From: Acetobacter suratthaniensis
Lineage (GTDB): Bacteria > Pseudomonadota > Alphaproteobacteria > Acetobacterales > Acetobacteraceae
NCBI RefSeq assembly: GCF_017377745.1
Contig: NZ_JAFVMG010000004.1
Coordinates: 62,001-126,000 of the forward strand
Length of the DNA: 64,000 bases
Direction of reading: 5' to 3'
Below the pieces are notes generated by a model. The model was given only the letters and a program-made list of their open reading frames with translations. It did no database searches and was not told where the DNA came from. Positions 1-64,000 of the stretch are shown piece after piece. Each line of letters opens with the position of its first letter. Positions within the stretch are counted from its first letter, which is position 1. Position numbers and translations under genes: made by a program.

Positions 1-1152
1 GGTCGGGGCGAGTTTCATGGCGTATGCCACCGCATGCGCCGATTCCAGTGCCGGAATGATCCCTTCCAGCCCGGTGCAGAACTGGAAAGCCTCCAGCGCC
101 TCGGTATCGGTCGCTCCGACATATTCGGCGCGGCCAATATCATTCAGCCAGGCATGCTCGGGGCCTACACCGGGGTAATCCAGCCCGGCACTGATGGAAT
201 GCGCTTCCTCAATCTGGCCATCGGCGTTCTGCAGCAGATAGGTGCGGTTGCCATGCAGTACACCCGGACGCCCACGCTCGATGGAGGCGGCTGTCTTACC
301 ACTATCCAGCCCGTGGCCTGCCGCTTCCACGCCAATCAGGCGCACGCTCGTATCATCAAGAAACGGATGGAAAATACCCATTGCGTTGGAGCCACCACCA
401 ATGGCAGCCACCACCACATCGGGCAGACGGCCTTCGGCTTCGTGCATCTGGGCCTTGACCTCGGTGCCGATCACGCTCTGGAAATCACGCACCATGGCCG
501 GATAGGGCGATGGCCCTGCCACCGTGCCAATAAGCATGTAGGTATCGGCCACATTGGCCACCCAGTCCCGCATGGCCTCGTTCATGGCGTCCTTGAGGGT
601 ACCGGCACCGGCTGTCACAGGCACGACTTCGGCCCCCAGCAGGCGCATGCGAAACACGTTGGGTTTCTGGCGCTCCACATCGGTCGCACCCATGTAAACC
701 ACGCATTTCAGGCCGAACAGAGCACAGACCGTGGCGGTCGCAACCCCGTGCTGACCTGCGCCCGTTTCGGCCACAATGCGTGTGCGCCCCATGCGGCGGG
801 CCAGCAGGATCTGCCCCATAACGTTGTTGAGCTTGTGCGAACCCGTGTGGTTGAGTTCTTCACGCTTGAGGTAGATTTTCGCGCCCCCAAGCTTTTCGGT
901 CATGCGGCGGGCAAGCCAGAGCGGACTGGGACGGCCTACGTAATCCTTCAGGTAGTAATCCAGTTCCCGCTGGAAAGCTGGATCGGCCTTGGCCTGTGCG
1001 TAAGCGGTTTCCAGTTCAAGAATCAGCGGCATCAGGGTTTCCGCCACGAAGCGGCCACCATACCGACCACCGAAATGACCCCGGCCATCCGGTTCATGCC
1101 GGAGAGAGCTGTTTGTCAGCGCTGCTTTTTGCTGTTCCATCGGGTTTGCCAT
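1..1152 (-). CDS. trpB: Tryptophan synthase beta chain, 3' end outside the window
   Basis: Catalyses the PLP-dependent condensation of indole and serine to tryptophan, as the beta partner of TrpA. The minus-strand reading frame stays open to the window edge. It shows the lysine-bearing HTGSHKLNN motif, the GAGQHG loop and the glycine-rich GGGSNA phosphate-binding loop. About 384 codons are present; family members are near 400-410 residues, so roughly 20 C-terminal residues lie outside. I start at the ATG at 1152; the in-frame ATG at 1140 is an alternative, and neither has a strong ribosome site. No trpF is seen upstream, where corA diverges instead; trpA is expected beyond position 1. Confidence 0.95.
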
Positions 1153-1427
1153 TGCCAGTTCCACCACTCCTCTGCCGCCCATGCGCCAGAGCCGCGCATG
1201 GAGCGCAGCCCTTCCGCATAGCCGTTGTGCGCTTCCGCTTACCAGATACCGCACCGAATTGCACAGTCCCGCGCCGCAATCTTGCCAGCCGCAGGAGGCT
1301 GCCCCATAGTCCGGCCAGCCACATGACCCCCACCCCATAACCGGCCACCCCCATCCGGCCAGCCCGCAACCGGCCTGCGAACCGGCGCGGCACCTTACCC
1401 ACCAGACGGACAGGCAGGGAGATTCGC
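1153..1427. other. Divergent trpB-corA intergenic region
   Basis: These 275 bases separate two divergent genes. I see no convincing coding frame. The corA-proximal half repeats the motif CCGGCCA or CCGGCC several times (about 1310-1390), giving a low-complexity GC-rich stretch. Promoters for both genes must lie here, but I cannot pick out a clear -35/-10 pair. Confidence 0.4.
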
Positions 1428-2564
1428 ATGTTTCTGGCGCACAGACCCGGCGTTGCCACAAAAGCCATTGAAACCCCCGAAGATGCGCAGGGCGCGGCAT
1501 GGCTGGATCTGCTCGACCCGACAGAGCAGGAACTCGAACTGGCCGGAAACCTGTGTGGACAGAAGCTGCCCACACTTGATGACCTGAACGCCATTGAAAG
1601 CTCATCACGCATCAGTGTCCGCAAGGGGGTGGCGTTCCTGTCCTCCCCCCTGCTCAAGCGCAATGGCAGCGAGTTCCTGAGCACTCCGGTAGGATTCGTG
1701 CTGACAGACGAGCGCCTGTTTACCATCCGCTTTCAGCCCTATCAGGCGTTTGAAACCGTAGCCCAGCTTGTCTCCGACCACCCGGCCGCACCGCCTGCCG
1801 TGGTGGCGGCAACGGCCCCACCGGCCAGCGTGCCTTCTCATACCGTCCTGCATGCCGGTGAAATTCTGGTCGCGCTGATTGAAACCATTGTGGACCGACT
1901 GGCCGATGTGCTCGAAGCCATGGGCAACCTACTGGATACGCTCTCGCAGGATATTTTCCGCCCTTCGCAAAAAGGCCCACAGATACGCACCATGGCCTCG
2001 CGCCAGCGCGATCTGCTGCAAAGGGTGGGCAGTGCGGGCAGTTTCTGCTCACGCATGCGCGACACGCTTTTGGGTATGGAGCGGATTACCCTGTTTTTGA
2101 GCGAGAGCCGCAAGACTGCCGCCGCAGCCCCGGCACCGGGTTTTTCGCTGAGCAGCCGCCAGATCAGCAGCACTCCGCAACAACCACTGACCGAAGCCGA
2201 TGCACGCGCCGCCACCTACACCCTGTCGGGCGCGCAACGCACGCGGATCACTACCGTCAGCCGCGACCTGTCCTCGCTCGACGCCTATGTTTCGCAGGCA
2301 CAGGACAAGGTTGAATTCCTGCTCGACGCCACGCTGGGCTTTATCAACATAGACCAGAACGGTGTCATGAAAGTGCTGACGGTGGTCAGCTTCATCGGGG
2401 TAGCCCCTACTCTGATCGCCGGTATTTACGGCATGAACTTCAAGGACATGCCGGAACTGAACTGGTCGTTCGGCTACTGGTACGCCCTGAGCCTGATGGC
2501 CGCCACCATCGTGCTGCCGCTGGTCTGGTTCTGGCGGAAAGGCTGGCTGGGCGGCATCAAATAG
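1428..2564 (+). CDS. corA: CorA-family divalent metal ion transporter
   Basis: Inner-membrane channel for Mg2+ and related divalent ions. The 378-residue protein has a long soluble helical N-terminal domain and two C-terminal membrane segments. The signature GMN tripeptide ([14 protein letters not shown]) ends the first membrane helix, and the last residues are basic, as in the family. The ATG start follows a purine-rich AGGGAGA site. The gene stands alone, divergent from trpB, with the rho promoter beginning just after its stop. The substrate could be Mg2+, Co2+ or Zn2+ (ZntB-like members share the fold), so the metal is not settled by sequence. Confidence 0.92.
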
Positions 2565-2575
2565 GCGCATATAGC

Positions 2576-2604
2576 TTGACGGCACACCACACGCCCCCTA
2601 TCCT
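2576..2604 (+). promoter_or_regulatory. Probable sigma-70 promoter of rho
   Basis: TTGACG (2576-2581) and TATCCT (2599-2604) are separated by exactly 17 bases and lie 190 bases upstream of the rho start. This would give rho a long leader, which fits the known autoregulation of rho by attenuation, although that regulation is inferred here. Confidence 0.5.
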
Positions 2605-2793
2605 GCGCGCACAAGACGCTGGCTGACTTCACCTGCCCAGCACCTCCCCTTCAATGTCAGGACTTCAACCGCTTTCTGGTTCCTTTCACGCACGGGCCTA
2701 TGCTGCCCGCACGCCAAAGGCACGGAAATGAATACGGACAGTCCAGACCTTCGTTCCATTCGCGAACTTTCTTGCCAGTCAGGGCATTTTTCC

Positions 2794-4092
2794 ATGCATC
2801 TTGCGGAACTCAAGGCCAAGTCTCCTGCCGACCTTCTGGCCTGCGCTGAAGACCTGAATATCGAAAACGCCTCATCCCTGCGCAAGCAGGACATGATGTT
2901 TGCCATATTGAAGACACTGGCCGACAACGATCAGGCTATCTATGGCGAGGGCACCCTCGAGATCATGCATGACGGATTCGGCTACCTGCGGGCGCCCGAA
3001 TCCAACTACCTGCCCGGCCCGGACGACATCTACATCTCTCCCACACAGGTGCGCCGCTTCGGCCTGCGCACGGGTGATACGGTAGAAGGCCAGATTCGCG
3101 CCCCGCGCGACGGCGAGCGTTACTTTTCAATGCTCAAGATCAACACGATCAACTTTGAATCGCCCGATGCCGTCCGCCACCGCATCAACTTCGATAACCT
3201 GACGCCCCTCTACCCCGAGCGGCGTCTGCAGATGGAAGTCGAAAGTCAGGCCACCGCCCCCGAACCCAAAAGCGAAAAGGGCAAGAAAGGCTCGCAGAAA
3301 GACTTTACCCCGCGGGTGATCGACCTTGTCTCGCCCATCGGTATGGGCCAGCGCGCCCTGATTGTGGCGCCGCCGCGTTCGGGCAAGACGGTCATGCTCC
3401 AGAGCATTGCCTCCTCCATCAGCGCCAACCACCCTGAAGTGTTCCTGATCGTTCTGCTGATCGATGAACGCCCTGAAGAAGTGACCGACATGGCGCGCTC
3501 CGTCAGGGGCGAGGTGATTTCCTCCACCTTTGACGAACCGGCTCACCGCCACGTGCAGGTGACGGAAATGGTGCTGGAAAAAGCCAAGCGTCTGGTCGAA
3601 CACAAGCGCGATGTCGTAATCCTGCTGGATTCCATCACCCGTCTGGCCCGCGCCTACAACACCGTTGTGCCTTCATCGGGCAAAGTGCTGACCGGTGGTG
3701 TGGACGCCAACGCCCTGCAGCGCCCCAAGCGCTTCTTTGGTGCTGCGCGTAACATCGAAGAAGGTGGTTCGCTCACCATCATCGCAACGGCGCTGATCGA
3801 TACCGGCAGCCGTATGGATGAAGTGATTTTCGAAGAGTTCAAGGGAACCGGCAACTCCGAACTGGTGCTCGACCGCAAGCTGGCGGACAAGCGCACCTTC
3901 CCCGCCATCGACATCACCAAGAGCGGTACCCGCAAGGAAGAACTGCTGGTGGATCGCGCAACCCTGTCCAAGATGTGGGTGCTGCGCCGTATCCTTGCCC
4001 CCATGGGCACGATGGATGCGATGGACTTCCTGCTGGACAAGCTGAAATACAGCAAAACCAACAACGACTTCTTCGAAGCCATGAACAACTAG
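2794..4092 (+). CDS. rho: Transcription termination factor Rho
   Basis: Hexameric RNA-dependent ATPase that releases RNA polymerase from transcripts. At 432 residues it is close to E. coli Rho (419). The N-terminal domain and the cold-shock-like RNA-binding domain ([20 protein letters not shown]) precede the ATPase core with Walker [12 protein letters not shown], a [10 protein letters not shown] region and [16 protein letters not shown] start at 2794 because [11 protein letters not shown] aligns with the E. coli N-terminus; an in-frame ATG at 2728 would add 22 poorly conserved residues. A strong terminator follows the stop by 20 bases. Confidence 0.97.
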
Positions 4093-4111
4093 GCTCGCGG
4101 CGGATGAACAC

Positions 4112-4157
4112 AAAAAACCGGCCAGAGCCCCCAAAAGGGCGTTCAGCCGGTTTTTTT
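4112..4157. terminator. Bidirectional terminator between rho and the tusA-like gene
   Basis: AAAAAACCGGC (4112-4122) pairs with GCCGGTTTTTT (4146-4156), enclosing a small inner GCCC/GGGC pairing. A T-run follows on the plus strand and the A-run serves the minus strand. The minus-strand gene uses the downstream arm as its last two codons, with its stop codon immediately inside the loop. Confidence 0.85.
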
Positions 4158-4409
4158 GCGGATAATCAGAACCATGCTGCCATCAGCATGAGCGACCTCG
4201 GAAACGATCGCATGCCCCAGCGCACGCACAGAACGCCCGACATTACGATGCGGCTCCTCGCCCTTCAGACGCACGACCAGCACGCCCCCGTGGGCCATGC
4301 CGTCCAGCGCAAGGCGGGTTCGCACGAACGTCAGGGGGCATGTATCCGCGGTAATATCCAGTTCAACGATCACAGGGGTACACGCCCCTTGGTCGGTCAC
4401 GGCCGCCAT
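4143..4409 (-). CDS. TusA/SirA-family sulfur carrier-like protein
   Basis: Small 88-residue protein of the TusA/YedF fold, a group that carries persulfide sulfur on a conserved cysteine. The motif here is DTCPLTFVRTRLAL: the reactive Cys-Pro pair is kept, but the second proline of the usual CPxP is a threonine. The C-terminal DGSMVLIIRKK matches the last strand of the fold. The ATG at 4409 has a strong GGGGAG site; a longer frame from 4460 is less likely. It converges with rho and diverges from fur. Whether it serves tRNA thiolation or another sulfur pathway cannot be said. Confidence 0.8.
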   Translation of the reverse strand: MAAVTDQGACTPVIVELDITADTCPLTFVRTRLALDGMAHGGVLVVRLKGEEPHRNVGRSVRALGHAIVSEVAHADGSMVLIIRKKTG

Positions 4410-4533
4410 TTTACATTTCTCCCCTCTTTGCAGGCGTATTATACCTACCTTAATGGGCATCCGGTATAACGCACATCCGTGTAAAATTGGACAAGCACCT
4501 TACCTTTCGGCTACCTGAAAGACAGACGCAAGC

Positions 4534-4563
4534 ATGACAGTACAGGCAGGTTTGGGATCGTGA
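4534..4563 (+). promoter_or_regulatory. Possible nine-codon leader peptide overlapping the fur start
   Basis: ATG at 4534 opens a frame of nine codons whose TGA stop (4561-4563) overlaps the GTG start of fur (4560-4562). The layout resembles translational coupling of fur to an upstream short ORF in enterobacteria. There is no strong ribosome site before it, so it may be chance. Confidence 0.25.
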
Positions 4564-5030
4564 AGGCACAAGCGGCAGAATCACGTATCGAGCAATTATG
4601 TGTTGAACATGGCCTGAAGATGACAGGCCAACGACGGGTGATCGCGCGCGTGCTTTCCGAAGCCGACGATCATCCCGACGTGGAAGAGCTTTACCGCCGT
4701 GCGCTCAGCCTTGATTCCCGCATTTCAGTGGCGACCGTTTACCGTACGGTGCGCCTGCTGGAAGAAAAGGGAATTCTGGAACGCCGTGATTTCGGCGGCG
4801 GACGCGCCCGGTATGAAGCCACCGAACACGGGCACCATCATTACCACCTCATTGACGTGGATAATGGCCGGGTGATCGAGTTCGAAGACCCCGAAGCAGA
4901 AGAACTGATGCGCAGAATGGCCGATCGTCTCGGTTTCGAGTTCGTTTCCCTGCGCCTTGAGCTGTTCGGCAAAAAGAAGAAGCAGTCCGCGAGTGCCGCC
5001 ACGCCGCACCGCAAGGGAGAGACGACATGA
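4560..5030 (+). CDS. fur: Fur-family metal-responsive repressor (alphaproteobacterial Fur/Mur type)
   Basis: Dimeric DNA-binding repressor responding to Fe(II) or Mn(II). The 156-residue protein has a winged helix (MTGQRRVIARVL, ATVYRTVRLLEEKGIL) and the metal-binding stretch HGHHHYHLIDVDNG with RVIEFEDPEAEELM. The CxxC zinc pairs of enteric Fur are missing, as in rhizobial Mur and other alphaproteobacterial members, so the metal sensed is uncertain. Translation starts at GTG, and the stop overlaps the olsB start (ATGA), so the two are co-translated. A near-consensus Fur box is present elsewhere in this window at about 48.4 kb. Confidence 0.92.
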   Translation: MKAQAAESRIEQLCVEHGLKMTGQRRVIARVLSEADDHPDVEELYRRALSLDSRISVATVYRTVRLLEEKGILERRDFGGGRARYEATEHGHHHYHLIDVDNGRVIEFEDPEAEELMRRMADRLGFEFVSLRLELFGKKKKQSASAATPHRKGETT

Positions 5031-5875
5031 GTTCCGCACGCGCCAGTGGCGGTGGCCTGTCCACACTGGATCTGGACCGTAGCAGCTTTCCCGAACTGCA
5101 TGGCGGTAGCCTGAGTGTCCGTATTGCCGAAACCGATGCCGAGCGTGAAGCCGCTCAGGCTCTACGGTATCGGGTGTTCTACGAGGAAATGGGAGCGCAT
5201 CCCGATGCGCAGACCCTGAGCCTCAAGCGCGATATCGACGAGTTCGACATCGTTGCCGACCACTTGCTGGTGATCGACAACGCCATTGCCTCGGACGAGC
5301 GTGGCGTTGTGGGTACCTACCGCCTTGTGCAGAGTGACGCCGCCAAAAAAATCGGTCGTTTTTACTCCGCCAGCGAATACGACATCACGCCCTTGCAGGA
5401 ATTTCCCGGCAGGCTGCTTGAGGTCGGCCGTTCCTGCGTGGACAAGAACTATCGTGGCCGCGCAGCCATGCAGCTTTTGTGGCGGGGCATTGCCTCCTAT
5501 ATCTTCCTGCATCGTATCGACCTGCTGTTTGGCTGCGCCAGCCTGCCCGGCACCGACCCCGATCGCATTGCGGATGAGCTGACCTATCTCTACCACAACC
5601 ATCTGGCCCCCCCGGCCCTGCGCGTCAGAGCGCTGGAAGACCGCCGGGTGGAAATGCTGCGCACCGACCCGCACGCCCTGAATGTGCGCAAATGCCTTGT
5701 CGGGCTGCCGCCCCTTATCAAAGGGTATCTGCGCCTGGGTGGTTATATTGGCGATGGCGCGGTGATTGACCGCCAGTTCAACACCACCGATGTGGCCATT
5801 CTGGTCAAGAGCGAATTGCTGGCGGATAAATATTACCGCCACTATGAACGCCGCCTGCGCGACGCACTGGACTGA
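5027..5875 (+). CDS. olsB: L-ornithine N(alpha)-acyltransferase OlsB
   Basis: Transfers a 3-hydroxyacyl chain from acyl carrier protein to the alpha-amino group of ornithine, the first step to ornithine lipids. The 282-residue protein shows the GNAT-like N-acyl amino acid synthase fold with ALRYRVFYEEMGA near residue 45, DHLLVID, GTYRL, LLEVGRSCVDKNYRGRAAMQLLW and LFGCASLPGTDP, all typical of OlsB. It overlaps fur by four bases. The partner O-acyltransferase OlsA is not adjacent. Ornithine lipids are known in acetic acid bacteria as acid-tolerant membrane lipids; coupling to a metal regulator is an inference from the overlap. Confidence 0.88.
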   Translation: MSSARASGGGLSTLDLDRSSFPELHGGSLSVRIAETDAEREAAQALRYRVFYEEMGAHPDAQTLSLKRDIDEFDIVADHLLVIDNAIASDERGVVGTYRLVQSDAAKKIGRFYSASEYDITPLQEFPGRLLEVGRSCVDKNYRGRAAMQLLWRGIASYIFLHRIDLLFGCASLPGTDPDRIADELTYLYHNHLAPPALRVRALEDRRVEMLRTDPHALNVRKCLVGLPPLIKGYLRLGGYIGDGAVIDRQFNTTDVAILVKSELLADKYYRHYERRLRDALD

Positions 5876-5967
5876 CACGTTCGGGGGCGGGGTAATGTGC
5901 AGCCACCGCCCCCCGGACGGCCTCTCTTTTTCGCACGGCCCTTTCACCAACAGGCAATTTCATCGTC

Positions 5968-7611
5968 ATGCGTGTGCCGAGGTTCTTCCTCCCGCCGCCC
6001 GTAAGGGCATGCCTTACCCGCGTCAACCTGCGGTTTGCAGGACGCATGCTGGGCTTGGGCGCACTCACGGCGCTGGCTCTGCCCCCCGTTCATTTTCTGC
6101 CTGTTCTGCTACTCAGCTTCGGCCTGCTGGGCCAAACCCTGAACACCACCACGCAGTGGAAACGCGCAGCATGGGCGGGCGGCCTGTTTGGCTTTGGCTT
6201 TTACGCCGCAGGTTTATACTGGCTTATTAACGCGGTGCTGATCCGGGCTGATGAGTTCTGGTGGTTTGTGCCCTTCCCTTCGCTGGGCTGCGCTCTGATT
6301 CTGGCGCCAACAGCCGCCGTTCCGGCTGCACTCAGCCTGCTTGCCGCCCCGGGTGTGCGGCGGCTTGGGGCTTTTGCCGCGCTGTGGACGCTGGCGGATA
6401 TGAGCCGCACCTTCCTGTTTAGTGGTTTCACATGGAACGCTCTGGGCAGTTGTCTGGCCATTCCCGGTGTGGTGGGCGATATCCTGATCCAGCCCGCCGC
6501 ATGGATGGGCGAAGACGGGCTAACCCTGTGCCTTGTCCTGCTCAGCACGCTGGCAGGTGCAGCCTGCCTGCGCGGTAGCACGCTCTCCCCACGCACACGC
6601 TCCATTATTCTGGGCGGAGGCATCAGCGCCATTCTTGTATGGGCTGCTCTGGGCGCTGTACGTTTTTATACCGCCACACCTGCGGGAGAAGAGGGGCCAA
6701 TCGCTGTCATTGCACAGGGCAATGTACCAGAAACCGAAAAAGTCGGCCGCCTGAACCCACGTGATATTTTCCTGCGCTATCTGCGCCTGACCCATGATGG
6801 CGTGCAGCAGGCTCTGGCTCTTGAACACCGCGCCCCCCCGCCGACAGACCCGACAGAATCAGACGCTGTTTCTGAAGACACCGGCAGACCCATTGTTTTT
6901 CTGTGGCCCGAAACCTCTTTCCCCGGATACGATCTGCTACAGGATAGCCCGCAGGCCCGCGCAATCATCATGCGCTGGGGTGGTGGAGCCGCAGCGGGTC
7001 TGATTGGCGCCCTGCGGATGGATGAACAGGGCCGCTACCGCAATGCCATGCTGGCACTCGCCCCCGATGGCGCAGTGGAAGATGTTTACGACAAGGCGCG
7101 GCTTGTTCCCTTTGGCGAGTATCAGCCCCCGTTCATTCCCTTACAGATTGTGCCGCAAGGCGGCATGGCCGCTGGTCCCGGCCCCAGAACCCTGCACCTG
7201 CGTGGCCTCCCCCCGGTCGGGCCACTGATCTGCTACGAAGTCATTTTTTCAGGGGATGTAACAGACCGCCACGACCGCCCCCGCTGGCTAGCCAACGTGA
7301 CCAACGATGCTTGGTTTGGAAACAGTGCCGGGCCAAGGCAACATCTGGCCTCTGTGCGCCTACGCGCGGTTGAGGAAGGACTGCCAATCGCCCGTGCCGC
7401 CAATACCGGTATTTCCGCCGCGTATGATGGGCGCGGCCACCTGTTGCAGAGTCTGGGCTGGAACCGCACCGCTGCTTTTGCTGTGCCCCTACCCGCTCCT
7501 TTGCCCGCAACGCCTTTTGCCCTGTACGGCCAGAGCATTCCGCTGAGCGCGTGCATTATACTGCTCGTGGCGTGTATCAGTCGCACCAGAAAGCACAAAA
7601 AAAACGCCTGA
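5968..7611 (+). CDS. lnt: Apolipoprotein N-acyltransferase
   Basis: Inner-membrane enzyme that adds the third acyl chain to the N-terminal cysteine of lipoproteins. The 547-residue protein has several N-terminal membrane segments followed by a periplasmic nitrilase domain. The catalytic triad is visible: Glu in LWPETSFPG, Lys in YDKARLVPFGEYQPP and Cys422 in GPLICYEVIFSG. It is a little longer than E. coli Lnt (512), mainly through an acidic insert in LEHRAPPPTDPTESDA. It follows olsB by 92 bases and may be read with it, giving a small envelope-lipid unit. Confidence 0.95.
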   Translation: MRVPRFFLPPPVRACLTRVNLRFAGRMLGLGALTALALPPVHFLPVLLLSFGLLGQTLNTTTQWKRAAWAGGLFGFGFYAAGLYWLINAVLIRADEFWWFVPFPSLGCALILAPTAAVPAALSLLAAPGVRRLGAFAALWTLADMSRTFLFSGFTWNALGSCLAIPGVVGDILIQPAAWMGEDGLTLCLVLLSTLAGAACLRGSTLSPRTRSIILGGGISAILVWAALGAVRFYTATPAGEEGPIAVIAQGNVPETEKVGRLNPRDIFLRYLRLTHDGVQQALALEHRAPPPTDPTESDAVSEDTGRPIVFLWPETSFPGYDLLQDSPQARAIIMRWGGGAAAGLIGALRMDEQGRYRNAMLALAPDGAVEDVYDKARLVPFGEYQPPFIPLQIVPQGGMAAGPGPRTLHLRGLPPVGPLICYEVIFSGDVTDRHDRPRWLANVTNDAWFGNSAGPRQHLASVRLRAVEEGLPIARAANTGISAAYDGRGHLLQSLGWNRTAAFAVPLPAPLPATPFALYGQSIPLSACIILLVACISRTRKHKKNA

Positions 7612-7696
7612 TGAATAAGCCTCTCTAGAATTTCTTTTATGCCAATGACGTTATTACCAATCCTTCATCTTCCTTACTGCAACTTACTCTAGCGGT

Positions 7697-7741
7697 GGTC
7701 ACATTTTCATCTATAAACAGCTTATCGTGAAAACTGTGACC
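7697..7741. promoter_or_regulatory. Long interrupted palindrome upstream of the Xre-type regulator
   Basis: GGTCACATTTTCA (7697-7709) is mirrored by TGAAAACTGTGACC (7728-7741), an almost perfect inverted repeat of 13 bases with one extra base in the right arm. The 18-base spacer carries a TATAAA that could be a -10 box. It lies 42 bases before the regulator start, a natural position for an autoregulatory operator. Confidence 0.6.
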
Positions 7742-7782
7742 TTCCCTTCGTCACCTGTTCCTCAGAGGGAAAAGTTTCCATC

Positions 7783-8286
7783 GTGACCGCAGCGGACAAA
7801 ATTACGGCACGCAGTGTCACAACCACGTTACATTCAGGCAAGATTGATCTTCATGTCGGTAGCCGCATCCGGCTGCGCCGAACCCAGCTTGGCCTGTCTC
7901 AGGAAAAACTGGGAGAAGCGCTCGGCATTACCTTCCAGCAGATCCAGAAATACGAGCGCGGGGCCAACCGTGTCGGCGCATCGCGGCTGTACCATATCGC
8001 CAGTATTCTTGATGTGCCGATCAGCTTCTTTTTTGATGATATGGGGAACGGCAAGCAGGCCTTCAGCCACACGCCATCCCCTATGGGCGAAGTGGCGGAG
8101 CAGCGGCCACCATTCAATAAAAGCCAGAACCCACCGACCTGCACCGGCTCGGAAGATCAGGCTCTGCTCTCACGCAAGGAAACGCTGGAGCTGGTGCGGG
8201 CTTATTACCGCATCCCCCAGCCCGCGCTGCGCAAGAAAATCCTCGATCTCATCACCTCCATGACAGATGACACGACAGCAGACTAA
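7783..8286 (+). CDS. Xre/Cro-type helix-turn-helix transcriptional regulator
   Basis: The 167-residue protein has one HTH_3 domain at about residues 22-80 (VGSRIRLRRTQLGLSQEKLG, then FQQIQKYERGANRVGASRLY), followed by a linker rich in Pro and Ser and a C-terminal helix ending in KKILDLITSMTDD. Translation starts at GTG. This type of single-HTH regulator with a short tail is frequent in alphaproteobacteria; its targets cannot be read from sequence. The palindrome at 7697-7741 in its own promoter suggests autoregulation. A four-base hairpin contains the stop codon. Confidence 0.85.
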   Translation: MTAADKITARSVTTTLHSGKIDLHVGSRIRLRRTQLGLSQEKLGEALGITFQQIQKYERGANRVGASRLYHIASILDVPISFFFDDMGNGKQAFSHTPSPMGEVAEQRPPFNKSQNPPTCTGSEDQALLSRKETLELVRAYYRIPQPALRKKILDLITSMTDDTTAD

Positions 8287-8361
8287 AAGTCCCGCGCAGG
8301 CATAAAAAAACGCGGGAAGGTTGCCCCGCCCGCGCCGCATAAAACTGTATGCCTGATCCGT

Positions 8362-9111
8362 TCAGAAGCTCTGATCGTCTCCGCCCCAGTCGCCACCAGA
8401 ATCGCCCCAGCTATCTCCACCAGCGCTGAAACCCTGATCAGCCGTAGTACCCGCCCCACCAAAGGGGTCGGAATTATCGCCATAGTTGTTGATGATGGTC
8501 TCACCACCCGGTGCCATACCGCCGCCCATGCCCGAGGCGTCCGCATCATGATGGCCGCTGAACAGGCCTGTCAGCGCATTGGCCGCCAGCATACCACCCG
8601 CAACACCGGTTGCGGTTGTCAGCGCACTCCCCAGAAAGCCTGAACCGCCCTGAAACATGCTGGGCCGCGCACCATACGGCATGGGCTGCGCCTGCATCTG
8701 CGGGGGCATCTGCTGGGCGGAACCACCCCAGCCCGGCGGAGGAGCCGCCTGCGGCTGGACAGACTGCCCACCACCGAACAGGCCACCAAGGAAACCACCA
8801 GAGCGTTGCTGTGTCGCACCCTGCTGCTGGGCTGCCTGCAAAGCCTGCTGGGCCTGCTGCAACTGGGCCTGAAGCTGCTGGATACGATTCTGGGCCTGCA
8901 CTAGCGCCACTTCCTGCACTACCGCCATCTGGGTTACGCGGTAACGGGCTTCAGGATATTTCTGAAATTCCTGCCCGATCAGCTGATCGGCCTGCGGGTC
9001 CACGGCAGGCAGGCTGGGCTGCGTGCCCGGCACACTGGCAAAACCACCCTGCGGCGCGCCACCCACACGGGCAAAAAATTTCTCGATAAGATCGCGTTCC
9101 TCGTTGGTCAT
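8362..9111 (-). CDS. DUF2076 family protein, Gln-rich coiled coil and Gly-rich tail
   Basis: A 249-residue protein of unknown function. It opens with the DUF2076 hallmark MTNEERDLIEKFFARV, then VDPQADQLIGQEFQKYPEARY, followed by a glutamine-rich coiled coil (about residues 70-105), Pro/Met/Gln-rich low-complexity sequence, a short hydrophobic segment (FLGSALTTATGVAGGMLAANALTGLF) and an Asp/Gly-rich end. I start at 9111, behind a good GGAGGGG site. Members are widespread in proteobacteria without assigned activity. It diverges from glyQ. Confidence 0.85.
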   Translation of the reverse strand: MTNEERDLIEKFFARVGGAPQGGFASVPGTQPSLPAVDPQADQLIGQEFQKYPEARYRVTQMAVVQEVALVQAQNRIQQLQAQLQQAQQALQAAQQQGATQQRSGGFLGGLFGGGQSVQPQAAPPPGWGGSAQQMPPQMQAQPMPYGARPSMFQGGSGFLGSALTTATGVAGGMLAANALTGLFSGHHDADASGMGGGMAPGGETIINNYGDNSDPFGGAGTTADQGFSAGGDSWGDSGGDWGGDDQSF

Positions 9112-9403
9112 TCCATCCCCTCCTGCCCTTGCGGGCGTGTCCGATCCCGGCCCTGTGGCATAAGGCTTTGCATGATGCAGGCCCATGTCAGGACATTTTA
9201 TAGCGGGTCACTCTGGCCAAGATGTGGCAAGGACACAAGCCCGTTACAAGAGCCACATACCGCCCAACGCTACGGGTTCTCTTCCGGTTCCGGCGCTGGG
9301 CCTGTATGGTGGCCGCTACACAGCCCCCAATACCTGACCCGCCCGACGGGAACGGCTCTGGGGAATGATGACCCAGTCACCCTTGCGGAGTTTCATCCTG
9401 ACC

Positions 9404-10288
9404 ATGGTTCCGGCGCCTCCCCGCCCTTCAGAGCGACCTCTCTCCTTCCAGGACCTGATCCTGACCCTGCACCAGTTCTGGGCCGCGCAAGGGTGCGCCA
9501 TTCTCCAGCCGTATGATACCGAGGTGGGTGCGGGTACACTGGCCCCCCACACCACCCTGCGCGCTCTGGGTGACAAGCCGTGGCGTGCGGCCTATGTGCA
9601 GCCCTGCCGCCGCCCTTCCGATGGGCGTTACGGCGAAAACCCCAACCGCCTTCAGCATTATTACCAGTATCAGGTACTGCTCAAACCAACCCCTGAAGAA
9701 AGCCAGAAGCTGCTGCTCGACAGCTACCGCGCCATCGGCATCGACCCCGACCGGCACGATATCCGCTTTGTCGAAGATGACTGGGAAAACCCCACCATCG
9801 GCGCATGGGGTCTCGGCTGGGAAGTCTGGTGCGATGGCATGGAAGTAACCCAGTTTACCTACTTCCAGCAGGTTGGCGGGATTCCCGTCAGCGTTCCCTC
9901 CACAGAACTCACATACGGGCTGGAACGTCTGGCCATGTATGTGCAGGGCGTGGAAAACGTCTATGACCTCGACTTCAACGGTGCGGGTCTGACCTACGGC
10001 GATGTTTTCCTGCGGGCCGAAAAAGATTACTCGCGCCATAATTTTGAACTGGCCGATACGGCCCTGCTGTTCCGCCACTTCGCGGATGCGGAAAAGGAAA
10101 GTGTGGCACTGGCCGAAGCCGGTGTGGCCCAGCCCGCCTATGACCAGTGCCTGAAAGCCAGCCACCTGTTCAACCTGCTCGATGCCCGCGGCGTCATCAG
10201 CGTAAGCGAGCGCGCTTCCTATATCGGGCGCGTGCGAACACTGGCGAAACTGTGCTGCGAAACTTGGCTGGCTGGCGAGGACAAATAA
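9404..10288 (+). CDS. glyQ: Glycyl-tRNA synthetase alpha subunit
   Basis: Alpha chain of the alpha2-beta2 glycyl-tRNA synthetase, carrying the class II catalytic core. It shows [46 protein letters not shown] and [14 protein letters not shown], all diagnostic. I start at 9404 (294 residues), which best matches the E. coli N-terminus; ATGs at 9365 and 9368 behind GGGGA are in frame and would add 12 or 13 residues. The beta subunit gene follows after four bases, so the pair is one operon. Confidence 0.96.
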
Positions 10289-10292
10289 CACC

Positions 10293-12353
10293 ATGCCCGA
10301 ATTGCTGATTGAACTGTTTTCAGAAGAAATTCCCGCGCGCATGCAGCAGCAGGCCGGTGAAACCCTGCTGAATGCTCTGGCCGATGCTCTGGCTCCGCTC
10401 TCCCCATCAGACCTGCGCGCCTATACCGGCCCGCGCCGCATTGCCGCCACGCTGACTGTTGCCGCGCAGGTGCCCGGCCGCCTTGTTAGCGAACGTGGCC
10501 CGCGTGAGGGCGCACCCGACAAGGCGTTGGAAGGTTTTACACGCAAATATGGCGTCACGCGGGATGCGCTGGTACTGCGCGATGGCTTCTGGCTGTTAGA
10601 GCGGGATGAACCCGCCATAGACGCCGCAACGCAGATCGCCACCGTGCTGCCCGACCTGCTGCGCCGTTTCCCCTGGCCCAAATCCATGCGTTGGGGACAG
10701 GGCAGCAGCTTTACCTGGGTGCGCCCGCTGCGCCGTATCCTGTGCCTGCTTGATGGCGTGGTTGTGCCGTTCTCGCTCGCTCAGGGGCAGGATAACGGGC
10801 ACGGGCTGCAAAGTGCGGGCCTGACTGAAGGCCACCGCTTTATGGCGCCTGACACCATTACGGTCAGCAGCGCCACTCAGTGGAAAGACAGCCTGCACCA
10901 GCAGCGTGTCATGGTGGAGGCACAGGATCGCCGCGAAACCATTGCCACCGGGCTTGCCCAACTCGCCTCAGCCGAAGGCCTGCACATCGTACCCGATACC
11001 GGACTGGTGGATGAAGTCGCCGGGCTGGTGGAATGGCCCGTGCCGATGCTGGGACGGATTGACGAGCAGTTCATGGAACTGCCATCCGAAGTCATGCAGG
11101 TGTCGATGCGCGTCAATCAGCGCTATTTCGCCCTGCGGAATGCCGATGGCTCGGCGGCTCCCCGCTTTGCCTTTGTGGCCAACATCATTCCTGCTGATGA
11201 CGGTGCGCTGATTGTCGCTGGCAACGAGCGTGTGCTGCGTGCGCGCTTTGCCGATGCCCGCCACTTCTGGGATCTGGATCGCAAGCATAGTCTCGCCTCG
11301 CGTCTGCCCGCGCTGGATAATGTCACCTTCCATGCCAAGCTCGGATCGCTGGGTGATCGTGCGCGCCGCATCGCCCGTCTGGCGGGCCTGCTGGCTGGCA
11401 TGACTGGCGCCCCGGCTGAAGCCTGCGAACGCGCGGCCCTGTTAAGCAAAACCGACCTGACCACCGGCATGGTGGGCGAGTTCCCCGAACTACAGGGCGT
11501 TATGGGCGGCTATTATGCCCGCCACGATGGCGAGGCAGACAGTGTGGCGCAGGCCATCAGCGAACATTACACGCCCAAAGGGCCGGGAGATACCGTGCCG
11601 ACCGCACCTGTTTCCGTAGTGGTCGGGCTGGCGGACCGCATCGACATGCTGTGCGCATTTTTCGCCGCAGGTGAAAAACCCTCAGGCTCCGGCGACCCCT
11701 TCGGGCTGCGCCGCGCGGCTCTGGGCATTATCCGCCTGATCCGCGAGAACACGCTGCGGCTTGATCTTGTCCGCCTGTTTACCTTCGCGGCCGAAGCCCT
11801 GCCGGAATCCCTGCGCGATTCATCCGACCTTGACCTGCTGCCGCAGTTCATTGCCGAACGCCTGCGCGTGCAGTTGCGCTCCGAAGGGGCGCGGCATGAT
11901 TGTCTGGCAGCTATTTCCGTTGATAATACAGACACGGATATTGTCCGCCTGCTGGCCCGCGCCGGTGCACTGCAAACCATGCTGGAAACGGAAGACGGCC
12001 AGAACCTGCTGACCGCTACCCGCCGCGCCGCCAATATCCTGCGGATAGAAGACAAAAAAGACGGCCCGCATGAAGGCACGCCCGATGCTGCCCTGTTTGA
12101 ACAGCCAGAAGAACAGGCTCTGTTCAGCGCACTGGAAAAAGTAGAACCGGCTGTGGAAGCCGCCTTTACAGGAGAACTGTTTACGGATGCCATGCGTGAG
12201 GCCGCGAGCCTGCGCCAGCCTCTGGACAGTTTTTTCGAGAAGGTAACGGTCAACGCACCGGAGCCTGCCCTGCGCCTGAACCGGTTGAAACTGCTCTCGC
12301 GCCTTGTGCGCATGATGCGGCTGATTGCTGATTTCAGCCAGATCGAAAGCTGA
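10293..12353 (+). CDS. glyS: Glycyl-tRNA synthetase beta subunit
   Basis: Beta chain of the tetrameric glycyl-tRNA synthetase, needed for tRNA binding. The 686-residue length equals that of the family (E. coli 689). The N-terminus MPELLIELFSEEIPARMQ, the LVDEVAGLVEWPVPMLG stretch and an HD-like domain (LLSKTDLTTGMVGEFPELQG) are typical. It lies four bases after glyQ and ends 14 bases before a strong terminator. Confidence 0.97.
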   Translation: MPELLIELFSEEIPARMQQQAGETLLNALADALAPLSPSDLRAYTGPRRIAATLTVAAQVPGRLVSERGPREGAPDKALEGFTRKYGVTRDALVLRDGFWLLERDEPAIDAATQIATVLPDLLRRFPWPKSMRWGQGSSFTWVRPLRRILCLLDGVVVPFSLAQGQDNGHGLQSAGLTEGHRFMAPDTITVSSATQWKDSLHQQRVMVEAQDRRETIATGLAQLASAEGLHIVPDTGLVDEVAGLVEWPVPMLGRIDEQFMELPSEVMQVSMRVNQRYFALRNADGSAAPRFAFVANIIPADDGALIVAGNERVLRARFADARHFWDLDRKHSLASRLPALDNVTFHAKLGSLGDRARRIARLAGLLAGMTGAPAEACERAALLSKTDLTTGMVGEFPELQGVMGGYYARHDGEADSVAQAISEHYTPKGPGDTVPTAPVSVVVGLADRIDMLCAFFAAGEKPSGSGDPFGLRRAALGIIRLIRENTLRLDLVRLFTFAAEALPESLRDSSDLDLLPQFIAERLRVQLRSEGARHDCLAAISVDNTDTDIVRLLARAGALQTMLETEDGQNLLTATRRAANILRIEDKKDGPHEGTPDAALFEQPEEQALFSALEKVEPAVEAAFTGELFTDAMREAASLRQPLDSFFEKVTVNAPEPALRLNRLKLLSRLVRMMRLIADFSQIES

Positions 12354-12366
12354 AAGACCTCAATGA

Positions 12367-12398
12367 CCAGCCCGGCTTCATGCCGGGCTGGTTGTTTG
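12367..12398. terminator. Terminator of glyQS, also facing the DUF1328 gene
   Basis: CCAGCCCGGC (12367-12376) and GCCGGGCTGG (12382-12391) form a perfect ten-base stem with a TTCAT loop, followed by TTGTTTG on the plus strand. It lies between convergent genes and probably serves mainly glyS. Confidence 0.85.
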
Positions 12399-12403
12399 TG
12401 CCT

Positions 12404-12565
12404 TCAGTTTCGCCCGAAAAAGAGGCTGATGATCAGCAGCACAACAAAAACAAACAGTAAAACCCGAACAACTTCCGAAAAACCTGCCGCAGCGCCATGA
12501 AAGCCGAATAGAGAGGCAATCAGCGCGCAAATCAGAAAAATCAGAATCCAGCGTACCAGAACCAT
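12404..12565 (-). CDS. DUF1328 small membrane protein (YtjA family)
   Basis: A 53-residue peptide with two hydrophobic segments: LVRWILIFLICALIASLFGF at the start and VVRVLLFVFVVLLIISLFFG at the end, joined by HGAAAGFSE. This length, layout and the final FFGRN fit the DUF1328/YtjA family of very small inner-membrane proteins with unknown role. The ATG at 12565 follows a GGAGACAGG ribosome site. It converges with glyS. Confidence 0.85.
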   Translation of the reverse strand: MVLVRWILIFLICALIASLFGFHGAAAGFSEVVRVLLFVFVVLLIISLFFGRN

Positions 12566-12698
12566 GGCCTGTCTCCGCGCTTTTCCCTGCCGTACTAACG
12601 GCTGGAAACCCGTTTAACTGCCTGTTTTAACGCTGGAAGGCGGCCTTTGGTTCAATGGCCGCCCGTGTTTAATCACTGCACCTGCGCGAGGTGGTGCA

Positions 12699-13502
12699 TT
12701 ATTCGTGCGCGTCAGAACCGGGGATAATATCGTATGCGGCACTCCCCGCCGCTGGCCCGGGCGGCGGAGGCTGATTAACAGCAACCGGCGTCAGCGCCTC
12801 AAGCGAGGGGCCTATTTCGCGCACATCTACCGCAACACCCAGACCGCCGTTGCTCCCGCTGCCAACGGCATACACCGTCTGGCCCGGCTTGAGCAGATCG
12901 GCAAAGCGTGTGGCCTCAGCAGGCGTCAGGTACAGGACAGAATGGTCCTGCAACACAGCACCAACCAGCTTGCCGTTCATGCTGTAAAGCGGCATCGACA
13001 CCGGGCCATGCAGCACCAGATCAGGCCCGGCCAGCATTTCTGTTGAGTGATTGGGCATGGCAATCACGCTGTCTTCGATGCTGCGACCGCGCGGACTGGT
13101 AATCAGAAACGCCCGCAAAATCGGCAGGGTCTGGCCTTTCAGCCCTCTGATATCAACCGTATCACCGGGCTTAATCAGCCCGGCAAAGGCATGCCCCTGC
13201 TCTGACGAAACAAGAACCTGCGTACCATCTTCAAGAATGAAGCCATTGATACCACCATGCGTGGAGGGCAGGAACTGCGCCACCTTGCCGGTAAACACCG
13301 GCAGCACTGACAGGTCGTAAACCGTGCCAACCTTATTGCCCGATGCAGGGGCCGCAGCCGGCGCAGGTGCCGGAGCGGGCTTTGCAGCGGCAGCAGCGTG
13401 GTGATGCGTGGCCTTGCCCTCATGGGCGTGAGCAAAGGCAAGCGGGGCAAAAAGGGCAGAACACGCCAGCACACAGGCGGGCAGCAAAAACACAGGGCGC
13501 AT
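12699..13502 (-). CDS. Secreted protein with a duplicated beta-rich module, unknown function
   Basis: A 267-residue protein beginning with a clear signal peptide (MRPVFLLPACVLACSALFAPLAFA, cut after AFA-HA), a His/Ala/Pro-rich linker, then two similar modules. Module 1 holds VAQFLPSTHGGINGFILEDG and ends in LIKPGDTVDIRGLKG; module 2 holds LVGAVLQDHSVLYLTPAEA and ends in LLKPGQTVYAVGSGS. The shared pattern, a glycine-rich turn, an EDG or QDHS strand and an L(I/L)KPG(D/Q)TV strand, suggests OB-fold-like repeats. I know no named family. It lies downstream of purH on the same strand, with a short hairpin (13590-13605) between. Confidence 0.7.
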   Translation of the reverse strand: MRPVFLLPACVLACSALFAPLAFAHAHEGKATHHHAAAAAKPAPAPAPAAAPASGNKVGTVYDLSVLPVFTGKVAQFLPSTHGGINGFILEDGTQVLVSSEQGHAFAGLIKPGDTVDIRGLKGQTLPILRAFLITSPRGRSIEDSVIAMPNHSTEMLAGPDLVLHGPVSMPLYSMNGKLVGAVLQDHSVLYLTPAEATRFADLLKPGQTVYAVGSGSNGGLGVAVDVREIGPSLEALTPVAVNQPPPPGPAAGSAAYDIIPGSDAHE

Positions 13503-13589
13503 TATTCAACCAGTCGAAAACCACCCCGCGAACAGGGCGGGGGGCAATGGTACGGGATTCGCCCCCCAGTTTCCGCCATGAAGCACCCT

Positions 13590-13605
13590 CACCGCAAGAG
13601 CGGTG
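13590..13605 (-). terminator. Weak hairpin after purH
   Basis: CACCGC and GCGGTG form a perfect six-base stem with a four-base loop just after the purH stop. There is no T-run on the minus strand, so it may slow transcription or protect the message end more than stop transcription. Confidence 0.35.
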
Positions 13606-13613
13606 CAAGCGTG

Positions 13614-15191
13614 TCAGTGACGGAAATGGCGCATACCGGTCATAACCATGGCAATGCCTGCGGCATCGGCAGCGGCAATCACCTCGTCATCACGGATCGA
13701 ACCACCCGGCTGAATAACAGCGGTTGCACCGGCTGCCACAATGGCTTCCAGCCCATCTGCGAACGGGAAGAAGGCATCAGACGCGGCAACAGAGCCCTGT
13801 GTCAGCGGGGTGTCCTGCCCGGCTGCACGAGCGGCCTCACCACTCTTGAATGCGGCAATCCGCGCGGAATCCACACGGCTCATCTGCCCGGCCCCAACGC
13901 CGACTGTCGCACCATCGCGGGCATAGACAATCGCGTTGGACTTGACGTGTTTGGCAACACGGAAGGCAAACACCAGATCCTGCATTTCCTGAGCCGTGGG
14001 GGCGCGCTTTGTCACCACCTTGAGTTCAGACGGCACAATGCGTCCGGCATCGCGGGTCTGAGCCAGAAAGCCACCAGCAACGGAGCGCACGACAATACCC
14101 GCGGCTGCCGGGTCAGGCAGGCCGCCCGTCAGCAGCAGACGCAGGTTTTTCTTGCGCGCCAGCAGTGCCTGCGCGGCTTCGTCCGCCTCGGGGGCAACAA
14201 TGACTTCGGTAAAGATCGAAGAAATCTTTTCCGCCGTTTCCGCATCCAGCGGACGGTTCAGGGCGACAATGCCACCAAAGGCCGAAACCGGATCGCATTT
14301 GAGCGCCTGATCCCATGCGGCAGACAGGCTGGAGCCAACGGCAACACCACAGGGGTTTGCATGTTTGACAATCACCACCGCGGGGGCATCGAACTCGGCC
14401 ACAGCCTCGAAAGCGGCATCGGTATCGTTGATGTTGTTGTAGGACAGCGCCTTGCCCTGCACCTGCACAGCCGTAGCCACGCCGGGGCGCTGGCTGCCAT
14501 CGCGGTAGAATGCCGCCTGCTGGTGGGGGTTTTCGCCATAACGCAGCACTTCAGCGCGCTGCCCGGTCACGGCAAAACGCTCGGCCAGCGGCTCACCGGC
14601 CTGCTGGGCAAACCATGCGGCAATCGCGGCATCATAAGCCGCAGTGCGGGCATAGGCCGCACCCGCATAAGCCGTACGCATGGCCAGCGTGGTGCCGCCA
14701 TCGCCCAGCGCATCAATCAGCCCGGCATACTGGGCCGGGTCAGTCAGCACCACGACATGGGCATGGTTCTTGGCTGCGGCACGGATCAGGGCCGGGCCGC
14801 CGATATCAATGTTTTCGATGCAGGTTTCGCTATCCGCGCCAGACGCTACGGTCTTTTCGAACGGATAGAGATTGACCGCCACGAGGTCGATTTCGCCAAT
14901 CCCATGTTCGCGCATCTGAGCCTGATGAGATGGCAGGTCGCGCCGCCCCAGAATACCGCCATGGATCATGGGCACCAGCGTCTTAACCCGGCCATCCAGA
15001 ATCTCGGGAAAACCCGTGTAATCCGACACATCCCGCACAGGCACGCCCGCATCGCGCAGAGTCTTGGCAGACCCGCCGGTGGACAGGATTTCAGCTCCCT
15101 GCGCCGCCAGTGCGCGCGCCAGATCGAGCAGGCCTGTCTTGTCGGAAACGGAAATAAGGGCACGCCGGATTGGCAGTGTCGTCTGGCTCAT
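13614..15191 (-). CDS. purH: Bifunctional AICAR transformylase / IMP cyclohydrolase
   Basis: Performs the last two steps of IMP synthesis. The 525-residue protein has the MGS-like cyclohydrolase domain first ([36 protein letters not shown]) and then the AICAR formyltransferase domain with [14 protein letters not shown] and the lysine-histidine motif [13 protein letters not shown] start at 15191, where AAAGG precedes the ATG by seven bases and the N-terminus matches the family (E. coli 529). It is downstream of metK-trmB but a terminator separates it from trmB. Confidence 0.97.
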
Positions 15192-15270
15192 GGGGGGACC
15201 TTTCGCACGGCAGGAAAGACGGAACGGCTGATCAGCCGCGAAACCGAGCGCGTGCAATCAGCCTGTGAGA

Positions 15271-15297
15271 AAAAACAAACCCGCCGTTACCGACGGG
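15271..15297 (-). terminator. Terminator of trmB with the stop codon in its loop
   Basis: On the minus strand CCCGTC and GGCGGG pair (15280-15297, one G-U), and the run TTTGTTTTTT follows (15271-15279). The trmB stop TAA (15287-15289) lies in the six-base loop, so the gene end and the terminator coincide. Confidence 0.8.
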
Positions 15298-16024
15298 TGA
15301 ATGTCCAGTACAACGGCTGGCGACCTGCCGCGATGGCCTTGGCCTCGTACCGTGTCGGGAACCAGCCTTCAGGCCGCTCTGTGGCCGGTGCTGGCGCATC
15401 GAACCAGTCCTGCTGGCCCATAACCTCATTGACCCATGCCTGATAGGTCGGGTCGTCACTGGCGACACGCCACACGGCACCGGGCTTGAGCGCACGGGCA
15501 ACCAGCGCCACGTTCTGCGGGTGCACAAAGCGCCGCTTGGCATGACGGGCCTTGGGCCAGGGATCAGGGAACATCAGGAAAAGACGATCCAGACTGGCCT
15601 CAGGCAGAGCCTTGAGCACCAGCCGTGCATCATCATCCCACAACCGCAGCCTGTCCGGCACGGGGGCGGTTGCCTCCTGCCCGACGGGAACCAGCTTGGT
15701 CAGCAGAGAGCACAGACCGTTGTGGAAAACTTCGGAAGCAATATAGCCGACCTGTGGGTGGGCCTGCGTCTGGGCCAGCACATGCTCGCCCCCACCAAAC
15801 CCAACCTCGAGCCAGATCTGCTCTGGCTGCTGGCCAAACACTGCGGCTGGGTCTGCCGCTTTTTCAAGCGGAAAACGCAGGCGCGGCAATGTTTCGTCCA
15901 GCAGGCGTTCCTGACGGGGCCGCAGGGGGTGTCCGCGCTGGCGACCATAAAGCCTTTCGGGCGGTGGTTTAACATCCGCCGTTTCCGGCTGGCCACCCAC
16001 GGCCTGACCTTTGACCTCCGTCAT
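15287..16024 (-). CDS. trmB: tRNA (guanine-46-N7)-methyltransferase
   Basis: SAM-dependent enzyme that makes m7G46 in tRNA variable loops. The 245-residue protein has the SAM loop WLEVGFGGGEH, followed by YIASEVFHNG, and the family signatures DRLFLMFPDPWPKARHAKRR and a C-terminal PTRYEAKAIAAGR. Length is normal. The upstream gene metK ends 21 bases before its start, so the methyl-donor synthase and this methyltransferase are probably one transcript. Confidence 0.95.
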   Translation of the reverse strand: MTEVKGQAVGGQPETADVKPPPERLYGRQRGHPLRPRQERLLDETLPRLRFPLEKAADPAAVFGQQPEQIWLEVGFGGGEHVLAQTQAHPQVGYIASEVFHNGLCSLLTKLVPVGQEATAPVPDRLRLWDDDARLVLKALPEASLDRLFLMFPDPWPKARHAKRRFVHPQNVALVARALKPGAVWRVASDDPTYQAWVNEVMGQQDWFDAPAPATERPEGWFPTRYEAKAIAAGRQPLYWTFTRR

Positions 16025-16045
16025 AAACTAACGCGCTCTTTCAGC

Positions 16046-17233
16046 TTAGCGGTTGAGCGCGCTGCGCAGCGCATCGACCAGATCCGTGCGCTCCCACGTA
16101 AAGTCGTCACGCGCATCATCGGGGGTGCGGCCAAAGTGACCGTAAGCCGATGTCTGGGAATAGATCGGACGGTTCAGACGCAGGTGCTTGCGGATACCGC
16201 GCGGCGTCAGGTCCATGACCTCACGCAGCACGTTGCCCAGACGCACTTCGTCCACATCGTTGCCGCTTTCGTCCAGATCGACATAAACAGACAGCGGGTG
16301 CGACACGCCGATAGCGTAGGAAAGCTGAATGGTGCAACGGTCAGCCAGACCAGCCGCCACAACGTTCTTCGCCAGATAGCGGCAGGCATAGGCTGCGGAA
16401 CGATCAACCTTGGTGGGGTCCTTGCCGGAGAACGCGCCGCCGCCATGCGGGGCCGCACCGCCGTAGGTATCCACAATGATCTTGCGCCCGGTCAGGCCGC
16501 AGTCGCCATCGGGGCCACCAATCACGAACACGCCGGTGGGGTTGGCGTAGAATTCGTTTTCAGGCGGCATCCAGCCTTCGGGCAGCACATCGCGCGTCAG
16601 GCCCAGCAGGCGCTGGCGCAGATCTGCCTGATCGACACCTTCATCATGCTGGGTGGAAATGACAACCGACGTGGCACCCACGGGGCGACCGTTGACATAG
16701 CGCAGGGTCACCTGGCTTTTGGCATCGGGCTGCAGGCCTGCAACACGGGCATCGCCAGCACGGCGCAGGTCGCGCATGGTGTGCAGGATACGATGCGCGT
16801 AATACAGCGGCGCAGGCATGAGGGTGTCGGTCTCGTTGGACGCATACCCGAACATGATGCCCTGATCGCCAGCGCCTTCGTCCTTGTTGTCCGTGCTGTC
16901 CACGCCTACGGCGATGTCAGCGGACTGGGCGTGCAGGTAGTTGGCTGCATCCGCGCGGCGCCAGGAGAAACCCTCCTGATCATAGCCGATGTCGCGCACG
17001 GCTTCGCGTGCCAGCTCAACCAGCTTTTCCGACGTAACGGAAGCCGGGCCACGCACTTCACCTGCCAGAACGATCCGGTTGGTCGTCACCAATGTTTCAC
17101 AGGCAACGCGGGCCTCAGGATCCGCCGCCAGATACGCGTCGAGAACGGTATCACTGATCCGGTCAGCAACCTTGTCGGGATGACCTTCGGAAACGGATTC
17201 CGAAGTAAACAGAAAATCGCCGTCTTTACGCAT
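16046..17233 (-). CDS. metK: S-adenosylmethionine synthase
   Basis: Forms SAM from methionine and ATP in the cytoplasm. The 395-residue protein starts [20 protein letters not shown], and carries the [12 protein letters not shown] hexapeptide region and the P-loop-like [19 protein letters not shown] motif. The ATG at 17233 matches the family N-terminus; 18 further in-frame codons up to 17287 are unlike it. The coding end sits in a hairpin (16032-16061) whose loop holds the stop codon. Regulation is discussed at the leader hairpin. Confidence 0.97.
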
Positions 17234-17276
17234 AATGGTGCCGTTGCCCCACGTGAGTGAAAAGGAAACAGAGGAT

Positions 17277-17296
17277 GTCCCTTGCATGAAAGGGAC
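17277..17296 (-). promoter_or_regulatory. Hairpin in the metK leader
   Basis: A perfect seven-base stem, GTCCCTT with AAGGGAC, and a six-base loop lie 44 bases before the metK start and just after a promoter-like pair. It could be an RNA control element, but I could not match it to the SAM-II or SAM/SAH riboswitch patterns I know. Confidence 0.4.
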
Positions 17297-17301
17297 GGGA
17301 C

Positions 17302-17330
17302 GATATGACGGGATAGACGGCGCGGGTCAA
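17302..17330 (-). promoter_or_regulatory. Possible metK promoter
   Basis: Read on the minus strand, TTGACC (17330-17325) and CATATC (17307-17302) are separated by 17 bases. The -10 is weak, but position and spacing are right for a metK transcript with a leader of about 65 bases. Confidence 0.4.
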
Positions 17331-17387
17331 GGACATTTACCAATCAGCCACGCAGTGCGGCCCTGCACCAGCCCGCTGCCAGCCAGC

Positions 17388-18158
17388 TTAAAGCGGCGGC
17401 AGACCCAGCACATCCTCCATGCCGTACAGGCCGGGTGTGCACCCAAACAGCCAGCCAGCCGCGCGTACTGCACCCGTGGCGAAAATACGCCTGTCAAACG
17501 CCCGGTGCGTCAGGGTTATCTGCTCATCCGCCGAGGTAAACAGCACCTCGTGCTCGCCCACAATCTGCCCGCCACGCAGGGCGGCAAACCCGATTGCCCC
17601 AGTTTTACGCGGGCCGGTATGGCCATCACGCCCGCTTTCGCGCACATCCTCAAGAGCGACACCCCGCCCCAGAGCGACAGAGCGCCCGATGGCCAGCGCC
17701 GTGCCCGAGGGGGCATCCACCTTCTGGCGATGATGCATTTCCACAATTTCAGCATCATAACTCTGGGCTGGCAAAGCCTGCCCCATCATCTGGGCCAAAC
17801 GCTGTACCAGCGTAACACCGGGCGAAAAATTGGCGGCATGCACCACCCCGATCCGCTCGGCTGCAGCTTCGACAGCGGCCATCTGCGCTGCGGACAGGCC
17901 GGTCGTACCCAGTATCCAGCCCACGCCTGCATCGGCCAGTATGCGGGCATTGTCACACACCGTATCGGCATGGGTGAAGTCGATCACCACATCGCATAAT
18001 GCGGCTAGTTCAGCCAGATTCGTAAACAGAGGATACGGCGCCACCACATCATGCACCCTGCGCGTAGTGCCCCCTGCGAGGGTCATGTCTGCCGCGCGCA
18101 CCTCTTCCACCAGCAAACGCCCTACGCGCCCGCCAATACCGGCGATACCAACCCGCAT
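17388..18158 (-). CDS. dapB: 4-hydroxy-tetrahydrodipicolinate reductase
   Basis: NAD(P)H-dependent step of lysine and diaminopimelate synthesis. The 256-residue protein begins with the Rossmann motif MRVGIAGIGGRVGRLL, has the catalytic EMHHRQKVDAPSGTA signature and a GTTGLS loop. I start at 18158, only four bases after the dnaJ stop and behind a GGCGGGGAA site; a longer frame reading back through dnaJ is not credible. It therefore sits at the end of the dnaK-dnaJ transcript, an arrangement known in other alphaproteobacteria. Confidence 0.95.
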   Translation of the reverse strand: MRVGIAGIGGRVGRLLVEEVRAADMTLAGGTTRRVHDVVAPYPLFTNLAELAALCDVVIDFTHADTVCDNARILADAGVGWILGTTGLSAAQMAAVEAAAERIGVVHAANFSPGVTLVQRLAQMMGQALPAQSYDAEIVEMHHRQKVDAPSGTALAIGRSVALGRGVALEDVRESGRDGHTGPRKTGAIGFAALRGGQIVGEHEVLFTSADEQITLTHRAFDRRIFATGAVRAAGWLFGCTPGLYGMEDVLGLPPL

Positions 18159-18162
18159 GGTG

Positions 18163-19305
18163 TTATTCCCCGCCTTCAAAGAAGTCGCGCACCCGACGGA
18201 AAAAACCCGTATGCTCGGGGCTGTGCTTGATGTCCTCGCCCGCTTCTTTTTCGAACTCCTCAAGCAGTTCGCGCTGGCGTTTTGTCAGGTGCTGGGGCGT
18301 TTCCACCGTCACCTGAATATACATATCCCCCCGCGCTGAAGAACGCAGAACCGAGAAGCCCTTGCCGCGCAGCCTGAAATGAGCACCACCCTGCGTGCCT
18401 GCGGGAATTTTGACATTGGCGCGGCTGCCATCAATCACCGGCACCTCGATTTCGGTACCCAAAGCCGCCTGCCCCATACGTAGCGGCACACGGCAGTAGA
18501 CATTCGCGCCATCACGCTGGAACAGCTCATGCTCCAGCACAGATACATGCACATACAGATCGCCCGGCGGCACCCCGTTGGCCCCGGCCTCGCCACTGCC
18601 CGTCATGCGGATACGGGTGCCATCTTCCACACCGGCAGGCACCTGCACTTCCACCACGCGTTCGCGCTCGACCGTGCCTTCGCCATGGCAGGCCTTGCAG
18701 GGGTCTTTGACCGAGCGCCCCGTGCCATGACAGGTCGGGCAAGGCCGTTCCACAATAAAAAAGCCCTGCTGCGCGCGCACCTTGCCCGCACCGTGACAGC
18801 TTGGGCAGGTCTGCACCCCCGAAGCTCCGCTTTCGGAACCGCTACCATGACAGCTTTCACAGGCCACACGGGTGATGACCCGCACATCCTTTTTCACGCC
18901 GGAAAAAGCTTCTTCCAGCGTGATTTCAACATGGGTCTGGATATCGTTGCCACTACGGGCCTGACCGCCACCCCGGCGGCCCATCATATCTCCGAACATC
19001 TGCTCGAAAATATCACCCAGCCCGCCACCGCCACCAAAGCCGCTGAAATCGAACCCGCCCGGCCCAGCCCCGCCACCTTCAAACGCGGCGTGGCCAAAAC
19101 GGTCATAGGCGGAGCGTTTCTGCTCATCCTTGAGAATATCGTATGCGTGGCTGATTTCCTTGAACCGCGCTTCCGCATCCGCATCGCCCTGATTACGATC
19201 AGGGTGATATTGCATGGCCAGCCTGCGATAGGATTTCTTGATTTCCTCCGCCGAAGCTGTCCGGGAAACCTCAAGAACTTCGTAATAATCAAGCTGCGTG
19301 GCCAT
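18163..19305 (-). CDS. dnaJ: Chaperone DnaJ
   Basis: Hsp40 co-chaperone that stimulates DnaK ATPase. The 380-residue protein has the J domain with the HPD tripeptide (LAMQYHPDRNQGD), a Gly/Phe-rich region (residues about 75-105), four CxxCxGxG zinc repeats (CESCHGSG, CPSCHGAG, CPTCHGTG, CKACHGEG) and the C-terminal substrate domains. It follows dnaK after two hairpins and precedes dapB by four bases. Confidence 0.98.
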   Translation of the reverse strand: MATQLDYYEVLEVSRTASAEEIKKSYRRLAMQYHPDRNQGDADAEARFKEISHAYDILKDEQKRSAYDRFGHAAFEGGGAGPGGFDFSGFGGGGGLGDIFEQMFGDMMGRRGGGQARSGNDIQTHVEITLEEAFSGVKKDVRVITRVACESCHGSGSESGASGVQTCPSCHGAGKVRAQQGFFIVERPCPTCHGTGRSVKDPCKACHGEGTVERERVVEVQVPAGVEDGTRIRMTGSGEAGANGVPPGDLYVHVSVLEHELFQRDGANVYCRVPLRMGQAALGTEIEVPVIDGSRANVKIPAGTQGGAHFRLRGKGFSVLRSSARGDMYIQVTVETPQHLTKRQRELLEEFEKEAGEDIKHSPEHTGFFRRVRDFFEGGE

Positions 19306-19360
19306 GAGTGATCCTTGTGGCGCCGCCCCACGCCGGGCGCGGCCTTACTGTCCTGAATGT

Positions 19361-19394
19361 AAAAAGGCGCCCGGCTTCATAAAGAGCGGGCGCC
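19361..19394 (-). terminator. Terminator-like hairpin between dnaK and dnaJ
   Basis: On the minus strand GGCGCCCG and CGGGCGCC form a perfect eight-base stem followed by TTTTT (19365-19361). Lying inside the dnaK-dnaJ operon, it would let only part of transcription reach dnaJ, matching the excess of DnaK over DnaJ that cells need. Confidence 0.65.
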
Positions 19395-19408
19395 GGACGC
19401 GCAAGACA

Positions 19409-19431
19409 GGCGGCCATACAAGATGGCCGCC
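19409..19431 (-). other. Second hairpin between dnaK and dnaJ
   Basis: GGCGGCCAT and ATGGCCGCC form a perfect nine-base stem with a five-base loop, 18 bases after the dnaK stop codon. It has no T-run and may protect the 3' end of the processed dnaK message. Confidence 0.6.
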
Positions 19432-19449
19432 TTCTGGAACCTGCGCCGT

Positions 19450-21354
19450 TTACGACTTTTTGTTGTTGTCGTGAACGTCTTCGAAGTCGGCATCGACGAT
19501 TTCGGGCTCGTCGGCCTTAGGAGCTGCGGAAGCCGCACCACCTTCTTCCTGAGCGGCCTTGTAAGCGGCTTCACCCACTTTCATGGCAGCCTGCGTCAGA
19601 TGTTCGGTCGCACTCTTGAGTGCTTCCGCATCCGTGCCTTCCAGAGCAGCCTTGACGGCGGCAATAGCGCTTTCAGCCTCAGCCTTTTCCGCAGCCGGAA
19701 CCTTGTCGCCCGCATCAGCCAGAGATTTTTCGGTCTGATGCACGAGCGCTTCGGCGTTGTTGCGGGCTTCCACCAGTTCGCGCTTGACCTTGTCGGCCTC
19801 GGCGTTGGCTTCGGCATCCTTGACCATCTGATCGATGTCGGAATCGGACAGACCGCCAGAAGCCTGGATCTTGATCTGCTGTTCCTTACCCGTAGCCTTG
19901 TCCTTGGCGGATACGGACACGATGCCGTTGGCGTCAATATCAAACGTGACTTCAATCTGCGGGGTGCCGCGCGGTGCGTTAGGGATACCGGTCAGATCGA
20001 AGTTGCCCAGCAGCTTGTTGTCAGCCGCCATTTCGCGCTCACCCTGGAACACCTTGATGGTGACCGCACCCTGATTATCTTCCGCCGTGGAGAACACCTG
20101 GCTCTTCTTGGTCGGAATGGTGGTGTTGCGGTCGATCAGGCGGGTAAACACGCCACCCAGTGTTTCAATACCGAGCGAAAGCGGCGTTACGTCAAGAAGC
20201 AGAACGTCCTTCACATCGCCCTTGAGCACCGCGCCCTGAATGGCGGCACCAATGGCCACGACTTCATCGGGGTTGACGTTGCGGGCCGGGTCTTTGCCGA
20301 AGAAGGACTTAACCGTGTCGATCACCTTGGGCATGCGGGTCATACCGCCAACCAGAATGACTTCATCAATCTGCGAAGCAGACAGACCGGCATCCTTCAG
20401 CGCTGCCTTGCACGGCTCAAGCGTACGCTGCACCAGATCGTCCACCAGACTTTCCAGCTTTGCGCGGCTCAGCTTCAGCACGAGGTGCTTGGGGCCGGAC
20501 GCATCAGCGGTGATGAACGGCAGGTTGATTTCCGTCTCCTTGGAGGAAGACAGCTCAATCTTGGCCTTTTCGGCGGCTTCCTTCAGGCGCTGGAGAGCCA
20601 GCTTGTCGGAGCGCAGGTCAATACCCTGCTCGCGCTTGAACTCGTCAGCCAGGAACGCGATGATGCGGTTGTCGAAATCTTCACCACCGAGGAAGGTATC
20701 GCCGTTGGTGGATTTGACTTCAATCACGCCATCGGAAATTTCGAGCACGGACACGTCGAAGGTGCCGCCACCCAGATCGTATACCGCAACCGTGCCACCG
20801 CTCTTCTTTTCCAGACCATAGGCCAGAGCAGCCGCTGTCGGCTCGTTGATGATACGCAGGACTTCAAGCCCAGCGATCCTGCCCGCGTCCTTGGTGGCCT
20901 GACGCTGGGCGTCATTGAAGTACGCCGGAACGGTAATAACCGCCTGCGTGACCTTTTCGCCCAGATACGCTTCGGCCGTTTCCTTCATCTTGCCCAGAAC
21001 AAAGGCAGAAATCTGAGACGGCGCGTATTTGGTGCCACGGGCTTCAACCCATGCATCGCCATTGTCGCCCTTGACGATGGAATAGGGCACCAGGCCCTTG
21101 TCCTTCTGGACGGTCGCATCATCAAAGCGGCGGCCAATCAGGCGCTTTACGGCATAAAGCGTGTTGGTCGGGTTGGTAACAGCCTGACGCTTCGCAGCCT
21201 GCCCTACCAGCATTTCACCACCTTCGGTGAAAGCAACCATGGACGGCGTGGTACGCGCGCCCTCGGAGTTCTCGATAACCTTCGTCTCGTTGCCTTCGCG
21301 CACGGCAACGCAGGAGTTGGTGGTGCCGAGATCGATACCGATAACCTTGCTCAT
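19450..21354 (-). CDS. dnaK: Chaperone DnaK (Hsp70)
   Basis: ATP-driven folding chaperone. The 634-residue protein starts [18 protein letters not shown], has the second phosphate loop [18 protein letters not shown], the linker [16 protein letters not shown] and a C-terminal acidic tail ([20 protein letters not shown]) close to the usual EEVDxxx end. I start at 21354 behind AAGGGAG; 27 codons upstream are not family-like. It is the first gene of dnaK-dnaJ-dapB, with grpE upstream on the same strand after 181 bases. I could not find a convincing RpoH or CIRCE element. Confidence 0.98.
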
Positions 21355-21524
21355 GTGTTCTCCCTTCAGCGATTCCCTCTGGCCCGAAGCACCTGAAGGA
21401 ACCCTTCTTGCATCTTTATTTCGGTCAGCCCCCACATCCCCGCCTTATGCCAAGGGAGCGATGCTAACCGACTGACCTGATGTATGGCGGCGTTTTGCCT
21501 TTTTCAAGGCGCGCCGCCCGACAT

Positions 21525-21547
21525 CAGGCGGTTTTTTAACCGGCCTG
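21525..21547 (-). other. Hairpin spanning the grpE stop codon
   Basis: CAGG-C-CGGTT pairs with AACCG-CCTG around an AAAA loop. The grpE TAA begins in the stem and enters the loop. There is no T-run downstream, so termination strength is doubtful. Confidence 0.4.
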
Positions 21548-22123
21548 CCCGCCCTCATGCGCCTTGGCCACAACGACCATGGCAGGCTTGAGCAGACGGC
21601 CATGCAGCGTCCATGTGGGGGTCCATGCCTGCATGACCGTGCCGGGCGTGTGCTCAGCACTGGGCTGTTCAGCCATAGCCTGATGATGGTTGGCGTCAAA
21701 CGGCTTGCCCGCCGGGTCTTCGCAATGAATGCCGTGGCGTTCGAGAATGGAAATAAAGGAGCGTTCCGTGCTTTCGATGCCTTCACGCATCTTGGTCAGC
21801 ACGCTGTCCTCGTCTTCCTGCGCGGGGGGCAGGCTGGACAGGGCGCGGCGCAGATTTTCTGCGACCTCAACCACGTCACGGGCGAATTTCTGCACCGCGT
21901 ACTGGCGCGCATCTTCCACATCGCGCTTCGCGCGGGCCAGAAGATTCTGGTTTTCCGCCTCGGCGCGCAGCCATTTTTCCTTGAACTCCGTTACGGACTG
22001 TTCAAGCTCTGCAATACGGGCGTCCGATCCCGGCGCGGCGTCATCCTGCCGGGGGGTGGACTGTTCGGCCTGGCCCGGCTCGACCGGTGCCTCGACCTGT
22101 GAGGGGTCTGTATCGTGCGTCAT
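21536..22123 (-). CDS. grpE: Nucleotide exchange factor GrpE
   Basis: Exchanges ADP for ATP on DnaK. The 195-residue protein has an acidic disordered N-terminus, a long coiled coil (IAELEQSVTEFKEKWLRAEAENQNL, cut here only by convention), the RDVVEVAENLRRAL region and the beta-rich head ending PAMVVVAKAH. I start at the ATG at 22123; the frame extends further upstream but with non-conserved sequence, and the ribosome site is weak. It diverges from chvI across 188 bases. Confidence 0.92.
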   Translation of the reverse strand: MTHDTDPSQVEAPVEPGQAEQSTPRQDDAAPGSDARIAELEQSVTEFKEKWLRAEAENQNLLARAKRDVEDARQYAVQKFARDVVEVAENLRRALSSLPPAQEDEDSVLTKMREGIESTERSFISILERHGIHCEDPAGKPFDANHHQAMAEQPSAEHTPGTVMQAWTPTWTLHGRLLKPAMVVVAKAHEGGQAG

Positions 22124-22311
22124 ATCCAAAGAAGTAGGCAACGCCGCCGCCGCCGACAAGACCTCTCGCGCATGAAACTCCCCTGAACCGGCGCACCGGC
22201 CCCGTGCTGGGGCAAAAAAGCGTGTCATTCCGCCACGCCCCCTTGGCATGCCACCCCTGCAAAGCCTAATCTGGCGTGCTTGCGCCGTTGCCGGGAAGGA
22301 AAACAAGACCA

Positions 22312-23025
22312 ATGACAGAGCGCACCAAGCAGACAATTGCTCTGGTTGATGACGACCGCAACATCCTGACCTCGGTTCAGATGACCCTTGAGGCTGAAGG
22401 ATTCAATGTCCGCACCTACACGGATGGCGAGGCCGCCCTGCAAGGGCTGACCGCCTATCCGGTGGATCTGGCCGTGCTCGACATCAAGATGCCCCGCATG
22501 GACGGCATGGAGCTTTTACAGCGCCTGCGTACCCGTTCGAATCTGCCGGTTATCTTCCTGTCCTCGAAAAACGAGGAGGTAGATCAGCTCATGGGCCTGC
22601 GCCTCGGGGCGGATGACTACATTACCAAGCCTTTCTCACAGCGGCTTCTGCTTGAGCGTATCCGTGCCCTGCTGCGGCGTAACGAGGCCAGCAAGGCCGA
22701 AGCCAGCGGTGCGCCCGCAGGCGGCGCGCTGAGCCGGGGCGATCTGTCGCTTGATGAACTGCGCCACAAATGCACCTGGCGCGGGCAGGATGTACCGCTG
22801 ACGGTTACCGAGTTCCTGCTGGTCAAAACACTGGCGCTGCGTCCGGGGCTGGTCAAATCGCGCGATCAGCTCATTGATGCGGCCTATGGCGATACCGTTT
22901 ATGTGGATGACCGCACCATCGACAGCCACATCAAGCGCGTGCGCAAGAAATTCCGGCAGGTCGATGATGATTTCAACCAGATCGAAACCCTGTACGGTAT
23001 CGGCTACCGCTACCGCGAGGACTGA
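22312..23025 (+). CDS. chvI: Response regulator ChvI
   Basis: OmpR-type DNA-binding response regulator; partner of ChvG, which in rhizobia and Agrobacterium responds to acid and envelope stress. The 237-residue protein has a receiver domain ([20 protein letters not shown]; phospho-acceptor Asp in [30 protein letters not shown]) and a winged-helix domain ([19 protein letters not shown]). The ATG at 22312 follows GGAAGGAAAA; a GTG at 22276 is less likely. The kinase gene begins nine bases after the stop. Confidence 0.92.
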
Positions 23026-23034
23026 CCCACACTC

Positions 23035-24867
23035 ATGACAGACCGGCCCCCCTTTCTGGCGCCGCTGTCCCGCCGCGTGGATTCGCTGCGCCACCTGCGC
23101 GTGCCCGGCCGACGCCCCCAAAAGGGGGTGGAGGCTACCGCTGCCTATCAGGCTTCGCGCACACGGCTGGTCTCTCCGCTCATGCGGCGTATTCTGCTGG
23201 TCAATATGCTGCCACTCGCGCTGCTGGGCGTGACCGTGCTGTTTTTAGGCCAGTTCCGTAACAGCCTGCTGGCCTCCGAGGTATCCGGGCTGCGTGAGCA
23301 GGCCCGTATTTACGCGGGTGCGCTGGGGCAGAGTGCCGTACGCGCCACCCGCCCCCGCATAAGCGGCGGCACGCAGGACAAAAACTACGCGCTGGAAACC
23401 GCACTGGCCCGCCCGCTGCTGCAACGCCTGACAGAACCCAGCCCCGCCGCCCATGCGCGCCTGTTCGGGCCAGACGGGCGGCTTGTGGCGGACAATCTGA
23501 TTGATATTTCAGATTCGCCTGATATTCCGCTCACCTTTTCGCCCTCCACGCACCATGCGCGGGCCATCAACATGCCTGCCCCCACAGCGTATGAGCGTTT
23601 CCTGTCATGGCTGTGGGCCAGCCATAATCCGCGTATCGTCACGCTGGATACGGATGAGGAAGACACGCCCGACCACCCGCCCGGCCCGCCAGAAGATAAC
23701 GGCGACCCCACAACCCCCTCCACCAACAGGCCCACACCCGAAACACCACCCTATATCCGCCGCACGGCACAGGGCCGCCTGCTGATTACCGTGGCGGAGC
23801 CGGTCATTCATGATGGCGGGACGGTCGGCGTTGTGCAGCTTACGCGCATGGCGTGGCAGGTGGACCGCTCACTCTTTACCATCCGCTCCACCATTCTCTC
23901 GCTGTTCCTGATGGCTCTGGTGCTGACGGTGCTGCTGTCGTGGTATCTCTCGCTGACCATCGCCCGCCCGCTACTACGCCTTGCGGCCTCAGCACAGGTC
24001 ATGCGCGATACAACAGGACGCACCGGCACCGTGCCCGCCCGCCTGCTGGCCCGCCGCGACGAAATCGGTGATCTGGCGCGCGCCCTGCAAGCCAGCGCAC
24101 AGGCTCTATGGAAGCGCATGGATGCGATCGAACGTTTTGCGGCTGATGTCAGCCACGAAATCAAAAACCCGCTCTCCTCCATCCGTTCTGCTATTGAAAC
24201 CCTGCTCCGCATTGAAGATCTGAACCAGCAGCGCCGCCTTCTGACGATCATCAATGCTGACGTACGCCGCCTTGACCGGCTGATTACCGATATTTCGGAC
24301 GCCAGCCGTCTGGATGCGGAAATGTCCCGCGCCAAGGCCACCCCGGTTGAAATCGCCCCCCTGCTGGGCGTGTTGGCGGAAATTCATCAGGCCACCCGTC
24401 AGGAGGGCCAGCCCATCATCGTCACCAACATCACCGAGGATGCCCCCGACCACCCGCTGTGCGTACTGGCGGTGGAAGACCGGCTTGTGCAGGTTCTGCG
24501 TAACCTGATCGGCAACGCCATCTCGTTCTCTCCCCCCAATGGCCGCATTGTTCTGAGTGCGATGGAAACCGGCAAAATGGTTAGCCTGTCCGTTGCGGAT
24601 GAAGGGCCGGGCATTCCGCAGGCCAAACTCGATTCCATTTTCGACCGTTTTTACTCCGAGCGCCCCAAAGACGAGAATTTCGGGCAGCACTCCGGGCTTG
24701 GCCTGTCCATTAGCCGTCAGATCATCGAGGCTCTGCATGGCACGATCAGCGTAGAAAATCTGCTCGACCGGCAAGGAGCCGTTACGGGCGCGTGCTTCAC
24801 GATCCGCCTGCCACGCGCCACACCGCTGCCGCGTCAGGGCAAGGGGGCCGCGCCACGCCGTGACTGA
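23035..24867 (+). CDS. chvG: Sensor histidine kinase ChvG
   Basis: Inner-membrane sensor paired with ChvI. The 610-residue protein has a cytoplasmic N-terminus, a membrane helix (about residues 56-76), a periplasmic sensor region containing a Pro/Thr/Asp-rich low-complexity insert (about 205-240), a second membrane helix, HAMP, the phospho-acceptor histidine in FAADVSHEIKNPLSSIRSA, and ATPase boxes (LIGNAISFSPPNG, VADEGPGIP, GLGLSISRQI). In many alphaproteobacteria hprK and PTS genes follow; here a sulfotransferase gene overlaps the last eight bases. Confidence 0.92.
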   Translation: MTDRPPFLAPLSRRVDSLRHLRVPGRRPQKGVEATAAYQASRTRLVSPLMRRILLVNMLPLALLGVTVLFLGQFRNSLLASEVSGLREQARIYAGALGQSAVRATRPRISGGTQDKNYALETALARPLLQRLTEPSPAAHARLFGPDGRLVADNLIDISDSPDIPLTFSPSTHHARAINMPAPTAYERFLSWLWASHNPRIVTLDTDEEDTPDHPPGPPEDNGDPTTPSTNRPTPETPPYIRRTAQGRLLITVAEPVIHDGGTVGVVQLTRMAWQVDRSLFTIRSTILSLFLMALVLTVLLSWYLSLTIARPLLRLAASAQVMRDTTGRTGTVPARLLARRDEIGDLARALQASAQALWKRMDAIERFAADVSHEIKNPLSSIRSAIETLLRIEDLNQQRRLLTIINADVRRLDRLITDISDASRLDAEMSRAKATPVEIAPLLGVLAEIHQATRQEGQPIIVTNITEDAPDHPLCVLAVEDRLVQVLRNLIGNAISFSPPNGRIVLSAMETGKMVSLSVADEGPGIPQAKLDSIFDRFYSERPKDENFGQHSGLGLSISRQIIEALHGTISVENLLDRQGAVTGACFTIRLPRATPLPRQGKGAAPRRD

Positions 24868-26284
24868 GGCCACCGCCAAAAGTCCAAAGCCTGAACAGGC
24901 GTCCGCCATCCCCCCCGATGTGGAGCGCGCCCGTCACGCAGTTGAAGCCCTCGTAAGCCAGAACCGTTTAGACGACGCCATAGCCTGCTACCGTGGCGTG
25001 CTGGCCCGGCACCCCCGGCTCAGTGGCGTGCATGCTGCCATCGGAGCCCTTTTGCGCAGGCAGGGCCACCATGAGCAGGCTTTGCAGGCTCTGGAAACCG
25101 CCTACAGCCTGCAACCGAACGATCCCTCGCTGCACACCTGTCTGGCCGTGGTGTTGCAAGAAATGGGCAGGATTGACGAAGCCGCCGCCCAGTTCCGCCA
25201 CGCAATCGCGCTGGCCCCGGATGAGCCCGCTCATTACCTCGGCCTTGTGCGCCTGCAAGCCCTCAAGGCGGAAGACCCCGCACTGGCCGCCCTGCACCGG
25301 CTTGCCGCACAGGAATCCAGCCTCACCCCTTCCCGCCGGGCCAGCCTGCATTTTGCACTCGGCAAGGCCATGACCGACACCGGCGCCCCGCAAGCCGGGT
25401 TCAGCCACATTCTGCGCGCCAACGCCCTGCGCCGGGCCAGCCTGTCGTATGATGAACAAACCGTTCTGGGGGCCATGCGGCAGGTTGGCACGCATTATAC
25501 AGCCGCCATGATGGCCTTGCCCCAAACAGGCCACTCTTCAGCCCAGCCGGTTTTTATTGTGGGTATGCCACGTTCGGGATCAACGCTGGTCGAGCAGATT
25601 CTGGCCAGCCACCCGGAGGCCTATGGTGCTGGAGAGGTCAGTACGCTGGTCGATACCATCAAGGAGGCTGCCAGACGCAACCCCGCATGGAAAAGCCCCA
25701 TGCCTTTCAGCACGTTAAGCGAGACAGACTGTCTGGCCACCGCCGAGGATTATCTCGCCCGGATGAACCGTCTGGCCGTAGACTGGACAGGCACAGCACC
25801 GCCCCGGCTGATCGTGAACAAGATGCTGGATAATTTCGTTCATATCGGGCTGATCCTCCGGCTCTGGCCCAAGGCGCGGATCATCCACACCCTGCGTGAT
25901 CCGATCGACACCTGCCTGTCGTGCTTTTCGATCCCGTTCGATCATCTGGATTTCACGTTCGATCTGGGAGAACTGGGCCGCTATTACCGGCAGTACCGCG
26001 CCCTAATGGCGCATTGGGAGCAGATACTCCCCGCCGGCACGATCCTGAACGTACAGTACGAAGATCTGGTGCAAAACCTGCCGCACCATGCCCAGCGGAT
26101 TACGACCTATTGTGGCCTGCTCTGGAATCCGGCCTGCCTGCGTTTTCATGAAAACCGGCGGATCGTGCGTACATCCAGTCTGGCGCAGGTACGCACGCCC
26201 CTTTACCGCTCGGCCCTGCACCGCTGGCGCCCGGATGATGAAAGCCTGCGCCCGCTACTGGACGGACTGGGCCGGACGCCCTGA
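24860..26284 (+). CDS. TPR-repeat sulfotransferase family protein
   Basis: A 474-residue protein with N-terminal tetratricopeptide repeats (about residues 20-150; helices such as LDDAIACYRGVLARHP and IDEAAAQFRHAIALAP) joined to a PAPS-dependent sulfotransferase domain. The 5'-phosphosulfate loop is VGMPRSGSTLVEQIL, and a 3'-phosphate region is suggested by HTLRDPIDTCLSCF. The GTG start overlaps the chvG stop by eight bases, so it is translated with the two-component system. The acceptor is unknown; TPR-sulfotransferases are common in alphaproteobacteria and may act on lipids, sugars or proteins. Confidence 0.85.
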   Translation: MTEATAKSPKPEQASAIPPDVERARHAVEALVSQNRLDDAIACYRGVLARHPRLSGVHAAIGALLRRQGHHEQALQALETAYSLQPNDPSLHTCLAVVLQEMGRIDEAAAQFRHAIALAPDEPAHYLGLVRLQALKAEDPALAALHRLAAQESSLTPSRRASLHFALGKAMTDTGAPQAGFSHILRANALRRASLSYDEQTVLGAMRQVGTHYTAAMMALPQTGHSSAQPVFIVGMPRSGSTLVEQILASHPEAYGAGEVSTLVDTIKEAARRNPAWKSPMPFSTLSETDCLATAEDYLARMNRLAVDWTGTAPPRLIVNKMLDNFVHIGLILRLWPKARIIHTLRDPIDTCLSCFSIPFDHLDFTFDLGELGRYYRQYRALMAHWEQILPAGTILNVQYEDLVQNLPHHAQRITTYCGLLWNPACLRFHENRRIVRTSSLAQVRTPLYRSALHRWRPDDESLRPLLDGLGRTP

Positions 26285-26332
26285 CAGCTACGGGCTGAAC
26301 GCTCTGTTAAACACCTGTGCCCGGCTACGCGC

Positions 26333-26725
26333 TCAGGCGAACGCGTTTTCCATTTCATCCGCCTGCTGCACACTCAGCGAGCAGGTAATGGCAGGCCCAC
26401 GGTTGCGACCTGTATCCTTGAGCCACATAAAACTCATGGACGGTGACGTCGTGGGGAAAAACTGCCTGAAAACCGGCAGGCAGGACATCAACCCATCCGG
26501 GTCAGCAATCGTGCAGGCGAAATGGGTGACATCGCGCATGGCCAGCCCTTCTTCCGCCAACAGTTCAGCACCCTGTTCCAGAGCAAGGCGGCACTGTTCC
26601 ACCACATCCTGCCCCTGACAATCCGTTGCCCTCAGGCCGCTGCATGTCAGCCCATCCTGAGTATGCTGGACACGGGGCCTATACGCACCCTTTGTCCCAC
26701 CCTGCGTGTTCTTGCTATTTTTCAT
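26333..26725 (-). CDS. Rid (YjgF/YER057c) family protein
   Basis: A 130-residue protein of the chorismate-mutase-like Rid fold, related to enamine/imine deaminases. The core VVEQCRLALEQGAELLAEEG and DVTHFACTIADPDG match the family layout. The N-terminus is diverged and I cannot see the full arginine motif of true RidA, so deaminase activity is uncertain. The start at 26725 lacks a good ribosome site; a TTG at 26809 would give a longer, non-conserved leader. It converges with the sulfotransferase gene and diverges from rapZ. Confidence 0.65.
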   Translation of the reverse strand: MKNSKNTQGGTKGAYRPRVQHTQDGLTCSGLRATDCQGQDVVEQCRLALEQGAELLAEEGLAMRDVTHFACTIADPDGLMSCLPVFRQFFPTTSPSMSFMWLKDTGRNRGPAITCSLSVQQADEMENAFA

Positions 26726-26967
26726 CACGGGCTGAGGATGTAAGCCAGCCTTGACCCAACGGCAAATTTTTCTTTTTTTAAGGACTTGGATAGAGTTCCG
26801 ACCGAGCAACAGATGTGATCAGGTGATAGCTGACCTGAACATAATTTTCTCTCAAAACAGGCGAAACCACGGTAACATGATGAAAGCGGTTTCCTGACGA
26901 TGTGGAACGAAACACGCCTGTACCCCTTTGTTGTGTATCAGGTCATAATTCAAAGGAATACCAACCG
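26726..26967. other. Divergent Rid-rapZ intergenic region
   Basis: These 242 bases are richer in A and T than the surroundings, including a T-run near 26767-26779. No coding frame or RNA gene is evident. A CATAAT at 26944 close to the rapZ start lacks a matching -35 box. Confidence 0.35.
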
Positions 26968-27951
26968 ATGAATACGGCGGACGACACATCAGCCCCGCGC
27001 CGTATCCTGCTGGTTTCCGGCCTTTCCGGCGCAGGAAAATCATCCATTTTACGGATTCTCGAAGACCTCGACCACGAGGTGATCGACAATCCGCCCCTAG
27101 GCATGCTCGATGAGATCGTGGCCCGTGCCGAGCGCCCGGTCGCAATCGGCGTGGATTCGCGCACTCGTGGGTTTGATGCCCATGCCGTGCTGGATGCCAT
27201 GGCCCGGCTGCGGCTCAACCCGCAGCTACGCGTGGAGCTGATTTACGCCACAGCAGAAGAAAACGTGCTGCTGCGCCGCTACACCGCCACACGCAGGCGG
27301 CACCCACTGGCCCCGCATGGGAGCATTTCCGAGGGAATCGAGGCGGAAATAGCCCTGACTGCCCCCCTACGGGCCGCAGCTGATCTGGTGATCGACACCA
27401 CGGACATGCCTCCCCCCGAACTGCGCCGGTTTGTGGAAAGCCGTTTCAGTCCGTGGGAAGGTGAAGGCGATGAGGGTCTGACCGTTTCACTGATGTCGTT
27501 CGCCTACCCGGCTGGCCTGCCGCGCGAGGCCGATATTGTGCTCGACGCGCGCTTTCTGCGTAACCCGCATTATGTTTCCGAGCTGGCCCCCAAAACCGGA
27601 CTGGATGCCGACGTGGCCGACTACGTGGCCGCAGACCCCGACTACCTGCCCTTTTTGCAGCAGATCCACGCCATGCTTCAACTGGTACTGCCGCGCTTTG
27701 TGCAGGAAGGCAAAAAATACGCCACCATCGCCATTGGCTGCTCTGGTGGGCGGCACCGCTCCGTAACCATTGTTGAAGCACTGGCGCTGCGGCTGGCGGC
27801 CCCCGATGGCATGGGTGCTTATGAAGGATCAGGCCACTGGCCAATCATGATCATGCACCGCGAACTGGCCCGTCTGGGCCTGAACACGTGGCGCTGGGCC
27901 AGAAAGCCAGTGGAAACCTTCAAGGCCGATACCGCGAGCCTGTCGGTCTGA
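26968..27951 (+). CDS. rapZ: RNase adapter / nucleotide-binding protein RapZ
   Basis: The 327-residue protein has the Walker A LLVSGLSGAGKSSILRILED at the start, the VDSRTRGF motif and the C-terminal signature IGCSGGRHRSVTIVEALA. In E. coli RapZ guides RNase E to a small RNA controlling amino-sugar synthesis; in other bacteria the homologue YvcJ has a less clear role. I start at 26968 behind AAAGGAA. In many alphaproteobacteria rapZ lies between hprK and PTS genes next to chvIG; that neighbourhood is only partly kept here. Confidence 0.92.
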   Translation: MNTADDTSAPRRILLVSGLSGAGKSSILRILEDLDHEVIDNPPLGMLDEIVARAERPVAIGVDSRTRGFDAHAVLDAMARLRLNPQLRVELIYATAEENVLLRRYTATRRRHPLAPHGSISEGIEAEIALTAPLRAAADLVIDTTDMPPPELRRFVESRFSPWEGEGDEGLTVSLMSFAYPAGLPREADIVLDARFLRNPHYVSELAPKTGLDADVADYVAADPDYLPFLQQIHAMLQLVLPRFVQEGKKYATIAIGCSGGRHRSVTIVEALALRLAAPDGMGAYEGSGHWPIMIMHRELARLGLNTWRWARKPVETFKADTASLSV

Positions 27952-27958
27952 TACGGCC

Positions 27959-29035
27959 TCAGCCGGTCGTACTCTGATCAAACAGGCCGCCAGTGGCAAA
28001 ATGCGCTTTCTGGGCTGCGGCCCATCCACCAAGGCTGGCGATATCAAACAACGGAACATCGGTAAAACGTGTCCGGTTGGCAGCAAGGCAGGCGGGATCG
28101 ACCGGGCGAAAATAATGCTGTGCGCCAATGGCCTGCCCTGCGGGGGTAAACAGGTAGCGCAGATAGGCCTCAGCCACAGCCCGCGTGCCGTGACGCTCCA
28201 CATTCCGGTCCACCACCGCCACAGGCGGTTCAGCAAGAATGCTGATGGAGGGGACGATAATTTCGAAATGCCCCGGTGCAAGCTGCTGGCTGGCCAGAAG
28301 GGCTTCGTTTTCCCATGCCAGCAGCACATCGCCAAAGCCACGCTGCACAAATGTATTGGTAGCCCCACGCGCACCGGTATCCAGCACAGGCACATGGCGG
28401 AACAGAGCGCGCATATAGGCACGCGCCGCAGCTTCAGACCCACCAGAGCGCCGCAGGGCTGCCCCCCAGGCTGCCATGTAGTTCCAGCGCGCCCCACCCG
28501 ATGTTTTGGGGTTGGGGGTTACAACCCGCACGCCCGGCCGCACAAGGTCTGGCCAGTCATGAATCCCCAGCGGATTACCGCGCCGCACCAGAAAAACGAT
28601 CGTGCTGGTATAGGGTACCGCTCCGTGCGGCAACCGGGTGCGCCAGTCCGCGCCAATCAGGCCATACTGCGCCAGCAGGTCTATATCGCGCGACAGACCA
28701 AGACTGACGATATCGGCTGGCACACCTTCCAGCACGGAGCGCGCCTGCGCCCCCGACCCGCCATTGGACGTACGCACCACAAGATCACTGCCCGAGGGAG
28801 CGGTTTTCTGCCAGTCTGCCACAAAGGCCCGACTGATATCGGCATACAGGCCACGCGTGGGGTCGTAGGAAACATTGAGCAGGGCATGCGCCTGCTCCGC
28901 CGCATCTGGTCTCGCGTGTGAAACGCCACCCGCACCAGCCAGCGCCACCGAAGACAAGGCAATGCCCGAAGCCGCCCCTGCCCCTGACACAGCCGTACGC
29001 CACAAAAACCCGCGCCGTGATAGGGTGACAGACAC
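27959..29035 (-). CDS. Sulfate/thiosulfate-type periplasmic binding protein with a Tat-like signal
   Basis: A 358-residue ABC-transporter solute receptor of the Sbp/CysP family: LLNVSYDPTRGLYADISRAF, TSNGGSGAQARSVLEG, ADIVSLGLSRDID, and VVTPNPKTSGGARWNYMAAW are diagnostic of sulfate binding. The N-terminus reads LSRRGFLW followed by a hydrophobic stretch, a twin-arginine motif that suggests Tat export. I start at GTG 29035, seven bases after a strong GGAG site. No permease or ATPase gene is nearby, so it is an orphan receptor in this window. It converges with rapZ. Confidence 0.9.
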   Translation of the reverse strand: MSVTLSRRGFLWRTAVSGAGAASGIALSSVALAGAGGVSHARPDAAEQAHALLNVSYDPTRGLYADISRAFVADWQKTAPSGSDLVVRTSNGGSGAQARSVLEGVPADIVSLGLSRDIDLLAQYGLIGADWRTRLPHGAVPYTSTIVFLVRRGNPLGIHDWPDLVRPGVRVVTPNPKTSGGARWNYMAAWGAALRRSGGSEAAARAYMRALFRHVPVLDTGARGATNTFVQRGFGDVLLAWENEALLASQQLAPGHFEIIVPSISILAEPPVAVVDRNVERHGTRAVAEAYLRYLFTPAGQAIGAQHYFRPVDPACLAANRTRFTDVPLFDIASLGGWAAAQKAHFATGGLFDQSTTG

Positions 29036-29115
29036 GCTCAACTCTCCTTCCCGCCCGCAACTGACCAGCCACAGGCGTGGCACAAAACTTCAAAAAAACT
29101 ATTCAGCCAAGCTAT

Positions 29116-29724
29116 TCAGGCATGCCCTGTCTGCGCACTCAGGCGGGCGGGGTCTATGCGAATGGACGCCAGAGCCCGCCGCCATTTGGCGGTCTGATCC
29201 GTTCCAAACACCAGATCGCGCGTAGCAGGCACAACCAGCCACGCATCATGATGCAGGATTTCCTGCTCAAGCTGCCCAGCCCCCCAGCCTGCATGGCCCA
29301 TAGCCAGCAGGGCATCTTTTGGCCCCTGCCCTGCCGCGATTTCGCGCAGAACATCCATGCTGGCAGTCAGGGTGACATTGCCGGTTACCGTCATGCTTTC
29401 CTCGCCACTCCAATCGGAGGAATGCAGCACAAGGCCATGCCCTTCATCCAGCGGGCCACCCGCACACAGGCCAATGCGCCGTCTGGGCGGCACGGGGCCA
29501 ATCTGAAGCTGCTCAAGCAGTTCATCCAGATCAGGGCGCGGCAGGCGGCGGTTGACCACAAGCCCCATCGCGCCCCCCTCTGTACTATGGGCGCACACAT
29601 AGATGACTGCTTGCGCGAACGGGGTATCACCCAGCATGGGCGTCGCGACAAGCAGGGTTCCGCTGAGGGACACGCCCTCTTCCAGCGCAAGGCCGGAACT
29701 CAGGATGGAAGGCAGGGAGACCAT
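29116..29724 (-). CDS. YqgE/AlgH family protein (UPF0301)
   Basis: A 202-residue protein with the family marks LSGTLLVATPMLGDTPFAQAV, GAMGLVVNRRL, CAGGPLDEGHGLVLHS and the C-terminal HAGWGAGQLEQEI. The molecular role is unknown; the homologue in Pseudomonas (AlgH) was linked to regulation, but no biochemical function follows from sequence. It diverges from the polyphosphate kinase gene and precedes the sulfate receptor on the same strand by 80 bases. Confidence 0.9.
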   Translation of the reverse strand: MVSLPSILSSGLALEEGVSLSGTLLVATPMLGDTPFAQAVIYVCAHSTEGGAMGLVVNRRLPRPDLDELLEQLQIGPVPPRRRIGLCAGGPLDEGHGLVLHSSDWSGEESMTVTGNVTLTASMDVLREIAAGQGPKDALLAMGHAGWGAGQLEQEILHHDAWLVVPATRDLVFGTDQTAKWRRALASIRIDPARLSAQTGHA

Positions 29725-29838
29725 GAAGGGAATATGAGGTGTTCCACGCTTTTGACAAGACCATCATCGCGGCCCACAACAGATTGAGTGCCGAACCAGA
29801 CACGGTACGGCCCCTCCGACCCCCAGAGGCACCCTTGC

Positions 29839-30771
29839 ATGAGCAATCCGCTGAACAACCTGAACCGCTTTCTCAAAACACTGGACAGCTACCAGGTTAC
29901 GGATGGCAAGACGTTCGATCTCGACCATTTCAGCCCCGATGATGACGGCGGGCTAGGGCTGGACAAAGAACACGGCAAGGCTCTGCTGGCTGCCGTAAAA
30001 ACACGCCTGCAGGAATTGCAGGAACTGCTTTACGCCAACCAGACACGCTCACTGCTGATTGTCCTGCAGGGCATGGACACCGCAGGCAAGGATGGCACCA
30101 TCAAACATGTCATGTCGGGGGTAAATCCGCAGGGGGTAAGCGTGACCTCCTTCAAGCAGCCCGGCCCATCCGAACTGCTGCACGGCTTTTTGTGGCGCAT
30201 CCATCTGGCCGCTCCACAGGCGGGCCGGATTGTGGTGTTCAACCGCAGTCATTATGAAGATGTGCTGGTCACCCGCGTTCATCCCGAACTGCTGAACAAC
30301 GAACACCTGCCGGGCGAAACCAACACCCCGGAATTCTGGCAGGGACGCTATAGCGACATCCGCCATCTGGAGCATTACCTGAGCCGACAGGGTACGGTGG
30401 TGCTGAAATTCTTCCTGCACATCTCGCGCGAGGAACAGCGTAAACGCCTGCTCGCCCGGTTGGATATTCCGGCAAAACGCTGGAAATTTTCGACCGCTGA
30501 CCTGCGTGAGCGCGAGTTCTGGAACGAATACAAGACTGCCTATCAGGACGCCATTACCGCCACAGCCCGTGAGCACGCCCCATGGACTGTCGTACCCGCC
30601 AACCAGAAATGGTATGCACGTCTGGTCGTGATCGGCACCATTATCCGTGCCCTGCACAATCTTAACCAGACAATGCCGTCTCCCTCGCCGGAAATTACCC
30701 GTCAGCTCGATAACTATCGTGACAGCCTGCTGAACGAGGAACCGCCCGCAAAACACAAGAAGAAATCCTGA
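29839..30771 (+). CDS. Polyphosphate kinase 2 family protein, class III-like
   Basis: Transfers phosphate between inorganic polyphosphate and nucleotides. The 310-residue protein has Walker A VLQGMDTAGKDGTIKHV, a Walker B region VFNRSHYEDVLVTRVHPE and a lid region KRWKFSTADLREREFW. The FNRSHYEDVL form points to class III enzymes, which can phosphorylate AMP and ADP, but the class call is by memory of motifs only. I start at 29839 behind AGAGG; a GTG at 29788 is in frame but not family-like. A small secreted protein gene follows after seven bases. Confidence 0.9.
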   Translation: MSNPLNNLNRFLKTLDSYQVTDGKTFDLDHFSPDDDGGLGLDKEHGKALLAAVKTRLQELQELLYANQTRSLLIVLQGMDTAGKDGTIKHVMSGVNPQGVSVTSFKQPGPSELLHGFLWRIHLAAPQAGRIVVFNRSHYEDVLVTRVHPELLNNEHLPGETNTPEFWQGRYSDIRHLEHYLSRQGTVVLKFFLHISREEQRKRLLARLDIPAKRWKFSTADLREREFWNEYKTAYQDAITATAREHAPWTVVPANQKWYARLVVIGTIIRALHNLNQTMPSPSPEITRQLDNYRDSLLNEEPPAKHKKKS

Positions 30772-30778
30772 TTACCCA

Positions 30779-31321
30779 ATGCCGGACATTTCCATGACAC
30801 CCACCACCACGCCATCTGCCATGCGCCCTGCCCTGCTTGCGGGCCTTGCCCTGTGCCTGTCCGTTATGGCTGTGCCGCAGGCACAGGCGCGGGAGGGGTG
30901 GTACAGCCACCAGCAGGATCGCGCGGCCCCTCCCACACAGGTATCCGCCACCTGCGATAATGCGGGCTTTCTGTCAGCACAGAAAAATTTTGAACAAGGC
31001 GGCCCCAAAGGCGATGTTCCCGTGCATATCTGCGGCACGGTGCTAACCTTGGCCCCGCATGCAAAAAACACCCGCAGCGGCCTGCATGGTTATTTTTATG
31101 TCGCCGTAACCCCCACCATTTCCATCCGTATCGTCACCAATCTGGACGAAATGCACACCCCGGCCTGGCCCTGGGTGGCCAAGGGTGACCATGTGGACGT
31201 TGTCGGGCGGTATTATTACGATTCCTACAAGCGGCAGGGGATCGACTGGACACACCGGGGCACCGGGCGTTCATGGGGGGTGCCGGGTTCTGTCACGGTC
31301 AATGGCACCCATTACGACTAA
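30779..31321 (+). CDS. Secreted DUF3465-like protein
   Basis: A 180-residue protein with an N-terminal signal peptide (hydrophobic LLAGLALCLSVMAVPQAQA) and a small beta-rich domain. GLHGYFYVAV, VAKGDHVDVVGRYYYDSY, IDWTHRGTG and the ending VNGTHYD line up with the DUF3465 pattern of an OB-like fold ending in a WTHxxP/G and NGxxY. Function is unknown. Start choice among the ATGs at 30779, 30794 and 30821 is open; all keep the signal peptide. It lies seven bases after the polyphosphate kinase gene, probably one transcript. Confidence 0.7.
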   Translation: MPDISMTPTTTPSAMRPALLAGLALCLSVMAVPQAQAREGWYSHQQDRAAPPTQVSATCDNAGFLSAQKNFEQGGPKGDVPVHICGTVLTLAPHAKNTRSGLHGYFYVAVTPTISIRIVTNLDEMHTPAWPWVAKGDHVDVVGRYYYDSYKRQGIDWTHRGTGRSWGVPGSVTVNGTHYD

Positions 31322-31332
31322 CATCTGCGCAT

Positions 31333-31378
31333 AAAAAAAACGGCTGACCGGTTTTTACACCCGCCAGCCGCTTTTGCC
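31333..31378. terminator. Bidirectional terminator between the DUF3465 gene and clpA
   Basis: CGGCTG (31341-31346) pairs with CAGCCG (31365-31370). Eight A residues precede the stem, giving a strong U-run for the minus strand (clpA), and CTTTTG follows on the plus strand. Confidence 0.7.
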
Positions 31379-31385
31379 TTGAAAG

Positions 31386-31409
31386 AGCAACCGGTTTTAG
31401 CCGGTTGCT
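31386..31409 (-). other. Hairpin with the clpA stop codon in its loop
   Basis: AGCAACCGG and CCGGTTGCT form a perfect nine-base stem. The six-base loop (31395-31400) contains the clpA stop (31397-31399). No T-run follows directly; the true terminator hairpin lies about 15 bases further on. Confidence 0.6.
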
Positions 31410-33739
31410 TCTTCCTCACGTTCGCTGCCACGCTCATCCTCGCCCCCGCTGGGTGAGGCAACGCTGCTTTCCACAATATCGAACACCAGTTCGCCATTGC
31501 GCAGGCCGATCTTGACGGCCCCGCCCTTGGTAAGGCGGCCGAACAACAGCTCTTCCGCCAGCGGCTTCTTGATCGACTCCTGAATGACCCGGCCCATGGG
31601 GCGCGCGCCATACAGGCGGTCGTATCCCCGCTCGACCAGCCATTCCTTGGCGGCGGAGGACAGTTCAATCGTCACGTTACGGTCTGCAAGCTGGGCTTCA
31701 AGCTGCAGCACGAACTTTTCGACCACCTGCCCCACGATTTCCGGCGTCAGATGCGCGAAGGGAATGATCGCATCCAGACGGTTACGGAACTCAGGAGTGA
31801 ACAGGCGCTTGATCGCCTCTTCATCCTCGCCCTCACGCACGGTGCGGCCAAAACCAACCGCCTCCTTGCTGAGGTCGGACGCCCCGGCATTGGTCGTCAT
31901 GATCAGGATGACATTACGGAAATCGACCGTCTTGCCATTATGATCGGTCAGCTTGCCGTTATCCATCACCTGCAGCAGCACGTTGTACAGATCGGGATGG
32001 GCCTTTTCGATTTCATCGAGCAGCAAGACCGCATGCGGGTGCTGGTCGATGGCGTCGGTCAGCAGTCCCCCCTGATCAAACCCGACATAACCGGGAGGCG
32101 CACCCAGCAGGCGCGAGATCGAATGCCGCTCCATGTATTCGGACATATCGAAGCGGATCAGCTCGATCCCCAGTGCTGTGGCGAGTTGGCGGGCCACCTC
32201 TGTCTTGCCGACACCTGTCGGGCCGGAGAAGAGATAGTTACCAATCGGCTTTTCAGGCTCCCGCAGCCCTGCCCGCGCCAGTTTGATGGCAGCGGACAGC
32301 GCATCAATCGCCTTGTCCTGACCGAACACCATGCCCTTGAGATCACGCTCAAGGCTACGCAGCACTTCCTTGTCATCCGCCGAGATGCTCTTGGGCGGAA
32401 TGCGGGCAATGCGGGCGATGATGTCTTCCACGTCCTTCAGGTTCACCGTCTTACGGCGGCGGCCTTCAGGCTGAAGCATGCGCGAAGCCCCGACCTCGTC
32501 AATCACGTCAATGGCTTTGTCGGGCAGCTTGCGGTCATGAATATACTTGGCCGAAAGCTCGACAGCCCCGCGAATAGCCTCGTCAGTATAACGCACCTTA
32601 TGGTGCTTTTCGTAACTTCCCTTGAGGCCACGCAGGATTTTTACCGCGTCATCAATGGTCGGTTCGGGCACGTCAATCTTCTGGAAGCGCCGCACCAGCG
32701 CACGATCCTTCTCGAAGTGCTGACGGAACTCCTTATAGGTTGTCGAACCAATGCAGCGCAGCGTACCAGCCGCAAGGGCAGGCTTGAGCAGGTTGGAGGC
32801 ATCCATAGCCCCGCCCGATGTCGCGCCCGCACCGATAACCGTGTGGATTTCGTCAATAAACAGGATCGCATGCGGATCCTGATCCAGTTCCGTTACGACT
32901 GCTTTCAGGCGTTCTTCAAAATCGCCCCGATAGCGCGTGCCAGCCAGCAGTGCGCCCATGTCCAGCGAATAGATGGTGGACTGGAGCAGCACCTCAGGCA
33001 CATTGCCTTCCACAATGCGGCGGGCCAGCCCTTCGGCAATAGCCGTTTTGCCCACACCCGGATCACCCACATAAAGCGGATTGTTCTTGGTGCGGCGGCA
33101 CAGGATCTGAATCGTGCGTTCAATTTCCGTATCGCGCCCGATCAGCGGATCGACCTTGCCTGCCAGCGCCTTGTCATTGAGGTTGACGCAGTAGGTGGAC
33201 AGCGCATCCTGACTTTTCTGGCTCTTGCTTTCGCTGCGCTCGGGTTCCTCCGCCTTGTCCGCTCCCGGCCCCGTGCCGCTGATCGGCCTGCGGGTGGAAC
33301 GGTCAGGCGCCTTGGCAATCCCGTGAGAAAGGAAGTTGACCGCATCCAGCCGGGTCATGTCCTGCAGTTGCAGGAAATACACCGCGTGGCTTTCGCGTTC
33401 GGCAAACAGCGCCACCAGTACATTAGCGCCGGTTACTTCGTCCCGCCCGGTGGACTGGACATGAATGGCCGCGCGCTGGATAACCCGCTGGAAAGCCGCC
33501 GTGGGCTTTGGCTCCGTAGGACGATCAGCCGCCAGACCTGCCAGATCCTTGTCGAGAAAACCCGTCAGATCGGTTCTCAAGCGCTCGAGATCAACGCCAC
33601 AGGCCCGGAACACCGTAACGGCATCCGAATCGTCCACCAGGGCCAGAAGCAGATGCTCGAGCGTTGCATATTCATGATGCCGGTCACCGGCCAGAATAAG
33701 CGCCCGATGCAACGTCTGCTCAAGATTGCGTGACAACAT
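31397..33739 (-). CDS. clpA: ATP-dependent Clp protease ATP-binding subunit ClpA
   Basis: Unfoldase partner of ClpP. The 780-residue protein has the N-terminal repeat domain ([19 protein letters not shown]), a first AAA module ([33 protein letters not shown]) and a second ([37 protein letters not shown]). A C-terminal acidic tail rich in Glu and Ser ends the protein. I start at 33739 behind AAAGGAGC. The adaptor gene clpS lies upstream on the same strand, 221 bases away, with two hairpins between. Confidence 0.97.
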
Positions 33740-33899
33740 GACGAGACGCTCCTTTCGAAGATCTTCTGCGTGTGGCCCATGCAGAAACCGCCACAGGCGC
33801 AGAAGCCCTTCCTCCATATTTGGCTGCTTCAGCCAGAAATGCGAGTCATAAGCGCATAAAAATTGTCACAACTGTTTTTTTATCGTGGATTTTTACCAC

Positions 33900-33931
33900 C
33901 CGCCGGCATAACGGCGGCCCCGCATACGGGG
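33900..33931 (-). other. Two abutting hairpins in the clpS-clpA gap
   Basis: CCGCCG/CGGCGG (33900-33917) and CCCCG/CGGGG (33918-33931) lie back to back, 30 bases after the clpS stop. The minus strand then runs into an AT-rich stretch that may hold a separate clpA promoter. They could set the clpS-to-clpA ratio. Confidence 0.5.
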
Positions 33932-33960
33932 TTCCAAAGGCCTGTACCGCCCTGTGCGGC

Positions 33961-34338
33961 TCAGTCTTTTTCGATCGTGCACTGCAAGGGGTGCTGGTTC
34001 TGGCGCGCCAGATCCATGACCTGCGAAACCTTGGTCTCGGCCACCTCATACGTGAACACGCCACACACACCCACGCCACGCCGGTGGACATTGAGCATGA
34101 TGTCTGTCGCCTCTTCCCGGTTTTTCTGGAAAAACCGCTCAAGCACATACACCACGAATTCCATCGGGGTGTAGTCGTCGTTGAGCATCAGCACCTTGTA
34201 CATGGCGGGTTTGCGGGTTTTGGGCTTGGCCCGCACCACCACGCCTACATCCGCGTCGTTTCCGTCCGACTCCAGCCCACCATCGCGCCGGGATGGTCCG
34301 TTGCCCGTATGCAGGACAGGATAACACGACGACAGCAT
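33961..34338 (-). CDS. clpS: ATP-dependent Clp protease adaptor ClpS
   Basis: Adaptor delivering N-degron substrates to ClpA. The 125-residue protein has a disordered N-terminus and the ClpS core: [59 protein letters not shown]. The N-end pocket residues ([18 protein letters not shown]) are intact. The start could be 34338 or a nearer ATG; the N-terminal 35 residues are not conserved. clpA follows on the same strand. Confidence 0.92.
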
Positions 34339-34653
34339 GGCGAAGACACTCCGAAACCCGGTTGCACGAATGGGGCCTGTTTTTCCGCATCAGGCCGGAA
34401 AAAACAAGGTTACTCCCCCGTTACCGCCGGATTCGGCGGCTCCTTCCCTACAGTCAGCAGTCAGGTGTGGCTCTGCTTGTGCCACACGGGGTATGGCCCT
34501 GTCATGATGAAACTACCCCCCATGCGCATCTCCACCGCATGGCAGGTCTCTGGATTGTCGTGGTTTTTAATAAGTGCGCTCTTGCGATTCCCTGCGTCAG
34601 GCGGAATACTGAACACCGCAAAAGCGGCGGGGGTAGTGTTGGCACAGAAACGG
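34339..34653. other. Intergenic region between clpS and the carboxypeptidase gene with three inverted repeats
   Basis: These 315 bases hold three perfect inverted repeats: TTTTTCCG/CGGAAAAA (34380-34403), CCGCCG/CGGCGG (34424-34439) and GTGTGGC/GCCACAC (34465-34487). Divergent promoters are expected here. The carboxypeptidase frame stays open through the right half, so part may be coding if an upstream ATG (34504) is used. Confidence 0.4.
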
Positions 34654-35808
34654 ATGTCCAGACGGGCAAAGCAGCGGCAGGCCGCACTTCCTGCGGCCCC
34701 TGCCGCCACAAACCTTGCAGTGGGGCGTAAGGCACGGCGCGGCACGTGGTTAGCCGGTCTCACGGCCCTTGTTCTGGGTGGTGTCACGGGTGCTGGCACA
34801 GCCCACGCACAGTATGCCCACCAGATCAGCTCTATCGTGGTGGATGCCCGCACGGGCGATGTCCTGTCCCAGAACAATCCTGACCTGCGTCGCTATCCCG
34901 CCAGCCTGACCAAGCTGATGACGCTTTACATGACTTTCAGCGCCCTGCGCGCAGGCGTTATCACACCCAACCAGGAAGTCCCGGTCTCAATCCATGCCTC
35001 CACCATGGAGCCGTCCAAGCTCGGTCTGGTGCCCGGCTCACGCCTGACGGTGGAAGAAGCCATTCTTGCCCTTGTCACCAAATCCGCCAATGACGCCGCC
35101 TGTGCGCTGGGCGAATTGATCGGGAGCGGCAGCGAGCCGCAGTTCGCCGCCATGATGACCCGTCAGGCTCAGGCGCTGGGCATGAACGATACGACATTCC
35201 GCAACGCATCCGGCCTGCCCAATACCGAGCAGCTCACCACCGCGCGGGATCTGGCAACACTCGGGCGCAAGCTCATTGCCGATTTCCCCGAATATTATCA
35301 CTACTTCGCCACGCCCAGCTTCCGCTTTCACCAGCGGGTTATTCCCAACCATAACCCCATGCTTAAGGTCTATGCGGGCGCTGAAGGCATGAAAACCGGC
35401 TACACGCAGGAAGCCGGGCATAACCTTGTTACCTCCGCCATGCGCGACAATGTGCGCCTTGTCGGGGTTGTTCTTGGTTCTGCCAGCAACACGCAGCGCA
35501 CCCAGCTTATGGCCAGCCAGCTCGATCGTGGTTTCGACGCCGAAGGGGTTGCCCCTGTCGAGCGGCCACTGCTGCTTGCCCGCGCGACCACACACCGCTC
35601 GGCCACGCGGGAGCACCGCGTGATCGCCATGGCAGGCGCCACCCATCACAGAGCGCTTGAAGTGGCTGAAGCCTCCACGCATGTCCGCCGGGGCCGTCCT
35701 ACCACAGCGCATGATCACCGCGTGCGGCTGATCGGCGCGAAAGTGCATGCCATTTCCGCACACCCGCTCCACCATACCGCGCATTCACGCAGCCGTAGCC
35801 GCACCTGA
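34654..35808 (+). CDS. D-alanyl-D-alanine carboxypeptidase (S11 family, PBP5/6-like)
   Basis: Trims the terminal D-Ala of peptidoglycan stem peptides in the periplasm. The serine motif is YPASLTKLMTLYM (SxxK), the second motif is KSANDAAC (SxN) and the third is GMKTGYT (KTG). A signal peptide (GTWLAGLTALVLGGVTGAGTAHA) follows a basic Ala-rich leader. After the catalytic domain comes a His/Arg/Thr-rich tail of about 70 residues without a recognisable PBP5 C-terminal domain or amphipathic anchor. The start is uncertain: ATG 34654, GTG 34636 behind GGGGG, or ATG 34504 are in frame. Confidence 0.9.
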   Translation: MSRRAKQRQAALPAAPAATNLAVGRKARRGTWLAGLTALVLGGVTGAGTAHAQYAHQISSIVVDARTGDVLSQNNPDLRRYPASLTKLMTLYMTFSALRAGVITPNQEVPVSIHASTMEPSKLGLVPGSRLTVEEAILALVTKSANDAACALGELIGSGSEPQFAAMMTRQAQALGMNDTTFRNASGLPNTEQLTTARDLATLGRKLIADFPEYYHYFATPSFRFHQRVIPNHNPMLKVYAGAEGMKTGYTQEAGHNLVTSAMRDNVRLVGVVLGSASNTQRTQLMASQLDRGFDAEGVAPVERPLLLARATTHRSATREHRVIAMAGATHHRALEVAEASTHVRRGRPTTAHDHRVRLIGAKVHAISAHPLHHTAHSRSRSRT

Positions 35809-35855
35809 AACCGGTGCACGGCGCTTTCTATCGCGCCACCCGCTGATAACTACGA

Positions 35856-35889
35856 CACGCCCTGCAACGACCTTTGCAGGGCGTGGTTT
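35856..35889 (+). terminator. Strong terminator of the carboxypeptidase gene
   Basis: CACGCCCTGCAA (35856-35867) and TTGCAGGGCGTG (35874-35885) form a perfect 12-base stem with a six-base loop, followed by GTTTG. The T-run is short but the stem is very stable. Confidence 0.75.
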
Positions 35890-36036
35890 GACCCCATATC
35901 CCGCCACCACAACAGCCGCCCTGCGATCATGGCTGCCTGATAGCAGGCGAAAGCGGGTTGCCATTACCGGTCAGTATCTTCATCTTTGCCGCCTTGTATC
36001 GACCCGCATCATGGCGGACACAGCAAAGAGGCAGAC

Positions 36037-36837
36037 ATGGCAGGCAGAGCCGGAATCATTATCCATACGGAAGAAGACTTTATCGGGCTGCGCGCGGCGG
36101 GTCGCCTTGCCGCCGAAACACTGGATATGATCACCGATTATGTCAGGCCCGGCGTTACCACCGGAGAGCTGGACCGGATCATTCACGAATACACACTCGC
36201 ACATGGAGCCGTACCGGGGCCGCTGAACTACCGTGGCTATCCCAAGTCGTGCTGTATTTCGGTCAACCATGTTGTCTGCCACGGTATTCCGGGCGAACGC
36301 CCCCTGCAGGAAGGCGATATCGTCAATATCGACGTTACCCCCAAGCTGAATGGCTGGTTTGGCGATACCAGCCGCATGTACGCGGTGGGTAAGGTCTCCA
36401 TCAAGGCCAGCAAACTGGTCGACACCACCTATGAATGCCTGATGCGCGGGATTGAGGTTGTCAAACCCGGCGCGACACTGGGCGACATTGGCCATGCGAT
36501 CCAGAGCCACGCGGAAAAGAACCGCTACTCTATCGTGACTGATTTCTGCGGCCATGGCATTGGCCGCACCTTCCATGCCGAGCCCAACGTGCTGCATTAC
36601 GGCAAGCCCGGAACGGGGCTAAAGCTGAAGGCTGGCATGGTGTTCACCATCGAGCCCATGCTCAATATCGGCAAGCCTGATGTCAAAATTCTGGAAGACG
36701 AGTGGACAGCCGTCACGCGTGACCGTTCCCTGTCCGCCCAGTTCGAGCATATGCTGGCGGTCACAGAAACCGGCTACGAGATTTTCACCCTCTCACCCGC
36801 CGGTTACACGCACCCGCCCTACACCCCGAAAGGATAA
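36037..36837 (+). CDS. map: Methionine aminopeptidase, type I
   Basis: Removes the initiator methionine from new proteins. The 266-residue protein shows the metal ligands in GDIVNIDVTPKLNGWFGDTS (two Asp), the His of FCGHGIGRTFHAEP, Glu in FTIEPML and Glu in the C-terminal QFEHMLAVTE. I start at 36037, where AAAGAGG precedes the ATG. The ggt gene starts two bases after the stop, so the two are co-transcribed. Confidence 0.96.
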   Translation: MAGRAGIIIHTEEDFIGLRAAGRLAAETLDMITDYVRPGVTTGELDRIIHEYTLAHGAVPGPLNYRGYPKSCCISVNHVVCHGIPGERPLQEGDIVNIDVTPKLNGWFGDTSRMYAVGKVSIKASKLVDTTYECLMRGIEVVKPGATLGDIGHAIQSHAEKNRYSIVTDFCGHGIGRTFHAEPNVLHYGKPGTGLKLKAGMVFTIEPMLNIGKPDVKILEDEWTAVTRDRSLSAQFEHMLAVTETGYEIFTLSPAGYTHPPYTPKG

Positions 36838-36839
36838 GC

Positions 36840-38735
36840 ATGACTATGCCCGCGCCCGGCCCCGCTCCTACGGGGCCAGCCCCTCTGGCCCCTGCCCGCA
36901 AGGGGGCTGGCCGCGGGTGTTTGCTTCGTACCTGTGCCGCCGTATTCATGCTGGCGGCCTCATGGCCTGCAACAGCGCCGCTTGTCAGCGCGCAGGCTCT
37001 GGCGCAGGCCGTTACGCCTTCCGCCACACCGCTCGCCAGCACTGATCCGCTGGCCTATGCCGGTGGCCAACCCGACCGCCTGCCAGCGCTCGCCCCCACA
37101 TGGGGTGCGCATGGCATGGTGGTTTCAGCCCAGAAACTGGCCTCCGAGGCCGGAGCGCGGGTTCTGGCACAAGGCGGAAACGCAGCCGATGCCGCCGTAG
37201 CCATGGGGTATGCGCTGGCTGTCGTGTATCCGGCTGCGGGTAATCTGGGGGGCGGCGGTTTCATGCTGCTGCGTCCTCCGGGCCAGAAAACCGTTTTTCT
37301 TGATTTCCGTGAAAAAGCGCCACTGGCCGCAAAAGCCAACATGTATCTGGACAGCAAGGGAGATGTCATTCCCGATCTGTCCGTACTGGGCTGGAAAGCC
37401 GTTGCCGTGCCGGGCACGGTGGCGGGGCTGGAAATGGTGCGCCAGCGCTGGGGCCACCTGTCGCGTCAGGCGGATATGGAACCCGCTATCGAACTCGCCC
37501 GCAACGGCTTTGTGCTGGAAACGGGCGATGTGGAACTGCTCCACACCGCAACCGCAGGCTTTGCCCAAGACCCGTATGCCCGCGCGATTTTCCTGCGGCC
37601 TGACGGCACCGCCCTACAGGCAGGCGACCGGCTGGTGCAGACCCATCTGGCGCACACGCTTGAACAGATTGCCCACGGAGGTAGCGAAGCGTTCTACCAT
37701 GGCCCCATTGCACAGGAACTGGTGCGCGTTTCCCGCCTGAATGGGGGCATTCTGCAAAACGAGGATTTTGCCCGCTATACCCCGCGCGAACTGCCACCGC
37801 TGAGCTGCACCTATCGTGGTTTTCTGGTGGAAACCGCCCCGCCGCCCAGTGCTGGTGGCGTTGCCCTGTGCGAAATGCTTGAAATCCTGTCCGGTTACGA
37901 CATGCACGCGCTGGGCCTGCACACCGCCCCAGCCCTGCAGCGCGAAATCGAAGCCATGCGCCACGCCTATTCAGACAGGCGCAATCTGGGCGACCCTGCT
38001 TTTGTCCACAATCCGATCAGCCACCTGCTGAACCCGGCCTATATCAACGCTGTCCGGGCCTCCATTCCCACCGACCATGCCGTTCCCTCCGCCGAGCTTC
38101 AGGCTGGAGAAGCCGCACCGGAAAAACCGCAGACAACGCATTACTCCGTCATTGACCGCAATGGTTTTGCCGTTTCCACCACCTATACGCTCAACGGCTG
38201 GTTCGGAGCGAAAGTCGTGGGGGGCACAACCGGCATTGTCATGAATGACGAGATGGATGACTTCTCCATCAAACCGGGTACGCCCAATATGTTTGGCATT
38301 CCCGGTAGCCGGGCCAACGCCATCGCGCCGGGCAAGACCCCGCTTTCCTCCATGTCGCCCACCATTCTCTCGCGCAATGGTGCGCCGGTCATGGTCATTG
38401 GCAGCCCCGGTGGTTCACGCATTCCCACCATTATTCTGTCAGTGGTTCTGGGCGTGGTGGATTACGGGCTGGATATTCAAAAAGCCATAGACCTGCCACG
38501 CCTGCATGAGCAGTGGATACCCGAAGCGGTAGAGGTGGAATCGGGTGCGCTCAGCCCTGATGTCGCCAACACGCTGGAACATGAGGGCTACCAGTTTGCC
38601 CCGCATGCGCCGTGGGGTATTCCAGAAGGGATACTGGTGGGCGCTCCCGCTCTGGGCGTGAGCGATGCAAAAGCCGGTTACTACGGTGGGTATGACCGCC
38701 GCCACCCCGGTGGCGCGGCTATTGGCGTGCCGTAA
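36840..38735 (+). CDS. ggt: Gamma-glutamyltransferase
   Basis: Periplasmic enzyme that hydrolyses or transfers gamma-glutamyl groups, mainly from glutathione; self-cleaved into two subunits. The 631-residue precursor has a long N-terminus with a hydrophobic stretch (CAAVFMLAASWPATAPLVSA). The large subunit shows NAADAAVAMGYAL and GNLGGGGFM; the small subunit begins at Thr432 in TTHYSVIDRNG, the nucleophile, followed by MNDEMDDFS and IGSPGGSRIPT. It follows map by two bases. A role in glutathione salvage is the default reading. Confidence 0.95.
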   Translation: MTMPAPGPAPTGPAPLAPARKGAGRGCLLRTCAAVFMLAASWPATAPLVSAQALAQAVTPSATPLASTDPLAYAGGQPDRLPALAPTWGAHGMVVSAQKLASEAGARVLAQGGNAADAAVAMGYALAVVYPAAGNLGGGGFMLLRPPGQKTVFLDFREKAPLAAKANMYLDSKGDVIPDLSVLGWKAVAVPGTVAGLEMVRQRWGHLSRQADMEPAIELARNGFVLETGDVELLHTATAGFAQDPYARAIFLRPDGTALQAGDRLVQTHLAHTLEQIAHGGSEAFYHGPIAQELVRVSRLNGGILQNEDFARYTPRELPPLSCTYRGFLVETAPPPSAGGVALCEMLEILSGYDMHALGLHTAPALQREIEAMRHAYSDRRNLGDPAFVHNPISHLLNPAYINAVRASIPTDHAVPSAELQAGEAAPEKPQTTHYSVIDRNGFAVSTTYTLNGWFGAKVVGGTTGIVMNDEMDDFSIKPGTPNMFGIPGSRANAIAPGKTPLSSMSPTILSRNGAPVMVIGSPGGSRIPTIILSVVLGVVDYGLDIQKAIDLPRLHEQWIPEAVEVESGALSPDVANTLEHEGYQFAPHAPWGIPEGILVGAPALGVSDAKAGYYGGYDRRHPGGAAIGVP

Positions 38736-38760
38736 AGGCCGCAGCCCCCTTACCCGTGCC

Positions 38761-39822
38761 CTACAGGCGCGCCAGTGTGTGGGCGCGGCCTGAAGGGTCA
38801 CGCACCTGCTCGGCCCCATCGACATAATCAGGGCCAAGCGGCACCTTGCCATACCCGCCGGGAATATCGAGCACGTAAAGCGGCCAGGCCAATCCTGTTA
38901 CCCGACCGCGCAAACCTGCCAGCAGGCGCCGCCCCTCGTGTGCAGGCACATGAAAACGGGCCGTGCCGGGTGCGGGGTCTAGCTGGTGGAGGTAATAGGG
39001 GCGCATGCGGTTTTCCACCATACCGCGAAACAGCGCCTCCAGCGCGTGCTCGCTATCATTTACACCACGCAGCAGAACCGACTGTCCGAGCAGTGGAATA
39101 CCCCGGCGTACAATCCGCCGCAGGCTGGCGCGTGCTGGCTCGGACAACTCGCGTGCGTGGTTGACATGCACCGCCATCCACATGGCTTTGTCGGTTTCCA
39201 GCGCCTCCAGCATGGCATCCGTTACACGCTCGGGTGCCGCAACCGGCACGCGCGTATGAACCCGAATGGTTGTAACATGCGCAATCGCGGAAAGAGCCGC
39301 CACAATCTCTCCCAGCCGCCGGGGGGAGAGCATAAGCGGGTCCCCCCCTGTCAGAATTACTTCGCGAATCTGCGGGTGCGTACGCAACCAGTCCAGCGCT
39401 CCGGCCAGCGCGGCTTCGTCCAGAACGCCGCCATCCGGCCCTACATGCTCACGCCTGAAACAGAAACGGCAGTAAAGCGGGCAGACCAGCAGCGGCTTGA
39501 GCAGCGCCCTGTCCGCATAGCGGTGGACAATACCCGGCACGGGAGAAAGGGCTTCATCACCAATCGGGTCGGACCGCTCGGCCGGAGCAACTACCAGTTC
39601 CTCGGGCGAGGGAATGACCTGCAGGCCAATGGGGTCATCCGGCTGTTCGATCAGCGCGGCAAAGGCTGGAGGAATGGCGGTGGCATACTGCCCAGCCACG
39701 GCCAGCAGCTCTGCCCGTGCCGAGGCAGGCGTAAGCCCTGCGGCAATCAGGTCATCAGGCGTGCGGAGCGTGCGTGCGGCCACAGGGCCAGACACGGATG
39801 AGGGCTTGACCAAAGAAGACAT
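38761..39822 (-). CDS. epmB: EF-P beta-lysylation radical SAM protein (lysine 2,3-aminomutase family)
   Basis: Radical SAM, PLP-dependent aminomutase making (R)-beta-lysine for EF-P modification. The 353-residue protein has the cluster motif CPLYCRFC (Cys114, Cys118, Cys121), TGGDPLMLSPRRL and a C-terminal YVLDIPGGYGKVPLGP typical of KamA/EpmB proteins. The start at 39822 is only 20 bases from the divergent epmA start, which strongly supports EpmB rather than a catabolic aminomutase. efp itself is not in this window. Confidence 0.9.
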   Translation of the reverse strand: MSSLVKPSSVSGPVAARTLRTPDDLIAAGLTPASARAELLAVAGQYATAIPPAFAALIEQPDDPIGLQVIPSPEELVVAPAERSDPIGDEALSPVPGIVHRYADRALLKPLLVCPLYCRFCFRREHVGPDGGVLDEAALAGALDWLRTHPQIREVILTGGDPLMLSPRRLGEIVAALSAIAHVTTIRVHTRVPVAAPERVTDAMLEALETDKAMWMAVHVNHARELSEPARASLRRIVRRGIPLLGQSVLLRGVNDSEHALEALFRGMVENRMRPYYLHQLDPAPGTARFHVPAHEGRRLLAGLRGRVTGLAWPLYVLDIPGGYGKVPLGPDYVDGAEQVRDPSGRAHTLARL

Positions 39823-39842
39823 GCTGCGGCTCTACTCTTCTC

Positions 39843-40862
39843 ATGTCTGTCTTAGCAACCACTGATATGCACACGCCCGACCCACTCCGCCTGCGCGACC
39901 GCCTGCCCTACCTTGCCCGGCGCGGGCTGATCATGCGCTCTGTCCGCGCTTTTCTGGAAGCACGCGGCTGTATGGAAGTGGAAACACCCTGCGCCGTACC
40001 CGTACCCGGCGAGGAGGTGCATCTGCTACCTTTCTGCACCGAGCAGGAAACGCCGCACGGCGAAAAACAGCCCCTGTTCCTGCATACCAGCCCAGAATTT
40101 GCGATGAAACGGATTGTCGCGGCCACCGGGCTTTCGGTGTTCCAGTTCGCCCGTGTGTGGCGCAATGGCGAGGGCAGCGCCCTGCACGCCCCTGAATTTA
40201 CCATGCTCGAATGGTATCGCCCTCACCTGCCCCTGAGCGGGCTGATGGATGAAACCGAAGCCCTACTGAAAGCCGCCCTGCCCCCCAGCCTCACCTACGC
40301 GGACACCACGCTGGACCTCAGCGCTCCGTTCGAACGCCTGAGCATGCAGGAGGCCTTTGCCCGCCATGCGGGGGTAGACCTGCTCCCCACCGAAGGGGAT
40401 GCGCAGGCACTGGCCCGCGCCGCCTCCTGCCCCCTGCGTGCGGATGAAAGCTGGGAAGACCTGTTTTTCCGTCTGCTGCTGGAACGTGTGGAACCCGCCA
40501 TAGGCCGCGAACGCCCCACATTCCTGACCCACTGGCCCGCCAGTCAGGCCGCACTGGCCCGCACTGACCCACACGACCCGCGCGTGGCTCTGCGCTTTGA
40601 ACTTTACGCCGCAGGCATGGAACTGGCCAACGCCTTCGAGGAACTGACGGACGCCACCGAACAGCGCACCCGTTTCGAGCATGATCGTGCCCGACGGAAT
40701 ACCCTTTACCCCACCCGCAAAGACTGGCCGGTGGATGAAAACCTGCTCGCCGCCCTCCCGCATATGCCCCCCTGTTCGGGTATTGCTCTGGGCTTTGACC
40801 GTCTGGTTATGCTGGGCTGTGGGGCACGGCGTATACAGGATGTCTTGTGGATGGGTAACTAG
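39843..40862 (+). CDS. epmA: EF-P--(R)-beta-lysine ligase
   Basis: Lysyl-tRNA-synthetase-like enzyme that attaches beta-lysine to EF-P. The 339-residue protein contains the class II synthetase core without an anticodon-binding domain: MEVETPCAVPVPGEEVHLL, FLHTSPEFAMKRIVAATG, FQFARVWRNGEGS, HAPEFTMLEWYRP and the motif 3 region GIALGFDRLVMLG. Size and lack of an OB fold distinguish it from LysS. The start could be 39843 or the ATG at 39867. It diverges from epmB over 20 bases, implying back-to-back promoters inside the coding ends. Confidence 0.93.
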   Translation: MSVLATTDMHTPDPLRLRDRLPYLARRGLIMRSVRAFLEARGCMEVETPCAVPVPGEEVHLLPFCTEQETPHGEKQPLFLHTSPEFAMKRIVAATGLSVFQFARVWRNGEGSALHAPEFTMLEWYRPHLPLSGLMDETEALLKAALPPSLTYADTTLDLSAPFERLSMQEAFARHAGVDLLPTEGDAQALARAASCPLRADESWEDLFFRLLLERVEPAIGRERPTFLTHWPASQAALARTDPHDPRVALRFELYAAGMELANAFEELTDATEQRTRFEHDRARRNTLYPTRKDWPVDENLLAALPHMPPCSGIALGFDRLVMLGCGARRIQDVLWMGN

Positions 40863-40940
40863 TCTGCAACATTTGTACCATCGCGGCGTTGTCGTTCACA
40901 TGGCCAGCCTCTGGCCATCACCTTTCAGGATCCTTCGTTC

Positions 40941-41375
40941 ATGACCCATGCCAGAACACCAAAACGGGTGGGAAAAACACTGCTGCTCACCCTGCTCGCC
41001 CTGAGTGCGTGCGAAGTGCCCACCAAAAAGGAACGCATGCTGCTGGATTCCATGATCGGGCATCCGGCAACGGATGTGGTGCGGAGCTTTGGCGTGCCCA
41101 CCCGGCAGTTCACGACGGATAACCACCTGTTTCTCGCCTATATTACGCAGCAGACAGACTACACCATGCCTATGGGCGGATGGGGCTGGGGTGGCGGATG
41201 GGGCCCGGGATGGGGCGGTGGCTGGGGAAATGGGTGGGGCGGCGGCTGGGGGCCGGGTTGGGGCCCGGGATGGGGTGGCGGTATCAGCACCGCGTACACC
41301 TATACCTGCCAGACCACGTTTGAACTCGTGAATGGTGTTGTTACCGCATGGACAATGCGTGGCGATGGCTGCTGA
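40941..41375 (+). CDS. Lipoprotein with a Gly/Trp-rich repeat
   Basis: A 144-residue lipoprotein: the signal peptide KTLLLTLLALSAC ends at a lipobox with Cys24. The first part (MLLDSMIGHPATDVVRSFGVPT) resembles small outer-membrane lipoproteins that begin with an OmlA/SmpA-like helix-strand unit. The middle (residues about 75-115) is a run of WGxGWGGG-type units made only of Gly, Trp, Pro and Asn. The last part, TYTCQTTFELVNGVVTAWTM, has two cysteines with the C-terminal one. Function unknown. The stop codon lies in the loop of its terminator. Confidence 0.75.
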   Translation: MTHARTPKRVGKTLLLTLLALSACEVPTKKERMLLDSMIGHPATDVVRSFGVPTRQFTTDNHLFLAYITQQTDYTMPMGGWGWGGGWGPGWGGGWGNGWGGGWGPGWGPGWGGGISTAYTYTCQTTFELVNGVVTAWTMRGDGC

Positions 41376-41392
41376 AAGCAGCCATCGCTTTC
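41362..41392 (+). terminator. Terminator built into the end of the lipoprotein gene
   Basis: GCGATGGCTGC (41362-41372) and GCAGCCATCGC (41378-41388) form a perfect 11-base stem; the loop TGAAA is the stop codon plus two bases. TTTCCC follows. Confidence 0.75.
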
Positions 41393-41420
41393 CCGCGGGT
41401 AAGCGTTCAGGAGCCGGAGC

Positions 41421-42017
41421 CTACAGGTTCCAGCCCTGCGGGCTATCCCACCAGCCCTGACCGGGCATGATGAAATCGGCCCCTGCCGCAGCCAAAGGTG
41501 CGACCTCGGCTGCGGTCATGGCCTGTGCCACAACGGGCAGTTCCATCATCACCGCCCACCAGCGGGTGAGTTCCAGCGCGCCAGCAACCGATTCGGGCGT
41601 TGCCTGAGCCGACTCATCACCGGGGGTGAAGCAGATATAATCTGCCCCTTCCTCGCCTGCACGCATGGCGTGATCGCGGCTGAGACCAACATCCACCCCA
41701 AGCTGCATCGCCTCGCCCACCATGCGGCGGACGCTGGCGGTATCCAGTGCGGCATCACCACACAGATGCACGCCATCACAGGCCTGCGCCACGGCTAGCG
41801 CCGCCCTGTTCTGCACCATCAGGGCGATACCCATCGGCTGCACACAGGCTGCCACAGCCGCCACAAGGGGGGCTGCGGCATGATCGGACATCTGAGCTAC
41901 CGGCGGCAGGCGCAACAGCAGGGCGGCGGGCTGGCACGCAGCCAGCCGCTTTTGCAGGTCAGACAGAAAAGGCTCTGCCTGCTCAAGAACCGGCGTGGCC
42001 AGATACAGTTCGGACAC
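41421..42017 (-). CDS. ThiE-like TIM-barrel protein
   Basis: A 198-residue protein of the thiamine-phosphate synthase/TenI fold. It has GVHLCGDAALDTASVRR, VGLSRDHAMRAGEEGADYIC and AAAGADFIMPGQGWW, where true ThiE has VHVGQxD, IGVSxH and GADYVGFGPV. Substrate residues differ, so thiamine synthesis is unlikely and the role is unknown. I prefer GTG 42017 behind GGGGAG over TTG 42050. In alphaproteobacteria a ThiE-like gene often follows class I fba, as here after 40 bases; the hairpin at 42053-42090 separates them. Confidence 0.75.
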   Translation of the reverse strand: MSELYLATPVLEQAEPFLSDLQKRLAACQPAALLLRLPPVAQMSDHAAAPLVAAVAACVQPMGIALMVQNRAALAVAQACDGVHLCGDAALDTASVRRMVGEAMQLGVDVGLSRDHAMRAGEEGADYICFTPGDESAQATPESVAGALELTRWWAVMMELPVVAQAMTAAEVAPLAAAGADFIMPGQGWWDSPQGWNL

Positions 42018-42052
42018 GCGCTGGCTCTCCCCTGTTGTGCTGAGCGTCAAGG

Positions 42053-42090
42053 CTGGATCAGTTCTTCAGAATGTCGATGATCTGATCCAG
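42053..42090 (-). other. Inverted repeat across the fba stop codon
   Basis: CTGGATCAG (42053-42061) and CTGATCCAG (42082-42090) are perfectly complementary with a 20-base loop. The fba stop lies in one arm. It may separate fba from the downstream ThiE-like gene in mRNA level. Confidence 0.45.
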
Positions 42091-42972
42091 CAGGCCAAGC
42101 GCTTCAGCCTTGGGACGCTGAAACACGTTGCGGCCAATGATGGAGCCAAAGCCGCCGCCTTCATTGATACCGCGGATGGTGTTCAGCAGGTTGTCGGTGC
42201 CGGTGTGCTCACCACCCGAGAAAATCACGATCCGGCGGCCACCAAAGCTGGACTGCACGATATGGCGCACGCGCGAAGCCAGCGTGGACACATCAACCGG
42301 GTGCTTTTCATAGGTGGACTTGGCGGCATCCAGTGCAACCACGTCGGTCGGCGGCTTAACCTTGATGATATGAGCACCACACAGCGCAGCCATATGGGCT
42401 GCATATGCACAGATATCGAGCGCCGTTTCAGCCTTCTTGTCCAGCATCGGGCCACGCGGATAGCTCCACACGATCACGGCCAGACCAACAGACTTGGCTT
42501 CGGCTGCGAGTTCGCGCAGTTCTTCCATCTGATCGAAGCAGTATTCGGAACCGGGATAGATGGTAAAGCCAATGCCCGAGCAGCCCAGACGCAGCGCATC
42601 CGCCACGGTGCCGGTCACAGCCTGATCTTTCTCGGTAGCGAGGCTGTTGGAGCTGTTGCATTTCAGGATCAGCGGAATTTCGCCAGCATAGGTGGCCGCA
42701 CCGCATTCCAGCATGCCCAGCGGAGCCGCGTAGCCGCTCAGCCCGGCTTCGATCGCCAGTTCAAAATGATAGTGCGGATCATACGCCGCCGGGTTGGCGG
42801 CGAAGGAACGTGCCGGACCATGTTCGAACCCCTGATCGACAGGAAGAATCACCATCTTGCCGGTGCCTCCCAGACGCCCTGCGTTCAGCAGGCGGGCAAG
42901 GTTCATCTTGGTGCCAGGATTATCGCTCTCGTACTGGTTGAGAATGGCCTTGACCTGGGGAGTAAGCGTCAT
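42058..42972 (-). CDS. Class I fructose-bisphosphate aldolase (DhnA type)
   Basis: Schiff-base aldolase of glycolysis and gluconeogenesis. The 304-residue protein matches the bacterial/archaeal DhnA-type class I enzymes: KMVILPVDQGFEHGPARSF, YAGEIPLILKCNSSNSL, GFTIYPGSE, VIVWSYPRGPMLDKK, AHIIKVKPPTD (Schiff-base lysine region) and FSGGEHTGTDNLL. The ATG at 42972 follows AGAAGGACC. In many relatives tkt, gap and pgk lie upstream; here an unknown gene is there instead. Confidence 0.93.
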   Translation of the reverse strand: MTLTPQVKAILNQYESDNPGTKMNLARLLNAGRLGGTGKMVILPVDQGFEHGPARSFAANPAAYDPHYHFELAIEAGLSGYAAPLGMLECGAATYAGEIPLILKCNSSNSLATEKDQAVTGTVADALRLGCSGIGFTIYPGSEYCFDQMEELRELAAEAKSVGLAVIVWSYPRGPMLDKKAETALDICAYAAHMAALCGAHIIKVKPPTDVVALDAAKSTYEKHPVDVSTLASRVRHIVQSSFGGRRIVIFSGGEHTGTDNLLNTIRGINEGGGFGSIIGRNVFQRPKAEALGLLDQIIDILKN

Positions 42973-43089
42973 GACTGAACGGTCCTTCTTTCATACCTTG
43001 GCGTCCGGCACTTTATCCTGCCGACAATGTTCTTGGGAATAACCGTGAGGGAAATGCCCGACAAGAGACGATATTGCTGCACTGAAAGA

Positions 43090-43554
43090 TCAGTAAGGTG
43101 AAATAATGGCGGGACGGTGCACCAACACCACACCTGCGGCCTGCTGGTAGAGCGTACGCGCGGCTTCTGCCTGCCTGTCCTGAGCCTCCAGCACCACAGC
43201 CCGCTGCCCCTGCCGCAGCGCCATGACGGCATGCACAGCACTGATTCCGCAATCCAGAACATGTATGAAAGGCAATCCATCCCCCCCACGCACACCCGCA
43301 GAAAACAGCCGGTTTTCCATATCCAGTTCCGCCGCAAGGCCCGCCATGAGCGCATGCCACCACACCACACCCAGATAAACCCCCGCCCCCTGAGGCGAGA
43401 GCAGAACCGGCATAACCCCACCCCCATCGGCGGCAGGCTCCGCCAAAGCCACACACTGCAACGCGCGCAGCCCGCTCGCGTGGTCATGCACACAAAGAAA
43501 ACGACAGGAGTGGCCCAAAAGTAGCCTGTTTTCCATGCTCATGCTTGACGCCAT
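43090..43554 (-). CDS. Hypothetical protein
   Basis: A 154-residue predicted protein I do not recognise. It is rich in Ala, Val and Gly, with moderately hydrophobic stretches (GVYLGVVWWHALMAGLAAEL; IHVLDCGISAVHAVMAL) but no clear membrane helix, and ends AAGVVLVHRPAIISPY. The start is uncertain (ATGs at 43554, 43542 and 43536). It diverges from the zapA gene pair and precedes fba on the minus strand. The reading frame has normal codon bias for the region, which supports it being real. Confidence 0.55.
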   Translation of the reverse strand: MASSMSMENRLLLGHSCRFLCVHDHASGLRALQCVALAEPAADGGGVMPVLLSPQGAGVYLGVVWWHALMAGLAAELDMENRLFSAGVRGGDGLPFIHVLDCGISAVHAVMALRQGQRAVVLEAQDRQAEAARTLYQQAAGVVLVHRPAIISPY

Positions 43555-43596
43555 CGCATTTGCGGGTGATTCCTCAAAAACAGAAAGGGATAAAGC

Positions 43597-43899
43597 ATGC
43601 AGGATCAAGCGGCGGAGCCATACCCGTTCTCCATCAACAGTGGCGCAGCCAGCACTGAAGCCGGAACAGAACCGACCGCACGGATATTCCCTCCGCAGGA
43701 AGATCCGATTGCACGGCTGGATCGGGCCTTGCAACGCATTTCCTTTGCGCTCTCCAAAAGACCTGCTCCGCAGGAAAACGCCCTGATCGAACGTCAGGAA
43801 ACAGAGCGTCAGGAACTACTGGCCAATGTTGATGCCCTTATCCTGCGCGTGCGTGACGCGCTAGAACAATCCGCCCCCCTGCCGGAACGGAAAGACTGA
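43597..43899 (+). CDS. Small coiled-coil protein upstream of zapA
   Basis: A 100-residue protein with a Pro/Ser-rich first third and a helical C-terminus with heptads (IARLDRALQRISFALSK; QETERQELLANVDALILRVRD). It lies four bases before zapA behind an AGGGA site, the position taken by a DUF4164-type coiled-coil gene in other alphaproteobacteria. A part in division with ZapA is an inference from context only. Confidence 0.7.
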   Translation: MQDQAAEPYPFSINSGAASTEAGTEPTARIFPPQEDPIARLDRALQRISFALSKRPAPQENALIERQETERQELLANVDALILRVRDALEQSAPLPERKD

Positions 43900-43903
43900 T
43901 CTC

Positions 43904-44272
43904 ATGGCCCTTGTTTCGGTTCTTATCAACGGCCACAGCTATACAGTGGGCTGTGAAAACGGTCAGGAACGCCACGTTCAGGCCATGGCCCATCAGGTTG
44001 AGCACAGGGTGCAGCGTGTGCGCTCTCTCGGCTTTTCGGGCGATGCGCGCGTGCTGGTGCTGGCCGCCCTTCTCATGGCTGATGAAATTCAGGATCTGTC
44101 CAACAGCCGCATTCCAGAAACCACGGCACAGGCTGTACAGGATGTGGAACGCCTGCGGGCCGAACTCGCCATGCAGAACAGCCGCCTGCTTGATCTGGCC
44201 GAACGCGCGGAAGCTCTTGCAGCCGAGCTTGAGCACGCCTACATAGAAGAGGCGGGGCTGCCCGGCACGTGA
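43904..44272 (+). CDS. zapA: Cell division protein ZapA
   Basis: FtsZ-ring stabiliser. The 122-residue protein begins VSVLINGHSYTVGCENGQE, then the coiled coil HVQAMAHQVEHRVQRVRSL and VLAALLMADEIQDL, matching the ZapA globular head and helix. It is followed directly by the 6S RNA region and the 5-formyltetrahydrofolate cyclo-ligase gene, the classical zapA-ssrS-ygfA order. Confidence 0.92.
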   Translation: MALVSVLINGHSYTVGCENGQERHVQAMAHQVEHRVQRVRSLGFSGDARVLVLAALLMADEIQDLSNSRIPETTAQAVQDVERLRAELAMQNSRLLDLAERAEALAAELEHAYIEEAGLPGT

Positions 44273-44415
44273 GGCATGTCATACCCCTGGGCCGATAAGC
44301 ACTTCCTTGGGAGCTGGCTCTGTTGTGGCCCTGGTCACATTATCTGGTGCCCACCTGCACTCGCAGGTCCTGGAGGTTGAAAAGACCCACGGTCATGGCG
44401 GCTCCGCACTCCACA
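44265..44415 (+). ncRNA. ssrS: 6S RNA (ends approximate)
   Basis: RNA that mimics an open promoter and binds sigma-70 RNA polymerase. It lies between zapA and the 5-FTHF cyclo-ligase gene, where 6S RNA is found across proteobacteria. Features seen: CCCCTGGGCCGATA near the 5' side (compare CCCCTGAGCCGATA in E. coli), CCTTGGGAGC, an apical hairpin ACCTGC/GCAGGT (44353-44368), and a possible closing helix pairing GTG-GG-CATG (44269-44278) with CATG-CC-CAC (44394-44409). Boundaries are my estimate; the 3' side overlaps the proposed start of the next gene. Confidence 0.7.
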
Positions 44416-44994
44416 CCCCTGTTGGGGGATCCTCCTGAAATCGCTCACCGCAAAGCACTGGCGCGACAGCATTGCGTGCAAAGCCTGCGTACGCGTGACT
44501 CCGGTGTGGATGCAGGGATTATCACGCATCTCAAAACGCTGCTGACGCCCTGCGCCCAGCGTGCCATTGCCTGCGTGTGGCCCCTGCCGAACGAGGTTGA
44601 CCTGCGCCCGCTCTGCCACTGGCTGCACGAAAACGATGCACAGGTTCTCCTGCCCGAAACCACACCACGCGGCACGCCGCTGATTTTCCGCCACTGGCAC
44701 CCGGCCTGCGCCATGCAGGCAGGCCGCTTTGGCACCCATGCCCCCGATGGCCCGGCCCTTACCCCCGATATCGTACTGGTGCCGCTTCTGGGCTTTGACC
44801 GCACAGGCAACCGCCTTGGTTATGGCGGGGGCTATTACGACCGCACACTGGCAGGCCTGCCCGCAGCGCAGGCCATAGGCTATGCCCCCTCCACACAGGA
44901 AGTAGCCGCCCTGCCCTCTGGCCCGCATGACCAGAAACTCCCCTGTATCGTGACTGAAAGAGAGATCCTGCGTTTTGACCCGCCTTCCGCCTGA
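44395..44994 (+). CDS. 5-formyltetrahydrofolate cyclo-ligase
   Basis: Converts 5-formyl-THF to methenyl-THF with ATP. The 199-residue protein has IACVWPLPNEVDLRPL, VLLPETTPRGTPLIF, FGTHAPDG and the signature LVPLLGFDRTGNRLGYGGGYYDR. The ATG at 44395 lies inside the 3' side of the predicted 6S RNA; the first conserved residues (RKALARQ) begin about 16 codons later, so a later start is possible. Position after 6S RNA equals E. coli ygfA. Confidence 0.9.
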   Translation: MAAPHSTPLLGDPPEIAHRKALARQHCVQSLRTRDSGVDAGIITHLKTLLTPCAQRAIACVWPLPNEVDLRPLCHWLHENDAQVLLPETTPRGTPLIFRHWHPACAMQAGRFGTHAPDGPALTPDIVLVPLLGFDRTGNRLGYGGGYYDRTLAGLPAAQAIGYAPSTQEVAALPSGPHDQKLPCIVTEREILRFDPPSA

Positions 44995-45039
44995 CACCAG
45001 CCTGCCCTCCGCCCTGCCCTTCGTTGCGGTACCCCGTTC

Positions 45040-45855
45040 GTGAGACTGCTTTTTCTGGGCGATATCGTTGGCCGGAGCGGGCGCGACGCCGTTCTGTCGC
45101 GCCTGCCTGATCTGCGCACCCAGCTCGCACTCGATCTGGTTGTGGTCAATGCCGAAAACGCCAGCCACGGCTTTGGCCTGTCCCCCGCCATCGCCACATC
45201 CCTGCTCCAGAACGGAGTGGATGTGCTGACACTGGGCAACCACGCATGGGACAGGCGTGACCTGATCGGCCATATTGACGGTGAGCCACGCATTATCCGC
45301 CCGCTCAACTACCCGCCCGGCACACCGGGGCAGGGCAGCGTGGTGGCGGAACTGGCAGACGGGCGCAAAGCGCTGGTGGTCAATGTCATGGGCCGGCTGT
45401 TCATGGACCCGCTGGATGACCCCTTCCGCTGCATGAACGAACTGCTGACCAAGCACCGGCTGGGCGTTACCGTGCAGGCCGTGGTGGTGGATGTACATGC
45501 TGAAGCCACGAGCGAAAAATGGGCCTTGGCTCATATGCTGGATGGCCGGGCCTCGCTGGTGGTAGGCACCCACACCCACACCCCAACCGCCGACCACCGT
45601 ATTCTGGCAGCCGGTACGGCTTTCCAGACCGATGCGGGCATGTGTGGTGACTATGACAGCGTGATTGGCATGGGCAAGGAAGCCGCGATTACCCGCTTCG
45701 TGCGCAAACTGCCGGGCGAACGACTCCAGCCTGCGGAGGGCGAAGCCACGATCTGCGGTATTATGGTGGAAACCGATGACCGCACAGGCCTTGCCCGGCG
45801 TGTCGCCCCCCTACGCCAAGGGGGCTTGCTGGCCCAGACCCTGCCTGATTTCTGA
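45040..45855 (+). CDS. TIGR00282-family metallophosphoesterase (YmdB-like)
   Basis: A 271-residue phosphodiesterase-like protein: RLLFLGDIVGRSGRDAVL, VVVNAENASHGFGLSP, LGNHAWDRRDL, VVVDVHAEATSEKWAL and VVGTHTHTPTADHRIL give the metal ligands of the family. The Bacillus homologue YmdB hydrolyses 2',3'-cyclic nucleotides and affects biofilm choice; the role here is not known. It starts with GTG, 45 bases after the cyclo-ligase gene, and is probably co-transcribed with it. Confidence 0.88.
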   Translation: MRLLFLGDIVGRSGRDAVLSRLPDLRTQLALDLVVVNAENASHGFGLSPAIATSLLQNGVDVLTLGNHAWDRRDLIGHIDGEPRIIRPLNYPPGTPGQGSVVAELADGRKALVVNVMGRLFMDPLDDPFRCMNELLTKHRLGVTVQAVVVDVHAEATSEKWALAHMLDGRASLVVGTHTHTPTADHRILAAGTAFQTDAGMCGDYDSVIGMGKEAAITRFVRKLPGERLQPAEGEATICGIMVETDDRTGLARRVAPLRQGGLLAQTLPDF

Positions 45856-45921
45856 ACCCGTCTGCCCAGCCGGAGCGGATACCGACAAAAACCACCACCC
45901 GGCTTGATCGCTCAGGCGCGA

Positions 45922-46341
45922 TCAGGCCATCTCCTGCGCCCGGAAAGCCTCCACGGCCAGTTCGGTCGCACGGGTCAGAGGAGATGGCAGCGCATCAAGC
46001 GCATACCAGCCAAGGGCAGCATGTTTATGCGGCTCCATCAGCCGGGCCTGCTGCCCTTCAGGAGCCTGCGCCTGATAGACTGGCGCAACCCAGTGTTCAC
46101 CTGCTGCGGGGTCGATCTGATCCACAACGCAGAGCAACCGGGATGGCGCAACATCCAGCCCGGTTTCCTCCTGAATTTCACGCCTTACAGCATCAGGCAC
46201 TGCCTCAAACGGCTCCACCTTGCCACCGGGTAGACCCCAACAGCCCGCTTCAGGCGCACGCAGGCGCTGGATCAGTAATAACTGGCCATTGCGCAGGATA
46301 AACGCGCCACAGCCTACTGCGGGCAAGCGACCCTGCGGCAT
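45922..46341 (-). CDS. NUDIX hydrolase
   Basis: A 139-residue pyrophosphohydrolase with a complete Nudix box, GGKVEPFEAVPDAVRREIQE followed by ETGLD. Preceding AFILRNGQLLLIQRLRAPEA and LPGG are standard. I start at 46341 behind AAGGG, five bases after the HAD gene stop. The order pyrD-HAD-NUDIX on one strand suggests a nucleotide-related clean-up role, but the substrate is unknown. Confidence 0.88.
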   Translation of the reverse strand: MPQGRLPAVGCGAFILRNGQLLLIQRLRAPEAGCWGLPGGKVEPFEAVPDAVRREIQEETGLDVAPSRLLCVVDQIDPAAGEHWVAPVYQAQAPEGQQARLMEPHKHAALGWYALDALPSPLTRATELAVEAFRAQEMA

Positions 46342-46346
46342 GGCCC

Positions 46347-47213
46347 TTACCACACCAGCCGGGGGAGTGCGGCAACCGGCCACAGGCCTGCCCCTCTGGC
46401 TTCGTCCGTGGCCAAAGCGGCATCATTGCCGATCATTTCCTGATGGATTCCACCCAGAATCCAGGCACTGTCCACGCCCACACCCGCAGCGCCCCGGATG
46501 TCGGTTTCCAGCGCATCGCCAATCGCCAGAATCCGCTCACGCGCAACGCCCAGCATGCTGAAAACCGGCTCGTAAACCGAAGCATAGGGCTTGCCTATCC
46601 AGCAGACATCACCACCCTGTTCTTCATAGAAAGCCGCCAGAGCGCCCGCGCAGAGCTGCCGCCGCCCGCCCTTGATCACCACCCTGTCGGGGTTGGCGCA
46701 GATCATTGGCAGGCCATGCTTCAGACCTGCTTCCAGTTCGGGCAGATACGGATCAAGCGACTCCACACCCCGCTCAATATCCGGCCCCGCATTCATGATA
46801 AAGCGGGCCTGTGCAGGGTCGCGCACCTGTTCAATATCCAGCGCGTCATACAGGCCCAGATCGTTGACCCCGCCCATATGCAGCACCGTACGGCCCAGCC
46901 GGGCAAACCACGGGTCGGCACGATCACGCAGGCGGGTATAGGCCTCCTGCCCGCTAGTCATGACACCATCATGCAGGTCGGGGGTGACACCAAAGCCTTT
47001 AAGCTGCTCCGTTACCACATGGGCCGGACGCGGCGCATTGGACAGCATAACCACCCGCTTGCCCGCACGACGCAGGGCGTGCAGGCATTCCAGTGCGCCG
47101 TCATACGGGCGGATACCATCATGCACCGTTCCCCACAGGTCGATAATGTAGCCATCGTACTGATCTGCAATGGCGCTCAACCCGGCGGGCATGGCCAGAA
47201 CCCGGTTACTCAC
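46347..47213 (-). CDS. HAD superfamily subfamily IIA hydrolase (TIGR01459-like)
   Basis: A 288-residue NagD-related HAD protein. The nucleophile motif is IIDLWGTVHDGIRPYDG, with Trp where most HADs have the second Asp, as is typical of this subfamily. Other motifs: MLSNAPRP, VIKGG, WIGKPYASVYEPV and AIGDALETDIRGA. Translation starts at GTG overlapping the pyrD stop, with an ATG at 47192 as an alternative. It is co-translated with pyrD and followed by a NUDIX gene after five bases. Confidence 0.87.
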   Translation of the reverse strand: MSNRVLAMPAGLSAIADQYDGYIIDLWGTVHDGIRPYDGALECLHALRRAGKRVVMLSNAPRPAHVVTEQLKGFGVTPDLHDGVMTSGQEAYTRLRDRADPWFARLGRTVLHMGGVNDLGLYDALDIEQVRDPAQARFIMNAGPDIERGVESLDPYLPELEAGLKHGLPMICANPDRVVIKGGRRQLCAGALAAFYEEQGGDVCWIGKPYASVYEPVFSMLGVARERILAIGDALETDIRGAAGVGVDSAWILGGIHQEMIGNDAALATDEARGAGLWPVAALPRLVW

Positions 47214-48298
47214 AGGCTTTTTCCCCTGATTGCTGTGCCACGGATGTCATCAAGGCTTTCGATCCCATCGCGCCGCATGGCGTCAAGCAGTTCGCGCTTG
47301 AGGCGCGACACCAGAGCCGGGCCTTCATAGGCAAAGGCGGTATAGACCTGCACCAGATCAGCTCCCATGCGAATCCGTTCAAGAATATCCAGCCCGGTTT
47401 CGATCCCGCCGCAGGCCACCAGCGCCAGACGCCCCGCCGCCACTTCAGCCACGATAGACAGCATGGCCCGTGCACGCGGCGCCAGCGGCCGCCCGGAAAG
47501 CCCGCCTGCCTCGTCGCGGTAAGGGCTGCGCAGGCTGGGCAGGCGCTCAAGCGTAGTGTTGCTGATAATCAGCCCCTGTGCGCCGCCTTCCACCACGGCT
47601 TCGACAATCGGAGCAATGGCATCGTTTTCCAGATCGGGGGCAAGCTTGACCAGAATCGGCGGACGATCAGGATGCCTGTCCGCAATGGCACCCAGAATAC
47701 CGCGCAGGCGGGCGGCGTCCTGCAAGCCACGCAGGCCGGGAGTGTTGGGGGAGGAAACATTCAGTACAATATACTGCACATAAGGCTTAACCCGGGCCAC
47801 CAGTGCGGGATAATCGCGCTCGGGGTCTGCACCGGTCTTGTTAATGCCGATATTAGCCCCTACCGGCACACCAGCACCACCACCCCGGCCCGAAGGCAGC
47901 GGGCGCGACAGACGGGCCAGCCTGACAGCAAAGCGGTCTATTCCCTGATTATTGAAGCCCATGCGGTTGATCACCGCCCTGTCTTCCTCCAACCGGAACA
48001 GCCGGGGTTGCGGATTACCCGGTTGTGGGCGCGGCGTAACCGTTCCGGCCTCCACAAACCCGAAACCGATACGGGCAAGCGGGCGCAGGACACGGGCATT
48101 TTTATCAAAACCCGCGGCAATACCGATCGGATTTGAAAACCGCATACCCAGAACACGGGTTGCCAGCGCCGGATTATCCTCCGGGCGGGTGAGCGGTACA
48201 GACAGGCCCAGTGTCAGGGCGTCGATGGCGAGGTCGTGCGCCTTCTCGGCATTGAGGGAGCGCAGGAACGGCAGGGTGAGGGATGTGAGCACGGACAT
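47210..48298 (-). CDS. pyrD: Dihydroorotate dehydrogenase (quinone), class 2
   Basis: Membrane-associated FMN enzyme oxidising dihydroorotate to orotate with quinone. The 362-residue protein has the class 2 N-terminal helix (LTLPFLRSLNAEKAHDLAID), PIGIAAGFDKNARVLRPL, GFGFVEAGTVTPRPQPGNP, NRMGFNNQGID, GANIGINKT and a catalytic serine in LNVSSPNTPGLRGLQ. First gene of a three-gene unit with HAD and NUDIX genes. Confidence 0.96.
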   Translation of the reverse strand: MSVLTSLTLPFLRSLNAEKAHDLAIDALTLGLSVPLTRPEDNPALATRVLGMRFSNPIGIAAGFDKNARVLRPLARIGFGFVEAGTVTPRPQPGNPQPRLFRLEEDRAVINRMGFNNQGIDRFAVRLARLSRPLPSGRGGGAGVPVGANIGINKTGADPERDYPALVARVKPYVQYIVLNVSSPNTPGLRGLQDAARLRGILGAIADRHPDRPPILVKLAPDLENDAIAPIVEAVVEGGAQGLIISNTTLERLPSLRSPYRDEAGGLSGRPLAPRARAMLSIVAEVAAGRLALVACGGIETGLDILERIRMGADLVQVYTAFAYEGPALVSRLKRELLDAMRRDGIESLDDIRGTAIRGKSL

Positions 48299-48383
48299 GC
48301 TTCGAGTACTGCCCCAACTGTCTCGGCAAGGAAAGAGGAAAAGCCACCGGGCAGCCGGGCGCGTATCCCATGCGGTTTTTTGT

Positions 48384-48404
48384 TGATAATGAGAATTATT
48401 ATCA
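48384..48404. promoter_or_regulatory. Fur box
   Basis: GATAATGAGAATTATTATC (48385-48403) matches the classical 19-base Fur consensus in 17 positions. It lies 62 bases before the start of an unknown gene and 85 bases before the divergent pyrD start. It is unusually A/T-rich against the surrounding sequence, and is the strongest regulatory motif in the window. Confidence 0.85.
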
Positions 48405-48465
48405 TTTATAAGGGGTCATCATCTTCACTTCAGAGGCCGCGGGTCAGCTACCCACGGAACGCACA

Positions 48466-49047
48466 ATGTCAACAATGCCTGTTTATCTGACGGATCTTCC
48501 CTCTAGCGAACGGCTGACCCTGTGGACTATCCGTCGCCTTGCCGCACCGCAAACCACGCGCTCTGAACGTGCCCAGACCGGCGGTGTAGCGCTACCATGC
48601 TTCCTGCCCTGTTTCCGCCGCGAGTTTATGGCTGTTACCAAAGCTTTCCATGAAGCTCTGGCCGACCTGTCCTTCAGGGGCAATGAACCACCCACCCGCA
48701 GCCCGGCTCCGGCGACACTCGATATTCGCACGGGCGGCACACTCGCCGTGACCGAAACCGAATACACCCTGCTGCTTGCAACAGAAGCCGCACAAAACGA
48801 GCGCGAAGCCGACATGCACACCCTGCTACGCCCGCTGCTGCCACTGGCACGGCTACGCCTGCGCATGATGACAGCCCTGACAACACTGGGCGCCTGCCTG
48901 GCGGGTGCGGGATACTGGCTTTCGCCTCATGCGGCGCGGAATCTGTCCCCCTGCCTGTTTTCCAGCGCAGCACCGGTGCCGCCCGTGCAGGCCATGCGCC
49001 CCCAGCGTATGGCACTGGCCAGATCCCTGTCCTATCGGCACCAGTAA
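48466..49047 (+). CDS. Hypothetical protein under a Fur box
   Basis: A 193-residue protein. The N-terminal half has SERLTLWTIRRLAAP and a Cys/Phe patch (LPCFLPCFRREFMAVTKAFH); the middle has LDIRTGGTLAVTETEYTLLL; the C-terminal half is helical with a possible membrane-active stretch (MMTALTTLGACLAGAGYWL). The layout recalls an uncharacterised alphaproteobacterial family of about 130-190 residues, but I cannot name it safely. The Fur box 62 bases upstream predicts induction on iron (or manganese) starvation. dinB follows, with its own SOS box. Confidence 0.7.
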   Translation: MSTMPVYLTDLPSSERLTLWTIRRLAAPQTTRSERAQTGGVALPCFLPCFRREFMAVTKAFHEALADLSFRGNEPPTRSPAPATLDIRTGGTLAVTETEYTLLLATEAAQNEREADMHTLLRPLLPLARLRLRMMTALTTLGACLAGAGYWLSPHAARNLSPCLFSSAAPVPPVQAMRPQRMALARSLSYRHQ

Positions 49048-49061
49048 CGCGCCCGACGGGA

Positions 49062-49076
49062 GTTCTGTTTTTGTTC
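49062..49076 (+). promoter_or_regulatory. Alphaproteobacterial LexA (SOS) box of dinB
   Basis: GTTC-N7-GTTC (49062-49065 and 49073-49076) is the direct-repeat LexA site typical of alphaproteobacteria. It ends 34 bases before the dinB ATG. TTGTTC (49072-49077) and CTATGT (49095-49100) with a 17-base spacer could be the promoter, so LexA would cover the -35 box. Confidence 0.8.
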
Positions 49077-49110
49077 CATTTGTCCGGGCACTGTGCTATG
49101 TCACGGCTCC

Positions 49111-50196
49111 ATGACACAGCCTGTGCGCCGGATCATCCATATCGACATGGACGCGTTCTACGCCTCGGTCGAACAGCGCGACAATCCGGCCCTGCGGGGG
49201 CGGCCTGTCGCGGTGGGCCGCAGTCAGGAACGCGGGGTCGTTGCCGCCGCCAGCTACGAGGCCCGGCCCTTTGGCGTACGCTCGGCCATGCCCTCGCTAC
49301 TGGCACAAAGACGCTGCCCGCAGCTTGTCTTTGTCCCGCCCCGATTTGAAGTCTATCGGGCGGTTTCTGCACAGATACACGCCATTTTCGCGCGCTATAC
49401 ACCGCTTATCCAGCCTCTCTCGCTTGATGAAGCCTATCTGGACATTACCCAGCCCCTGATCCGCCGGGCATCGGCCACGGCCATCGCACAGGAAATCCGC
49501 GCCGCCATTCTGGCTGAAACCGGGCTGACAGCCTCAGCCGGGGTTTCATACAACAAGTTTCTGGCCAAGCTGGCCTCGGATCATAACAAACCTAACGGGC
49601 AGTTTGTGATCCCTCCCGGCGCGGGACAGGATTTTGTCGCCTCCCTGCCTGTCAGCGCCTTTCATGGTGTTGGCCCGGCCACCGCCCGGCGCATGAACGC
49701 GCTGGGTATCCAGACCGGCGCTGACCTGCGCGGTTTTTCGCTTGAAACCCTGCGCCAGCATTTTGGCAAAGCCGCCGCCTTCTATCATGGCATCGCCCGT
49801 GGCGAAGACACGCGCCCGGTAGAACCCGATCGCCCCCGTAAATCACTGGGCAAGGAAACCACCTTCGATCAGGATCTCAGATACGATCAGGATTTATGCG
49901 AAGCCTTGCACACACTGGCCGACAGGGTCTGGGCCGGTTGTGAAAAACGGGGGCTTTTAGGGCGCACCATCACCCTAAAACTACGCCATGCGGATTTCAG
50001 CCAGCTTACCCGCTCGCTTTCACGCCAGACACCCGTACGCAATCAGGCTGATCTTTTACACGCGGGGCTGCATCTGCTGCGCCCGCTGCTTCCTCTGCAA
50101 AAACCGGTGCGCCTGCTGGGCATTACCGTTTCCAGCCTGTGCAGCCCTCATGCCGAGGGCGAGGCGGAGCAGCTTTCGCTCCTCCCCTCCGCCTGA
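49111..50196 (+). CDS. dinB: DNA polymerase IV (Y family)
   Basis: Translesion polymerase. The 361-residue protein has RIIHIDMDAFYASVEQRDNP, VVAAASYEARPFGVRSAMPS, SLDEAYLDIT with the catalytic acids, SAGVSYNKFLAKLASDHNKP and an HhH region (FHGVGPATARRMNALGI). I start at the ATG at 49111. It ends ELLHAGLHLLRPLLP..SLLPSA; a beta-clamp motif is plausible at QLSLL near the C-terminus. The upstream GTTC-N7-GTTC box predicts LexA control. Confidence 0.94.
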   Translation: MTQPVRRIIHIDMDAFYASVEQRDNPALRGRPVAVGRSQERGVVAAASYEARPFGVRSAMPSLLAQRRCPQLVFVPPRFEVYRAVSAQIHAIFARYTPLIQPLSLDEAYLDITQPLIRRASATAIAQEIRAAILAETGLTASAGVSYNKFLAKLASDHNKPNGQFVIPPGAGQDFVASLPVSAFHGVGPATARRMNALGIQTGADLRGFSLETLRQHFGKAAAFYHGIARGEDTRPVEPDRPRKSLGKETTFDQDLRYDQDLCEALHTLADRVWAGCEKRGLLGRTITLKLRHADFSQLTRSLSRQTPVRNQADLLHAGLHLLRPLLPLQKPVRLLGITVSSLCSPHAEGEAEQLSLLPSA

Positions 50197-50232
50197 ACAG
50201 GCAGGAGCACTCTGTACCCCTGCCCACAGCCC

Positions 50233-53025
50233 TTACCAGTTCGCGGCTGGGCCTTTGACAATAGTGGACAGATCATCCGGGCGTATCCACTGCTTGAACG
50301 CCGCCTGAATATCGGCCCCGGTAGCGTTGTAATACGCCTGTGCCGCACGGTCGGCATTATCAAGCGGCAGATCCAGATTGGCCAGATTCAGATACAGCGA
50401 TGCAATACGGTCAAGACTTGCCCGCTGGAGCGGAATACGCCGCAGCAGCGATGCCTTGGCCAGAGACAGTTCCGCATCCGTGGGGGGGGCTGACACCATC
50501 GCCCCGACATCATGCAACACCGCCGCACGTGCCTTGCCCACCTTATCCGGGTCTGCTCCGTAATTGACCATATAGGTGCCGCGTGTGCGCCCCCACTCAA
50601 AATCGCTGCCAACGTTATAGACGTAACCAGTCTTCACACGCAGGTCGCGGTACAGACGCGATGAGAACAGCCCGCCGCCCAGAACCTCATTGCCAAGCTG
50701 GAGCGTGAAGTGAGCCGGGTTGGAGGCGGTCAGGCCCAGTGTCTCGGCCAGCACCACCTCATCCTGCACGCTGCTTTTATCTGGCACATGCGCGCGCGAT
50801 GCCTTGCTGAGCGGCACAGCGGGCAGATCCAGTTCAGGTTTTGGCCCTTCTGCACGCCAGCCGCCAAAAGCCTGCTCCACGACCGCCCGCGCCTTCTCGG
50901 GCGTGACATCGCCCGTCACCACAATGGTGGTCAGGTCTGGCCGCCAAGCGTGGGCGTAATAGTGCAGCACATCATCATGTGTAACATGCGTGATGCTCTG
51001 CGGCGTTGCTTCACGCAGGGTCGGGTCTTTGGGCGGCAGAATGGCAGCCTTGATCGCCTGCGTGAACAGATGCCCCGGAGAGGCCAGCTCACCCGCCTGT
51101 GCCTGTGCTGTCTGCGCCCTGACAATTTCGAAATCACTGACAGGGAAAGCCGGATGCAGTTCGTTTTCTGCCAGCAGGACCATGCCCTTTTCAAAATCAG
51201 GCGTCAGAACCCGCAGGCTGAACCCGCTTCCCGCACTTTCCCATGCGGGAATATCATCCAGTGCTTTCTGGAAAGCCAGACGGTCATGCCGGGTGGTGCC
51301 GTAAGCAAAGAGCGCTTCGGTTACGTCGCTCACCCCTTCCTGCCCCTGCGGCTCTTCCAGTGCCGGGGTCTGGCGTACCTGCCCGGTCAACTGAATGGTG
51401 TGGCTGACATGCGAGGGCCAGACAATCAGCCGCAGGCCGTTGGGCAGGGTGCTGACCGTAGGCTGGGCCGTTGGTTCGGGCTTATCCAGACGGGCCAGAT
51501 CCTTTTCTGCCCATTCGGGCAGGGGAACGGGCTTGTCCGGCGTGGCGCCAAACGATTCCGCTCCGCCAAACCCTTTGCCCGCCACAGGCTGGCCCGAGCT
51601 TTCAGGGGTTAGCACGGCAGAAACCGCATGGGCCGGGTCAAGCAGGGTTGTGGCCAGTGCATTGACAGCTTCAGGCGTTACAGCCTGATAGGCCGCCACC
51701 ATATCTCCGGGGGATTCCAGCTTCTGGAGCGCCAGCGCGTTCGACCACAGCTCGGCCAGCCCGCTGACCGAATTGGCCGCAAACTGCAACTGCGCAATCT
51801 CGCGCCGCTTGGCGGCCTCGACCAGATCGGCCGGGACACCCTCACGGCGGATTTTTTCCAGCACGGCACGCATGTCATCCATGGTCTTTTTGGCATCGCC
51901 CCCCTTGGGGAAAGCCGCCAGCGCCAGACCGAAGCCCGCCAGTTGCTTGGGCGCATATTCAAACCCTGCAAACAGCGCACGCCCCTGCGGCACAAGCTGA
52001 TACAGCGCCCCACGCTGGCTGGACAGCACATCGGACAGAATATCCGCCACCGCGAAATCCCGCTCGGAAGAACCCGGCATGGGGAAAGCCAGCGTTGCAA
52101 ACCCGACCGGATAATCCGTGGAGAAAGACAGGGTTTTGGCCGGCGGCGGCACGGGGGCAACCGGTGCGCGCGCAGGCAGCTTGCGGCTGGGAATATCACC
52201 GAAAGTCTTTTCAACCAGCTCAAGCGTGGTAACCGGGTTTACATCACCCGCGATCACCAGCACCGCGTTGTTGGGCGCATACCATTTGCGATAGAAGGCG
52301 CGCAGATCAGCCGCTTTCGTGCGTTCAAAAGAGGGGCGCGTACCGAGCGCATCATGTTCATACGGCGTGCCTGCGAACAGGATAGCCTGCAACTGCGCCA
52401 GATACAGATAGGCCGGGCTGGACAGGTCGCGCGAGACTTCCTGTTCGATCGCACCGCGCTCCTTCTGCCAGTCAGCCTCGGACAGGGTCAGCCCCGTCAT
52501 ACGCAGCGCTTCGATTTTGAGCAGCACCGGCAGATCACGCGACTGCGCCGTATAGAAATACTGCGTAACGTCCTCGGTGGTATCGGCATTATAGCTGCCG
52601 CCCAGCCGTGCCCCGACAGAGGCAAGCTGGTCCTTGTCCAGCCCGGCGCTGCCCCGGAACATCATGTGTTCAAGCGCATGGGCCGTGCCCGGAAAGCCCT
52701 TGGGTGCTTCCGCAGAACCAACAAGATAGTTGATTTCAGTCGTAACCACCGGTGCCAGACGATCCGGCACGATCACCACCCGCAGCCCGTTAGCCAGAGT
52801 GGCGCGTACAACCTGTGCGCTGCTCAGGGCAGCAGGTACCAGAGCTGATGGCATGCCGGGGGATGACATCTGGCCTGCGGGCATGTCCATGACCGGCTGC
52901 GCCAGAGCGGGCGCAACCGGCAGGGCCACCCCTGCAAGGCATGTCGCCGCACACAGGGCAAGGCTAAGGGTGCGGGCAAAACCGGGCAACCGCTTACTGG
53001 TCATGCGGGCGGGACACTTTGTCAT
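50233..53025 (-). CDS. Periplasmic M16 family metalloprotease with two M16 units
   Basis: A 930-residue zinc protease related to pitrilysin/PqqF-like enzymes. A signal peptide (TLSLALCAATCLAGVALPVAPALA) leads into an N-terminal M16 unit with the inverted zinc motif HALEH (His116, Glu119, His120), and a second, inactive-type M16 unit in the C-terminal half (GYVYNVGSDFEWGRTRGTY). The ATG at 53025 follows an AGGAAACAGGAAA site. This double-unit architecture forms a closed chamber for small peptides in known members. Substrates are unknown. Confidence 0.9.
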   Translation of the reverse strand: MTKCPARMTSKRLPGFARTLSLALCAATCLAGVALPVAPALAQPVMDMPAGQMSSPGMPSALVPAALSSAQVVRATLANGLRVVIVPDRLAPVVTTEINYLVGSAEAPKGFPGTAHALEHMMFRGSAGLDKDQLASVGARLGGSYNADTTEDVTQYFYTAQSRDLPVLLKIEALRMTGLTLSEADWQKERGAIEQEVSRDLSSPAYLYLAQLQAILFAGTPYEHDALGTRPSFERTKAADLRAFYRKWYAPNNAVLVIAGDVNPVTTLELVEKTFGDIPSRKLPARAPVAPVPPPAKTLSFSTDYPVGFATLAFPMPGSSERDFAVADILSDVLSSQRGALYQLVPQGRALFAGFEYAPKQLAGFGLALAAFPKGGDAKKTMDDMRAVLEKIRREGVPADLVEAAKRREIAQLQFAANSVSGLAELWSNALALQKLESPGDMVAAYQAVTPEAVNALATTLLDPAHAVSAVLTPESSGQPVAGKGFGGAESFGATPDKPVPLPEWAEKDLARLDKPEPTAQPTVSTLPNGLRLIVWPSHVSHTIQLTGQVRQTPALEEPQGQEGVSDVTEALFAYGTTRHDRLAFQKALDDIPAWESAGSGFSLRVLTPDFEKGMVLLAENELHPAFPVSDFEIVRAQTAQAQAGELASPGHLFTQAIKAAILPPKDPTLREATPQSITHVTHDDVLHYYAHAWRPDLTTIVVTGDVTPEKARAVVEQAFGGWRAEGPKPELDLPAVPLSKASRAHVPDKSSVQDEVVLAETLGLTASNPAHFTLQLGNEVLGGGLFSSRLYRDLRVKTGYVYNVGSDFEWGRTRGTYMVNYGADPDKVGKARAAVLHDVGAMVSAPPTDAELSLAKASLLRRIPLQRASLDRIASLYLNLANLDLPLDNADRAAQAYYNATGADIQAAFKQWIRPDDLSTIVKGPAANW

Positions 53026-53076
53026 CAGTTTTTCCTGTTTCCTGCTTCAACACCATGAAAGATCAAGCACCTGTTC

Positions 53077-53739
53077 TCAGGCGTCCAGACCCGGCAAGGC
53101 GAGTTTCTTGGCTAAGGCCGACAGCCGGTGACGGCGCAGTTCGGAGCGGGCCTTGGCGTCACGGGTCATGTAATTGAGCTGAATGGTGTAGCGTGGCCCC
53201 ACATACTGGCGGTGGCCATGCCATGTATCCGGCCCATTGGGGAAAACAAGCAGCGTGCCATCGACCGGCTGCACCTCATGCACATAGTCCTCTATGTCAT
53301 GCGGGCCGCGCAACAACCGCAGGCAGCCTTCCTGCTTTTCCCATGTCTCGCCCGAGGGGTTGAGATAGAGCAGAATGGTCACGCGCTTGGCGAGGGAATC
53401 TGTATGAATCCGTCCGTCCTTCTCGCGCGTGCGCCCCCTGATCGTGAGCATGGAGGGCGCATCTGACAGATCCAGATCGAGCTTTTGCGCAATGCGCTGG
53501 CGCAGTTCCGGCCCTTCCATCTGTGCGACAAGCGCACGCATGAGGGGCGACAGGCTCAGCGATTGCGGCGGGAACGATCCGCCCGAAGGAATATGCGGCA
53601 GGCTTGCAAACACACGGGCCAGATCCTGTGCGCGAATGAAATGCGGCACCACCACATGCCGGAAAGGCTCGGTGCGGATGGGAGCACGCGCGAGCGCTTC
53701 GTAATCCGGTTCTAGGTCTGCCTGAGGCACGTTGTTCAT
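53077..53739 (-). CDS. 2-oxoglutarate/Fe(II)-dependent oxygenase family protein
   Basis: A 220-residue protein with the double-stranded beta-helix metal site: HTD in GRIHTDSLAKRVTILLYLN, distal His in GPDTWHGHRQYVGP and the 2-oxoglutarate-binding Arg in GPRYTIQLNYM. Related proteins hydroxylate proline or small molecules; the substrate is not predictable. The start at 53739 gives MNNVPQADLEPDYEAL. It lies between uvrB and the M16 protease on the same strand, 51 bases upstream of the latter. Confidence 0.82.
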   Translation of the reverse strand: MNNVPQADLEPDYEALARAPIRTEPFRHVVVPHFIRAQDLARVFASLPHIPSGGSFPPQSLSLSPLMRALVAQMEGPELRQRIAQKLDLDLSDAPSMLTIRGRTREKDGRIHTDSLAKRVTILLYLNPSGETWEKQEGCLRLLRGPHDIEDYVHEVQPVDGTLLVFPNGPDTWHGHRQYVGPRYTIQLNYMTRDAKARSELRRHRLSALAKKLALPGLDA

Positions 53740-53810
53740 ATCCTGGCCAATCACACTGCGGATTATCCCGCCCAGACGGTAGAAGCCTTGCCCCCCATAA
53801 ACAAGACCCC

Positions 53811-56078
53811 CTACCGGCGCGCCCGGCCTCCGCCTTTGCTGGGCCGGGGTTCGTACCCACCCCCACCCGGCCCGAACGGGCGGGGCGTGGTATCCTTTTT
53901 GCCCCGGCGCGCACCCCCCGCCTTACCCGCGACAGAAGTGGCGACAGGTGCGGCTGGCAGGCCGAGCTGGGCGGCTTCAAGCCGCCTGATCTCGTCACGC
54001 AAGCGGGCGGCGGTTTCAAACTCCAGATCGGCGGCAGCCTCGCGCATACGCTTTTCCAACGCAGCCAGAGTCGCGGCACCATCCTGCCCCACAAATTCGG
54101 TGGCCCCCGTTTCCTTGTCGGGCGTTACGGTCACATAGTCCTGCTCAAACACGGAGCCAACAATATCGCTGATCTGCTTGCGCACGCTTTGCGGGGTAAT
54201 GCCGTGGGCTTCGTTCCAGGCCATCTGCTTTTCACGGCGTCGGGCGGTTTCTTCCACTGCATAGTTCAGGGAGTCCGTCATTTTATCGGCATAAAGCAGC
54301 ACGCGGCCCTCCACGTTACGGGCGGCGCGGCCTATGGTCTGGATCAGCGAAGTGCGTGAACGCAGGAAGCCTTCCTTATCGGCATCGAGAATGGCCACCA
54401 GCGAACATTCGGGAATATCCAGCCCCTCGCGCAGAAGGTTGATACCAATCAACACATCGAAAGCGCCCATGCGCAGATCGCGGATGATTTCGATCCGCTC
54501 CAGCGTATCCACATCCGAATGCAGATACCGCACTTTAATCCCGGCCTCGTTCATATAGTCGGTCAGGTCTTCGGCCATGCGCTTGGTCAGGGTGGTGACC
54601 AGCACCCGGCCACCACGCTCGATGGTGGCGCGGCATTCGGCCAGCAGGTCATCCACCTGATGCTCCACGGGGCGGATATCCGTCACGGGGTCGATCAGCC
54701 CTGTGGGCCGGATAACCTGCTCGGCAAACACGCCGCCCGTGCGCTCCATCTCCCACGGGCCGGGGGTAGCACTTACAAACAGGGTCTGGGGGCGGAACGT
54801 ATCCCACTCGGCAAAATTCAGCGGCCTGTTATCCAGACAGGACGGCAGGCGGAACCCGAAATCCGACAGGATGGATTTGCGGGCATGGTCTCCACGTTCC
54901 ATGCCGCCAATCTGCGGTACGGTCACATGGCTTTCATCCACAATAAGCAGCGCATCGCGCGGGAGATATTCAAACAGGGTCGGGGGTGGGTCGCCCGGAT
55001 TACGACCGGACAGATAGCGCGAGTAGTTTTCGATGCCTTTGCACACACCGGTTGTCTCCAGCATTTCAAGGTCGAACAGGGTGCGCTGGTCAAGCCGTTC
55101 GGCCTCAAGCAGCTTACCGCCCTTGGTAAACTGGTCGAGCCGCTCACGGAGTTCCTGCTTGATGCCGATAATCGCCTGATTGAGCGTTGGCCGGGGCGTT
55201 ACGTAATGGCTGTTGGCGTAAATGGTAATTTCCTGAAGGTCAGCCGTTTTTTCGCCCGTAAGCGGATCGAACTCGATGATCCCATCCACCTCATCGCCAA
55301 ACAGGGAAATACGCCAGGCCCTGTCTTCATTCTGCACGGGGAATACATCCACCGTCTCGCCCCGGACACGGAACGTGCCACGGGTAAAGGCTGCATCATT
55401 CCGGCGGTATTGCAATTCCACCAGACTACGCACCAGTTTGTCGCGGTCGATCTCGCCCCCCAGTGCAAGTTTGACCACCATACGTGCATAGGTCTCCACC
55501 GAGCCGATACCGTAAATACACGAGACCGAGGCAACGATAATCACATCATTACGCTCCAGCAGCGCCTGTGTGGCGGCGTGGCGCATACGATCGATCTGTT
55601 CGTTTATCTGGCTGTCTTTTTCAATATAGGTATCAGAACGCGGCACATAGGCTTCGGGCTGGTAATAGTCGTAATAGCTGACAAAATACTCCACCGCATT
55701 GTTGGGGAAAAACTGCTTCATTTCCCCGTAAAGCTGGGCAGCCAGCGTTTTATTGGGTGCCAGAATAAGGGTCGGTTTCTGGGTGGCCTCGATAATTTTG
55801 GCCATGCTGAAGGTTTTGCCCGAGCCTGTAACCCCGAGCAGCACCTGATCGCGCTCACCCGCCTCCACACCCCGCACCAACTCGGCAATGGCCTGCGGCT
55901 GATCGCCCGCGGGTTCATACTCGGACACAACCTCCATCCGCCGCAGCTTGGGCCGTGGGGCCTGCTGTTCGGGCTGGAAGGTTACGGCTGGCAGCAGGGC
56001 TGCACGCTCACTCAGCGTGCCGCGTTTGCGACCGCGTGCGGGAGTGGGTGATGATGTCGGTGGCAAGGGAGCATCCAT
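53811..56078 (-). CDS. uvrB: Excinuclease ABC subunit UvrB with extended termini
   Basis: Damage-recognition helicase of nucleotide excision repair. The 755-residue protein has [17 protein letters not shown] (Walker A), the beta-hairpin [30 protein letters not shown], helicase motifs [18 protein letters not shown] and [16 protein letters not shown], and the C-terminal UvrC-binding motif. It exceeds the usual 670 residues through a Pro/Arg-rich N-terminal leader of about 45 residues and a Gly/Lys/Arg-rich basic tail. I start at 56078; no SOS box was seen before it. Confidence 0.96.
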
Positions 56079-56145
56079 GCCCCAAACATGGCCCCGCACC
56101 GCCGGTTGCGCAAGGGAGTGGCCGCGCTGTAAGAGAGCGCTCCGG

Positions 56146-56610
56146 CTACGCGAAACGCCAGTGCAGGGCATGAAAGACCATGCGCGACAACGGCGTGTGC
56201 GACAGCACGATCAGCACCATGCCCACGATAATCGCCACCCGGCTGCCGGAACGGGCATATAGTCCCAGCATTTCATCGCGGCTGGCCATGTCCAGAAACC
56301 GATCAAGCCCATCGTAACCGGCCTGTTCGCGCTGGCGGCGATAACGGGCCAGAAACTCGGCAGGCAGGCCCGCCCGCTCAAACTGTGTAGCGCTGTAGCG
56401 ATCAAGCTCATCGCGCCGGTAACGCAGCACACCATCCTGATGCCTGACCGGGCGCGGGCCGCCGCCAATCCGCTCTAAAAGCCATAGCCGCCGCGCGGGC
56501 ACACCCAGATACCCCGCAGCCTGCCTACGCTCCAGAATCTGCTGGAGCGGGAAGGGGCAGACAGTCGCCTGCCCGGATACGGTATCCGAGGGGACGTGAG
56601 GATCTTTCAT
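56146..56610 (-). CDS. Membrane-anchored HTH-like protein, unknown function
   Basis: A 154-residue protein with an N-terminal excisionase/MerR-like helix-turn-helix (about residues 20-75: [20 protein letters not shown], then [20 protein letters not shown]), a helical middle and one C-terminal membrane segment ([21 protein letters not shown]). DNA-binding plus membrane tail suggests a tethered DNA-binding protein, but no family name comes to mind. The start at 56610 overlaps nothing but sits close to the divergent NUDIX gene. uvrB follows on the same strand after 67 bases. Confidence 0.6.
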
Positions 56611-56728
56611 GACATCCGAGCTTGGAAAAAAAGAACAGGTCAAGTCAATGCCTGTCTTGCCATTGCCGCCCTGTCACCGATGCACAGGCCGATTGACCAT
56701 TAATCAGGCAGGCCGCATCCTTGGCGCC

Positions 56729-57184
56729 ATGCAACACACTCTTTCTACGCCCTCCCTGCCCCGTGTCGGTGTGCTGGCTGTTATCCGGCATGAAGACAGG
56801 TTTTTACTCGTCCGGCGTGGCAAAATGCCCGATGCCGGTCTGTGGGGTTTTCCCGGCGGCAAGGTAGAGCCGGGAGAAACGCTGCAACAGGCCGCAACCC
56901 GTGAACTGGCGGAAGAAACAGCCCTGAACGCCACAGGACAGGATGTGATTGATACTTTCGAGTCGATCCGCCATGACGCGGCAGGCGCACTGGCGTTTCA
57001 TTACGTCATTATCGCGGTGCGCTGTCAGCTCCCCGCCGGGCCATGCCCGACCCCGCAGGCGGGTGATGATGCACTGGAAGCCCGCTGGTTTTCCCATGCC
57101 CAAATCAAAGCGCTGGGGCCGCTGGCCTGCGAACGGCTGGAAACGCTAGCCACACAGGTCATGCGGGCCGAAGGCGTCCTGTAA
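56729..57184 (+). CDS. MutT-like NUDIX hydrolase
   Basis: A 151-residue Nudix protein. VGVLAVIRHEDRFLLVRRGK precedes GFPGGKVEPGETLQQAATRE and LAEETAL. The box matches GX5EX7REUXEEXGU except that the late glycine is alanine. The tail ARWFSHAQIKALGPLACERL is usual for this subgroup. ADP-ribose or 8-oxo-nucleotide hydrolysis are both possible. I start at 56729, where conservation begins; an ATG at 56609 would add 40 unlikely residues. It diverges from the HTH-membrane gene. Confidence 0.82.
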   Translation: MQHTLSTPSLPRVGVLAVIRHEDRFLLVRRGKMPDAGLWGFPGGKVEPGETLQQAATRELAEETALNATGQDVIDTFESIRHDAAGALAFHYVIIAVRCQLPAGPCPTPQAGDDALEARWFSHAQIKALGPLACERLETLATQVMRAEGVL

Positions 57185-57221
57185 GGCGTATAGGCCTGCT
57201 ACCCTGCCCTATTGGCCTACC

Positions 57222-57737
57222 TTAGTGAAAGATGCGCCGTGTCTGGCGCTGGCCTGAACGTAAGCTGCCAATCAGCCCCGCCATGACCACCAGCGCATAA
57301 ACCCCACCCATGACAGACATGGAAACCGGCACACCCGGCACCAGATAGGTTGGCGAATCACAGGGTTTCTGAGGCCGTAACGGCATGGAGGCCAGACGCT
57401 CGGCCATCGTATGTCCATACAGGTGCGGAGCATGGCACGCTGGCAGCGGGCTGGGCCACCAGCCCCACTCTACACCCGCATGGCACACGGTAAGCCCGAA
57501 GGATGCCAGCATCAGCAGTACTCCGCACCACAGGAACACCCGCCGCAGAGCTCCGGGCAGAACCGCTGCGGCAAGCCCCGCCACCATCAGGATACGCCAC
57601 GGCCACCGTTCCAGCAGGCACAGCTCGCACGGCATGATACCCAGACCGCGCTCGACCCACCACGCAAAGGCCAGCGCCAGCCCTCCCGCCAGTATCATCA
57701 GCACGCCGGGTGTCGGCCCTGTTCTGTCGCGGCTCAT
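57222..57737 (-). CDS. dsbB: Disulfide bond formation protein DsbB
   Basis: Inner-membrane protein that re-oxidises DsbA and passes electrons to quinone. The 171-residue protein has four hydrophobic segments and both cysteine pairs: CELC in IMPCELCLLERWPWR after the first helix, and one Cys each in LPACHAPH and QKPCDSPTY in the second periplasmic loop. The ATG at 57737 follows GGGAGC. dsbA is not nearby. Confidence 0.9.
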   Translation of the reverse strand: MSRDRTGPTPGVLMILAGGLALAFAWWVERGLGIMPCELCLLERWPWRILMVAGLAAAVLPGALRRVFLWCGVLLMLASFGLTVCHAGVEWGWWPSPLPACHAPHLYGHTMAERLASMPLRPQKPCDSPTYLVPGVPVSMSVMGGVYALVVMAGLIGSLRSGQRQTRRIFH

Positions 57738-57871
57738 GTCATGCTCCCGCCTGTTGCTCCGGCCCGTTACCCTGCGCGTTTATGGCCAGACAGCATCCTG
57801 CGCCCGCCTTTATGCCTTGGCAACCAGCCCCTGTATCAGCGTTTTTTCCTGCTTGCGCCTGCCGTGCTGCT
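57738..57871. other. Gap between the OtsB-like gene and dsbB
   Basis: These 134 bases lie downstream of the OtsB-like gene and upstream of dsbB on the minus strand. I see no gene and no convincing terminator or promoter. Confidence 0.3.
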
Positions 57872-58606
57872 TCAGGCAGTCAGCCCGGCCAGCCATGTGC
57901 GCAACACGGCGGGGGTTGGAAAATCCACCGGAATACGAAAGCCTGCCCCCCCAGCCGCCTTGGCCACAGCCATAGCGCTCTCATCCGACTTGTCGTTACC
58001 AATCACGATGGGTTTGCGCCCCAGAAAAGGGGGGCGCTGCATCAGCAGGGAGACCGCATAGCCCTTATCCACCCCGGCGGGGCGAATTTCCCACGCCATA
58101 CGCCCGGCCACCAGCAGATAGGCTCCAGCCGATTCCTTCACCCACGCAAGGGCGGCGGCATGCAGGGTCTGAGCGGCTTCAGGAGCTGCACGATAATGCA
58201 GGATAAAGCCGCCCTCCGTATGTTCCAGCCTGACACCGGGCAGCGTACCCACAAGGTCGCGCGCCTGCACAAGCCAGACCCGAGGCAGTTCTGGCAGGGC
58301 CGTGCGTTCAATAGGCCCGCCCGGCCTATGGCGCAGGGCAATGCCGCCTTCACCCCCTACGGCAAAAGGCACATCGCCTAAAAACGCATCAAGCTGTTCA
58401 ACCGTGCGGGATGAAATGATCGCCAGCGCATCGCCACAGGCCGTACGCAGGCGGCGCAGCATATCGAGCAGGTCGGGGGGGAGCACCACAGGGTCAGCGG
58501 CAGAGACATCCTCCACCAGCGTGCCATCGAAATTCAACAAAAACGCGGCCTGCGACAAGGGCGGAATAGGAAAGCGAGCACTCTGTGCTCCATGAAAACC
58601 AAGCAT
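57872..58606 (-). CDS. OtsB-like (trehalose-phosphatase family) protein lacking the catalytic aspartate
   Basis: A 244-residue HAD-type protein aligned along its length with trehalose-6-phosphatases: PPDLLDMLRRLRTACGDALA, IISSRTVEQLDAFL, IRPAGVDKGYAV (motif III lysine) and PIVIGNDKSDESAM. Motif I reads LLNFDGTL, so the nucleophilic aspartate (DxDGT) is Asn25; motif II is ISSR instead of ISGR; the GEHG loop is GEGG; motif IV has GND for GDD. Phosphatase activity is therefore doubtful. No otsA is adjacent. The ATG at 58606 follows AGAGGT. Confidence 0.75.
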   Translation of the reverse strand: MLGFHGAQSARFPIPPLSQAAFLLNFDGTLVEDVSAADPVVLPPDLLDMLRRLRTACGDALAIISSRTVEQLDAFLGDVPFAVGGEGGIALRHRPGGPIERTALPELPRVWLVQARDLVGTLPGVRLEHTEGGFILHYRAAPEAAQTLHAAALAWVKESAGAYLLVAGRMAWEIRPAGVDKGYAVSLLMQRPPFLGRKPIVIGNDKSDESAMAVAKAAGGAGFRIPVDFPTPAVLRTWLAGLTA

Positions 58607-58718
58607 GAAATACCTCTTTTATGGCCTGTTTTCCGTATCCACACAGAATGGCCTCAATAAGCCCCGCCACAGCCCATGCCACCCGGTTCAGGCCGGGCGC
58701 ATGAACGGACGTTATCCT

Positions 58719-59468
58719 TTAATATGTATCGCCTATTTTCGGCTCTGTTCCGCCTGTCCGGCCTTTATCTCCGAAAGGTACAGGAGCCGGTAACGGCACC
58801 TGCGAAGACGGCGCGGAAGGAACCGGAGCCGCTGATGGTGCGGGTGCTGGCTGGGTCGTTCCCGGTGTTGGCTTCATACCCGGCGGGGCCACAAGCTGCT
58901 GCGTGCCATCCGGCGCGGGGGCATCGCCCGGTGCGGCCTGTGGCGTGCCTGAGGGCAGTACCGGCACCACGGGCGCTGCCAGTGGCAGCGGGGTGGGGGC
59001 GGTATCCTGCCCTTCGCAACGGACCATCCGCACATCGTAAAGCGGGCTTTCAAACACGCCCAAACCGGGTTCCGCCGCCAGCATCCAGCCATGAAAAGCC
59101 ACGCCATCGGGGTGGGTGTCGCGCAGGTCGAGCCACGCCGCAGCATCCGGGGCGAGGGTCGGGGGGCGGGTCAGACAACGCGCCACGCCAATTTCCAGAT
59201 TTTTATAATGTGCTGTGCCGCCAACCGGCACGGACAGCACCTCCACATGAGTATCGAGCTTGTCCAGCACGCGTACAACCGCGATGGTTTTACCCTGCCA
59301 TGTTTCAGCCGGATAAACCGCAGGCGGCGCCAGTGCAGCCCCCGCCGCCAGCCCCGACCCGCTGGCGAGGCCCAGAGCCAGCCCCCCTGCCAGCAACGCG
59401 CCGCCACCAGTCAGCACACCACGCAGGACACCATAACGGCCTTTCGGGCCAGCCATACGCGCGCTCAT
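58719..59468 (-). CDS. DUF2155 domain protein with a Pro/Ala-rich tail
   Basis: A 249-residue exported protein: an N-terminal hydrophobic segment (VLTGGGALLAGGLALGLASG), the DUF2155 domain (about residues 50-150: VRVLDKLDTHVEVLSVPVGG, YDVRMVRC and a Cys at ARCLTRPP) and a long Pro/Ala/Ser-rich tail. DUF2155 proteins are periplasmic and often encoded with mlaD and NDUFA12 in alphaproteobacteria, which is the layout here. The start overlaps the preceding small gene (ATGA). Function is unknown. Confidence 0.85.
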   Translation of the reverse strand: MSARMAGPKGRYGVLRGVLTGGGALLAGGLALGLASGSGLAAGAALAPPAVYPAETWQGKTIAVVRVLDKLDTHVEVLSVPVGGTAHYKNLEIGVARCLTRPPTLAPDAAAWLDLRDTHPDGVAFHGWMLAAEPGLGVFESPLYDVRMVRCEGQDTAPTPLPLAAPVVPVLPSGTPQAAPGDAPAPDGTQQLVAPPGMKPTPGTTQPAPAPSAAPVPSAPSSQVPLPAPVPFGDKGRTGGTEPKIGDTY

Positions 59469-59740
59469 GCACCCACCCGAGGAGACTGCAATGCCTGCAC
59501 CAGTTCAGCCAGCCGCTCACGCATGACCTGTTCGCTTACACCCATTAACACCGCATCCTCGAAAGCATCGGTCAAAACCTGCCGCACATCCTGCCAGTTT
59601 TCTTCCAGAACGCGGATTTTTTCCTGACACGAGACGGGCTGCCCGTCTTCCTGTGGCCAGATACGCAACGCTTCCATACTGCCTGTTTCCTGTATCAAAT
59701 CCGCAGCCCTACCGGGGAGCGCATCAAGGCGCGTCATCAT
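59465..59740 (-). CDS. Small helical protein between mlaD and the DUF2155 gene
   Basis: A 91-residue protein, mostly helical (CQEKIRVLEENWQDVRQVLT, SEQVMRERLAELVQALQS), with no signal peptide and no family I know. Starts at 59740 or 59737 overlap the end of mlaD, and its stop overlaps the DUF2155 start, so all three are translated as a chain. The tight overlaps and normal codon use make it a real gene. Confidence 0.65.
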   Translation of the reverse strand: MMTRLDALPGRAADLIQETGSMEALRIWPQEDGQPVSCQEKIRVLEENWQDVRQVLTDAFEDAVLMGVSEQVMRERLAELVQALQSPRVGA

Positions 59741-60257
59741 GACCGGACCCGGCATGATCCGCCGGGGTCTTGCCGGTGCGGGTCAGGGTATCCGTCACGG
59801 AAAAAATGAACTTGCTCAGTAGCTGTTCCAGACTGATGGAACCCTGCGTCTGGCTCACGGTGGCGCCGGGGCTGAGGGTTTTGTCATCCCCCCCCGGAGA
59901 CAGGGCGATATATTTACCGCCCAGCAGGCTGTCGCTGGTGATGATGGCCGCCGTATCATCGGACAGGTGCAGGTCGGGCCGCACGGTAAAGACCACATGG
60001 GCCTTGAAGGTCTGCGGATTGACGCTTTCCGATACGACATGGCCAACCGTAACCCCGGCCAACCGCACATCGGAGCCAATATCCAGCCCGTCTATATGAG
60101 AGAAATCAGCCCCGAGCTGATACCCATCACCCGTGCTCTTGCGCCCTTCGCCCACCACCGTGGCCACCAGCATAAGCACCAGCGCGCACAGCACGGCAGC
60201 ACCCGCTACCAGCTCGGCGATGTCGCGCCGCGATTTTTCCGCCATTGCAGAAGCCAT
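59724..60257 (-). CDS. mlaD: MlaD-type phospholipid transport protein
   Basis: MCE-domain component of the Mla retrograde phospholipid transport system, anchored in the inner membrane and facing the periplasm. The 177-residue protein has one N-terminal membrane helix (LVAGAAVLCALVLMLVATVV) and the MCE core: YQLGADFSHIDGLDIGSDVR, LAGVTVGHV, VNPQTFKAHV and SDSLLGGKYIALSPGG. The usual mlaF/mlaE genes are not next to it. NDUFA12 lies 55 bases upstream on the same strand. Confidence 0.9.
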   Translation of the reverse strand: MASAMAEKSRRDIAELVAGAAVLCALVLMLVATVVGEGRKSTGDGYQLGADFSHIDGLDIGSDVRLAGVTVGHVVSESVNPQTFKAHVVFTVRPDLHLSDDTAAIITSDSLLGGKYIALSPGGDDKTLSPGATVSQTQGSISLEQLLSKFIFSVTDTLTRTGKTPADHAGSGHDDAP

Positions 60258-60312
60258 GAACAGACCACACTCCCTGTTGGTAACAACACCCTAGCAGGGA
60301 ATGCGCGGCAAA

Positions 60313-60693
60313 TCACGCCTTGGGCGTATCGCCCGGTGTCCAGGCTTCGTAATCGCCGGTCGCGGGGGGGTGTTTACCGGTTACATACAGGCTGCCCTGA
60401 GGGCGGTAAGCCCCCGGCCCGCCAGTCAGGTTCGGCTGGTGGGGCAGTTGCCACGGCTTGCGCTCGGCCTCGGGAATCGGGGCTTCCAGCGTGTGGTGCA
60501 GCCACCCCCACCATTCCGGCGGCACGGCGGACGGGTCTTCCCCCTTATGGTAGATAACCCAGCGCTCGGGGCGTTGGACCCCGCCACCCAGACGGGCCGG
60601 GCCGGTGGATTCATAATAGCAGCGGCCATCGGCGTCCTTGCCGATCAGCCGCCCTTTCCGGCGCGTATGCAGCCATGTTCCGAAATTTGCCAT
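60313..60693 (-). CDS. NDUFA12-family complex I accessory subunit
   Basis: A 126-residue protein of the NADH:ubiquinone oxidoreductase NDUFA12 (17.2 kDa) family, an alphaproteobacterial and mitochondrial accessory subunit. It shows GTWLHTRRKGRLIGKDADGR, CYYE, RPERWVIYHKGEDPSAVPPE and WWGWLHHTL, followed by the short conserved PWQLPHQPNLTG end. I start at 60693; ATG 60723 would add ten unconserved residues. It heads the mlaD-DUF2155 group. Complex I genes are not in the window. Confidence 0.9.
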   Translation of the reverse strand: MANFGTWLHTRRKGRLIGKDADGRCYYESTGPARLGGGVQRPERWVIYHKGEDPSAVPPEWWGWLHHTLEAPIPEAERKPWQLPHQPNLTGGPGAYRPQGSLYVTGKHPPATGDYEAWTPGDTPKA

Positions 60694-60881
60694 GACCGGG
60701 ATGATAGGACTCCGGCGCGGCATCCGTCGATCCTTTTGTCGCCTGCACGGCCATCACCTGTGCGAGACCGGACCGGCTGCAAAGTTATCCCCCATATCCT
60801 CGTTATAAAGAGTATCAATGCCTCTGGCGGGCCACCAAACCGGGTTACCTCAGCATCAGCCGGGGCGATAAACTCAGCAAC
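60694..60881. other. Divergent NDUFA12 / ribonucleotide-reductase-like intergenic region
   Basis: These 188 bases separate divergent genes. No coding frame, RNA or clear promoter pair was found. A short AT-rich patch (about 60795-60825) is the likeliest promoter area. Confidence 0.3.
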
Positions 60882-62432
60882 ATGACAACCGCCACACACC
60901 CATGGAACGGTGTGCTGATGAGCACACTGGACGCCGCCGCCGACCCGGATGCGCCGCTCCGCCCCGTAACACTCCCCGCTGAGTGGGATACGGAGGCGGC
61001 TGCCGCTCTTGCACAGCTCGTTCCGGGCGACGATCCGATCGACCTTCCCACACTGGCCGATGGCTGGACACGCGTGTTCGCCCCGGACGGCGCCACCGCG
61101 CGTTCGCTGGTCTGGCTGCTGCTGACACGTCAGGCCGCGCCGACAGAAGCCGTCTGGCGCAGTGCGTTTGACCGGCCTCCGGGCTTTATCATCAACCTGG
61201 CGGCGTTTGTCTCGCCGGGGGAAGGCTTTGCCGCGCGTACCTTTGTCGCAGCGCTGCGGCTGGTCTGTTCGGTGCTGCGCCATACGGCAGAAAGCACGGC
61301 CAGCCTGCGCAATGGTGAGCTGCCGCTGCCAGACCTGTTCGCCCCCGCCACCGCACCGACAGCCAGCCAGCCCGCAACAGCCGCGGATGCGCCACCTCTG
61401 GTCGCGGGCGATATTCTGCTGACCAATCTCGATGCCTGTCTGGCCGGTGTGGGGCTGGATTATGATAGCGAGGACGGACGGGCCGCGGCCTGCGCCATTG
61501 CCGCACTCGCCACCCTGACCGCCCATGCCGGACGCGGCCCCGAAACCCTGCCCCTGCCGCCCGTCCGCACCGTTCTGCCCGGTCTGGGCGAGACCCTGCG
61601 CGCGGTCTGGGCCGAAGCGGCCGTGGAAACCGATACCCCGCTCGCCCCGGTTGAAACCGGCTTTTCGGCCTCCAACCCGGTCGATGGTATTCTGGGGGCA
61701 GAAGCCTGCGGGCTGGCTCCGGTTTTTTCCATGCTACGCCCGGATGGCCGCCTAGCTACCAGCACGCGCCAGCGGCTGGAAGCACGCGGCTTCACTACCG
61801 AAACCGCTCTGGCTGCGGCCCTTGCGGGGGAAACCGTGCTGCCTCTGCCCGGTGCTGGCGCACATCTGGCCATGTATCGTGCGCTGACCGGCTTTGTAGA
61901 CCGCATGCCCGCCCGCCCCGAAGCCCTGCCCGCCCCCGCGCGCCAGAAGCTCGAACGCGGCGCACGGCGCGCACTGTCTGCCCGGCATGGCGGCTTTACC
62001 CAGAAAACCAGCATTGGCGGCCACCGCCTGTTCATGCGTACCGGTGAATACGAAGACGGCACGCTGGGCGAGCTGTCGCTCTCTCCCACGCGGGAAAGCA
62101 GCATGGTGCGCGGCCTGATGGAAAGCTTCAGCGAAGCCGTCAGCATTGGTCTGCAATATGGTGCGCCGCTGGACGCCTTTGTGGATAACTTCGCCTATTC
62201 CTGCTTTGGCCCGGCGGGTACAGTCGAGGGAGACCCTGTGGCCTCCTACGCCACCTCCATGCTGGATTATGTGTTCCGCGCCCTGTCCGATACCTATCTT
62301 GGCAAGCGCCTGCCAGATGGGCCGCATCAGGACAGTCAGGCCGAGCCAGACCCGCTGCTGCCGCTTGACCTGCCCGGTGAGGATGATACCCCTTCAGGAC
62401 AGAGAAAGCGTGGCCTGCGGCTGGTCTGCTAA
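60882..62432 (+). CDS. Reduced class II ribonucleotide reductase (NrdJ)-like protein with TSCPD C-terminal domain
   Basis: A 516-residue protein. Residues about 370-485 match the C-terminal part of B12-dependent NrdJ (TSIGGHRLFMRTGEYEDG, LMESFSEAVSIGLQYGAPLD, SYATSMLDYVFRALSDTYLG). Upstream, NLDACLAGVGLDYDSEDGR (from residue 182) matches the NrdJ stretch NLGALLxxxGxPYDSDEGR, and LAPVFSMLRPDGRLATSTRQ resembles the region after the catalytic core. The radical-site motifs (NLCxE, NxC) and the CxxC tail are absent, and length is half of NrdJ. It looks like a reductase relative that has lost its core. Function unknown. Confidence 0.75.
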   Translation: MTTATHPWNGVLMSTLDAAADPDAPLRPVTLPAEWDTEAAAALAQLVPGDDPIDLPTLADGWTRVFAPDGATARSLVWLLLTRQAAPTEAVWRSAFDRPPGFIINLAAFVSPGEGFAARTFVAALRLVCSVLRHTAESTASLRNGELPLPDLFAPATAPTASQPATAADAPPLVAGDILLTNLDACLAGVGLDYDSEDGRAAACAIAALATLTAHAGRGPETLPLPPVRTVLPGLGETLRAVWAEAAVETDTPLAPVETGFSASNPVDGILGAEACGLAPVFSMLRPDGRLATSTRQRLEARGFTTETALAAALAGETVLPLPGAGAHLAMYRALTGFVDRMPARPEALPAPARQKLERGARRALSARHGGFTQKTSIGGHRLFMRTGEYEDGTLGELSLSPTRESSMVRGLMESFSEAVSIGLQYGAPLDAFVDNFAYSCFGPAGTVEGDPVASYATSMLDYVFRALSDTYLGKRLPDGPHQDSQAEPDPLLPLDLPGEDDTPSGQRKRGLRLVC

Positions 62433-62466
62433 CCCGCGCACCGCAACGATCAAGGGAAAAAACGCT

Positions 62467-62928
62467 ATGAGCACCCCCGAATCCCGCCTTCAGGCTCTGG
62501 GCATTATCCTGCCGGTGCCCGCCGCCCCGGTTGCCAATTATGTTGCCTGTGTGCAGACCGGCTCGACACTGGTCGTATCCGGCCAGCTGCCCCTGCTTGA
62601 TGGCGCCCTGTTCGCCACTGGCAAGCTGGGCGGCGCTGTCACGGTTGAAACCGCCGTGGAAGCCGCCCGTTACAGCATGATCAACGTGATCGCACAGGTA
62701 AAAGCCGCCATAGGCGATCTCTCACGCGTCAAGCGCGTGGTGCGACTGGGTGGTTTTATTGCCTGCACACCCGACTTTACGGCGCAGGCCACGGTCATGA
62801 ACGGCGCGTCCGATCTGGCCGTTGCCGTATTTGGTGATGCCGGACGCCACGCACGCTCCACCGTAGGCGTGCCGTCCCTGCCACTGGATGCCCCGGTGGA
62901 AGTCGAAGGACTGTTCGAAATCGCGTAA
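62467..62928 (+). CDS. RidA-family protein
   Basis: A 153-residue YjgF/Rid-family protein of the longer YjgH-like type: LGIILPVPAAPVANYVACVQ, VVSGQLPLLDGALFATGKLG, VKRVVRLGGFIACTPDF and RSTVGVPSLPLDAPVEVEG. The Arg before STVGVPSLP lies where RidA has its catalytic arginine, so deaminase-type activity is possible. The ATG at 62467 follows AAGGGAA, 34 bases after the ribonucleotide-reductase-like gene; the three genes to the right edge share orientation. Confidence 0.85.
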   Translation: MSTPESRLQALGIILPVPAAPVANYVACVQTGSTLVVSGQLPLLDGALFATGKLGGAVTVETAVEAARYSMINVIAQVKAAIGDLSRVKRVVRLGGFIACTPDFTAQATVMNGASDLAVAVFGDAGRHARSTVGVPSLPLDAPVEVEGLFEIA

Positions 62929-63015
62929 TGCCCGGCCTCCCATCCCCTCCGGGGTGGGAGCACGGTACCCACAGAAAGCGCCCACCAGAAAGCGCCCACA
63001 GGGAGCATGATCGTC

Positions 63016-64000
63016 ATGGCTGACTGGGCTGTTACCCTGCATGAGAGCATTCACGACATCCCACCCGCGCAGTGGGATGCCTGCGCCGGGCCGGATGCCC
63101 CTTTCATCAGCCATGCTTTTTTAAGCGCACTGGAAGACAGCGGCTCGGTCAGCCGCGAAACAGGCTGGATACCGCGCCACCTGCGCTTGCAAAGCCCCGA
63201 TGGGGGCCTTGCCGCCGTCTGTCCGGCCTATTTCAAAGACCATTCCTGGGGCGAATATGTGTTCGATCAGGGATGGGCACGCGCCTTTAACGCGGCAGGC
63301 GGACGCTATTACCCCAAACTGCAATGCGCCGTACCCTTTACACCTGCCCCCGGCCCCCGCCTGCTCGCCCACCCCAGCGCCCCACCAGAAACCCGCGCCG
63401 TGCTAGCCGATGCGCTCCGCCAGATCTGTGGCGATACGGGGCTTTCATCCGTCCATGTCACCTTTTGCCAGCCCGAAGAAAGCGCCCTGCTTAACGAGCG
63501 TGGATGGTTGCCACGCCTTGGTGTGCAGTATCACTGGCATAATCAGGGCTTTTCCAGCTTTGACGATTTTCTCGCCACTCTTTCCTCCCGCAAACGCAAA
63601 AGCATCCGACGGGAACGGCGCGAAGCCAATGCCTGTGGCCTGACTTTTGAAACCCTGCGCGGGAAAGCCATAACGGCTGAAGACTGGCGTGCCTTTTACG
63701 GCTTCTATCAGGACACCATCGACCGCAAATGGGGGCGTGCGTACCTGACGGACAGCTTTTTTCCGCTGCTATCCGAAAGGCTGGGCGATGCCGTTGTGCT
63801 GATGGTCGCCCGCCACGGCCAGACCCCGGTGGCCATGGCGCTGAATGTTCTGGGCGGCTCCACCCTGTTCGGGCGCAACTGGGGTTGCCGAGGCGAATGG
63901 CCATTCCTGCATTTCGAACTCTGCTATTACAGGGCAATAGATTTCGCCATCACACACGGTCTGGCACGCGTGGAAGCCGGAGCGCAGGGCGAACACAAAA
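63016..64000 (+). CDS. GNAT-fold, DUF482-like protein, 3' end outside the window
   Basis: About 328 codons are present and the frame is open at the window edge. It begins WAVTLHESIHDIPPAQWDAC, FISHAFLSALEDSGSV, then CPAYFKDHSWGEYVFDQGWA, and LSSRKRKSIRRERREANAC, the layout of the DUF482/peptidogalycan-type GNAT proteins of 370-400 residues. These are related to FemAB-like acyltransferases; the acceptor is unknown. I start at 63016, where GGGAGC is well spaced; an ATG at 63007 is in frame. About 50-70 residues lie outside. Confidence 0.85.
   Translation, partial: MADWAVTLHESIHDIPPAQWDACAGPDAPFISHAFLSALEDSGSVSRETGWIPRHLRLQSPDGGLAAVCPAYFKDHSWGEYVFDQGWARAFNAAGGRYYPKLQCAVPFTPAPGPRLLAHPSAPPETRAVLADALRQICGDTGLSSVHVTFCQPEESALLNERGWLPRLGVQYHWHNQGFSSFDDFLATLSSRKRKSIRRERREANACGLTFETLRGKAITAEDWRAFYGFYQDTIDRKWGRAYLTDSFFPLLSERLGDAVVLMVARHGQTPVAMALNVLGGSTLFGRNWGCRGEWPFLHFELCYYRAIDFAITHGLARVEAGAQGEHK

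What the first reader, a model, noticed from the sequence alone, without database searches (positions are those of the whole stretch)
60882..62928. Ribonucleotide-reductase-derived protein that has lost the catalytic core, paired with a Rid protein
The 516-residue protein keeps the C-terminal NrdJ domain and at least two shorter blocks recognisable from class II reductase, but lacks the radical-site Cys/Asn/Glu motifs and the CxxC tail. It is not a frameshift wreck: the frame is intact, codon use is normal and well-conserved blocks are kept in order. A shortened relative could have become a nucleotide or cobalamin-linked sensor, a NrdJ partner or a regulator of dNTP supply. The linked Rid-family gene, 34 bases downstream, and the GNAT-type gene may form one unit.
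Basis: partly seen in the sequence, partly recalled or inferred. Interest (0 to 1): 0.75.

Follow-up and report, generated by a model that had tools for sequence, protein, structure and literature searches.

The report
Conserved dead remnant of ribonucleotide reductase
A vitamin-B12-dependent enzyme that makes DNA building blocks lost its catalytic centre in an ancestor of the acetic acid bacteria, yet the shortened protein has been kept under strong selection at the same chromosomal spot, which points to an unknown second, non-enzymatic job.

Summary
In detail: 60882-62432(+) is an intact 516-aa gene, 34 bases before a Rid gene. It is a class II ribonucleotide reductase (NrdJ) reduced in place: in related classmates a full ~1240-aa NrdJ lies beside the same divergent NDUFA12 gene (26 of 38 loci). 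It aligns to NrdJ's C-terminal half (hhalign E 6e-69) but lacks the radical-site cysteine, both active-site redox cysteines, the PTGT motif and the cysteine tail. A homologue occurs in 288 of 299 family genomes, full NrdJ in 1, NrdB in 297. dN/dS is 0.05-0.14 in nine pairs. Two genomes without NrdB keep it; five with NrdB lack any form: not an obligate NrdAB partner. Nineteen genomes of twelve other family codes hold other degenerate NrdJ genes, 18 with NDUFA12 adjoining; the number of origins is not settled (AU p 0.204). The tail carries two short conserved motifs, one absent from 70 distinct full NrdJ. Best reading: a non-catalytic, binding or scaffolding pseudoenzyme with unknown partner. 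Rid is an old neighbour, not an obligate partner; the 'GNAT' gene is FemAB-like.

The parts
60882..62432 (+). 516-aa reduced NrdJ (class II ribonucleotide reductase relic)
60882..61175 (+). N-terminal module (residues 1-98), weakly similar and colinear to the NrdJ N-terminus; homology likely by position, not proven
   Evidence: hhalign E 0.011, probability 3.7%; nine control alignments E 0.31-0.84
61185..61931 (+). middle part (residues ~102-350), aligned to NrdJ from ~492 on; NrdJ ~157-490 with the finger loop and both active-site redox cysteines has no counterpart
   Evidence: hhalign; motif positions; motif search
61944..62336 (+). TSCPD region (residues 355-485), the best-conserved part; by position this is the class II C-terminal domain that PMC9669993 calls IscU-like (that equation is my inference)
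   Evidence: PF12637; AF2 pLDDT 90.5; conservation; PMC9669993 section 2.4
62352..62375 (+). PLLPLDLP motif in the tail predicted disordered (residues 491-498)
   Evidence: P.LP[LFG] in the last 120 residues: 61 of 65 distinct reduced proteins, 0 of 70 distinct full NrdJ, 0 of 24 other degenerate loci
62415..62426 (+). end motif LRLV (residues 512-515)
   Evidence: [LF][RKH][LVI]V in the last 14 residues of 65 of 65 distinct reduced proteins
62467..62928 (+). Rid-family gene (PF14588), 34 bases downstream
63007..64000 (+). FemAB-like gene (PF04339), runs past the window's end
   Evidence: continuation in L005
60313..60723 (-). divergent NDUFA12 gene, landmark of the NrdJ locus
59724..60257 (-). 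MlaD-like gene, second landmark (name from recall; it was not put through a family search)

Best explanation
The gene is the orthologue of alphaproteobacterial nrdJ, cut down in place by internal and terminal deletions in an ancestor of the Acetobacteraceae, presumably after class I NrdAB had taken over dNTP synthesis (the timing is inferred). It cannot reduce ribonucleotides (shown: catalytic motifs absent; inferred: no activity). It is kept as a pseudoenzyme (shown: purifying selection, near-universal presence). Most likely it works by binding (inferred): the conserved TSCPD domain, in the region tied to oligomerisation in full class II enzymes, forms the core, and a disordered tail with two short conserved motifs, one of them not seen in full NrdJ, docks onto an unknown partner that is not obligatorily NrdAB, Rid or NDUFA12.
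For: Same locus: NDUFA12 nearby in 26 of 38 full NrdJ loci, 24 of them within 2 kb and divergent (without the degenerate L213 and L216); MlaD within 1 kb of the reduced gene in 37 of 38 family loci. Homology: hhalign E 6e-69; all 46 PDB matches with E<=0.001 are reductase large subunits. One clade of 18 Acetobacteraceae TSCPD domains, 100/100. Match in 288 of 299 genomes, NrdB in 297 of 299, full NrdJ in 1 of 299. dN/dS 0.05-0.14 in nine pairs, against 0.06-0.25 for Rid and 0.07-0.19 for FemAB in five pairs each. Tail motifs. G279 and G282 have no NrdB match yet keep the gene.
Against: No partner, ligand or phenotype is known. Foldseek of the TSCPD domain alone gave nothing at E<=0.001; the first hit is a lipoate ligase chain (E 0.16), IscU appears at ranks 20 and 43 (E 0.54 and 0.79), so the IscU-like fold rests on the literature. 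A sister form in g12/g40 lacks the TSCPD domain, so that domain is not the only part worth keeping. Four g14 genomes, G003 and G265 have neither form. TM-scores of the whole model to reductases are low (at most 0.31). The tail pattern was chosen after the sequences had been seen.
Confidence: 0.6

Rival explanations
1. It is a regulator or accessory subunit of the class I enzyme NrdAB, for example a dNTP-dependent oligomeric inhibitor.
For: 297 of 299 family genomes have NrdB; the cysteine-rich C-terminal domain of a class II enzyme mediates dATP- and dGTP-induced oligomers (PMC5704485, abstract and passages).
Against: G279 and G282 have no NrdB match but keep the protein. Four g14 genomes, G003 and G265 have NrdB but neither form. 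Limits: both exceptions may be assembly effects, and NrdA was not ruled out in G282 (2 of 4 candidates scored).
Confidence: 0.15
2. NrdJ already had a second, non-catalytic role before it died, and all degenerate NrdJ genes of Alphaproteobacteria keep that one role.
For: Degenerate NrdJ in 19 genomes of 12 family codes besides f1, NDUFA12 adjoining in 18 of 19.
Against: No NrdJ segment is common to all: the f98 and f9 loci match only from position 922 on, the f115 loci match 2-169 and 490-930 and have no TSCPD match.
Confidence: 0.15
3. A slowly decaying relic without function.
For: Different parts lost in different lineages; dN/dS 0.55 in the f63 pair, 0.31 and 0.23 in the g12 and g40 pairs.
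Against: Nine pairs of the window's form at 0.05-0.14, like the neighbours; match in 288 of 299 genomes.
Confidence: 0.05
4. A divergent but active reductase.
For: Relationship to reductases in sequence profile and fold.
Against: No radical-site Cys, redox Cys, PTGT or Cys tail; no complete barrel in the model; NrdA and NrdB present.
Confidence: 0.01

Closest known systems
Alphaproteobacterial class II ribonucleotide reductase NrdJ (NCBIfam NF005736, PRK07562)
   Same: Same locus in many classmates, colinear homology, shared TSCPD domain
   Different: About 700 residues shorter; catalytic motifs and the zinc/cysteine tail lost; 139 bits against a cut-off of 1737
NrdJb of split class II enzymes (P. 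aeruginosa; PMC4520616, abstract and passages; PMC9669993 section 2.4)
   Same: A separately encoded protein with the class II C-terminal domain
   Different: NrdJb mediates dithiol exchange for NrdJa; here no cysteine is conserved and 298 of 299 genomes have no full NrdJ
Inactive herpesvirus reductase homologues such as HCMV UL45 (PMC5469499; title and start of abstract seen in the listing)
   Same: A reductase large-subunit relative described as inactive and doing something else
   Different: Viral; no link to this family was tested

Membership tests
Class II ribonucleotide reductase (NrdJ) | Radical-site finger-loop cysteine (N.C.E) | tested here: not met
   0 of 35 and 0 of 36 reduced rows; 38 of 38 and 34 of 34 full NrdJ, two of them in both sets
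Class II ribonucleotide reductase (NrdJ) | Active-site redox cysteines (HACF, CNLAS) | tested here: not met
   0 of 35 and 0 of 36 reduced rows; 38 of 38 and 33 of 34 full NrdJ for each
Class II ribonucleotide reductase (NrdJ) | Ten-stranded alpha/beta barrel | tested here: not met
   AF2 model: six strands of 3 or more residues before the TSCPD region; NrdJ ~157-490 without counterpart
Class II ribonucleotide reductase (NrdJ) | Score over the NF005736 cut-off | tested here: not met
   139 bits against 1737
Class II ribonucleotide reductase (NrdJ) | Adenosylcobalamin binding | not testable with these tools
   no binding data
Pfam TSCPD PF12637 | Score over the gathering cut-off | tested here: met
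   32 against 22.8 bits
IscU-like domain of class II C-termini (PMC9669993) | Structural match to IscU | tested here: inconclusive
   no PDB match at E<=0.001; IscU at E 0.54 and 0.79
Split-enzyme subunit NrdJb | Cysteine tail for dithiol exchange, and a catalytic class II partner in the genome | tested here: not met
   no six-Cys tail; no other TSCPD protein and no full NrdJ in the window's genome
Pseudoenzyme | Catalytic residues lost while the protein is under purifying selection | tested here: met
Pseudoenzyme | Demonstrated non-catalytic function | not testable with these tools
   needs experiments

The most novel reading that the evidence does not exclude
NrdJ has repeatedly been turned into a retained, non-catalytic protein in Alphaproteobacteria: 13 family codes (12 besides the window's own) carry degenerate NrdJ genes, nearly all at the ancestral NDUFA12 locus, with several different deletion patterns, some keeping two CxxC pairs of the zinc tail without the six-cysteine pattern. 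This would be a class of cellular reductase pseudoenzymes, of which the Acetobacteraceae protein is the most widely kept and has gained a new docking motif.
Probability: 0.5. Interest if true: 0.85.

Novelty: new variant of a known kind. Interest (0 to 1): 0.72.

Why it matters
Ribonucleotide reductase is thought of as a purely catalytic, essential enzyme (general knowledge). A cellular relative that lost catalysis but is held in nearly a whole bacterial family says that class II enzymes can carry, or easily gain, a second function. PMC9669993 states that no role of the IscU-like domain of class II enzymes has been reported; this protein presents that region without the catalytic barrel, which makes the question directly testable in culturable acetic acid bacteria.

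Tried and rejected
Partner of NrdJ: rejected, full NrdJ in 1 of 299. Obligate partner of Rid or NDUFA12: rejected, loci without them keep the gene. One origin of all degenerate genes: not settled. In the TSCPD tree (135 columns, bootstrap not settled) the 12 non-family degenerate rows need 5 label changes, of which starred branches force 2; all degenerate rows together need 5 after the two longest rows, L280 and L055, were left out, but one clade is not rejected (AU p 0.204). The AU test of the non-family rows alone did not finish. A tree of the barrel part joins all ten degenerate rows (support 99) on very long branches; I set it aside as long-branch attraction, though it speaks for one origin. 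phmmer against PDB sequences: nothing; PHROGs: nothing. hmmalign columns place several degenerate proteins poorly, so motif counts are taken from the alignment-free search; there a loose N.C.E occurs in 2 of 24 degenerate loci (L267, L278) and C[ST]E and AC[NH] once each; the L267 one lies before the finger-loop position. Frame lengths of two loci differ between (G573 996 or 811, G479 1018 or 812); I did not resolve this. A likeness of PLLPLDLP to sliding-clamp-binding peptides came from recall only and was not tested.

Notebook entries 2 and 3 hold two statements that later calls overturned or that go too far: that all matches outside the family are full NrdJ, and that G282 has no NrdA (only 2 of its 4 candidates were scored).

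Literature. No paper held all terms of these searches: TSCPD + ribonucleotide reductase; class II ribonucleotide reductase + Acetobacteraceae; Gluconobacter + transposon + essential genes + ribonucleotide reductase; Acetobacteraceae + vitamin B12-dependent ribonucleotide reductase. Of the listings I saw titles and starts of abstracts of the rows shown (20, 2, 20, 7 and 19), none on such a bacterial protein; of these papers only PMC4520616, PMC5704485 and PMC9669993 were opened, for passages and, in the last, section 2.4.

Full report
Observation. The window gene 60882-62432(+) codes 516 aa without a stop. A Rid gene (62467-62928) follows after 34 bases, and 78 bases further a FemAB-like gene that leaves the window; NDUFA12 stands divergently upstream, 158 bases away. 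Pfam finds only TSCPD; the NCBIfam model of full alphaproteobacterial NrdJ scores 139 bits against a cut-off of 1737.

The genome. So I call its family Acetobacteraceae and its class Alphaproteobacteria; the G genomes themselves carry only codes. G000 (99.96% complete) has one NrdA-type gene with an adjoining NrdB and no second TSCPD protein.

Distribution in the family. Of 299 genomes of the order, all with family code f1, 288 have a match (61 of 65 genera; at most five candidates scored per genome, frames seen for the listed rows only). Full NrdJ passes its cut-off in 1 of 299, G282 (two candidates scored per genome); NrdB in 297 of 299, the exceptions being G279 and G282. A profile search of the 11 genomes missed gave 6 matches. 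Five, in genera g12 and g40, are a different reduced form at the same locus, without TSCPD and with more of the barrel region (profile to the window's family E 7e-27, to NrdJ E 2e-22). The sixth, in G265, is a weak match (26 bits) within another reductase-like gene. So 293 of 299 have one of two reduced forms, if every match is one; four g14 genomes, G003 and G265 have neither, though all six have Rid and NrdB.

What it is. hhalign of 35 reduced proteins (A1) against 32 full NrdJ gives E 6e-69 to NrdJ 492-1105. The N-terminus aligns colinearly but weakly (E 0.011, probability 3.7%; controls E 0.31-0.84). NrdJ ~157-490, which holds both active-site redox cysteines and the finger loop (positions 198, 476, 487 of the profile), has no counterpart. 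In an alignment-free search 38 of 38 full NrdJ of class genomes have HACF, N.C.E, CNLAS, PTGT and the six-Cys tail; in the second set of 34 (33 loci and the G282 gene; two are the same genes as in the first set) each motif is in 33 or 34. The reduced rows have none, apart from one PTGT and one C[ST]E among the 35 of A1. The AF2 model of the window protein (36 sequences, pLDDT 82.8, pTM 0.65) is poorly determined from residue 486 on. All 46 PDB matches with E<=0.001 are reductase large subunits; the best is the R. sphaeroides enzyme 7b9q, E 2e-6, with low TM-scores (0.31 and 0.20).

Reduction in place. I chose 40 NrdJ-type loci, most from different family codes, out of the listed rows. Two, L213 and L216, proved degenerate. 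Of the other 38, 26 have NDUFA12 within the stretch, 24 of them within 2 kb and divergent; Rid is downstream on the same strand in 6, FemAB in 3, one of these weak and 5 kb off. Twelve of the 38 show no NDUFA12. In 38 reduced loci of the family (the broken G021 locus left out), MlaD lies within 1 kb in 37, NDUFA12 in 24, Rid in 30, FemAB in 25. The 18 reduced TSCPD domains in the tree form one clade, 100/100. So the window gene is best read as nrdJ itself, reduced, with Rid and FemAB as old neighbours.

Selection. Nei-Gojobori dN/dS is 0.05-0.14 in nine pairs of reduced genes; in five pairs each, Rid 0.06-0.25, FemAB 0.07-0.19, NDUFA12 0.08-0.21, MlaD 0.08-0.19. These are rough: dS is near or above 1 in several pairs, and the neighbours were taken as whole stop-to-stop frames.

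Other degenerate NrdJ. In 385 class genomes full NrdJ passes in 222. Genomes with an NrdJ-like match but a poor full-length score were searched again with every candidate scored (29 genomes). I read 19 genomes of 12 family codes besides f1 (f9, f40, f63, f98, f100, f104, f115, f121, f146, f151, f161, f173), as 20 loci because the G595 gene lies in two places; a second partial copy in G514 was not counted. G592, G606, G617 and G669 have like scores but were not read. NDUFA12 adjoins within 1 kb in 18 of 19 genomes; the nineteenth, G514, has Rid and FemAB downstream. Frames run from 278 to 1229 aa. None of these 20 loci, nor of four of g12/g40, has HACF, CNLAS, PTGT or the six-Cys tail. Six loci of f63, f146, f9 and f151 keep two CxxC pairs; that the missing cysteines are the redox pair is my reading, using the assignment of PMC5704485 (passages). 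Of eight pairs two are saturated; the other six, two of them g12/g40, have dN/dS 0.09-0.55. In the TSCPD tree L213 is sister to a full NrdJ (98/91) and the non-family degenerate rows need 5 label changes (2 forced), but one clade of all degenerate rows is not rejected (AU p 0.204), and the barrel tree joins them. Repeated conversion is my reading; it is not shown.

How it may work. Cysteine chemistry is unlikely: no window residue's column has Cys in more than 17 of 36 rows. The TSCPD region is best conserved (mean majority fraction 0.69 against 0.40-0.57 elsewhere). PMC9669993 (section 2.4) describes the domain after the barrel of long class II enzymes as IscU-like, of unreported role, and suggests oligomerisation; that it is the TSCPD region is my inference. 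My domain model (47 sequences, pLDDT 90.5) found no PDB match at E<=0.001. The tail has two motifs: P.LP[LFG] in 61 of 65 distinct reduced proteins and 0 of 70 distinct full NrdJ, 0 of 24 other degenerate loci; and [LF][RKH][LVI]V at the end in 65 of 65. The patterns were chosen after seeing the sequences. A motif gained after the zinc tail was lost suggests a new binding partner (inference).

Partners. NrdAB is not obligate: G279 and G282 have no NrdB match and keep the gene. G279 has another reductase-like gene of 762 aa. G282 has a full NrdJ that groups with that of G649 (95/94 and 98), as if gained sideways; whether it has NrdA was not shown. Both could be assembly effects.

Verdict. A catalytically dead, conserved NrdJ relic. 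Its identity is well supported, its function unknown; my best guess is a binding or scaffolding pseudoenzyme.

Noticed in passing
L065 4412-8008 and L045 3843-5378 (G282): The only family genome with a full NrdJ has no NrdB match and keeps the reduced gene about 26 kb away; the full NrdJ groups with that of G649.
   Followed up: partly
L083 2135-5491 (G021): Reduced gene, Rid and FemAB are each broken into two or three frames in this genome; decay or sequencing error.
   Followed up: no
L267, L268 (G595): A degenerate NrdJ lies in two frames about 2.1 Mb apart on one contig, one half by NDUFA12, the other by Rid.
   Followed up: partly
L142: A contig titled Solirubrobacterales bacterium 70-9 carries an Acetobacteraceae-type locus; probably a mixed assembly. 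L130 and L144, titled Asaia bogorensis, are only 40% and 37% identical to the window protein and look misnamed.
   Followed up: no
window 59465-59755(-): A 96-aa ORF next to MlaD has matches in most loci but no Pfam match over a cut-off.
   Followed up: no
G019, G265, G279, G314, G360, G571 and others: A second reductase-like gene, frames about 580-870 aa (1163 in G314), matches NrdJ around 396-604 and mostly 860-916; in several genomes it occurs besides an NrdA-type gene.
   Followed up: no
L281 (G514:C13): A second partial copy of the f151 degenerate NrdJ on a 6.3-kb contig.
   Followed up: no
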